Assembly (NCBI GenBank): GCA_002748575.1 | Contig: PDSR01000081.1 | Coordinates: 1 to 40,066, forward strand | Source of the DNA: Gammaproteobacteria bacterium | GTDB lineage: Bacteria; Pseudomonadota; Gammaproteobacteria; Pseudomonadales; Ketobacteraceae | Length of the DNA: 40,066 bases | Direction: 5' to 3' | In this document: in pieces, positions 1 to 40,066 of the stretch | Numbering within the stretch: the stretch's first letter is position 1 | How the letters are laid out: the number at the start of each line of letters is the position of its first letter | Program-made: the position numbers and the translations under genes | Notes under the pieces: generated by a model | What the model was told of the DNA's origin: nothing | Seen by the model: the letters and a program-made list of their open reading frames with translations, nothing else | Databases searched by the model: none

Positions 1-43
1 TATCGATCAGCAGGTTCCAGCTCAGGTATCAGGATGGGCGATA

Positions 44-83
44 GTTAGGTAAGATAGGTGCCGGTTTATTTGTTTTACCTAAC
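44..83. repeat. Perfect 9-bp inverted repeat (GTTAGGTAA ... TTACCTAAC), 22-nt spacer
   Basis: Read directly: gttaggtaa at 44-52, ttacctaac at 75-83, just upstream of the first ORF. Confidence 0.6.
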
Positions 84-100
84 GCTCAAGAGAATCAGCC

Positions 101-379
101 ATGAGAACCATCCACAAATTTGAAGTTCACATCACCCAGGAAGCTCAAACTATTGATCTGCCAAAAGATCATCGGTTTCTCGCAGCGGAATATATTATTC
201 CCAAGCGTTTGTTAGGTGTATGGATGGAAGTGCCGGCAGATCTAACCATGGAGAAGGTGCCACACCAGTTTCGGGTGTTCTGCACGGGTGATGGTATACC
301 TGCCAACTATAAATATCTTGCGACCTGCATTGACCAATACCTGCCTGAGGCCTATCACTTATATCAAGTGGTTGAATAA
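101..379 (+). CDS. Small conserved hypothetical protein (DUF7352-like)
   Basis: 92-aa ORF; the sequence (MRTIHKFEVHITQEAQTIDLP...) resembles small DUF7352-type proteins; family call from memory. Confidence 0.6.
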   Translation: MRTIHKFEVHITQEAQTIDLPKDHRFLAAEYIIPKRLLGVWMEVPADLTMEKVPHQFRVFCTGDGIPANYKYLATCIDQYLPEAYHLYQVVE

Positions 380-394
380 TTGGCAGGTTGAGTA

Positions 395-1705
395 ATGTCC
401 CATCCTGATACTATTGGTAAATACAACATCGAAGGCGTTCTGGGTAAGGGTGCCATGGGTGTTGTTTATAAAGGTTTTGATCCTAATATTGCCCGCCCGG
501 TCGCCATTAAAACTATTCATAAGAGCTTATTGGATAGTGAAATGGGCCAGGAAATGCTGCGTCGCTTTCAAACCGAAGCACAGGCTGTCGGCAAGTTAAC
601 CCATGCTAACATTGTGGGTATCTATGAATTTGATCAGTTTCAGGGCACCCCATACTTTGTGATGGAGTATGTTGAGGGTAAAGACCTTAAAACTTTGATC
701 AAGGAAGGCAAGGAATACACCCTGGATGAAGCTATTCAGGTTATATCCGCAGTGCTCGATGGCCTGGATTATGTGCATGAATTCGGGATTGTGCACCGCG
801 ATATCAAGCCCGCCAATATTTTTATCACTAATAAAGGCGTCGTAAAGATTGCTGATTTTGGTATTGCCCGCATGGACAATTCCGAGCTAACCCAGGTTGG
901 CAGTGTGTTGGGAACGCCGTCTTATATGTCGCCGGAGCAATGCATTGGGGCAGGCGTTGATGAGCGTTCGGATCTGTTTTCAACCGGCGTTATGCTCTAT
1001 GAGCTTCTTACCGGAAAAAAACCCTTCCGTGCAGATCAGGCAACGGCGATTATCAATAATGTTATTAACCTGAAGCCACAGAATCCTACGGCGCTTAATA
1101 AATCACTGCCAGGGTCGTGCGATCATTTGATGAAAAAAGCGTTGGCGAAAAATGCCAACCAGCGTTATCAAACGGCGGCTGAATTTAAAGAAGATTTAAT
1201 CAAGTGTGGCAATGGTCAGCATGTTTATGGGCCACAAGCTCCCTGGTATATAGGCGGTGGCATTGCAGCAGCAGTGATTGTGCTGGCTACGGTGGGGGCT
1301 ATTGCTTTAAAAGGTGGTGATGAGCCGAATGCAGCCAAAAACCTTGATGATACTCCGGTGGTCGTGGCGAAGGTTCAAGAGCCAGTGTCGCGGCTGTCGG
1401 TACAGGATCAGGAAAAGGTTGATCGCCTGCTGGATGTGGCAAGGGCTCATTTTCTGGTGGGTCGGTTAGTGTCGCCACAAGGCAGTAATGCGCTTGATGC
1501 CTACCGTATGGTGTTAGATACCGATCCAAAAAACCGTCAGGCCGAACAGGGAATCGCTGAAGTAAAAACAAGGTTCTTTAAGCGGGCAAAAATACTTTGG
1601 ATGCAGGGTGAGCACGAAGAAGCAAAACAGCATTTGGCGTTAGCGCAGCAGCTGTTTTCCAACGACCCTGAACTGATTCAATTACAGCAGTTAATGCAGC
1701 CCTAG
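395..1705 (+). CDS. ppkA: T6SS-associated membrane Ser/Thr protein kinase (PpkA-like) with C-terminal periplasmic helical/TPR-like domain
   Basis: Kinase motifs GKGAMGVVYKG, VAIK, HRDIKPANIF, DFG, SPEQ; one TM segment (WYIGGGIAAAVIVLATVGAIAL); location in a T6SS locus. Confidence 0.88.
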   Translation: MSHPDTIGKYNIEGVLGKGAMGVVYKGFDPNIARPVAIKTIHKSLLDSEMGQEMLRRFQTEAQAVGKLTHANIVGIYEFDQFQGTPYFVMEYVEGKDLKTLIKEGKEYTLDEAIQVISAVLDGLDYVHEFGIVHRDIKPANIFITNKGVVKIADFGIARMDNSELTQVGSVLGTPSYMSPEQCIGAGVDERSDLFSTGVMLYELLTGKKPFRADQATAIINNVINLKPQNPTALNKSLPGSCDHLMKKALAKNANQRYQTAAEFKEDLIKCGNGQHVYGPQAPWYIGGGIAAAVIVLATVGAIALKGGDEPNAAKNLDDTPVVVAKVQEPVSRLSVQDQEKVDRLLDVARAHFLVGRLVSPQGSNALDAYRMVLDTDPKNRQAEQGIAEVKTRFFKRAKILWMQGEHEEAKQHLALAQQLFSNDPELIQLQQLMQP

Positions 1706-1717
1706 CAGACTGTTGAT

Positions 1718-2983
1718 TTATTCTGGCATGTAGCTGTCGGGTAAGCGCACTTTCAGGGCTGCGTCTAAATGCAGTTGTGCCTCATCCCATTGGTGGTTGC
1801 TACGGGATTCTTTGGCCAGCTCCAGGTGTTTTTTCGAAATCATGGCTCGTACATCCGATATCTGGCTGTCGTCAGGGTTTAATGCTATCAGCTTAACCAG
1901 CAAAAACGTGGCTGTACCTTCCCGTTCCGCTGGCCCCAGATTTTTTCCCGCTACTGCAGCTTTGATGGCGTTGATTAAATACGTTTCGTTTTCTATATCC
2001 GGTTCAGCGGCCACAATATCCTGTTCGAGTCTTTCTGGTGCAGCAATCTCAACCGTGTCAACTGTAGCAGTGGTGGTATCTTCTATGGGTAAAGTTGCTG
2101 TATCGGTGAATGCAGCCCCGTTGGTGTTGTCACTTGTTTCAGCCGTTGTCTGTTCCCAGGGCGATGGGCTTGCTGGGGTATCGGTTGTCGCTGGTGTTGC
2201 CTCTGATACTGTTTCAGTATTGCTGATAGATGCTGTTTCTACGGTTGCTTCCGGTGTTTCGCTGGCAGGCCAGAACACAATAACCAGTAAAACAACGACA
2301 GCTACGGCAACTCCTGTTCCAATCAGTGCCAGGGGTGGTTTTGTAGATTTTACTAGTGGCGCAGCGGGTTCGGTTTGCAGCTGGGGTGCAGGCTCAAAAG
2401 CCGGTGTCGATGCTGTTTCAGGCTCCGGCTGTGGTAATTCGGGTTCTGACTGCGGTAATTCGGGTTCTGGCAGTTCTTCTGCTTCAGGCTGTTCTTTTGA
2501 GTTGGGCGCTGCCTCAGCAACAGGCGCTGCTGCTGCCTGCCGGGGTGGCATAGGCATAATCACGGTGGCTTCATCTGTGTAATCATCCGCAGGCTTTACC
2601 GGCGGTGTATTGAAGGTGGCAGCCGGTGTCTCAGTCGGGTCGCCGTCTGTGATGGTGCCAACCAGGGTGGGATCGCCGGAATCTGTTGCAACGTCGCTGT
2701 CTTCCTCGGAAAACATCATGGTTGTTTCAGTGTCGGCAGGAGTTTGTGATATATCCTGCTGATGAAAAGTGGCCGCGGTGTTTTCCAGTTTGGCTCGCAG
2801 ATTAATAAAGTCGGTAACCGGGATCGGGGTTTGCTGTTGTGCTTTATCCAGCGCCGCAACCGCCTCACCAGACAGGTGCGGATCCTCAGAAAGCATTCGG
2901 GTGAGTGCCCCGAACAGCTCATCGTACTCGATTTCCTTGTTTCTGAATGATTTGAAAAGGTCATTTACCTTTTCCATAAGCAA
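1718..2983 (-). CDS. Single-pass membrane protein, Thr/Pro/Glu-rich N-terminal region, C-terminal TPR-like domain; no kinase domain
   Basis: 421-aa ORF; TM PPLALIGTGVAVAVVVLLVIVFW; motifs DEATVIMP, GDPTLVGT; C-terminus resembles that of the neighbouring kinase. Confidence 0.75.
   Translation of the reverse strand: MLMEKVNDLFKSFRNKEIEYDELFGALTRMLSEDPHLSGEAVAALDKAQQQTPIPVTDFINLRAKLENTAATFHQQDISQTPADTETTMMFSEEDSDVATDSGDPTLVGTITDGDPTETPAATFNTPPVKPADDYTDEATVIMPMPPRQAAAAPVAEAAPNSKEQPEAEELPEPELPQSEPELPQPEPETASTPAFEPAPQLQTEPAAPLVKSTKPPLALIGTGVAVAVVVLLVIVFWPASETPEATVETASISNTETVSEATPATTDTPASPSPWEQTTAETSDNTNGAAFTDTATLPIEDTTTATVDTVEIAAPERLEQDIVAAEPDIENETYLINAIKAAVAGKNLGPAEREGTATFLLVKLIALNPDDSQISDVRAMISKKHLELAKESRSNHQWDEAQLHLDAALKVRLPDSYMPE
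2433..2468. repeat. Short 21-bp-period tandem repeat (GGTAATTCGGGTTCTG x2)
   Basis: ggtaattcgggttctg at 2433 and 2454; encodes the ELPEPELPQSEPELPQPEPE linker on the minus strand. Confidence 0.6.
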
Positions 2984-3032
2984 AACCCCGTTATTTCGCG
3001 AATCCCGGCAATACCTGCCTTAACAGCAGTGT

Positions 3033-5066
3033 CTATAATAGCGACTGGAAGAAAAACTCACCAGCCTCGTGGCCAGCATAGCGTGCCGGGGCATAATCGG
3101 GTACCTGGTTATGATCCAGTTCGCGTGCCCGGATGCGCACCTTGCCTAACACTTCGCGGTAAATAGAGTGGCCTTCAACAATGCCGCTTGCTTTATCCAG
3201 AGTATCAATAAAGGCCCGTGCGAATACTGAGTGGCCACTACCGCCGCCATCCAGCACTGGAGCAACACCGCCCGATGTGAGTACCGTTCTTGCTTTGGCT
3301 TTCGACATGATTTTTACCCATTCAGCATGATCTTCCGGCGACATATCAATGTTGACACGCGGTACTGATGCCATCGACAGGGTGCCTGCATAGCAGGAGT
3401 CTGCCACCACCAAAACGTGTTTTGCCGGCATGGCATTTAAAATGTCTGATATGGAAACATTGGAGATCCAGTTGGCACTGTTGCCGGGTTCGGCATCTAC
3501 AGGCAGCCAGTAGCCACGCTTATTAATGTCGTCCAGTTCGCCGTGGCCTGCGTAGTAAATCAGCAGGTTGTCTTGCGGGGTCAGCACTTCCCGCAGGTTA
3601 TTTAAGGCCGATAAAAGATCATAGCGGGTTGCGTTGGTTAGCAGTGTTGTATTGAAACCATACTTTTCGCGCAGAATTTTTTCGGTTTCTTTGGCATCGT
3701 TAATGGGTGTTTCCAGATCCTGATAGTAAGCATAACGGTTGTTGCCAATAATCAACGCATGGTATTTGCCCAGATCAATACCCTTATCAAGTTTAAGCGC
3801 AGCAGCTTTAGAAACTTTGATGCTTTCATCCAGCTGCTTTCTGTCGGCCACCAGGCTGAAGTCGAATTCAACCTGGCGTCCGTTTTCATCAATCGCTTTC
3901 AGCTTAACGTTGTTTCTTACAGATTTGACCGGAACCGTTACCCAGAACAGGCTGTAATCATCCACCGGTTCCTGTTTACCGTTAACGAAAAAGGCTTTTA
4001 GGCCGGAAGGCGCTTTAATTTTGCCCACCACCTCTTTTTCAGTAATGCCGCTACGCAGGCGCACGGTTGGCAGCCCGCGCATTAATGACATGGGTGGATC
4101 GATAATTTCAATGGAAGGCGCATCAACATTCATGGCAACCAGTTGTGCCTGATTACCAACATCTGCTTCAGCGGTAGCGATTTTCCGGCTCATCTGGTCA
4201 GCGGTTTGATTAAGCTGAGCCAGTTGAGTTTTACGTTCTGATACTTCAGCCGTTGCTTTTGCCAGCTCTGCCTGCAACTGATCAATCAGTGCCTTGCTTT
4301 GCTCATGTATTGCTTTGGATTGCTGTGCAATCAGCGCTTTTTCTTTTTCATGTTTTGCTTTTTCTGCTGCCAGTAACTGGCCTTTTTTCAGCTTTAACTG
4401 TTGCTGAGTGCCGGCCAGCTGGGTTTGCAGGTCTTCCAGCTGCTGATTTTTAAAGGCCACTTCTTCGCGCAGTGCATCCAGCTCCTGTTGTGCCTGCGAT
4501 GTGATTTCCACGGTGGATGCATATTGCAGATCATCCGTTTGTACGCCCGATGCCCTGCGGTACCAGTTCAGTGCAACGGCTTTATCTTTTGGCACTCCCA
4601 GGCCTTTTTCATACAGATTCCCCAGATTAATCTGGGCGCGGGAAAAACTTTGTTCTGCTGCCTTGCGATACCAGTTGGCTGCGGCTTTGTAGTCCGGCTT
4701 AATGCCCAGACCCTTCTCGAATATTTCGCCCACATAAGTTTGCGCTTCGGCATCGCCGGCCTCGGCAATGGGCAACCATATTTTTAATGCGGTGGCATAA
4801 TCGGCGCGGTCGAAGGCAACATATTCACCGCCGCGAATTTCGCAATCGGTAGCGGTGGTTTTAATGGGTCGCCTGGCGGTTTGATACATCGACATTGCTC
4901 CCAGGCGGCGAACCTGGCCCGGCAGCAGGCAATCAATAATTAACAGGTCGTCGGCATTGCGTGCCTCCATGGGCGGTTCGGTTGTTGGGGCGGTGGAACA
5001 ACCAGCCAACAGAGTAATGATAAAAGCGCTTAAAGTGCTCAGAGTTTTATAGGCATAGGGCTTCAT
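3033..5066 (-). CDS. Outer-membrane-type lipoprotein with Sel1 repeats, coiled coil and C-terminal caspase-like (peptidase C14) domain
   Basis: Lipobox LLAGC|ST; Sel1 repeats (YVGEIFEKGLGIKPDYKAAANWYRKAAE..., NLGNLYEKGLGVPKDKAVALNWYRRA); catalytic His in YYAGHGE and Cys in ADSCYAG. Confidence 0.9.
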   Translation of the reverse strand: MKPYAYKTLSTLSAFIITLLAGCSTAPTTEPPMEARNADDLLIIDCLLPGQVRRLGAMSMYQTARRPIKTTATDCEIRGGEYVAFDRADYATALKIWLPIAEAGDAEAQTYVGEIFEKGLGIKPDYKAAANWYRKAAEQSFSRAQINLGNLYEKGLGVPKDKAVALNWYRRASGVQTDDLQYASTVEITSQAQQELDALREEVAFKNQQLEDLQTQLAGTQQQLKLKKGQLLAAEKAKHEKEKALIAQQSKAIHEQSKALIDQLQAELAKATAEVSERKTQLAQLNQTADQMSRKIATAEADVGNQAQLVAMNVDAPSIEIIDPPMSLMRGLPTVRLRSGITEKEVVGKIKAPSGLKAFFVNGKQEPVDDYSLFWVTVPVKSVRNNVKLKAIDENGRQVEFDFSLVADRKQLDESIKVSKAAALKLDKGIDLGKYHALIIGNNRYAYYQDLETPINDAKETEKILREKYGFNTTLLTNATRYDLLSALNNLREVLTPQDNLLIYYAGHGELDDINKRGYWLPVDAEPGNSANWISNVSISDILNAMPAKHVLVVADSCYAGTLSMASVPRVNIDMSPEDHAEWVKIMSKAKARTVLTSGGVAPVLDGGGSGHSVFARAFIDTLDKASGIVEGHSIYREVLGKVRIRARELDHNQVPDYAPARYAGHEAGEFFFQSLL

Positions 5067-5157
5067 GCTGACTCTCCTGCGAGTTTATATTCATCTTCAA
5101 GTATACAAACCTTGCTGAAATTTTAGTTGTTAAAAATTCACGTTTTTAATGATGAAT

Positions 5158-6042
5158 TTATTCAGACGTTACGAATTGCTGATAATCGAGCAGCTTTTTC
5201 AATACCTGTGGCCAGAAAGCTTCCCAGCCGTTGATATGATCCACTTTCGGCAAGCGGTGAAATTCTGCCCGTTGTTGTTTATTGGCATAAGCTTCAATCC
5301 AGTCGGGGTTAATTACTGTATCGTTTGCACCAGCATAGTGGATTTGGATGATTTTGCCTGAAAGATTAGGGCGATCTGATGGATTCAGTGATAATTTCAG
5401 TGGTTGATACTGATGGTTAACGGCCCAGGCGAAAGTATCGAGGTTTCCCGCCAGAGTAACTACCATAGATGTTTTGCTCATCTTTTCAGCCAGCAGAGTT
5501 GCAATAGTGCCGCCGCCGCTATGGCCGATTAACACCAGGTGATCGTAATCGTTGCTAAAATGCTGTAAAGCATGTGCCATACTGTTGATAACCTTTTCAC
5601 TGTAGCGTTGCCTTGTCCATACATTCGGTGAGCAGTTGGTATCTTCAGCGTTAAAGTAGCAGGGGCGTCCGAGATAAACTGCCGGGCGGGTATCCATATG
5701 CATCAACTTAAGCATTAGCGGATTGTCCGGCGTTGGATTGGCAGATACTTTGCCATTAACGAAAGCTTTGCCGTCGCCTTCAATATAAACATGCAGAAAT
5801 TTTCCAGGTTGGTGGCTGGTTTGCAAAGCAAAAGCCGCCGCGTTCACATAGCTGGCATGAAGGTATGGTTCGCCCTGAATAAATTGCAGGTTCGCCTGAA
5901 ATTGTTTTGCATAATGTTGTTCTACAGGTGTTGTTTGGCAGCCGCTTAATGCAAGCAACGCAAAAACACAGCATATTTTTGCAATGCCCTGAAGGCAACG
6001 CCGGTTAATTGTGGATGATAAATAATCAGTTTGAATGTTCAT
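5158..6042 (-). CDS. Lipoprotein alpha/beta-fold hydrolase
   Basis: Lipobox ALSGC|Q; nucleophile elbow GHSGGG; plausible downstream Asp (GANDTVI) and His (KVDHING). Confidence 0.75.
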   Translation of the reverse strand: MNIQTDYLSSTINRRCLQGIAKICCVFALLALSGCQTTPVEQHYAKQFQANLQFIQGEPYLHASYVNAAAFALQTSHQPGKFLHVYIEGDGKAFVNGKVSANPTPDNPLMLKLMHMDTRPAVYLGRPCYFNAEDTNCSPNVWTRQRYSEKVINSMAHALQHFSNDYDHLVLIGHSGGGTIATLLAEKMSKTSMVVTLAGNLDTFAWAVNHQYQPLKLSLNPSDRPNLSGKIIQIHYAGANDTVINPDWIEAYANKQQRAEFHRLPKVDHINGWEAFWPQVLKKLLDYQQFVTSE

Positions 6043-6104
6043 GGCTTTCCCGATTGCGTGAATGACGTAAAAGCTTGGTAATAATTGGCAAACATAATAT
6101 AAAA

Positions 6105-6123
6105 AGTTGGTTGTCTGCCAACT
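6105..6123. repeat. Inverted repeat AGTTGG-N7-CCAACT in the divergent intergenic region upstream of the T6SS operon
   Basis: Read directly between the hydrolase gene (minus) and the FHA gene (plus). Confidence 0.4.
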
Positions 6124-6250
6124 GAAAGGTAAGATTGTTGTTATTAATCAGTGAGTAAATACTGAAATTAAAACTAAAATAGAGAATTAATTAAAAGTCT
6201 GCAGTCAGGCAGGCCTTAAGTAAATTGATTGACGTTGATTGAGAAAAATT

Positions 6251-7798
6251 ATGCCACTGGTATTAACTGTTGTCCGTCAGCCTGAAGGGGCAAACTTAAC
6301 TGAAACCCGTATGCTATTCGATGAAGCGGGCGGCACCCTTGGGCGTTCAGTCAGTAGTACCTGGTCGTTGCCGGACCCGTCCCGTTTTGTGTCTTCACAG
6401 CATGCCAGTATTCGTTACGAGAACGGCGACTTTTACCTGGTTGATACCAGTACCAATGGCGTGTTTGTTAATACCAGTAATTCACCGTTGGGTACCGGCA
6501 ACCAGGTTCGCTTACAGCAAGGCGATAAACTGTACCTTGGCGAGTATGAAATTCATGTGGAATTTGATCAGCCCGGTAGTGCCGCCGCTATGTCGGCAGA
6601 TGATTTTGATCAGTGGCTTGATCCATCCACCGATACCGCTAATGAGGTTGCAGGCGATGGTATCGACCTGCTAACGCCGGAGCAGGAATTGCTTGATCCG
6701 CTGGCGGCACTGGATAAAGCCAATGGCCACCAGGATCAATGGCAGGGTGCCAGTCTGGCAGATAATGCCGACATAGCTCAGCAGTCATTTGTTCCCCCCA
6801 ATCCCATTCCTGACTCATCGGTGGAATCCGGTGCGACTGCACCTGCAAGCGCTGTAGCGTCTGGCAGTGCCGGCGTGATACCCGATGACTGGGATCTGGA
6901 TGACTTGTTAGCAGGCGATCCGTCGCCGGCCGATAGCACAAACAGCGGAGCCGATGATATAGATGCCTTGTTGGAAGGCACGGGTTATCCTGGCGAACCA
7001 GCTGGTGAAGATGTGCAGCCGCGCGATGAACTGGATGCCTTTCTTGGCCTGGATACCGAACCACCAACAGCGACACAAGATCCTGCTGCGGTAGAACCTG
7101 ACATTGCCGAGCCGGTTGCAGTACCTGAGCCAAAAGTAGAGGTTCCCGAATCCGTGATTACAGGTGCGGTGCCTTCAGCAGCTGCTGCGGCACCATCGCA
7201 ATCTGCCTGTGATGAACTGATTCGAAGCCTGGGGTTAGATCCTGCCCGCATGAACGATCATGCCCGAGAACATTTTCAGCAAGTATTGGCCGACACATTG
7301 CGCGAAACCGTATCAGGCATGATGCAGGTGCTAGGTGCTCGCAATACGATCAAAAATGAATTCCGCATGAACGTGACCATGATTCAGCCGGTGGAAAATA
7401 ATCCATTGAAATTCTCGCCAAATACCGATGAAGCGCTGCGCAATATGTTTGCCAGCCAGACAAACGCTTATTTGCCGGGTACCGTGGCCATAAAAGAAGG
7501 CTTTCAGGATATTGCCGATCATCAAGTGGCAGTGATTGCCGGGATGAGGGCTGCTTTCAGATCATTATTAAAGCGTTTTGATCCAAACGAACTGCAACTG
7601 CGGTTTGATCATCAGCATCAGGCTCACGGATTTCTGGCAACCAGAAAAGGCAAATACTGGGAAGCCTATAGTGAGTTTTATCGTCACCTTACCGATAACA
7701 TGGACGACGCTTTCCAGGATTTGTTTGGTGAAGATTTTGCAGAAGCCTATGAACAGCAAATGGCGCGATTGGAAGCCACACGCAATAAACAGAATTAA
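6251..7798 (+). CDS. tagH: T6SS-associated FHA domain protein (TagH/Fha)
   Basis: N-terminal FHA motifs GGTLGRS...SSQHASIRYENGDFYLVDTSTNGVFVN; conserved C-terminal region; position upstream of TssJ-K-L-M. ATG at 6251 preferred over the TTG at 6239. Confidence 0.88.
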   Translation: MPLVLTVVRQPEGANLTETRMLFDEAGGTLGRSVSSTWSLPDPSRFVSSQHASIRYENGDFYLVDTSTNGVFVNTSNSPLGTGNQVRLQQGDKLYLGEYEIHVEFDQPGSAAAMSADDFDQWLDPSTDTANEVAGDGIDLLTPEQELLDPLAALDKANGHQDQWQGASLADNADIAQQSFVPPNPIPDSSVESGATAPASAVASGSAGVIPDDWDLDDLLAGDPSPADSTNSGADDIDALLEGTGYPGEPAGEDVQPRDELDAFLGLDTEPPTATQDPAAVEPDIAEPVAVPEPKVEVPESVITGAVPSAAAAAPSQSACDELIRSLGLDPARMNDHAREHFQQVLADTLRETVSGMMQVLGARNTIKNEFRMNVTMIQPVENNPLKFSPNTDEALRNMFASQTNAYLPGTVAIKEGFQDIADHQVAVIAGMRAAFRSLLKRFDPNELQLRFDHQHQAHGFLATRKGKYWEAYSEFYRHLTDNMDDAFQDLFGEDFAEAYEQQMARLEATRNKQN

Positions 7799-7825
7799 AT
7801 TAAACGGCCAGTTTGGGGGCAATAA

Positions 7826-8344
7826 ATGTTTACAGCATTGCGAAAGCGAACGTTTTTCAGCATCACCATGATTGCAAGCCTGTTGATGGTTATATTCACT
7901 ACAGGTTGTTCAACCACCGCAAGAGTGCTCAATTTGCAAACTGAAGTCAGCATGAACTTTCAGGTGTGGCCAAATATCAATCCCGATGAAGCAGGTCGTT
8001 CTTCGCCATTAGTTATTAGAGTGTTTGAGCTGAAAGATGCGCGTCAGTTTCAAACCGAAGATTTTATTGGTTTGTTTCAGGAAAGCCGTGAACGGCTGGG
8101 GGGTGATCTGGTGGCGGAACGCCGTTTAAGAGAGCTAACCCCGGGGATTGATCATCAGGAAGTGTTGCTGCTCGATCCAACAGTTCGTTACATCGGGCTG
8201 TTAGCTGAGTTTGTACAGTATGAAAATGCTCAGGCACGATTGGTTTTTCCGGTGGAACCTCATCGCACTACTGAAAAAATTATTTGGGTCAATAAAACCA
8301 CCATTCAGGTGGTGGACGAAGAAAGACCGAAAAACGCTGATTAA
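7826..8344 (+). CDS. tssJ: T6SS outer membrane lipoprotein TssJ
   Basis: Lipobox TTGC; TssJ-like core (LVIRVFELKDARQFQTEDFIGLF...); synteny with tssK. Confidence 0.92.
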   Translation: MFTALRKRTFFSITMIASLLMVIFTTGCSTTARVLNLQTEVSMNFQVWPNINPDEAGRSSPLVIRVFELKDARQFQTEDFIGLFQESRERLGGDLVAERRLRELTPGIDHQEVLLLDPTVRYIGLLAEFVQYENAQARLVFPVEPHRTTEKIIWVNKTTIQVVDEERPKNAD

Positions 8345-8405
8345 CAGCAAATATCATTGGCAATCGCCTAACTAGCTCAAGTGGCGGAAAAGGGAGCAAG
8401 TTTAC

Positions 8406-9740
8406 ATGTCTCACCTGAATAAAGTGGTCTGGTCAGAGGGAATGTTTCTGCGGCCACAACATTTTCAGCAGCAGGAGCGCTATTTAGAGCGTTTGATAGA
8501 TCAGCGCAGCAATGCCTTGCACGCCTATGGCTGGGGCTTTCATCACCTGATCATTGATCAGGAACTGTTAAAGCAGGGCAAAATATCCATTGTATCTGCC
8601 ACAGGTATATTGCCTGATGGTACGCCTTTTAATATCCCGCAGGATGACGCCGACCCCGCAATTCTCGAAATCCCTGAGAATATTCATAATGAAATGGTGT
8701 TTTTGGGGGTTCCCTTAAAAAGGGCTGGTGCACTGGAAACAAATATCGGTAGTGAAAAACAGGCGCTGGCTCGTTACAACGCGGTTGATAGTGATGTGCG
8801 CGACAACGCTGATCCGGCGGGCGAACTGCAACAACTGCAAATCGGTGCGTTACAGTTACAGCTGTTGCGTGAAAGTGATGACTTGTCAGGCTTTGCCTGC
8901 CTGGGGGTTGCCAGAATTGTCGAAAGCCGGGACGACAAACAGGTTATTCTTGATGATCAATATATTATCAGCTGCCTTGATGTTGCAGCGGCGCAGCGTT
9001 TAACCGGTTTTCTTACAGAGCTGTCGGGGTTGTTACATCATCGAGGCGAAGCATTGGCGGCACGTCTTGCCGATAGCGGGCGTTCAGGTTCAGCTGAAGT
9101 CGCTGATTATCTGTTACTGCAACTGGTTAACCGCCTGGAACCTTTGGTGAATCATTTAGCGAGTCACAAAGGGCTGCATCCGCTGGCGCTATACACAGAA
9201 CTGGTACAAATGGCCGGTGAAATGGCAACCTTTACAACCCGCAATAAGCGCCCCATAGCCTTTGAACACTATCTGCATGATCGCTTGCAGGAAACCTTTG
9301 CTGCTGTTTTCCAGGGCTTGCGACAAAGCTTGAGTATGGTGCTGGAACAAACCGCCATACCGCTGGAACTGGCCGAGCGTAAATACGGTATTCGTGTGTC
9401 ACCAGTGAATGATCGTTCTCTGATTTCCGGAAGTGTTTTCGTGCTGGCAGTAAAAGCCGAGATTCCCGATGAAGAACTGCGTGTGCGTTTTCCTGCACAG
9501 ACAAAAATTGGCCCGGTGGAAAAAATCCGCCAATTAGTGAACGCACAATTACCCGGTATTGGGCTACGTGCGCTGCCGGTAGCGCCCCGGCAGATTCCCT
9601 ACCATGCAGGCTACACCTATTTTGAACTCGATAATAAAAGCGACTTTTGGCGCGACATGCAGCAAAGCGGTGGCTTTGCGTTGCATGTGGGTGGCGACTT
9701 TCCTGGCATGGAACTTGAGTTTTGGGCAGTGAGGCAATAA
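8406..9740 (+). CDS. tssK: T6SS baseplate adaptor TssK
   Basis: Signature N-terminus KVVWSEGMFLRPQHFQQQERYLE; synteny. Confidence 0.96.
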   Translation: MSHLNKVVWSEGMFLRPQHFQQQERYLERLIDQRSNALHAYGWGFHHLIIDQELLKQGKISIVSATGILPDGTPFNIPQDDADPAILEIPENIHNEMVFLGVPLKRAGALETNIGSEKQALARYNAVDSDVRDNADPAGELQQLQIGALQLQLLRESDDLSGFACLGVARIVESRDDKQVILDDQYIISCLDVAAAQRLTGFLTELSGLLHHRGEALAARLADSGRSGSAEVADYLLLQLVNRLEPLVNHLASHKGLHPLALYTELVQMAGEMATFTTRNKRPIAFEHYLHDRLQETFAAVFQGLRQSLSMVLEQTAIPLELAERKYGIRVSPVNDRSLISGSVFVLAVKAEIPDEELRVRFPAQTKIGPVEKIRQLVNAQLPGIGLRALPVAPRQIPYHAGYTYFELDNKSDFWRDMQQSGGFALHVGGDFPGMELEFWAVRQ

Positions 9741-9742
9741 TC

Positions 9743-10660
9743 ATGGCAAATGATGATGATCGCACGATTATCCAAACACCGGGCTCTGCCCCCATAAGGC
9801 CCACGCCGGGTGGCCGTGGCGCAGCTGCTGTGCCACCGCCGCCACCCCCGCAGCAGCCCACTCCGGTGGTGCCGGCTCCATCGGGTTATTCACAGCAGCC
9901 AGCGCCGACCCGGCAGCCTGCTCAGCGCATCGAGGTGTACCAGGGGCTGAATCCCATGGTCAATGCGGCGAATGCGCTACTGTCGTTAATTGTTAACCTG
10001 CGGAATACCCCGTCGCATGCCAATGTGGAAGGACTGTATAACCAGGTATCTCAGGAAATTCGCCAGTTCGAGGCCCGCCTGAAACAGGAAGGGCAACGCC
10101 CCGAGCTGGTGCTGGCATCGCGCTATTGTTTATGTTCAGCCCTTGATGAAGCGGTATTAAGCACACCCTGGGGTGCCAACAGCGGTTGGGCGCAGCGCAC
10201 CCTGTTGAGCGCATTTCACAACGAAACATCAGGTGGCCAGAAGTTCTTTTTGATACTCGACAAAATGAAACAGGCACCAGCGGAAAATCTGAATGTGCTG
10301 GAGCTGCTTTATTATCTGTTGAGTTTTGGCTTTGAAGGCAAATTTAAAGTGGTTGATCGTGGCCGCGATCAGCTCGAAGCAATGCGTAGCGAACTTTATC
10401 AAACCTTGCGGCGTTATCGCGCCCAGCCCGAAGCAGATCTGGCACCCGACTGGCGTCAGGCCCAGGGCAGATTATCTTCACTGGTGCAATACATTCCCAT
10501 GTGGGTAATTGCCAGTGTGGTGGCAGCCGTTATGTTATTAACCTATTCGGGGTTCCGCTTTGCCTTATACAGCAGCTCAACGCCGCTGTATGAACAGCTG
10601 ACCAAAATACATGCCAGTGAAAAGCCGGCGGCACCCAATGCTGGCACCAGCAATAACTAA
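9743..10660 (+). CDS. tssL: T6SS inner membrane protein TssL/DotU, no C-terminal peptidoglycan-binding domain
   Basis: DotU core (NPMVNAANALLSLIVNLRNT..., SRYCLCSALDEAVLSTPWG), C-terminal TM; start at ATG 9743 (MANDDDRTIIQTPGSAP). Confidence 0.94.
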   Translation: MANDDDRTIIQTPGSAPIRPTPGGRGAAAVPPPPPPQQPTPVVPAPSGYSQQPAPTRQPAQRIEVYQGLNPMVNAANALLSLIVNLRNTPSHANVEGLYNQVSQEIRQFEARLKQEGQRPELVLASRYCLCSALDEAVLSTPWGANSGWAQRTLLSAFHNETSGGQKFFLILDKMKQAPAENLNVLELLYYLLSFGFEGKFKVVDRGRDQLEAMRSELYQTLRRYRAQPEADLAPDWRQAQGRLSSLVQYIPMWVIASVVAAVMLLTYSGFRFALYSSSTPLYEQLTKIHASEKPAAPNAGTSNN

Positions 10661-10675
10661 AAACCGGAGCAGCCT

Positions 10676-13600
10676 ATGAATCGGGTCGTGTCGTTTTTAA
10701 CCGATCGACGTTTTTTATCCATTTTAGGATTAATCGCGCTGGCCATTTTGATTTGGTTTGGTGGCCCTTACGTTCATTTTGGTGAAAACAATGTTGCGCC
10801 TTTAGGCAGTGTAGTGGCCCGCCTGGTTGCCATTATTATTTTACTGGCTATCTGGGGATTAAATAACTTTCGTGTTCAATATCAGAATCGTCAGCGAACC
10901 ACCAGATTGTTGCAGGAGGTTCAGGGTCTGGAAGACGATGCCCCGGTAGAATCCACCGATCATTCGCAGGAAGAACTGCAAACCCTGCAAAAACGGTTTG
11001 CCGATGCGATGTCGATTCTGCGTCGCACTCATTTTCAACAGGGTCGTAATAAAGATGCCAAAGCCCTTTACCAGTTGCCCTGGTATATCATTATCGGCCC
11101 GCCGGGTTCCGGTAAAACCACTGCATTGGTGAATTCCGGCTTGCAGTTTCCATTGGCCGATCAAATGGGCATGGGTTCTGTTCAGGGGGTGGGTGGTACC
11201 CGTAACTGTGATTGGTGGTTTACCAACGAAGCGGTGTTACTCGATACCGCTGGCCGTTACACCACTCAGGATTCCCACAAAGTGGCCGACAGTAAAGCCT
11301 GGACAGGTTTTCTGGATCTATTGCTGAAACACCGCAAACGTCGCCCCATTAACGGCGCCATTATCGCCATCAGCATTCAGGACCTGTTAACCCAAACTGC
11401 TGATGAGCGCACCTATCATGCTCGCACCATTCGCGCCCGTATTGATGAACTGGTAGAAAAGCTTGGCATCAATTTTCCCATTTATGTCATGTTTACCAAA
11501 TGTGATTTATTAGCGGGCTTTTCTGAATTTTTTGATGAGCTGACCCTGGAACAGCGTGAACAGGTATGGGGAATGACATTCCCGTTACCCGATGATGCCC
11601 ACAAAGGTTATGCCTTTGATGAGCAGCTGTTTGAACAGAAATACGCCGACCTGCTAAACCGCTTGCATATGCGGGTGCTGGATCAGGTACAGCGCGAGCA
11701 TGATCCGAAAACCCGCTCCAGTGCGGTGAATTTCCCCAACCAGTTTGAATCTATCAAAGGCGCAATGTCTAATTTCTTAAAGCAGACATTTGCCCCCAAC
11801 CGGTTTCAGGAGCAACCGTTCCTGAGAGGCATTTATTTTTCCAGCGGCACTCAGCAGGGCACACCTATCGATCGCATGATGTCCTCGGTGGCATCCGGTT
11901 TTGGCTTGCCGCCATCAGCGGTGCAGACGCCGCCGGGGCAGGGTAAAAGCTTTTTTATTCATCGCCTGTTTAAAAATATTGTATTTCCCGAAGCCGAACT
12001 GGTGGGTGCTAACCGTCAATACGAACTGATGCTGAAATGGGCCAGGTGGGGTGCTTATGCAGCCTTTGCTGTTATTTTTATCGTTAGTGTGGTGGTGTGG
12101 GTGGCAGCATACTCACGCAATCAAGCCTATCTGGATCAAGTTGCCCAGCATTATCAGCGTTATCAGGAACTGGTAACTCTCATTCAGCAGCACCAGGGCG
12201 ATTTACGCAATATATTGCCGGCGCTACAGGAACTGCGTCGTGCCAGTGAAGTGTTCGATCAGGAGTCACTGCCCTGGTTAGCAGGCCTGGGGCTGCACGA
12301 TGCCCGGGTGGAAAATGAAGCAAAAGCCGCATACCAGCGCGAGCTGAGCCGCCTGTTACTGCCGCGTATCACCAACCGTGTGGCCAGCGCCCTGCAAAAA
12401 TCCAGTTATAAAGACCCTAACCTGCACAACACTTTGTTGGTGTACCTGATGTTTGGCGATCCGGCAAAAATCAATAACAGTGCTGTTAAAGACTGGATGC
12501 TGGCAGATTGGGAAAACCTCTATCGGGGCCAGACCGAAGTGCAGGCAACCTTGCAGCAGCATTTGGATGCGCTGTTAGCTGCAGGTTTTGAACCGGTGAA
12601 GCTTAATCAGCGGGCACTGGCAAAAAGCCGTTCCGAGTTGAAGCGTGTGCCGGTAGCGAAACGTATTTACAACCGCATTAAAAACGAACCCCAGTACCGG
12701 GCAAAAGTGGATCTGCGAGGCCTGCTGGGAGACAGTACCAGCACAGTGTTTGCCAACAAGCATAATCGCCACCTGTTTTCCATGCCGTTCTTTTTCACTA
12801 AGCAGGGCTATCAATCCGTTGATTTATCGGAAGATTCCGACACCATTCGCAGCATGTTTGCTGATCGCTGGATTATGGGTGAAGAAGACGAATCCGTTTA
12901 TAACGATAATGAAATTGGCAAAATCAGTCAGCAGATTAAGAATTTATACCTTGCCGAATACACAGATCGCTGGCGGCAGTTTCTTAATGGCATGAAAGTG
13001 AATAACTTTGGCAACCTGGAACAAAGCCGCAGAATTTTAGCGCTGCTTGCAGATCCGGTTTATTCGCCGTTGTTGGCGGTATTAAAAGTTACTGCCGAAA
13101 ATACCCGGTTAACCCCGCAGTTACCCGCGGCCGCTGCCAGTAAAACGGGTGCGCTCAGTCGTTTTCTTGGCGGCGATGAAGCCAGCAAAGGTGCCGGCCT
13201 GTTCAAGGGTAATCGTGTCGATAAGCACTTCAGGGAATTAAATTTGCTTAGCCGTGAAACCGATGGCAGCTCCCGTATAGCCAGGTCTTTAAGCAACATG
13301 CGTAACGTACAGGATTACGTGAATAATATTATTCTGGCGCCGGATTCCACCGAAGCAGCCTTTAATGCAGCCAAAGCAAGGTTGCTGGCCAGTGGTGATG
13401 ATGTGATTAAAGCACTGCGTATTGAAGCCAGCAGCTTGCCTGATCCAGTGCGCCGCTGGTATTTAAGTGTTGCCGACCAAACCTGGCGGGCAGTGCTGGG
13501 TAATGCCAAAGCCTATTTGAATGCGCAATGGAAAAACCAGGTATACCGCACCTTTGTATCGGATCTGCAAGGGCGTTTTCCTGTTTATAAGAATGCCGTG

Positions 13601-14203
13601 GATGAACTGGCGATATTTGATTTTGCCGAATATTTTAAGCCCGAGGGCGTGCACGATACCTTTATGCAAACCTACGTAACGCCTTTTGTTGATATTGAAA
13701 GCTGGCGTATCAAAACCCTTAATGGTCGCGGTCTTTATTTGTCGCCGGAAGCCATCGACAGTATGAAAAAGGCCGAGCAGATCAAAGATATGCTCTTTAA
13801 AGTGAACCCATCCTCGCCGGGCTTTCACTTTAAAATGAAACCTTATCGAATGGATGCCAGTGTGCGCCGCTTTCAATTAAGTTACGGCGGCCAGCGAATG
13901 TTATATACTCACGGCCCGAAAATCTCTCAGGAAGTTTCCTGGCCAGGTGATGGTAGCACCAGCGTTAGAATGTCGTTTGAAGATTTGAATGATTCCATCA
14001 AACGAGTCAACTACGATGGCCCCTGGGCATTTTTCCGCTTGTTGCAGGATTCTCCGGTTAGTGCCACCCGCAGGTCGAATGTGTACCGGATTACATTTTC
14101 AACTCTGGGCCGCAAATCCGTGTGGGAAGTGACGGCTAAAAGCTCCAATAATCCCTTTAAAACCAACGCGATTGCACAATACCGATGCCCAGAAACGCTG
14201 TAG
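10676..14203 (+). CDS. tssM: T6SS membrane protein TssM (IcmF)
   Basis: 1175 aa; Walker A IIGPPGSGKTTAL; N-terminal TMs plus a third TM near 12040-12110; synteny. Confidence 0.97.
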   Translation: MNRVVSFLTDRRFLSILGLIALAILIWFGGPYVHFGENNVAPLGSVVARLVAIIILLAIWGLNNFRVQYQNRQRTTRLLQEVQGLEDDAPVESTDHSQEELQTLQKRFADAMSILRRTHFQQGRNKDAKALYQLPWYIIIGPPGSGKTTALVNSGLQFPLADQMGMGSVQGVGGTRNCDWWFTNEAVLLDTAGRYTTQDSHKVADSKAWTGFLDLLLKHRKRRPINGAIIAISIQDLLTQTADERTYHARTIRARIDELVEKLGINFPIYVMFTKCDLLAGFSEFFDELTLEQREQVWGMTFPLPDDAHKGYAFDEQLFEQKYADLLNRLHMRVLDQVQREHDPKTRSSAVNFPNQFESIKGAMSNFLKQTFAPNRFQEQPFLRGIYFSSGTQQGTPIDRMMSSVASGFGLPPSAVQTPPGQGKSFFIHRLFKNIVFPEAELVGANRQYELMLKWARWGAYAAFAVIFIVSVVVWVAAYSRNQAYLDQVAQHYQRYQELVTLIQQHQGDLRNILPALQELRRASEVFDQESLPWLAGLGLHDARVENEAKAAYQRELSRLLLPRITNRVASALQKSSYKDPNLHNTLLVYLMFGDPAKINNSAVKDWMLADWENLYRGQTEVQATLQQHLDALLAAGFEPVKLNQRALAKSRSELKRVPVAKRIYNRIKNEPQYRAKVDLRGLLGDSTSTVFANKHNRHLFSMPFFFTKQGYQSVDLSEDSDTIRSMFADRWIMGEEDESVYNDNEIGKISQQIKNLYLAEYTDRWRQFLNGMKVNNFGNLEQSRRILALLADPVYSPLLAVLKVTAENTRLTPQLPAAAASKTGALSRFLGGDEASKGAGLFKGNRVDKHFRELNLLSRETDGSSRIARSLSNMRNVQDYVNNIILAPDSTEAAFNAAKARLLASGDDVIKALRIEASSLPDPVRRWYLSVADQTWRAVLGNAKAYLNAQWKNQVYRTFVSDLQGRFPVYKNAVDELAIFDFAEYFKPEGVHDTFMQTYVTPFVDIESWRIKTLNGRGLYLSPEAIDSMKKAEQIKDMLFKVNPSSPGFHFKMKPYRMDASVRRFQLSYGGQRMLYTHGPKISQEVSWPGDGSTSVRMSFEDLNDSIKRVNYDGPWAFFRLLQDSPVSATRRSNVYRITFSTLGRKSVWEVTAKSSNNPFKTNAIAQYRCPETL

Positions 14204-14985
14204 ATCAACAACAGGCCCCTTTAGGGCTTTACGGAAAACTGCCGGCCCACGGAGACTTTGTTACCCGCAGGCTTTCGCAGGAATTTATCCAGGGCTGGGA
14301 CGACTGGCTGCAACGAGCCATTGCCAGCTCTCAGGAACAGTTGGGTAATCAATGGCTGGATATTTATTTAACCAGCCCGTTGTGGCGTTTCGTGCTATCG
14401 CCAGGGATTGTTGATAACCAATGCTGGGCTGGCGTGTTGATGCCCAGCATCGACAGTGTCGGGCGCTATTTTCCGCTGACCCTGGCCCGTCCGGTTTTAC
14501 AGCTGGCGAGCCCCGCAGAAATGATCGCACAGGGTGAAGCCTGGTTCGCAGGTTTGGAAGAGATTGCGCTCAGTGGTTTGCAGGAAGGGGTGAATGCCGA
14601 CGCTCTGGATCAAGCGCTTACTGCCTATGATGATGTGCAGTTGTCTGGCACCTCGGCAGTGGGGGTGGCGCTGGAATTTTCCCGCCCGGTTATGGTGCCT
14701 TTGGAGCAGAATGCACCCAATCCGCTGCTCAGTTTTCCTTTTTTGCTTGATAGTTTCCTGCAACAGCGATTACCGAGCTATAGTTTATGGTGGAGCACTG
14801 GATCAGAGCGCGTTGCGCCCAACTTTTCAGTGTCTGGTCATTTGCCGCCGCCGCAGAGCTTTGCTGCCATGTTGGATGGCCAATGGCAAAATTGGAACTG
14901 GAGCACGCCGTTTTCGGTGATGCCTTACGATAATGGCGAGCTGCTGATGCCCGCTGAAACCGAAAGCCCGAAGGAAGGTGTTTGA
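14185..14985 (+). CDS. tagF: T6SS-associated protein TagF
   Basis: N-terminus GLYGKLPAHGDFVTRRLSQEFIQGWDDWLQ is typical TagF; overlaps the tssM end. Confidence 0.93.
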   Translation: MPRNAVDQQQAPLGLYGKLPAHGDFVTRRLSQEFIQGWDDWLQRAIASSQEQLGNQWLDIYLTSPLWRFVLSPGIVDNQCWAGVLMPSIDSVGRYFPLTLARPVLQLASPAEMIAQGEAWFAGLEEIALSGLQEGVNADALDQALTAYDDVQLSGTSAVGVALEFSRPVMVPLEQNAPNPLLSFPFLLDSFLQQRLPSYSLWWSTGSERVAPNFSVSGHLPPPQSFAAMLDGQWQNWNWSTPFSVMPYDNGELLMPAETESPKEGV

Positions 14986-14989
14986 CTGT

Positions 14990-15715
14990 ATGTCGCAACG
15001 AGTTTGGCTATACAGTGCCGCAACCCACTGCGGTGCGGTGCGGGATATGAACGAAGATGCCCTGATGGTGCGTTCTACAGACGGCCTGTGGGTGGTTGCA
15101 GACGGAATGGGCGGCCATGATGCCGGAGAAGTTGCCAGTAACATGATTTCGTCAGCACTGGAAAAGATCGATACAGATTGCAGTGTACCTGATCTGGTCG
15201 ATGCCGTTGAAGACAAACTGCTTGAAGTACACCGCGATATTCGCACCTATTCAAGAACCCACTGCGATGGGCGCACCATGGGAAGTACCGTGGTGGTGTT
15301 GATCACCCGTGATGATCTTGGGGTATTTATCTGGGCGGGCGATTCTCGCCTGTACCGCTATCGTAATGATGAGCTTACCCAGCTGTCGCAGGATCACAGT
15401 CAGGTGAACGAAATGCTGGCCCGCGGCCTACTCAAGCCGGACGAGGCTGAAAATCACCCGGCATCCAATGTGATTACCCGGGCAGTGGGTGCCATGGATA
15501 CTCTGTACTTGGATACAGACGTTTGTGAACTGCGCAAAGGCGACGTTTATGTTTTGTGCAGTGATGGCTTATACAGCGCACTGAGCGATGAAGAAATACT
15601 ATCGCGCCTGCGCCGCAGCAAAATACATGATTATGCCGATGACCTTATCGAAGACTCGTTGCAAAACGGGGTTCGCGACAATGTTACGGTAGTAGCACTA
15701 CAGGTTATTGAATGA
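14990..15715 (+). CDS. pppA: PP2C-type Ser/Thr phosphatase PppA
   Basis: PP2C motifs RDMNEDA, VVADGMGGHDAGEVAS, WAGDSRLYRYR, LCSDGLYSALSDEEI, RDNVTVV. Confidence 0.93.
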   Translation: MSQRVWLYSAATHCGAVRDMNEDALMVRSTDGLWVVADGMGGHDAGEVASNMISSALEKIDTDCSVPDLVDAVEDKLLEVHRDIRTYSRTHCDGRTMGSTVVVLITRDDLGVFIWAGDSRLYRYRNDELTQLSQDHSQVNEMLARGLLKPDEAENHPASNVITRAVGAMDTLYLDTDVCELRKGDVYVLCSDGLYSALSDEEILSRLRRSKIHDYADDLIEDSLQNGVRDNVTVVALQVIE

Positions 15716-15993
15716 CACCCGAATTAGAAAAAACATGCTCTGCACAAGTGCGCGAACTTTCCAGAAATTATGCCGACGGGCATTTCAACAAAGAAGAATT
15801 CCGCCGCCGCCGCCGCGAAATACTGGAGCGCTGTACCGGAACAGTTGGCGAATCCACCGCCAACATGCCCCGTGCTGCAACCAGCCCCACTAAAGACTCA
15901 CGCCATACAGCGCTGTTCTGGTGGCGGGTCGCCGGTGGCTTTTCAATTATGCTGATCGGCATTATGGGGTATCTGCTGTATAGAATTTCCTGA
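15712..15993 (+). CDS. Small C-terminal TM protein, overlaps the pppA stop
   Basis: ATGA overlap with pppA; SHOCT-like helix (LSRNYADGHFNKEEFRRRRREILE); TM VAGGFSIMLIGIMGYLLY. Confidence 0.6.
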   Translation: MTPELEKTCSAQVRELSRNYADGHFNKEEFRRRRREILERCTGTVGESTANMPRAATSPTKDSRHTALFWWRVAGGFSIMLIGIMGYLLYRIS

Positions 15994-16045
15994 TTTTTTC
16001 TGCTGCTAATGTGTAGTGGTTCCGGGTGTTGTCTTGTCTTTAACG

Positions 16046-16083
16046 AAAAAAGCCCGCAGAGACTGATCTCTGCGGGCTTTTTA
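16046..16083. terminator. Bidirectional rho-independent terminator
   Basis: aaaaaagcccgcagaga-ctga-tctctgcgggcttttt between convergent genes. Confidence 0.92.
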
Positions 16084-16101
16084 GTTGTTTCAAAGATGGG
16101 C

Positions 16102-16584
16102 TTACATCTTTTTGCCTTTTTCGACACTGTAACCAAAGCGGCCCTGACCACCTTTCACATTGTCTTTGCCAGACTCAGAATAAGCCGTTTCGATGCCTGT
16201 AAAGCTCAAAGAAAGGGTTTCACTCGTGTCGGTATTTTCGCCACTGGATACGGAATAGCTGCTGATTAAGCAATCGTGCAAGGTATAAGTCATATACTCT
16301 TCTTCTGCATCCCCTCCGGTACGGGTAAGATGGATAATGACTTTTTTGCCTTTAGTGCCAATCACTGACTCTTGAACCAAAAGTGGTGTAGATTTATCCA
16401 TTATTTTGGATACACAGACTTCACCTACATTTGGGCTGGACGCCTCGCGGTTTGACGTGCGGCCTGTAATCATTGAAATGCCGCGACCAACGTTCCAAGA
16501 AAAGTTTTGAAGCTCAATCTGACCCTCGTAGCCTTCCATGGTTACGTTGCCTTCGATACCTTCGTATTCCATGTATACAGACAT
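16102..16584 (-). CDS. hcp: T6SS tube protein Hcp
   Basis: 160 aa; MSVYMEYEGIEGNVTMEGYEGQIELQNFSWNVGRG; start taken at the internal ATG, not the ORF start at 16704. Confidence 0.92.
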   Translation of the reverse strand: MSVYMEYEGIEGNVTMEGYEGQIELQNFSWNVGRGISMITGRTSNREASSPNVGEVCVSKIMDKSTPLLVQESVIGTKGKKVIIHLTRTGGDAEEEYMTYTLHDCLISSYSVSSGENTDTSETLSLSFTGIETAYSESGKDNVKGGQGRFGYSVEKGKKM

Positions 16585-16790
16585 TGTGTTTTCCTCTTTG
16601 TGCGGTTGTGTTGTTTTTTTGAACATTGCGTGTTGCTCAATGTATAAGGAAATTATTACAGAGCATTGAAAAATGACAAAGGAGTTTTTTAGTAAATATG
16701 TCACATTCAGGAGGGCATTAATACAACAGCTAGAATTGTATGAAAAACTCTATAATATGTGTTGTTAGTGAATTAGTAGGAGATACCAGT

Positions 16791-19352
16791 ATGGGTGGCA
16801 TTGGTGAGCAACATCATATAGCGATTGAAACATCAGCCAGCGAATATGATATAGATGCAGAGTTATTGCTGGAATCGTTTACCGGTAAAGAAGCGATATC
16901 GGAGCTTTATAACTTTCAGTTAAAAGTGCTTTGTACAAAAGTTGATATTGATCCCATTAAAATCGTGGGAAAAAAAATGTCGGTTTCCATTGCATATTCA
17001 GGTGATGCCTCCAAAAAGCGATTTTTCAATGGTTATGTGAAACGCATAAAAGCCGGTGAAACTTTTACTACCTTGGCACACTCAATTAAAGGCAGTTGCT
17101 TACGGCGCTACGAGATAGAATTAGTACCCTGGTTGTGGTTTCTGACGCAAAACTGCAACAATCGGGTTTTTCAAGATAAAACAGTGATCGAAATTATCGA
17201 AAAAATACTGGAAGATCATCAAGGCATTGCAGAAAGTAATTGGGATTTGGTATCGGGAATAGTCGGTGCGCATCCCAAGCGGAATATCTGTGTTCAGCAT
17301 CAGGAATCGGATTTTGATTTCATATCGCGCCTGCTGGAAGATGAGGGTATCTTTTTTTATTTCAGGCACGCAGATGATGGTTCGAGTGATCATACATGGG
17401 TGCTGTGTGATGATGTTTCTGCCTATAAATTCAACCCTGCAAAACCCACGGGTGATGACGATTGTAACATCGTTGAGCATCGTCAGGGTTCGGGTATTGG
17501 CGAACAGATTTCCCAATGGCAGCATCAGTATGAACTGCAAACGGGCGGTGTGCTGCTGCATGATTATGATTATAATCTGGCAGCTGCCGAACTTGCAGAA
17601 CCGTCTGCACCATCTGCCACCAAGCTTGGCAGCAAATTTCCGGCCGTTGCTGAGAAAACTGAAACCTACGAATATCCGGGTAAATACAGCTGCCTGCAGG
17701 AAGGCGAAAGCGCCGCCAGCCATAAAAGCAATCTGGCCCAATGGCGCGCCGAAGAAATTGAAGCTGATTACGATGTGGTTTCTGCAAAAAGCAACAGCCG
17801 CAACATACATCCTTGTGGCAAATTCACCACTGCCATTGAAGACTGCGATTGGGAATCCAATGGTGATTATGAAGAAGGCTACGTGGTGCGCTCTGTGACC
17901 CATTATGCTGTTGATACCAGTTATCATACCGGTGATGGCAATACTGTTGGCATGAAAGCGGCAACCGCCATTAACCAGATTGCCACAGCGGCCATGACCA
18001 GCGATGCATCTCAGCAATCCCTGATTGATGTGCTGAAACACCTGGCCGATGCACTGGCTGACCCTGATACCGATGCAGACAAAAGCAACTCTACCGCCCA
18101 ATACCACAATCGCTTCGACGCCATGCCGGCCAAAGTTGTGTTTCGTCCGCCGCGTAAAACGCCCAAGCCAAAAGTGTTCGGCCTGCAAACAGCGGTGGTT
18201 ACCGGGGCCGGCGATATTGATACCGATTCCCAGGGCCGTGTTCAAGTGAGGTTTCATTGGGAGCGGGAGGATCGCAAAGGTTCAACCTGGGTTCGGGTAT
18301 CGCAAATGTGGGCAGGAAAAGATTGGGGAGGGCAGCATATTCCCCATGTTGGCCAGGAAGTGCTGGTGGATTTTATACAGGGTGACCCGGATTTACCGGT
18401 AATTATCGGGAGGGTTTACAATAATCAGTACGCGCAGCCGTTAAACCTGCCAGCAGATAAAACCAAAAGTATTATTCGCGATTATGGTGCCAATGAAATG
18501 ATTTGGGAAGGTAAAGAGAAGGTGCAGCATATGTGGTTACATCAGGCCTGCGATAACGAGCTCTGGATGGAAGGGAAAAAAGGCAAAGAAGAAATTAGTC
18601 TAAAGCAAAAATGTAACAACGAATTATCTATGTGTGCCACCGAACCGTCAATCAGTCTGGAGCAGGCGTGTGGTAATGAGCTGTATATGACAGGAAAGGG
18701 GCCGGCTAAAATTCAATTAACTCAAGAGTGTGGTAATGAACTTTTGATGGAAGAAGACGGCGCCAAGATCACTTTGCAAAATCCGGATGGCGATAATTCT
18801 ATTGTGATGGATCAGGCCAAAGGGACTATTACCATGTACACAAAATCAAAAAATGCCAAATTGATTCTGGGTGGTGATAAAGGCTATAGCATGAAGCATG
18901 ATGGTGATTGGTTTAATCATACCTTTGGTAAAAAAGTAAACATCGTTGGCGGTGTTGAAGAAGCGGTATTCTACGGTGGAAAAAACTCGAATAACATTGG
19001 GGTGGATCTAAGTGAGAATTTGTCATTCGCTGAATCAAAAAATATTGGAGATCGTTTTCGCGAGTCGAAAAGGGCTATGACCTATTCAGCGAAAAAGAGC
19101 TTGAAATTACAGGGTGGTGCCAATGCAGATTGTTTCGTGGCAATGGATGCCCAGAAAATTGAGAATAAGGCAGGAAGCACCAAGTTTGAAATAAATAACG
19201 ACGGCGATGTGGAACTGAATACCAAGAAAAAGTTTAAAATTAAGGCTAAAACTCAAACTCACATTACAAGCAATGAAATTATATTAAAAGCTAAAACAAT
19301 CGATCTAACTAAAGCGCTGGTGAAACATAAAAATATAAAAATACTTTCTTAA
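16791..19352 (+). CDS. vgrG: T6SS spike protein VgrG/TssI with extended C-terminal repeat region
   Basis: VgrG fold (LLESFTGKEAISELYNFQLKVL, HQESDFDFISRLLEDEGIFFYF) and gp5 OB motif (RVQVRFHWERED...WVRVSQMWAGKDWGGQHIPHVGQEVLVDF). SD aggaga precedes ATG 16791. Confidence 0.95.
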   Translation: MGGIGEQHHIAIETSASEYDIDAELLLESFTGKEAISELYNFQLKVLCTKVDIDPIKIVGKKMSVSIAYSGDASKKRFFNGYVKRIKAGETFTTLAHSIKGSCLRRYEIELVPWLWFLTQNCNNRVFQDKTVIEIIEKILEDHQGIAESNWDLVSGIVGAHPKRNICVQHQESDFDFISRLLEDEGIFFYFRHADDGSSDHTWVLCDDVSAYKFNPAKPTGDDDCNIVEHRQGSGIGEQISQWQHQYELQTGGVLLHDYDYNLAAAELAEPSAPSATKLGSKFPAVAEKTETYEYPGKYSCLQEGESAASHKSNLAQWRAEEIEADYDVVSAKSNSRNIHPCGKFTTAIEDCDWESNGDYEEGYVVRSVTHYAVDTSYHTGDGNTVGMKAATAINQIATAAMTSDASQQSLIDVLKHLADALADPDTDADKSNSTAQYHNRFDAMPAKVVFRPPRKTPKPKVFGLQTAVVTGAGDIDTDSQGRVQVRFHWEREDRKGSTWVRVSQMWAGKDWGGQHIPHVGQEVLVDFIQGDPDLPVIIGRVYNNQYAQPLNLPADKTKSIIRDYGANEMIWEGKEKVQHMWLHQACDNELWMEGKKGKEEISLKQKCNNELSMCATEPSISLEQACGNELYMTGKGPAKIQLTQECGNELLMEEDGAKITLQNPDGDNSIVMDQAKGTITMYTKSKNAKLILGGDKGYSMKHDGDWFNHTFGKKVNIVGGVEEAVFYGGKNSNNIGVDLSENLSFAESKNIGDRFRESKRAMTYSAKKSLKLQGGANADCFVAMDAQKIENKAGSTKFEINNDGDVELNTKKKFKIKAKTQTHITSNEIILKAKTIDLTKALVKHKNIKILS

Positions 19353-19364
19353 AGGGTGTGAGTT

Positions 19365-19967
19365 ATGGAGAAGTTGCCAGAAATAATAATAACATTAATT
19401 ATTGTTGCAGCAGTTGCTTACTATCTTAAATTGGATCTGGCCGATGTTACCAGCCGTGCAGGTGAAACCGCAGCTAAAAACACCAAGGCGTTGGCAAATC
19501 AATTGGGATATACGATTACTTCGCCGCGATCTGCTTCGCGTCAGGATGCAATGACAAAGCAATACAAAGGCTACCAGATTACCATTGATGGTGATCATAG
19601 TCAGATAGAAATTGATTTTCAGCGCTCCCTGGGTTTGCGGCTGTTCAGTTCAGAAAATCAATTTGGAGAAGTTCCAAAACTCCATGTTTTCAATTTCAGC
19701 AATTCGAAATTAGATAAATTTTTTGTCTATAAAGTTGCGAATAAAAAAATGCTGAATCAGCAAAAAGCATTGCAAGAGGCGTTGTTACCCTTAATTGATC
19801 ATTTTGATAACCGCCGCTTGAAATACCTGTATATCAAGGATGAATACCTGCGTATTGGTTTTGCTTATCGTAATTATTTACCGATTGATTTTATTCGCCA
19901 GTCGTTGCCACCTGTGGAGCAGGCTGCTGAAGCGCTGAAAGCAATACAAAATAACAGGCAGAGGTAG
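19365..19967 (+). CDS. Membrane-anchored hypothetical protein
   Basis: 200 aa; N-terminal TM LPEIIITLIIVAAVAYYLKL; 12-bp gap after vgrG. Confidence 0.65.
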   Translation: MEKLPEIIITLIIVAAVAYYLKLDLADVTSRAGETAAKNTKALANQLGYTITSPRSASRQDAMTKQYKGYQITIDGDHSQIEIDFQRSLGLRLFSSENQFGEVPKLHVFNFSNSKLDKFFVYKVANKKMLNQQKALQEALLPLIDHFDNRRLKYLYIKDEYLRIGFAYRNYLPIDFIRQSLPPVEQAAEALKAIQNNRQR

Positions 19968-19976
19968 CCGGCAGTC

Positions 19977-22160
19977 ATGGAAATTATTAACGATACGCCT
20001 TTTACCTTCGGGTTATTACCAGGTCGTATTTATTTTCCCCATCACTCCTTAACCTTGATTGTTAAAGGCACGTTTGATTTACAGCATTTAACTGCGCCAC
20101 AGCTGGCCGAAGAGCAAACCTTCCCCGAAGGAGATGTTTTTTATGAAGGCGATGACGAGGGCAAAGGCAGCGTGTTTTATGAATCGGATTTTGCCTATGC
20201 AAAAACGGCAACCGATTGTTTTCTGGTGGGGCATTGTCAGGGCGCAGAAGCAGCCAGGGTGCGGCGTGTTGATTTTAAAATAGGTAATTTCCTGAAATCG
20301 GTTGCTGTATTTGGTGATCGCTCATGGCTTGGTGGTTATACCATAAGCCAGCCTGAATATTTCGATACTCTTGCCTTACGATACGAAAACGCTCTTGGAG
20401 GCCCCGGCTATACCGATAACCCGGTTGGCAAAGGTATTGCCAAGGGCTCTGTGTTACCTAATATTGAATACCCTGATCAGTTGATGCAATCCCCACAGTC
20501 GCGCCCGCCGATGGCTTGCACGGGCGCTGTGAATCGCAACTGGACGCCACGCCGCCTTAAAATTGGCACCTATACTCATAACTATGTTAAAGAACGCTGG
20601 CCCTGGTTTGCTGAGGATTTTGATTGGAGCTATTTTAACAGTGCGCCTGCTGACCAGCAGGTAAAGCCTTGTTTAACAGGCGATGAACCCTTGGTGGTTA
20701 CTTCCATGCATCCTCAGCATGACGTGTTTGAAACGCACTTGCCGGGGCTGCGCGCCAGAATTTTTGTATCCACCGCCAACGAACCCACTTTACAGCAGTT
20801 CACCGAGGTAAAATCGCAACTGGATACCGTGTGGGTGAATATGGATGACCAAACCCTGCGCCTGGTATGGCGGGGCTGGTTGCAGGTCTCCAGTGATGAA
20901 TACCCTGAAATAAAACACTGTTTTGTTTTTGCCGAACCCACCACCATTGTCACTCCCGATCATGTTGTCTTTGAGCGCTTTCAGGAGTGCTGGCTTGAAT
21001 TGCAGTATGATGAAGAGCCCGAAGAACCCGAAGAGCCGGCCGCAGATAAGTTAACCAGCGAAGAAATTAACGCTCAGCTGGAAAAAGAAATTGCCGAAGC
21101 ACGCCAGTCCATGCGGGCACATTTAATCAGTTTGGGCGTCGACCCTAAAGAGCTTGATGATGCTATGGAAAAAGCGATTGCCGAAGAAGAAAAGCGCGAA
21201 GCTGAAAAGCCCAAACCCAAAGTGTGGACACGGGAATTGTTTAAGCTGGCATTGGAAAAACGGCGTAACTTTTCCCAGGAAGATTTAACCGCAGTGGATT
21301 TTTCAGGGCTGAATCTTCAAGGCGTAGATTTTAAGCAGGCGGATTTAACCCAGGCCAGTTTTTATCGCTGTAAGCTGACCAACTGTGATTTCAGCCAAGC
21401 CATACTGGAGAAAGCCAGTTTTGTTGAATCCTATAGTATTGAATCATTGTTTGTTGGTGCTGATTTATTCCAGGCAGATTTCAGTCATGCCCGCCTGAAT
21501 TCCACAAACTTAAGTGATTGCCTGGCAGATGAAGCCTGCTTTGATAACAGCATGGCGCAGAATCTGGTTATGCAGCAAGCCAGTGCCAATAAGGCATCTT
21601 TTAGGCATATGACAGCTCCCAGCGCTGATTTTACCGCGACGGACTTTTCTTATAGTGATTTATCTGCCGTTGATTGGCATCAAAGCCAGTTGTCTCAGGC
21701 TTCTATCGAGGGGTGTGTGGCAAAGGCGGTTAATTTTATGCTGGCAGATTTAACCGAATTAAGGGCCTCAGAAGGCCTGGATGCTGAAGGCAGCAACTTT
21801 TGCCAGGTAGTTGCCCCTGCTTCTATCTGGGAGCAGGCGAATTTAAAAAACTGTAATTTTACCTATGCAAAAATGCAGGGAGCCACCCTGAATAAAGCGC
21901 AGCTTCAAGGGGCAGATGTTTCGGCGGCTGATTTCAAACTGGGAAAATTTGCCGGCGCTGATCTTGCCACCACCAAAGCGGTTATGATTAATCTGTTCGA
22001 AGGCAGCTTCGAAAAAGCCAATTTAACCCGGGCTGATCTTCGCGGATCAAATCTTTACGGGGTGGAATTTTTAGAAGCAAACATTGAGCAGACTTTATTT
22101 GAGGCTGCAAATTTACATGGCACCAAGCTGAAGGCAAAAATGCGCGAGGGGGAACGCTAA
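19977..22160 (+). CDS. DUF2169 domain fused to C-terminal pentapeptide repeats
   Basis: N-terminal DUF2169-like region (~300 aa), acidic/coiled linker, then A(D/N)LxxAxF-type repeats. Confidence 0.85.
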   Translation: MEIINDTPFTFGLLPGRIYFPHHSLTLIVKGTFDLQHLTAPQLAEEQTFPEGDVFYEGDDEGKGSVFYESDFAYAKTATDCFLVGHCQGAEAARVRRVDFKIGNFLKSVAVFGDRSWLGGYTISQPEYFDTLALRYENALGGPGYTDNPVGKGIAKGSVLPNIEYPDQLMQSPQSRPPMACTGAVNRNWTPRRLKIGTYTHNYVKERWPWFAEDFDWSYFNSAPADQQVKPCLTGDEPLVVTSMHPQHDVFETHLPGLRARIFVSTANEPTLQQFTEVKSQLDTVWVNMDDQTLRLVWRGWLQVSSDEYPEIKHCFVFAEPTTIVTPDHVVFERFQECWLELQYDEEPEEPEEPAADKLTSEEINAQLEKEIAEARQSMRAHLISLGVDPKELDDAMEKAIAEEEKREAEKPKPKVWTRELFKLALEKRRNFSQEDLTAVDFSGLNLQGVDFKQADLTQASFYRCKLTNCDFSQAILEKASFVESYSIESLFVGADLFQADFSHARLNSTNLSDCLADEACFDNSMAQNLVMQQASANKASFRHMTAPSADFTATDFSYSDLSAVDWHQSQLSQASIEGCVAKAVNFMLADLTELRASEGLDAEGSNFCQVVAPASIWEQANLKNCNFTYAKMQGATLNKAQLQGADVSAADFKLGKFAGADLATTKAVMINLFEGSFEKANLTRADLRGSNLYGVEFLEANIEQTLFEAANLHGTKLKAKMREGER

Positions 22161-23993
22161 GTGGTCGATTTCGATAAACTCGCTCGTTTTACTGATCCGC
22201 ATGAAGTTATCAAGGCGCTGCATTCTGGAGAAATTCTTGAGTTTGTGAGTTTGTCGGCAGCTAATCTCGCCGGCGACAGCCTTGAAAACAAAATTGTTAA
22301 ATCCACCCGTTGGCACGAATGCAACCTGGATAATGTTACCTTTAATGGCTTACAGGCAACCGCCAATATTTTTAGTGAAACCGCCCTTAAGAACACGCAG
22401 TTTTTTAACGCACAGCTTACCGATTGCCTGTTTTATCTGGTAGAGGCTGTCGCTGCTGATTTTTCCTGCGCCAAGCTTAAAGACACAGCCTATCGAGGTG
22501 ATGTTAAATGGTTAACCTCGGCAGATGCCTGCGATGTATTGTTGGATGAGCTGGAATTAGAAGCCAGCACGCTGGAACTGCTTCATAAAAATAATTTTGT
22601 CGGTTACAAAGAGCAGCGCAGCAACCTGGAAAAAAGCGTATTCCGTCAGGCAGAGGTGGTACTTGCCACTTATAAAAGTGTGGCAGCGCAGCAGGCGGAT
22701 TTCACCCAGGCACAGATCAAATCGAGCCAGTTTGATGATGTGCTGCTGAACAATGGCAACTTTACAGAGGCCGTTATAACAGAAACAGTTTTTGTTGATT
22801 GTGAATTGCAGGCGGCCAATTTTAAAGGTGCCACATTGCAAGAGGTGACATTTAAAAACTGCCGGTTGGATCAGGCATGTTTCAATCATGCTGTATTTAA
22901 CAATGTGAAATTTATTGGCTGTTGTATTAAAGACTGCCGCTTGTTACCGCCTATGTTATCGGGCACAGAATTCGAGCACTGCGATTTAATTGATGGCGAC
23001 TTTAAAGAAGCCGATTTAACTCAGGCAATATTTGTACATTGCTGTTTGCGCGGCGCTGAGTTTACCCAGGCAAAACTGGCGGGTTGCTTCTTTGTTGATT
23101 GCGAATTCAGTCATGTAAATTTTCACGGCATGGCCCTTGAGGATATGGATTTTTCTGGCTCTGCAATGGCCCATGCGGTTTTTACCCGAGCCAGATTAAC
23201 CAATGTGAACTTTCAGCAAGCCGACCTTCAAGGGGCATGGTTCGATGGTTCCCGCAACGAAGACTGTAGCTTTGCGCAAGCAAAATTACAGGGAGCCAGC
23301 TTTCAAAAAAGCGTGCTGGTTGCCTGTGATATGAGCGACGCCCATGTGGAATCCATTGATTTAGGCGAAGCCGCTTTACAGCAGACTGATATGGACAGCG
23401 TGGACTTCCGTTCGGTTCGCCTGGAAAAAACCCGCTTCAAAACCTGCGGACTGACCCATTGTGAATTTTCCGGGTCGAATTTGCAGTATTGTTATTTCGA
23501 CGACAGCGATCTTAGTGGATCAAATCTGGCGCATAGCCTGTTGGATTTTGGTTCTTTTAATCAGGTGGATTTCAGCGGCTGTAATATGGCCGGTGTCAGC
23601 ATGTCTAATGCTCATGCCAGGGTGGCGGACTTTTCCGAAGCCAACATGCAATCCTGTCAGCTTGGCGGCACTGATTTAACAATGAGTCGTTTTGTCGGGG
23701 CCGATCTTGGCGGCTCGGCCATGGCGCAGGCCAGGGTTAACCGGGCGGAGTTTAATGAAGCACGACTTGTTAATGCCGATATGAGAGGTGTGCAGGGTGA
23801 GTACGCAATGATGGCCGGTGCAGATTTAACCCAGGCCGATATATCCCAGGCAGATTTTCGCTTTGCTGTATTTCATAATGTGACGATGAAAGACACCCGT
23901 CACCGGCAAACCAATTTTAAAGGGGTTCTGAAAACCGACAAAATCAGGTTGGCCGCTGAACAGTGGCAACCCCCTGAACCGAGGCAGGCATAA
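22161..23993 (+). CDS. Pentapeptide repeat protein
   Basis: 610 aa, GTG start immediately after the previous stop; repeats such as ADLTQAIFVHCCLRGAEFTQAKL throughout. Confidence 0.9.
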   Translation: MVDFDKLARFTDPHEVIKALHSGEILEFVSLSAANLAGDSLENKIVKSTRWHECNLDNVTFNGLQATANIFSETALKNTQFFNAQLTDCLFYLVEAVAADFSCAKLKDTAYRGDVKWLTSADACDVLLDELELEASTLELLHKNNFVGYKEQRSNLEKSVFRQAEVVLATYKSVAAQQADFTQAQIKSSQFDDVLLNNGNFTEAVITETVFVDCELQAANFKGATLQEVTFKNCRLDQACFNHAVFNNVKFIGCCIKDCRLLPPMLSGTEFEHCDLIDGDFKEADLTQAIFVHCCLRGAEFTQAKLAGCFFVDCEFSHVNFHGMALEDMDFSGSAMAHAVFTRARLTNVNFQQADLQGAWFDGSRNEDCSFAQAKLQGASFQKSVLVACDMSDAHVESIDLGEAALQQTDMDSVDFRSVRLEKTRFKTCGLTHCEFSGSNLQYCYFDDSDLSGSNLAHSLLDFGSFNQVDFSGCNMAGVSMSNAHARVADFSEANMQSCQLGGTDLTMSRFVGADLGGSAMAQARVNRAEFNEARLVNADMRGVQGEYAMMAGADLTQADISQADFRFAVFHNVTMKDTRHRQTNFKGVLKTDKIRLAAEQWQPPEPRQA

Positions 23994-24047
23994 GCCAGTC
24001 AATATATAAACCAGTCACTGTAAGCTGGCGAATAAGGGATCAGAATA

Positions 24048-24749
24048 ATGACAACGAATAAATCAGCAGTAATTCAACAGCCAGCTAACGCAGTCGGCCC
24101 CGTAGATACTTCTGTAGTGGCAACATCTCAGGGTGCCCATGCGCGGTTATCTGCTGCTTCCCCCGATACCTTGCAGGTGTTCGATGCCAGCCAGCAACTG
24201 ATTTTTGAATATGATGCCGCCGCCGGTGTAACCCGAATGCAGGTGCCGGAAGGTGATTTAGAACTGGCGACACACAAAGGCAGTATTCGTTTAAAGGCAG
24301 CAGATGAAGTGGCCATTGCGGGTAAGGATGTTAACGTGCATGCCACAGAATCGTTGGCCTTGAAAGTGATTGACATCAGTAAGCAGTTGCTCCGGCCTAT
24401 GGGTAGTACCTTAAGCCTGCTTCCCCACAAAGCGATGCTGGCGGCGCAATCGCTGGAGCTTGGTGCTGATGATGCCAAAGTTTCTGCTACCCGTATGGCC
24501 TACCGGGGGCAGGAATTATCGGCAGTCGTTGAGCGTGCCAGCAGCCTGTTTGAAAAACTGGACACTAAAGCCAAGCGCATTCTGCAAACCAGTGATCATT
24601 TAATCACTAAAGTGAAAGATGCCGCTCAGTTACGAGCCGGTAGAATCAATCAGCAGGTGGAAGGCACCATTCAAATTAAAAGTGAAAAGGCCGTTCACAA
24701 AACCAAAAAAGACTTTAAAGTGCAAGCGGAACGTATTCATTTAGGTTAA
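24048..24749 (+). CDS. DUF3540-like protein, VgrG-needle-like beta repeats
   Basis: Pattern KGSIRLKAADEVAIAGKDVNVHATESLALK and terminal IQIKSEKAVHKTKKDFKVQAERIHLG; position between the pentapeptide gene and the DUF4150 gene. Confidence 0.75.
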   Translation: MTTNKSAVIQQPANAVGPVDTSVVATSQGAHARLSAASPDTLQVFDASQQLIFEYDAAAGVTRMQVPEGDLELATHKGSIRLKAADEVAIAGKDVNVHATESLALKVIDISKQLLRPMGSTLSLLPHKAMLAAQSLELGADDAKVSATRMAYRGQELSAVVERASSLFEKLDTKAKRILQTSDHLITKVKDAAQLRAGRINQQVEGTIQIKSEKAVHKTKKDFKVQAERIHLG

Positions 24750-24759
24750 GGAAAAAGTT

Positions 24760-25176
24760 ATGCCTGCTATATTCCCTGCGTCAACCAAACAAAGTGGCCA
24801 GTGTTTTGCGTTTCCCGATGTTTGTAAAACGCCAGCACCCCCGGCACCTCCTGTGCCTGTGCCTTACCCCAATATGGGTATGGTGATGCAGGCCAGTAAA
24901 ACGTCGAAAAAAGTAAAGTTCTGTGGCAAGGATGCGGTAACTACCGATTCCGAGATTCCCCGTTCTATGGGGGATGAAGCAGGCGTTGCCGGTGGTATGG
25001 TATCGGGTAAGAACATGGATAAAATTACCTTTAAAAAAGGCAGTGCGAAAGTTAAAGTTGAAGGTAAGCCTGTTGTCCATTTAACATCTATGACGGCCCA
25101 AAATGGATCAAACGCAAATATGCCTTCCGGTTTACAGGTAGCGCCCAGTCAAGTAAAAGTTATTGTTAGTCCATAA
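24760..25176 (+). CDS. DUF4150 PAAR-like protein, no C-terminal extension
   Basis: 138 aa; PAAR-like features (PFPDVCKTPAPPAPPVPVPYPNMG-type N-terminus, KVKVEGKPVVHLTSMTAQNGSNANMPSG). Confidence 0.88.
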   Translation: MPAIFPASTKQSGQCFAFPDVCKTPAPPAPPVPVPYPNMGMVMQASKTSKKVKFCGKDAVTTDSEIPRSMGDEAGVAGGMVSGKNMDKITFKKGSAKVKVEGKPVVHLTSMTAQNGSNANMPSGLQVAPSQVKVIVSP

Positions 25177-25194
25177 AATTGTTAGCCCATAAAA
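25163..25194. repeat. 16-bp tandem duplication (15/16 identical)
   Basis: ttgttagtccataaaa / ttgttagcccataaaa spanning the DUF4150 stop codon. Confidence 0.75.
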
Positions 25195-25247
25195 CAGTCA
25201 GCCCGCTGCACCAGGCTATTGATGTCTATCTGAAAGGAAATTTATAA

Positions 25248-25700
25248 ATGTTGGTATTGCTTAAAAAGGTTTTATTTGTTGTCTCTCTGATGGCTTGTAC
25301 TTCGTTATATGCTGAGCAGGCATCCAAAGACAGTGTGAAAGAATTGATGAGGCTAACCGGTGCGGGCAATATGTCGGTGCAGATGATGAATCAAATGCTA
25401 CCGGCTTTAAAAAGCATGGCCCCGGATCAACCTGAAAAGTTCTGGGATGACTTTATGGCCGAAGTAGATCCCAATGAGCTGGAAAATCTGGTAATACCTG
25501 TATATCAGAAATATTTATCTGAAAATGAAATTAAAAGCCTGATTGAATTTTATCAGTCACCCGTTGGCCGAAAAATTATCAGCGTTCAGCCCCATATCAT
25601 GCAGGAATCCATGATGATTGGCCAAAACTGGGGCAGGGGGATCGCGCAAAAGGTGTTGCATAAACTTAACTCCCAGGCACCTTCTGCGGGCAGTCATTAG
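25248..25700 (+). CDS. DUF2059 exported protein
   Basis: Signal peptide MLVLLKKVLFVVSLMACTSLYAEQ; DUF2059-like helices (IPVYQKYLSENEIKSLIEFYQSPVGRKI). Confidence 0.85.
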   Translation: MLVLLKKVLFVVSLMACTSLYAEQASKDSVKELMRLTGAGNMSVQMMNQMLPALKSMAPDQPEKFWDDFMAEVDPNELENLVIPVYQKYLSENEIKSLIEFYQSPVGRKIISVQPHIMQESMMIGQNWGRGIAQKVLHKLNSQAPSAGSH

Positions 25701-25713
25701 TGACAACAAGCGC

Positions 25714-26313
25714 ATGTGTCCGGGTACGTTGATGCCCGCTGAATTTCCGTCGCCGCTTGTAGTTACCTTGCCAGACTGGCTGTCGCAGGTGGTAGCACCG
25801 GGCGATGTATTGTCTACTGATCAGGAGCGCATGGCGCTGGCCATTGAACTGAGTCGCCAGCAGTTAAAACATAATACCGGCGGGCCTTTTGGTGCCATTG
25901 TGTGTCAACTGGATACGGGTAAAGTGGTGGGTGTGGGGGTTAATCGTGTCGTGCCACAACACGCCAGTATCGCCCATGCCGAAGTGCTTGCCTGGTCGGG
26001 CGCACAAGCTTTTTTCAATACCTTCAACCTTGGCGACCCCGCTATTGCGCCACTGGGTTTATATTCCAGCGCACAGCCGTGCATTGCCTGCTGGGGCGGA
26101 TTGTTCTGGACGGGTATCACCAAACTGGTATGCGGGGCCACCAAAGGTGATGTTGAAAAACTGGCAGGCTTCAACGAAGGCCCGGTGCCCGCTGATTGGG
26201 ATCAGATTTTGCGCCGTGCCGGGGTGGAAGTGCTAACCCAGGTTAACCGCAGCGCAGCCTGTGAAGTGCTCAAGGCATATGGCGAACGGGGTGTTATTTA
26301 TAATCCGGGGTAA
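25714..26313 (+). CDS. Nucleoside deaminase (CMP/dCMP deaminase superfamily)
   Basis: TGGPFGAIV, HAEV, PCIACWGG zinc motifs. Start uncertain (25714 or 25732); the ORF start at 25618 overlaps the upstream gene. Confidence 0.87.
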   Translation: MCPGTLMPAEFPSPLVVTLPDWLSQVVAPGDVLSTDQERMALAIELSRQQLKHNTGGPFGAIVCQLDTGKVVGVGVNRVVPQHASIAHAEVLAWSGAQAFFNTFNLGDPAIAPLGLYSSAQPCIACWGGLFWTGITKLVCGATKGDVEKLAGFNEGPVPADWDQILRRAGVEVLTQVNRSAACEVLKAYGERGVIYNPG

Positions 26314-26416
26314 CAACCCTTAGCCAATTTTAATTATCGGGTTACAAAGAGTGGTGGCTTTCCTATAATCCCACCAATTTTATTTTCTCTCTTAGCTGCC
26401 ATGCAGGTACATACCA

Positions 26417-27604
26417 TTGAGCGATTCAGCTTTAATCAAAAAACTACAACAAGACTTTGAACTAATGAAAAGCTGGCGCAGAGATATTCATGCGCACCCA
26501 GAGCTTGGGTTTCAGGAGCAAAGAACTGCCAAAATAGTCGCGGATTTGTTGACTGAATGGGGCATTGAAATTGAAACCGGAATTGGTGGCACCGGGGTAG
26601 TGGGTAAGTTAACCAACGGGAGCAGTCAACGCGCTATTGGTTTAAGAGCCGATATGGATGCATTGCCCATGCAGGAACTAAACGAGTTCCCTCACAAATC
26701 GACGGTTGATGGCGTGTTTCATGGTTGCGGCCATGATGGCCACACCACCATGCTGTTAGGTGCGGCGAAACACCTGGCGGAAAATCGCAATTTTGATGGC
26801 ACTGTTTATTTTGTGTTTCAGCCTGCGGAAGAAGGTTTGGGCGGCGCACTGGCAATGATGGAAGATGGCCTGTTCGAGCGCTTTCCCATGGATGAAATTT
26901 ACGGTTTGCATAATTTCCCCAGTATTCCTGTCGGCTCCTTTGCCATTACCCCGGGGCCAATGATGGCAGCCTTTGCCACTTTTGATATTAACGTCAGGGG
27001 TGTTGGTGGTCATGGTGCCATACCGCAGCATTGTGTCGATCCGGTGGTGGTAGCTGCTGCGCTGATGCAAAATATTCAAACTGTGATCAGCCGTAACATT
27101 GACCCGTTAAAAACAGGGGTTATCAGCATTACCAAAATCCATGGGGGCGATGCTTACAATGTGATTCCCAATGAAGTGACTTTATCGGGCGGCATTCGAT
27201 ATTTCGAAAAAGACGTTGGCGCAACCATCAAGCAACGCTTGTATGAGCTGGCGGAAGGTATCGGCAAAGCTTATAACGCCAACATAGATATTGATGTTAA
27301 CGAAAACTTTATTGCTTTGGTGAATGATAACAACGCGACAGAAAAAGCTGTGAGTGTTGCCCGTTCAATAGCAGGTGTTGAGCAGGTGGAACCGCAAATG
27401 CAGCCTATTTGCGGTTCGGAAGATTTTGCATTTTTTCTGGAGAAAAAAGCCGGTGCTTATATTTTTCTGGGTAACGGCGATGGCGAAGGCGGCTGTATGA
27501 TTCATCATCCTGAATATGATTTTAATGATGATGCTGCCGTTTACGGTGCCAGTTATTGGGTTGCGCTGGTACAGCAGTTGTTAGCAACGGGTACAGGTCG
27601 TTAA
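26417..27604 (+). CDS. M20 family amidohydrolase (hippurate hydrolase-like)
   Basis: RRDIHAHPELGFQE, GLRADMDALPMQE, GCGHDGHTTMLLGAAK, FQPAEEG; TTG start. Confidence 0.93.
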   Translation: MSDSALIKKLQQDFELMKSWRRDIHAHPELGFQEQRTAKIVADLLTEWGIEIETGIGGTGVVGKLTNGSSQRAIGLRADMDALPMQELNEFPHKSTVDGVFHGCGHDGHTTMLLGAAKHLAENRNFDGTVYFVFQPAEEGLGGALAMMEDGLFERFPMDEIYGLHNFPSIPVGSFAITPGPMMAAFATFDINVRGVGGHGAIPQHCVDPVVVAAALMQNIQTVISRNIDPLKTGVISITKIHGGDAYNVIPNEVTLSGGIRYFEKDVGATIKQRLYELAEGIGKAYNANIDIDVNENFIALVNDNNATEKAVSVARSIAGVEQVEPQMQPICGSEDFAFFLEKKAGAYIFLGNGDGEGGCMIHHPEYDFNDDAAVYGASYWVALVQQLLATGTGR

Positions 27605-27664
27605 GGTTTAAACAATAGCAGGCTTGAAAAAGGCCGGGAAAAAGTCAAAAGGAGCCATAGACGA

Positions 27665-28150
27665 ATGGTTGTGCTGTTGAGTGTTGTTGGTGTTTTAATT
27701 ATTGCTGTGCTTGCGGCGGTGGCCTGGTATTTGTGGCAAAAAGTCTGGAAAGCAGAAGCCCAGTTACAGCAACAACAAAAAGAAGCCCAGGAAAGCGAAC
27801 TCAAACGCCTGGATCATATTTACGAAAGCCTGAATGTGATTGCAGCTGCCTTGCTGGAAGGGCAGGTGAGAGTGGCAGAAGCCTGTATTCGTATGGCGGT
27901 ATTATTAAGTAATTTGCCGCTGAATTGCGATAGCAAACACCGCTTTGCGGCGATTTTCGAGGTTTACAATCGCAGCCAGCACATTCCCACCCACAGTAAA
28001 TGGCAGGAGCTGGATAAAAAAGAGCGCCGCCGTTTCGAGCAGGAACTGTTAGCGATTGAAAGTGAATTCAGCGAGCAGATAATGGCCGCCGCGCAATATA
28101 TTAAAGAAAACCCTTTTGGAAACGGGCAATCTCACCAGGTAATACATTAG
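27665..28150 (+). CDS. DUF2489 membrane-anchored protein
   Basis: N-terminal TM; HIYESLNVIAAALLEGQVRVAEACIRMAVLL. Confidence 0.8.
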   Translation: MVVLLSVVGVLIIAVLAAVAWYLWQKVWKAEAQLQQQQKEAQESELKRLDHIYESLNVIAAALLEGQVRVAEACIRMAVLLSNLPLNCDSKHRFAAIFEVYNRSQHIPTHSKWQELDKKERRRFEQELLAIESEFSEQIMAAAQYIKENPFGNGQSHQVIH

Positions 28151-28225
28151 CAGCAAAACTGTTTTTATTATGTGGAAAAAGCTTTCGTCCTACGTGTCTA
28201 ATATGAAGGCTGGTATATTCAAAGA

Positions 28226-28735
28226 GTGCACTTTATGAAGAAAAAAATAATTTTGTTAATACTCTCTTATTTCTTATGTGGCGCGGCGTTTTCTCAAACA
28301 TTGGTATTGTCAGACAAGCTCCAACTTAATTATGGTGACCCAAAATTAATATCTCATTCGGAAAACTTTCTTATTGTAAAGTACAAAGATTGGTCGTTTA
28401 TGCATGAGATAGTTAATCCAAAAAATATCTATCCAAAAATTGATTTAACGGGTATGGAACAGACTTATTTGCGTACTGTTTTTGGAATTGAAGACGTAAA
28501 TACACTGCCACAATGGTTGATCGTATTGGCAAAAGAGCAAGCCCAGCTTTTTGGAATAAAGAAGAATAATATTAAGCGTAAGAATATTGGTGAATCTGTA
28601 TTGGTTGCGGTGTACAACTCAGAGTTATCGTCTGCTCATGTATACATTTTTGAGGCGTTAAAAATACATCATATAGTGGTGCGCGGTAATGAAAGCAGAT
28701 TGTCTAATGTGTTAGACAATATAGGAGAAAGATAG
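28226..28735 (+). CDS. Hypothetical secreted/periplasmic protein
   Basis: Signal peptide MKKKIILLILSYFLCGAAFSQ; AT-rich. Confidence 0.65.
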   Translation: MHFMKKKIILLILSYFLCGAAFSQTLVLSDKLQLNYGDPKLISHSENFLIVKYKDWSFMHEIVNPKNIYPKIDLTGMEQTYLRTVFGIEDVNTLPQWLIVLAKEQAQLFGIKKNNIKRKNIGESVLVAVYNSELSSAHVYIFEALKIHHIVVRGNESRLSNVLDNIGER

Positions 28736-29056
28736 ATGGATTTATATGAACAGCAAGATTTACGAGAGTTTTTAGTTTCATTGTACGGGCCGCAAGCGCG
28801 ACGTTGGCCCATGACTGATCGGATGTTTAATTTAACTTACGAATTGGTATCGGAATCTTCTGCTTGCTCAGATGCTATGGACTACGTGACTCGACCACTA
28901 CAGCCTGGAATGGATCCCATAAAATGGATTACCAAACAGGCTCGTGAAATGTTCTTGAGGGCTCTCAAAGAGCGAAAGGAACATTATGTAATCTGTCTCA
29001 AGGCAGCGGCCTATACCATGAAATTCAGGTTTGATGAAGCATCAATGGGTATATAG
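28736..29056 (+). CDS. Hypothetical cytosolic protein
   Basis: 106-aa ORF starting directly after the upstream stop; same strand and composition. Confidence 0.6.
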   Translation: MDLYEQQDLREFLVSLYGPQARRWPMTDRMFNLTYELVSESSACSDAMDYVTRPLQPGMDPIKWITKQAREMFLRALKERKEHYVICLKAAAYTMKFRFDEASMGI

Positions 29057-29078
29057 CATTTGATAAAAAATATTTGGT

Positions 29079-29112
29079 ATGCCAAGGCTCTGCATCGCAG
29101 GGCCTTGGCAAA
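29079..29112 (-). terminator. Strong hairpin downstream of glnA
   Basis: tgccaaggctctg-catc-gcagggccttggca; T-run is not immediately adjacent. Confidence 0.55.
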
Positions 29113-29124
29113 TACTGGCAAGAT

Positions 29125-30531
29125 CTAGCAAGAATAGTAAAGATCAAACTCAACAGGGTGAGTAGCCATGTTCAGGCGCTCAACTTCACCACGTTTAAGT
29201 TCAACATAACCGTCGATCATGTCGTCGGTAAATACGCCGCCTTCTTTCAAGAAGTCGTTATCGGCTTCAAGCGCATCCAATGCACTTTCAAAAGTTGCCG
29301 CAACGGTTGGGATCGCCAGAGCTTCTTCAGCAGGCAGATCGTATAAGTCTTTGTCTGCTGCATCGCCAGGGTGGATCTTATTCTTGATACCGTCAAGGCC
29401 GGCCATCAACATGGCAGCAAAGCCAAGGTATGGGTTGCCGGTTGGGTCGGGGAAGCGAACTTCTACGCGACGAGCTTTGGCGCTGTTAACGAAAGGAATA
29501 CGGATAGAAGCAGAGCGGTTGCGGGCAGAGTAAGCCAACATAACCGGAGCTTCAAAGCCAGGTACCAGACGCTTGTAAGAGTTGGTGGAAGCGTTAGTGA
29601 AAGCATTGATCGCGCGAGCGTGCTTGATGATACCACCAATGTAGTAAAGCGCTTCTTTAGAAAGGCCAGCGTATTCGTCGCCAGCGAACACGTTGTTACC
29701 ATCTTTGGAAATAGACTGGTGAACGTGCATACCGGAACCGTTATCACCCACAACAGGCTTGGGCATGAATGTGGCTGTTTTGCCGTAAGCGTGCGCTACG
29801 TTGTGTACGCAGTATTTAAGGATTTGCACTTCGTCGGCTTTTTTCACCAGTGTGTTAGGGCCAACACCGATCTCACATTGGCCGGCAGTACCTACCTCGT
29901 GGTGGTGAACTTCAATAACTAAGCCCATAGCTTCCATTGCAGCACACATGGCAGCACGCAGATCGTGTAAAGAGTCAACAGGAGGAACCGGGAAGTAACC
30001 GCCTTTAACACTGGGGCGGTGGCCGATGTTGCCGCCGTCGAATTCTTCGTGAGAAACCCATGCAGCTTCTTCTGAGTGAATCGAGTACATGGAGCCGTTC
30101 ATGTCGTTTTTCCAGGTAACAGAATCAAACACGAAGAATTCGGGTTCTGGGCCAAACAGTGCAGAATCACCAATGCCGGTTGATTTCAGGTATTCCTCAG
30201 CGCGGCGGCCTACAGAGCGTGGGTCACGCTCGTAACCTTGCATTGAGGTTGGTTCAACGATGTCACAGCGCAGGTTAAGAGTTGATTCGTCGGTAAAGGG
30301 GTCGATAACTGCAGTGCTGTCATCGGGCATCAGGATCATGTCAGATTCATTAATGCCTTTCCAACCCGCGATGGAAGAGCCGTCAAACATTTTGCCATCT
30401 TCGAAGAAGCCAGCGTCAACTTCACAAGTCGGGATGGATACGTGCTGCTCTTTACCGCGAGAGTCAGTGAAGCGCATGTCAACCCAGCGCACGTTGTGTT
30501 CTTTGATAAGTGAAAGAGTCTTTTCAGACAT
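29125..30531 (-). CDS. glnA: Glutamine synthetase type I
   Basis: [34 protein letters not shown]...; [18 protein letters not shown]; start at the MSEK Met, 468 aa. Confidence 0.98.
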
Positions 30532-30613
30532 TATTGCTAATCCTCCAAAACGGATTTTATGGTGTGAGGGGCTGACCAGCCCCAAGACGAATAATCATGG
30601 TACCGGACGAAAA

Positions 30614-30629
30614 GGCAAAATATATGCCA
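30614..30629 (-). promoter_or_regulatory. Sigma-54 promoter for glnA (TGGCATATATTTTGCC)
   Basis: Minus strand has GG-N10-GC spacing within TGGCAT-N5-TTGC, ~85-95 nt upstream of the glnA ATG. Confidence 0.7.
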
Positions 30630-30788
30630 TGAGAATCTTGGTGAAAAGGGCTCAAGTCAAAATAACTCAAATAAATTGATTGTTTTTTTAACCCTTTGAA
30701 AAATATAGAAAACTTTCTCAATAAGAGTTGCATAAAAAATGTACAGCAATGAAGGTTTGGTTTGCCGGGTGAAAATTGATCCTTTGGG

Positions 30789-30805
30789 TGCACCTTTTTA
30801 GTGCA
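30789..30805. promoter_or_regulatory. NtrC-box-like site TGCACCTTTTTAGTGCA
   Basis: 17-bp dyad matching TGCACC-N5-GGTGCA (one mismatch). Confidence 0.65.
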
Positions 30806-30818
30806 AAATAGTTGCGGG

Positions 30819-30835
30819 TGCGCCAATAAGGTGCG
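30819..30835. promoter_or_regulatory. NtrC-box-like site TGCGCCAATAAGGTGCG
   Basis: 17-bp dyad, 30 bp centre-to-centre from the first site. Confidence 0.65.
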
Positions 30836-30867
30836 TTGTCAGCACGGGGCGGCAGGCGGGTGTATCG

Positions 30868-31110
30868 TTAGCTGTCTTGCACTTCGATCAGCACATAACA
30901 GATTTTATCTTCCTGATACTGTTGTAAAACTTTGTGCCCGTTGATTCTGCACCAAGCGGGAATGTCGTGAAGTACGCCTGGATCAGTGGCTTCCACTTTA
31001 AGAATGCTGCCGGGGGGCATGGTATTGATCTGATTTTGCGTCTTAATCACCGGCATTGGGCAAAGTAGCCCCTTGGTATCAAGGGTGGCGCTGGGATCTA
31101 TTTTGTTCAT
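30868..31110 (-). CDS. TusA/SirA-family sulfur carrier-like protein
   Basis: 80 aa; TKGLLCPMPVIKTQNQI with CPxP motif. Confidence 0.88.
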   Translation of the reverse strand: MNKIDPSATLDTKGLLCPMPVIKTQNQINTMPPGSILKVEATDPGVLHDIPAWCRINGHKVLQQYQEDKICYVLIEVQDS

Positions 31111-31139
31111 TATTCGTAGAGCCTTGTTTAAAAGCCGGT

Positions 31140-32204
31140 TTAAACAAACCAGTTTTGGGGGATTTCATTAGGTAAAGCCGGTTTAACCTGAGTGACCTTT
31201 GACACACCCTCTTTAGTTTCAATCTGCATATCAACCGATGCAGCCATTTTACCCTTGCCATAACGGGCAACAATGCGAGCTGCCAGCAGCAGGTCTTCCT
31301 CTGTGGGTTCGCCATCAACCAGCGCAAGTGGGCCGCCATGGCTTAAACAATGAATAGAGTAGAAGCGTTTTTTGTAGCCCCGCAGAAAATTGTTTTCACC
31401 TTCTTCACGGCTGATAATAATTTTAAAATTGGCGGCAGGGCGAATATGGCGCCCCAGCTTGAGCAGCATAATGTCGTCGATTTCGTAAGTTTTTTCGCCG
31501 CGGGCATTCCACAGGTCTGCCAGCTTTTTCGAGTAATTTTCATCGGTCAGGAAACAGCAGCCGCCGGCTGGTTGGGCAAAATCTTCAAAGCCGAATTTTT
31601 CCGCCAGTGCCATTTGCGGTTTGCGATTGCGACCACTGAAATCATAAAGCTGATCGCGGTTCACCCAGCCCTCGCGCTCGGGCAGGGTGGGAGGCAGGTT
31701 CTTGGCACATAGTGGTCGCAGCAGGCGGTCGTCGGCCCCGGACTCACGGGCGATTATGGGCATGGTTTCCTTGCGTTGCGATTTGGGGCGCTGGCCAATC
31801 ACCTCGCCGGTGATAATGAAGTCAAAGCCGCCGTCGTCAGCCAGCTCGCGAGCCTTGTTTAGCATGGCATTGGCCTGTTCTACCATAAAAATTTTGCAAT
31901 CCAGGCAAGGGTTCAGGTTGGCCCCATAGCCATGCTGCGGGTTGATAACGATGTCTTTATATTCTTCGCTAATATCAACAATATTAAGTTTGATGCCTAA
32001 TTGCTCGGCCGACCACAAAGCATTATTGCGCTTTTGTTTTTTCTGATCCTTTTTACGGATCGCGTGGGTATGGCCTTCCACGCAAAAGCCGGTATAAAAA
32101 TTAACGCCTTCCACATAAATACCTTGCTCCTGCACCACCTTAACGGCGAGCAGAGAGTCCAGTCCGCCTGAAATCAGGGCGATGGCTTTGCGCTGTATGG
32201 TCAT
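31140..32204 (-). CDS. PP-loop ATPase, tRNA thiolase-like (ThiI/MnmA-related)
   Basis: PP-loop SGGLDSLLA; Cys motifs NPCLDCKIFM and GGCCFL; adjacent to a TusA-like gene. Confidence 0.8.
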   Translation of the reverse strand: MTIQRKAIALISGGLDSLLAVKVVQEQGIYVEGVNFYTGFCVEGHTHAIRKKDQKKQKRNNALWSAEQLGIKLNIVDISEEYKDIVINPQHGYGANLNPCLDCKIFMVEQANAMLNKARELADDGGFDFIITGEVIGQRPKSQRKETMPIIARESGADDRLLRPLCAKNLPPTLPEREGWVNRDQLYDFSGRNRKPQMALAEKFGFEDFAQPAGGCCFLTDENYSKKLADLWNARGEKTYEIDDIMLLKLGRHIRPAANFKIIISREEGENNFLRGYKKRFYSIHCLSHGGPLALVDGEPTEEDLLLAARIVARYGKGKMAASVDMQIETKEGVSKVTQVKPALPNEIPQNWFV

Positions 32205-32345
32205 GATTGCTTATCACCAAATAAAAAGGGCTGCGAGCAGCGGGTTCTCTCTCAAGGGCGCGGCATTATACCCAAAAAACGCGTCGTGTATTGGTTATAG
32301 TTTGTTCCTTTATGGTATTTCTTGCCGAATTCATGGAATGCCCAT

Positions 32346-32375
32346 TGATGTTCGCCGGTGAGTAAGGGTATAATC
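32346..32375 (+). promoter_or_regulatory. Sigma-70-type promoter upstream of the rimP operon
   Basis: ttgatg - 18 bp - tataat. Confidence 0.55.
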
Positions 32376-32455
32376 CGCCGCCTCGAACACTTGTTGCCTG
32401 CGTAGTAGTAAATGGCAGGGAATAAAGCAGGCCATAGAAGCCTGTTTGCAGGTTG

Positions 32456-32518
32456 ATGTATATTGTATACATTCTATGATTGTAAGTTGTAAAAAGTGGG
32501 CCTTTGTGCCCACTTTTT
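32456..32518 (+). promoter_or_regulatory. rimP leader with terminator-like hairpin
   Basis: ATGTATA-TTG-TATACAT dyad (32456-32472), then aaaaagtgggc-ctttgt-gcccacttttt (32491-32518) ~100 nt before rimP. Confidence 0.7.
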
Positions 32519-32618
32519 GTTTGTGTAGAGCCCTGAACGTGTGGAATTGGGGTTGTATTTAACTCTGGCTGTTTTATTCAGACTACTTGGATTTTCAGCT
32601 GTTTCAGAACTGGAATCA

Positions 32619-33083
32619 ATGAGCGGAAATAAGCGTACAGAAGCATTACAGGAAATGTTGGCCCCTGCTGTAGAGGCGGTTGGGTGCGAGCTGTGGGGGG
32701 TTGAGTTTATCTCTCAGGGAAAGCATTCCATTCTACGCTTGTTTATTGATTCTGAAGATGGTGTAAATCTGGATGATTGCGAAGCTGCAAGCCATCAGGT
32801 GAGCGCTGTGCTTGATGTCGAAGATCCGATTAAAACCGAATACAGTCTTGAAGTTTCATCGCCTGGCCTGGATCGTCCGTTATTTACATTTGACCAGTTT
32901 GCGAGATTTGTTGGCGAGGAAATTCAAGTCAGATTAAAAATGGCGGTGGCTGGAAAAAGAAAGTTTACCGCCAGGCTGGAGAAAGCCGAGGATAACACTC
33001 TGACTTTTTCTTTGGGTGAGGAATCCTGGGATGTCAGTATCTCTCAGGTTGATAAAGCTAATCTGGTTCCTTCTTTTGATTAG
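32619..33083 (+). CDS. rimP: Ribosome maturation factor RimP
   Basis: MSGNKRTEALQEMLAPAVEAVGCELWGVEFISQGKHSILRLFID; upstream of nusA. ATG at 32619 preferred over the ORF start at 32541. Confidence 0.95.
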   Translation: MSGNKRTEALQEMLAPAVEAVGCELWGVEFISQGKHSILRLFIDSEDGVNLDDCEAASHQVSAVLDVEDPIKTEYSLEVSSPGLDRPLFTFDQFARFVGEEIQVRLKMAVAGKRKFTARLEKAEDNTLTFSLGEESWDVSISQVDKANLVPSFD

Positions 33084-33144
33084 AATTAACTATTAAATTA
33101 TTGACTATTAAACTGATGTTGCGGTCTCAAGGTGAGGCAAGGAA

Positions 33145-34650
33145 ATGAGTAAAGAAATTCTTCTGGTTGCAGATGCCGTTTCAAACGAAAAAGGCGTAGA
33201 CAAAGAAATTATCTTTGAAGCCGTTGAAATTGCGCTGGCAACAGCCACCAAAAAACGTTTTCCCAACGATGATGTAGAAGTGGTTGTTAACATTGATCGT
33301 GTTGATGGTAGTTACGAAACATTTCGTCGCTGGAAGGTGGTGGCAGATGAAGACTTCGAATTTCCAGGCCGACACTTAACGTTGGAAGAAGGCAAGGAAT
33401 TCGATTCAAATCTGGAAATTGGCGATATTTATGATGAGCCAATCGAGTCCATCGGGTTTGGTCGCATTGCCGCGCAAACTGCCAAGCAGGTGATTGTGCA
33501 AAAAGTGCGTGAAGCAGAACGTGCCCAGATTATTGACGCCTATGCAGATCGTATTGGTGAATTGGTTAACGGAACGGTTAAAAAAGTAACCCGCGATAAT
33601 ATTATTCTTGACCTTGGTGCCAATGCCGAGGCATTGCTGGCGCGAGATGAAATGATTCCTCGCGAAACAGTGCGTGTTGGTGATCGTGTGCGTGCAGTCT
33701 TGTTCGGTGTTAATACCGAAAATCGTGGCCCGCAGTTGCTGGTGAGCCGTACCCGCCCGGAAATGTTGGTTGAGCTGTTTAAAATTGAAGTTCCGGAAAT
33801 TGGTGAAGATCTGATTGATCTTAAAGGTGCTGCGCGTGACCCTGGTTCTCGGGCAAAAATTGCGGTTAAAACCAATGATCAGCGCATAGATCCTGTAGGA
33901 GCCTGCGTTGGTATGCGCGGTGCCCGAGTGCAGGCGGTCTCCAACGAACTGGGAACCGAGCGTGTTGATATTGTGCTTTGGGATGATAATCCGGCACAGT
34001 ATGTTATTAATGCCATGTCTCCGGCGGAAGTGGCTTCCATTGTGGTTGATGAAGAAAGCGAATCCATGGATATTGCCGTTGAAGAAGATCAGTTGGCGCA
34101 GGCCATTGGTCGTAACGGCCAAAACATTCGCCTGGCCAGTGAGTTGACCGGCTGGGAACTCAATGTGATGACCGTCGGCGATGCAGAACAGAAACAGCAG
34201 GAAGAAGCCGGTGCTTTCGTTGAAGCCTTTATGGAAGATCTTGATGTTGATGAAGATTTTGCCGCCTTGCTGGTGGAAGAAGGTTTTACCACAGTAGAAG
34301 AAATTGCCTATGTGCCACTGGATGAGATGCTGGCCATAGAAGAATTGGATGAAGAACTTGTTCATGAATTGCGTAGTCGGGCGAAAGACGCACTGTTGAC
34401 TAAAGCATTGGTGAATGAGGAACAGTTAGAAGGTGATCAGGCTCCGGCGGATGACCTGTTGGAAATGGATGGTATGGAACGCAACCTGGCATTTGCATTG
34501 GCCAAAAAAGGTATTACCACCATGGAAGATCTGGCAGAGCAGTCGGTAGACGATATTGTTGGTATCGAAGAGCTTGATGAAGAAAAAGCCGCTGAATTAA
34601 TTATGACAGCACGCGCCCCCTGGTTTGCAGAACAAGACACAAACCAATAG
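33145..34650 (+). CDS. nusA: Transcription termination/antitermination factor NusA
   Basis: [38 protein letters not shown]1/KH regions; C-terminal acidic repeats. Confidence 0.98.
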
Positions 34651-34729
34651 ATATAGCTCAATGAAGTATTGATTTATACGCTAAATAATAGCGGCAGCGC
34701 GGATATGATGGGAGTGAGAAAAGCATAGT

Positions 34730-37435
34730 ATGGCAGAAGTCACCGTAGCCCAACTTGCAGAAGTGGTTGGCATACCTGTAGAGACATTATTGCAGCAGAT
34801 GCGTGATGCTGGGCTTTCTCATGCCGAAGCTGAACAGAATGTTTCTGATACCGAGAAACAACAGCTGTTATCGCATTTGAAAAAGTCCCATGGTGAAAAG
34901 GCCGCAGAGCCCAAAAAAATCACTTTAAAGCGTAAGAGCGTCAGCAAGCTGAAAGTCAGCGGTTCTTCGGGGCGCAGCAAAACAGTTAATGTAGAAGTGC
35001 GTAAAAAACGTACTTACATGAAGCGCAGCGAAGTTGAAGCTGAAGAAAACAAGGCAGCGGAAGAAGCAAAAGCCGCTGAAGAAGCCAGGCTGGCAGAAGA
35101 GGCGGCAGCCAAAGCAGCTCAGGAGGCCGCAGAGCAAAAAGCCAGGGAAGAAGCAGAAAAAGCCAAGGCCAAAGAAGAGCCAGTGGCCGAAACGTCTCAA
35201 GCGCCTAAAGCAGCCAAGGCAGCTCCTGAACCGGCCAAAAAAGCTGATATTAAAGTACCAAAAGACGTACACAAGAAATCAGCAGAAGAAATTGCAGCCG
35301 AGCAAAAAGCCAATGCTGAAAAGAAAAAGCAGGAAGAGCTGGCCAAGCGAGAAGAGAATAAGAAAAAAGCGGATGTGCTGAAAAAAGCTGAAGAAGAGCT
35401 TGCCAGGAAAACCCTGGAAGAAGCGCAGCGTATTGCCAAAGAGCTGGAAAACCGTAAAGAAGACGACCGCTCAACTGAAGTGGAAGAAGAAAAAGATTCT
35501 ATTGTTAAGCGTGCGACGGAAGAAGGCTATAACGAAGAAGAGAAAAAATCACGTCGTAGTGGTCGTAAATCACGTAAGCGTCAAACCATTGAAGCAAAAA
35601 CCGTTAAGAAGGGTGCCTTACAGACTTCCTTGAGCAGTGAGCACAAGTTCCAAACCCCTACAGGACCCATTGTTTACGAAGTGGTTGTTCCTGAAACTAT
35701 CAGTGTTGGCGATCTTGCCCAGCAAATGTCTATCAAGGGTTCTGAAGTTGTAAAAATTCTGTTCAAAATGGGTGTTATGGCCACCATAAATCAGGTGATT
35801 GACCGTGATACCGCAACCCTTGTGGTTGAAGAAATGGGGCATAAAGCTATCCAACACAATGAAGATGCACTGGAAGATGATCTGGTAGAAGCGCTGGATC
35901 AAAAACAGGAAACCGAAGGTGAGCCTGCGCCAAGAGCGCCGGTAGTTACCATTATGGGCCATGTTGACCATGGTAAAACATCATTGCTCGACAGCATTCG
36001 TCGTAGCCGGGTTGCTGCCGGTGAAGCAGGTGGTATTACCCAGCATATTGGTGCTTACAATGTTAAAACCGAGCAGGGTACGATTTCCTTTCTGGATACA
36101 CCAGGCCACGCCGCCTTTACTGCAATGCGAGCCCGTGGTGCGCAGTGTACCGATATCGTTATTATCGTGGTGGCTGCCGACGATGGCATGATGCCACAGA
36201 CGGCAGAGGCCATTGATCACGCCCGCGCAGCCGGTGTGCCGATTATTATTGCGGTTAATAAAATTGATAAAGAAGAGGCTGACCCTGATCGTGTTAAAAA
36301 CGATTTGTCGGCCAAAGAAGTTATCCCTGAAGAATGGGGTGGCGATACCCAGTTTATTCACGTTTCAGCTATTACTGGTCAGGGTATTGATGAGTTGCTT
36401 GAGGCTGTATTGCTTCAGGCCGAGCTGCTGGAGCTTAAAGCTGTACCAACTGGTCCTGCTCGTGGTGTGGTGATTGAATCGCGCCTTGATAAAGGTCGCG
36501 GTGTGGTTGCCAGCCTGCTGGTTCAGTCCGGCAGTTTGCAGCCGGGAGATATGGTACTGGCAGGCGAGCACTTTGGCCGTGTGCGTGCCATGCTGGATGA
36601 AAATGGCAAGCCGGTAAAAAGTGCAGGTCCTTCTATTCCTGTGGAAATTTTAGGTTTGGCCGGTGCCCCTGAAGCGGGTGAAGAATTTCTGGTAGTGCCC
36701 GATGAGCGTAAAGCCCGTGAAGTGGCAGAATTTCGCCATACTAAGACCCGTGATAAGCGCCTTGCCCGTCAGCAGGCCGCCAAGCTTGAGAACATGTTTG
36801 AAAACATGGGCGCTGCAAGTCAGGCCAATGTTAATATCGTGTTAAAGACAGACGTTCGTGGTTCACTGGAAGCATTGGTGGGTGCGCTGGGCGAACTGTC
36901 TACCAAAGAAGTTAAATGTAATATCGTATCTGCCAATGTGGGTGCCATTAACGAGTCAGACGTTAACCTGGCGTTAACGTCCGGTGCCGCCATTATTGGC
37001 TTTAATGTACGTGCTGATAACGCAGCGAAGAAACTGTGCCAGGAAGAAGGTGTGGATCTGCGTTATTACAGTGTTATCTACGACATTATTGACGATCTTA
37101 AAAAGGCGATGTCGGGGCTGTTGGAGCCAGAACTGCGCGAAGAGATTATCGGTATTGCCGAAGTTCGCGATGTGTTCCGCTCTTCCAAATTTGGTGCGGT
37201 TGCCGGTTGTAAGGTGGTTGAAGGCTCGGTATTCCGTAACAAGCCGATACGGGTGTTGCGTGATGATATTGTTATCTACGAAGGTGAGCTTGAATCACTG
37301 CGCCGCTTTAAAGACGACGTTAACGAAGTCAGTGCCGGTATCGAATGTGGTATTGCGGTTAAGAGCTACAACGACGTTAAGCCAGGCGATAAGATTGAAG
37401 TCTTCAGCGTGACTAAAGTGGCTCGAACCATTTAG
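34730..37435 (+). CDS. infB: Translation initiation factor IF-2
   Basis: GTPase motifs [24 protein letters not shown]; charged linker. Confidence 0.98.
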
Positions 37436-37462
37436 GCAAGCTCCACTGATAGGTAGCATCCA

Positions 37463-37888
37463 TTGAAACACAGTCCCAGAGGCTTTAATCGCACTGATCG
37501 AATAGCAGACCAGATCCAGAAGGATCTGGCTTTGCTGTTGCAGCGTGAAATAAAAGATCCCCGTGTAGGCATGGCAACAGTATCCAGTGTTAAGGTGAGC
37601 AGGGATTTATCTTTCGCGGATGTTTATGTCTCGTTTATGAACAAAGATTCTGTGGAAGAAGCAACCGAGGCCTTGTCTGTGCTGGAAAATGCTTCCGGCT
37701 TTTTGCGCTCCTGCCTGGCGAAAAGTATCAAGCTGCGTGTTATGCCCAGGCTGCGCTTTCATTATGATTCCACCATGATTGAAGCGCCCCGTATTTCCGC
37801 ATTAATTGACAAGGCGGTTAAGCAGGATCAGTCTCGCCATGATTCTTCAGGTGACAGCCTGGATCAAAACGAAGATCAGCAGGATTAA
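37463..37888 (+). CDS. rbfA: Ribosome-binding factor A
   Basis: RTDRIADQIQKDLALLLQREIKDPRVGMATVSSVKVSRDLSFADVYVSF; TTG start. Confidence 0.96.
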   Translation: MKHSPRGFNRTDRIADQIQKDLALLLQREIKDPRVGMATVSSVKVSRDLSFADVYVSFMNKDSVEEATEALSVLENASGFLRSCLAKSIKLRVMPRLRFHYDSTMIEAPRISALIDKAVKQDQSRHDSSGDSLDQNEDQQD

Positions 37889-37893
37889 TTTCA

Positions 37894-38817
37894 GTGGCAA
37901 GGCGCGGTAGCAAAAAGGGCAGAAATGTCAGCGGTATTCTGGTTCTTAATAAAGGGCTGGAAGTGACTTCAAATGCTGCGTTGCAGCGTGTAAAGCGCAT
38001 GTTCGGCGCTGCCAAGGCTGGCCACACGGGAAGCCTGGACCCACTGGCTACCGGTGTTTTACCCATATGTATGGGCGAAGCCACCAAGTTTTCCCAGTTT
38101 TTGCTGGATGCCGATAAAGCTTATCGGGTAACCGGCAAGCTCGGTACGCAAACCGCCAGTGGTGATGCCGCGGGTGAGGTCGTCAACACCTGTGCTGTAG
38201 AAGGTATCAGCAGTGAACAGCTGCTATCAGTATTGTCGCAGTTCGAGGGCGATATTGAGCAGGTGCCCTCCATGTATTCTGCGATAAAGCATAATGGTCA
38301 GCCACTTTACAAATTGGCGCGACAGGGCGTTGAAGTAGAGCGCAAGGCACGCAAAATCAACATTCATCAGCTGGATCTGGTGGCGTTCGATGGTGAAACG
38401 TTTACCCTTGATGTGAAGTGCTCCAAAGGCACTTATATTCGCAATCTGGTGGAAGATATTGGTTTTGCTCTGGATAATCTGGCCTTTGTTACCAGTCTGC
38501 ACCGTACCGAATCCGGGCCATTCTTAGAAAAAGACGCGATAACCGTGGAAGAATTGGCGAAATTCATGGATAATGGCGGCCGCGCTGCGCTGGATAAACT
38601 GTTAATGCCAGTATCAGCAGCCATTAGTGGATTACCTGAGCTACAGTTAACGGATCTAATGGCGTTTTACCTCAAACAGGGGCAGGCGGTGCAAGTACCG
38701 CAGGCACCCAGCGAAGGTTGGGTTAGTCTGTTTCAGGATAATGGAGATTTTTTGGGTGTTGGGGAAATACGTGACAATGGTCAGGTAGCTCCACGGCGCT
38801 TAATTAACACCTCTTAG
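37894..38817 (+). CDS. truB: tRNA pseudouridine(55) synthase
   Basis: AKAGHTGSLDPLATGVLPICMGEATKFSQ; GTG start. Confidence 0.97.
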   Translation: MARRGSKKGRNVSGILVLNKGLEVTSNAALQRVKRMFGAAKAGHTGSLDPLATGVLPICMGEATKFSQFLLDADKAYRVTGKLGTQTASGDAAGEVVNTCAVEGISSEQLLSVLSQFEGDIEQVPSMYSAIKHNGQPLYKLARQGVEVERKARKINIHQLDLVAFDGETFTLDVKCSKGTYIRNLVEDIGFALDNLAFVTSLHRTESGPFLEKDAITVEELAKFMDNGGRAALDKLLMPVSAAISGLPELQLTDLMAFYLKQGQAVQVPQAPSEGWVSLFQDNGDFLGVGEIRDNGQVAPRRLINTS

Positions 38818-38875
38818 CTGCTGTCGATTGATGGTTATTGATTGAAGTATGGTTGTGGCTAAGGGTAAAAGCGGT

Positions 38876-38929
38876 GAGGCCGGTTCTGTAAATATGCGTG
38901 GAACCGCCTCTGTAATGTAAAGCATATTT
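38876..38929 (+). promoter_or_regulatory. Candidate pseudoknot leader upstream of rpsO (S15 autoregulation)
   Basis: Stem GAGGC(c)GGTTC / GAACCGCCTC (38876-38886 with 38901-38910); loop AAATATGC (38890-38897) complementary to GCATATTT (38922-38929), just before the SD and ATG at 38946. Confidence 0.7.
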
Positions 38930-38945
38930 GTAATTGGAGAAAAGC

Positions 38946-39215
38946 ATGTCTTTAACGGCTGAACAAAAAGCAAGCATCGTTGCAGAATTTAAACGCTCTG
39001 ACGATGACACGGGTTCACCAGAGGTTCAAGTTGCGTTGTTAACTAATCGTATCAACCAGCTTCAAGGTCACTTTAAAGCAAACAAGCAGGATCATCACTC
39101 TCGTCGTGGCCTGATTCGCATGGTTAACCAGCGCCGTAAATTGCTTGATTATTTAAAGCGTAAAGACTTTGATCGTTATAATGCGTTGATCGCCAAGCTT
39201 GGCTTGCGTCGCTAA
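38946..39215 (+). CDS. rpsO: 30S ribosomal protein S15
   Basis: [44 protein letters not shown]. Confidence 0.98.
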
Positions 39216-39228
39216 TTGAGTTTTACTG

Positions 39229-39300
39229 GATTGTTCGCTCGCATCAGGAAAAGCAGAGTTTGTATTCAACAATATTTGCCTCTGAAATGTGCGAACAATC
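39229..39300 (+). repeat. Long-range inverted repeat in the rpsO 3' UTR (GATTGTTCGC ... GCGAACAATC)
   Basis: 10-bp perfect dyad, 52-nt interior, between the rpsO stop and its terminator. Confidence 0.65.
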
Positions 39301-39311
39301 TGTTGGCTCGT

Positions 39312-39347
39312 AAAAAGCGCGGTACTCAATGAGTGCCGCGCTTTTTT
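39312..39347 (+). terminator. Rho-independent terminator after rpsO
   Basis: aaaaagcgcggtactca-a-tgagtgccgcgctttttt. Confidence 0.9.
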
Positions 39348-39395
39348 GTATTTTGCTTTTTTATAATTGTTGTTAAATAAAAGCCCTTAAGTAAC

Positions 39396-39440
39396 AAATT
39401 AAGTAGTAGTAATAAATTAAGTAGCAATAGTTTTAAGTAA
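39396..39440. repeat. AT-rich imperfect 18-bp-period repeats
   Basis: aaattaagtag at 39396 and 39414, followed by a degenerate ttttaagtaat copy. Confidence 0.5.
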
Positions 39441-39494
39441 TCATAATAGAAAAGAAATAGCCAATGATGGGCATTGGCTGATTGGAAGGTGAAT

Positions 39495-40066
39495 ATGTTT
39501 AAAGTGGTAAAAAAAGAATTTCAATACGGCGATCAAACTTTTGTATTGGAAACAGGAAAGATCGCTCGTCAGGCAACCGCGGCTGTTATGGTGACATCTG
39601 GCGAAGCTTCAGTATTAGTAACGGTAGTTGGTAAAAAAGAAGCAGAACCTGGTCGGGGTTTCTTTCCCTTAACGGTTAACTATCAGGAAAAAACCTATGC
39701 GGCAGGCCGTATACCTGGTGGATTCTTAAAGCGTGAAGGCCGCCCTTCAGAAAAAGAAACACTGACTTGTCGTTTGATTGACCGTCCTATTCGCCCACTT
39801 TTTCCAGATGGCTTTCTTAACGAAGTGCAGGTGATGGCAACCGTTATGTCTACCGACAAGCAAACCGATCCTGATATCGCTGCTTTGCTGGGGACTTCTG
39901 CTGCCCTGGCTATTTCGGGTATTCCGTTTAACGGACCGATTGGCGCAGCACGAGTTGGTTTTGTTGATGGTATGTATGTGCTTAACCCGGATTATACAGC
40001 GCTTGAAAATTCAGCACTGGATCTTGTGGTCGCTGGTACTGAAGGTGCGGTATTAATGGTTGAGTC
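39495..40066 (+). CDS. pnp: Polyribonucleotide nucleotidyltransferase, N-terminal part (runs off window)
   Basis: [90 protein letters not shown]; open to the window end, not in the supplied ORF track. Confidence 0.97.

Follow-up and report, generated by a model that had tools for sequence, protein, structure and literature searches.

A probable Class III-type Tvp accessory set with an OB-less TvpC and a variable membrane-protein slot in a T6SS cluster of a Ketobacteraceae bacterium

The window, that is, the whole stretch of 40,066 nucleotides analyzed here, comes from an organism represented by a MAG that is 55% complete and carries, inside a T6SS cluster, the four consecutive genes that an earlier note had read as a DUF2169-pentapeptide fusion, a pentapeptide protein, a DUF3540 protein, and a DUF4150 protein; all four open reading frames were recovered at the coordinates and lengths given there, and their Pfam domains were confirmed (Table 1). 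The genes from tvpAB to the tip gene lie on a single strand with intergenic gaps of 0–54 bp, and no convincing forward terminator was found between vgrG and the tip gene, so that, as far as the sequence can indicate, the tvp genes and vgrG probably form one operon; the unit begins at vgrG and includes the 200-aa gene that follows it (G200). The association with VgrG proposed in the note is borne out, vgrG lying upstream and the order vgrG-tvpAB-tvpB-tvpC-paar being conserved. The genome survey of gene order that the note had suggested found it in dozens of loci, a recurrence that is not due to chance, and the arrangement vgrG-(slot)-DUF2169/PPR-PPR-DUF3540-DUF4150 is present in the Enterobacter cloacae plasmid pIMI-6, in Pantoea piersonii, and in MAGs of several phyla.

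Table 1. Genes of the vgrG-tvp unit and the neighboring hcp gene in the window.
Product	Description	Position	Strand	Basis
VgrG (TssI)	870 aa; gp27-like domain, OB domain, C-terminal beta-prism	16740..19352	+	Phage_GPD, Phage_base_V, TIGR03361
G200	200 aa; N-terminal transmembrane helix and alpha/beta body	19365..19967	+	vgrG-tvpAB slot
TvpAB	727 aa; DUF2169, helical linker, pentapeptide beta-helix	19977..22160	+	Pfam
TvpB	610 aa, GTG start; stand-alone pentapeptide-repeat protein, long type	22161..23993	+	Pfam
TvpC	233 aa; DUF3540 VgrG-tip mimic	24048..24749	+	Pfam
Paar1	138 aa; bare DUF4150/PIPY-domain spike tip	24760..25176	+	Pfam
Hcp	Tube protein; divergent neighbor, same T6SS cluster	16102..16614	-	T6SS_HCP, E 2.2e-35

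In TvpAB, the DUF2169 domain (E 5.9e-75, residues 23–299) matches the solved DUF2169 structure 8vth (E 8e-20), and the pentapeptide repeats (E 5.9e-33) start at about residue 436; the helical linker between them, of about 139 aa, is about half as long as in most relatives, reaching 247–332 aa in most other members of the lineage. TvpB (Pentapeptide_4, E 7.2e-64) is about 1.7 times as long as the proteins of about 350–370 aa found in the lineage that includes the enterobacterial plasmid loci, and the window belongs to a second lineage, spread across several phyla, with TvpB proteins of about 600–830 aa. In the DUF2169 tree, this second lineage is clearly separated from the short-TvpB one (100/99); a Class I/II outgroup, on a long branch, groups on the same side as the window, and a common origin of all the sets named Class III is therefore not proved, clean monophyly of the whole class being unsupported by a tree with long branches. 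Paar1 (Tox-PAAR-like/DUF4150, E 5.7e-37) bears a PVPY motif of the PIPY type and no effector domain, as expected from its description in the note as a bare tip, and tips of 125–149 aa, likewise bare, occur in nearly all the Class III loci examined, in agreement with the published data (PMC13373197).

The DUF3540 match of TvpC (E 1.6e-19; 71.1 bits, cut-off 27.9) covers only positions 94–199 of the 199 of the profile, and the C-terminus ends in a conserved IHLG tip. The suggestion that this protein resembles a headless VgrG needle proved correct. TvpC is a VgrG mimic devoid of the gp27 domain; its structural model gives weak matches to VgrG (9jg9), the R2 pyocin spike, and the T5 tail tip. In the alignment, the N-terminal OB domain is missing from TvpC of the window and of loci L056 and L057, and the homologue from genome G468 is matched from residue 10; the frame offers only four codons ahead of the ATG (open frame of 237 aa), and the model shows low confidence for residues 1–19, strands from residue 31, and no OB barrel. 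The window's own TvpC family has thus lost the N-terminal OB domain.

This gene content and order match the Class III Tvp set, tvpAB-tvpB-tvpC-paar1, as characterized in Serratia marcescens (PMC13373197, 2026), and synteny type C of a study on DUF2169 proteins (PMC11883445, 2025). The DUF2169-pentapeptide fusion, the separate pentapeptide protein, the DUF3540 TvpC, and the bare DUF4150/PIPY tip by which Class III is recognized are all present, and the OB fold plus beta-prism reported for S. marcescens TvpC is a structural description rather than a class criterion (PMC13373197). The module is thus very probably a Class III-type Tvp accessory complex preparing one particular T6SS spike. The view of it as an undercharacterized system has been overtaken by these 2025–2026 papers (PMC11883445, PMC13373197); it is not an uncharacterized system, and the novelty resides in the TvpC variant without OB domain and in a hint that the variable membrane-protein gene upstream of tvpAB guards the cell against its own spike tip.

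The S. marcescens Db10 locus (VgrG1-Vai1-2246-TvpAB-TvpB-TvpC-Paar1; PMC13373197) shares with the window the gene content and order, the DUF2169-PPR fusion, the separate PPR protein, the DUF3540 protein, the bare DUF4150 tip, a membrane protein encoded directly downstream of vgrG, and possibly the long prism of VgrG. The window differs in its OB-less TvpC, its TvpB of 610 aa, and its short TvpAB linker, so that the geometry of the complex must depart from the Serratia model, and in a slot gene that, judged by its lack of DUF3192, belongs to another sequence family than Vai1. No difference in gene content separates the window from the synteny type C loci, which combine vgrG, a multidomain DUF2169-PPR protein, PPR, DUF3540, and DUF4150 proteins, and the PIPY motif, DUF3540 having been left uncharacterized in that study (PMC11883445). 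The TagAB-5/TagB-5/TagC-5 set of Burkholderia and bglu_2g07420/07410 of B. glumae (PMC8747328) also include DUF2169-PPR and PPR accessory proteins, but they serve the eukaryote-targeting T6SS-5, with an effector domain at the C-terminus of VgrG5 and a TvpB-type protein of 356 aa. The Class II Tvp set of P. aeruginosa (PA0096-PA0099, DUF6484) has a DUF2169 chaperone, a VgrG-mimic TvpC, and a DUF4150 domain in common with the window, although it lacks pentapeptides, its TvpC is of the DUF6484 type, its PAAR-like domain is fused to an effector, and TvpD is present.

In S. marcescens, TvpAB and TvpB cap the PAAR-like tip on the VgrG-mimic TvpC, which VgrG then replaces; all four proteins are necessary, the TvpC and VgrG complexes are mutually exclusive, and TvpAB and TvpB are required for Hcp secretion and for killing by that VgrG but were not detected as secreted (PMC13373197). 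By analogy, the same steps may also hold in the window organism: the DUF2169 domain of TvpAB would bind the bare, hydrophobic PIPY/DUF4150 tip and shield it; TvpB, together with the pentapeptide helix of TvpAB, would close the cap around the tip; TvpC, as a short trimeric VgrG-like beta-prism, would act as the initial template for cap assembly; VgrG would then displace TvpC, and the capped spike would enter the baseplate; the cap would depart before firing, and VgrG and the tip would be ejected. The notion, put forward in the earlier note, of an alternative longer spike with needle, DUF3540, pentapeptides, and tip stacked end to end draws on the VgrG-like prism of DUF3540 and on the weak structural matches of TvpC, but it is very improbable, as TvpC and VgrG1 take up the same position in complexes that exclude each other, the pentapeptides being wound around the axis rather than lying along it (PMC13373197), and TvpC has no gp27 domain, which the Hcp tube requires. 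The note's other idea, that the pentapeptide beta-helix proteins are injected cargo such as DNA mimics acting on gyrase, is likewise very improbable: similarity to the Qnr/MfpA/HetL models is generic, with all such matches far under curated cut-offs (no more than 102 bits, where Qnr requires 240), and, judging from the sequences, reflects the shared pentapeptide repeat only, whereas in the loci examined the pentapeptide protein always adjoins the tip chaperone and is never swapped for another effector type, and the S. marcescens homologues form a chaperone cap (PMC13373197).

VgrG is well supported as such (Phage_GPD, E 7.4e-73; Phage_base_V, E 4.4e-16; match to TIGR03361), and its 315 residues past the OB domain make up the beta-prism, in which family profiles recognized no effector domain; the other VgrGs of genomes with Tvp loci are frequently long as well, and VgrG length was discarded as a mark of Tvp loci because of this overlap. 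In agreement with the absence of an evident toxin noted earlier, the profile search returned no toxin family above its cut-off in the four-gene set. The sole toxin name to come up, Tox-REase-5 in TvpB (E 0.0099; 16.9 bits, the cut-off being 25), lies within the pentapeptide repeats and is probably spurious; the deaminase encoded just downstream (25618–26313) resembles TadA and has no counterpart at that position in L056, a locus from the same genus, and is thus probably an ordinary enzyme. An amphipathic peptide at the end of VgrG, as proposed for Serratia, was also rejected, the helical moment of the last 26 residues being below the shuffled mean. No separate toxin would be required in the set, and the payload is probably Hcp- or VgrG-borne.

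G200 has no Pfam or NCBIfam family match, and DUF3192 was found neither in it, nor in its homologues, nor in the searched part of the genome, so it was not retained as a DUF3192/Vai1 homologue. Homologues occupy the same place in L056–L059, L065, and L067, and lie after paar in L062. The best Foldseek match of its AlphaFold model (pLDDT 85) is TtfA (6t84, E 5.5e-4); weak matches to reverse transcriptase were disregarded. In S. marcescens, the slot right after vgrG is occupied by vai1, encoding the immunity protein Vai1 for VgrG1 (PMC13373197), and the vgrG-tvpAB slot may hold immunity genes against a toxin that is part of VgrG. That G200 confers immunity to a toxic activity of the adjacent VgrG, Vai1-like in role and not in sequence family, has somewhat less than an even chance of being right. 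It shares the slot position and transmembrane segment of Vai1; unrelated slot membrane proteins occur elsewhere (131 and 71 aa in pIMI-6, 109 aa in L071, a paralogue pair in L035), each slot family having a predicted transmembrane segment against 21% of background ORFs. The L035 paralogues share 25% identity, and between them lies a 40-residue copy of the TvpA N-terminus (75% identity), a mark of slot duplication; G200 homologues stand in tandem in L062, and partly duplicated copies lie away from any vgrG in genome G295, which gave no DUF3540 match. Compared with a same-genus MAG, G200 is the fastest-diverging protein of the window (33% against 55–90%). Nevertheless, the slot gene is absent from many loci, one L062 copy has no predicted transmembrane segment, flank charges weakly favor a cytoplasmic body whereas Vai1 is periplasmic, and the lack of DUF3192, of a toxin domain in VgrG, and of an amphipathic helix at its end also count against immunity. 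Faster evolution of G200 is not general either, being clear in only two of four pairs, and not clearly above that of TvpB in the other two.

A membrane-anchored assembly factor that makes up for the helical segment absent from TvpAB, or that tethers the capped spike to the inner membrane, is a tentative alternative for G200. The TvpAB linkers of G200 loci measure about 125–139 aa where measurable, against the longer ones of most other lineage relatives, their VgrG prisms are mostly shorter, and TtfA is an N-terminally membrane-anchored transporter accessory protein, a weaker match being the T3SS chaperone Spa15; however, several loci lacking G200 (L038, L071, L073/74, L077) have short linkers as well, the co-variation derives from few lineages, and the orphan copies in G295 have no Tvp set. 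Returning to immunity, a broader proposal, possible though rather doubtful, is that the Class III VgrG shaft or tip is itself the toxin and that the slot after vgrG houses an interchangeable membrane immunity gene, with recombination duplicating and shuffling this slot much as at other polymorphic toxin loci, and G200 being the immunity protein of the window's lineage.

In summary, the OB-less TvpC suggests that prism and tip alone may be enough for the template step, and the variable slot provides a comparative handle on the question raised in Serratia of where the VgrG1-linked toxicity is seated and what Vai1 recognizes.

The window comprises most of one T6SS cluster, in which the coordinates, lengths and family names that the earlier note gave for a four-gene module from TvpAB to Paar1 are correct; intergenic gaps within this Tvp set are 0–54 bp, and promoter- or terminator-like sites around it are not more frequent than in shuffled sequence. 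The source assembly amounts to 1.59 Mb (55% complete), and the genome-contig scan places the closest relative of the Tvp locus in a Pseudomonadales MAG (JAKSAW010000552). The T6SS cluster also contains, on the minus strand, a protein with Sel1 repeats and a caspase (Peptidase_C14) domain at its C-terminus (3033–5066) and, adjoining its gene, a putative lipoprotein with weak alpha/beta-hydrolase matches (5158–6042), which may be either a candidate effector or an unrelated enzyme. A hairpin resembling a strong intrinsic terminator (16047–16082; 16-bp stem and T run) separates the end of hcp from a 93-aa ORF.

Genes of the T6SS cluster and Tvp set in the window
Product	Position	Strand
Ser/Thr kinase	395	
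FHA protein	6239	
TssJ	7826	
TssK	8406	
TssL	9722	
TssM	10676	
TagF	14185	
PppA-like phosphatase	14978	
Hcp	16102	minus
VgrG	16740–19352	
G200, 200-aa membrane-anchored protein	19365–19967	
DUF2169-pentapeptide protein (TvpAB)	19977–22160	
Pentapeptide protein (TvpB)	22161–23993	
DUF3540 protein (TvpC)	24048–24749	
Bare DUF4150 protein (Paar1)	24760–25176	

Sachar et al. 2025 (PMC11883445) showed that DUF4150 "PIPY" tips have DUF2169 proteins as their chaperones, and named the gene order seen in the window synteny type C. In S. marcescens, TvpC is replaced by VgrG1, VgrG1-dependent firing requires all four Tvp-set proteins, and no secretion of TvpAB or TvpB has been detected so far; Class III is defined by a DUF3540 TvpC and a pentapeptide TvpB (Monlezun et al. 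2026, PMC13373197). Domain matches identify both in the window, whose tip carries a PVPY motif and whose DUF2169 domain matches the solved member 8vth (E 8e-20), and the identical order occurs in Pantoea piersonii and Enterobacter cloacae plasmid pIMI-6. The module is thus very probably a spike-loading chaperone set of an already known kind. Plasmid pIMI-6 (L100, 25058–44026) is a conjugative IncFII plasmid on which a complete Class III Tvp set accompanies tssF, tssG, tssH and tssI.

DUF3540 was detected in 9 of 274 genomes sampled from the class and 14 of 196 from the order; with the genome-contig scan and extended regions, more than 40 loci were obtained. The gene-order survey that the earlier note had proposed reveals a nearly invariant order across them, with a bare tip (125–149 aa) in nearly all (the ORF call of L074 is longer). 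Loci fall into two kinds, the first with TvpB of 350–368 aa and TvpC of 174–225 aa, and that of the window with TvpB of 603–826 aa (median 676) and TvpC of 228–318 aa, present in Gammaproteobacteria, Acidobacteriota, Desulfobacterota, Myxococcota, Planctomycetota, Gemmatimonadota and Verrucomicrobiota. In the DUF2169 tree the first kind stands apart (support 100/99); the sole outgroup is a long branch, which makes any deeper relation of the two kinds tentative. Since sequences from further phyla fit the Tvp classes (PMC13373197), the window's kind is regarded as a distinct anatomy and not as a discovery. Locus L041 (2599–8618) has a tandem vgrG pair (985 and 1014 aa) immediately upstream of tvpAB.

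Elsewhere in the window's kind, TvpC has an N-terminal domain with "GDxVLV...YVIGxL" that aligns to the OB part of DUF3540; this domain is missing from TvpC of the window, the same-genus locus L056 and L057 (alignment A3), and a homologue in genome G468 is likewise short. The open frame reaches just four codons upstream of the window's ATG. The model, a single chain of a presumed trimer at moderate confidence (pLDDT 69.5), has residues 1–19 at low confidence and strands from 31 onward; its structural matches, all weak, are to VgrG, pyocin spike and phage tail-tip needles. Conservation is highest at the C-terminus (I230, H231 and G233 invariant in 19 sequences), as expected because that end carries the tip. 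A TssK–TvpC contact has been reported by two-hybrid in Serratia (PMC13373197).

The slot after vgrG is occupied by G200 in the window. In Serratia the gene following vgrG1 is vai1; the immunity protein that it encodes has a TM helix at its N-terminus, and apart from VgrG1 itself no cognate toxin could be found (PMC13373197). Profile searches recover members of the G200 family in relatives of the window, at the same position in two delta-type loci, and in genome G295 as partly duplicated copies not near any vgrG; L062 has two family genes in tandem 3' of paar. The G295 copies lie at contig ends (L092:1–360, L093:1–190, L094:1–112), one being 5'-truncated; the assembly breaks within the gene, and a search of this genome gave no DUF3540 match and one VgrG, non-adjacent to them. 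Unrelated membrane proteins fill the slot in pIMI-6 (131 and 71 aa), L071 (109 aa) and L035; the slot is empty in many loci, and a TM segment is predicted in every slot family versus 21% of background ORFs.

Locus L035 has a duplicated slot (10370–13843, minus strand, between vgrG and tvpA), in which two multi-TM paralogues of 312 and 284 aa, sharing 25% identity, flank a 40-residue copy of the TvpA N-terminus (75% identical). Recombination at toxin–immunity loci leaves this kind of duplication, with a remnant of the next gene, and an immunity slot is therefore favoured, in which VgrG would be toxic and G200 would confer immunity. When the window is compared with its congener, G200 clearly stands out as the gene that has diverged most (33% identity, versus 55–90% for the others); in other pairs it is only as fast as TvpB. 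Three observations count against immunity and leave a structural role of G200 in assembly as a serious rival: G200 loci tend towards a short TvpAB linker (the helical stretch before the pentapeptides) and a shorter VgrG C-terminal beta-prism, the flank charges point weakly to a cytoplasmic body, and TtfA, an accessory protein anchored in the membrane, is the top structural match (E 5.5e-4). What the window adds to the known Class III sets is an anatomical variant of TvpC and, with the favoured immunity slot, a testable suggestion on the neighbouring gene G200.
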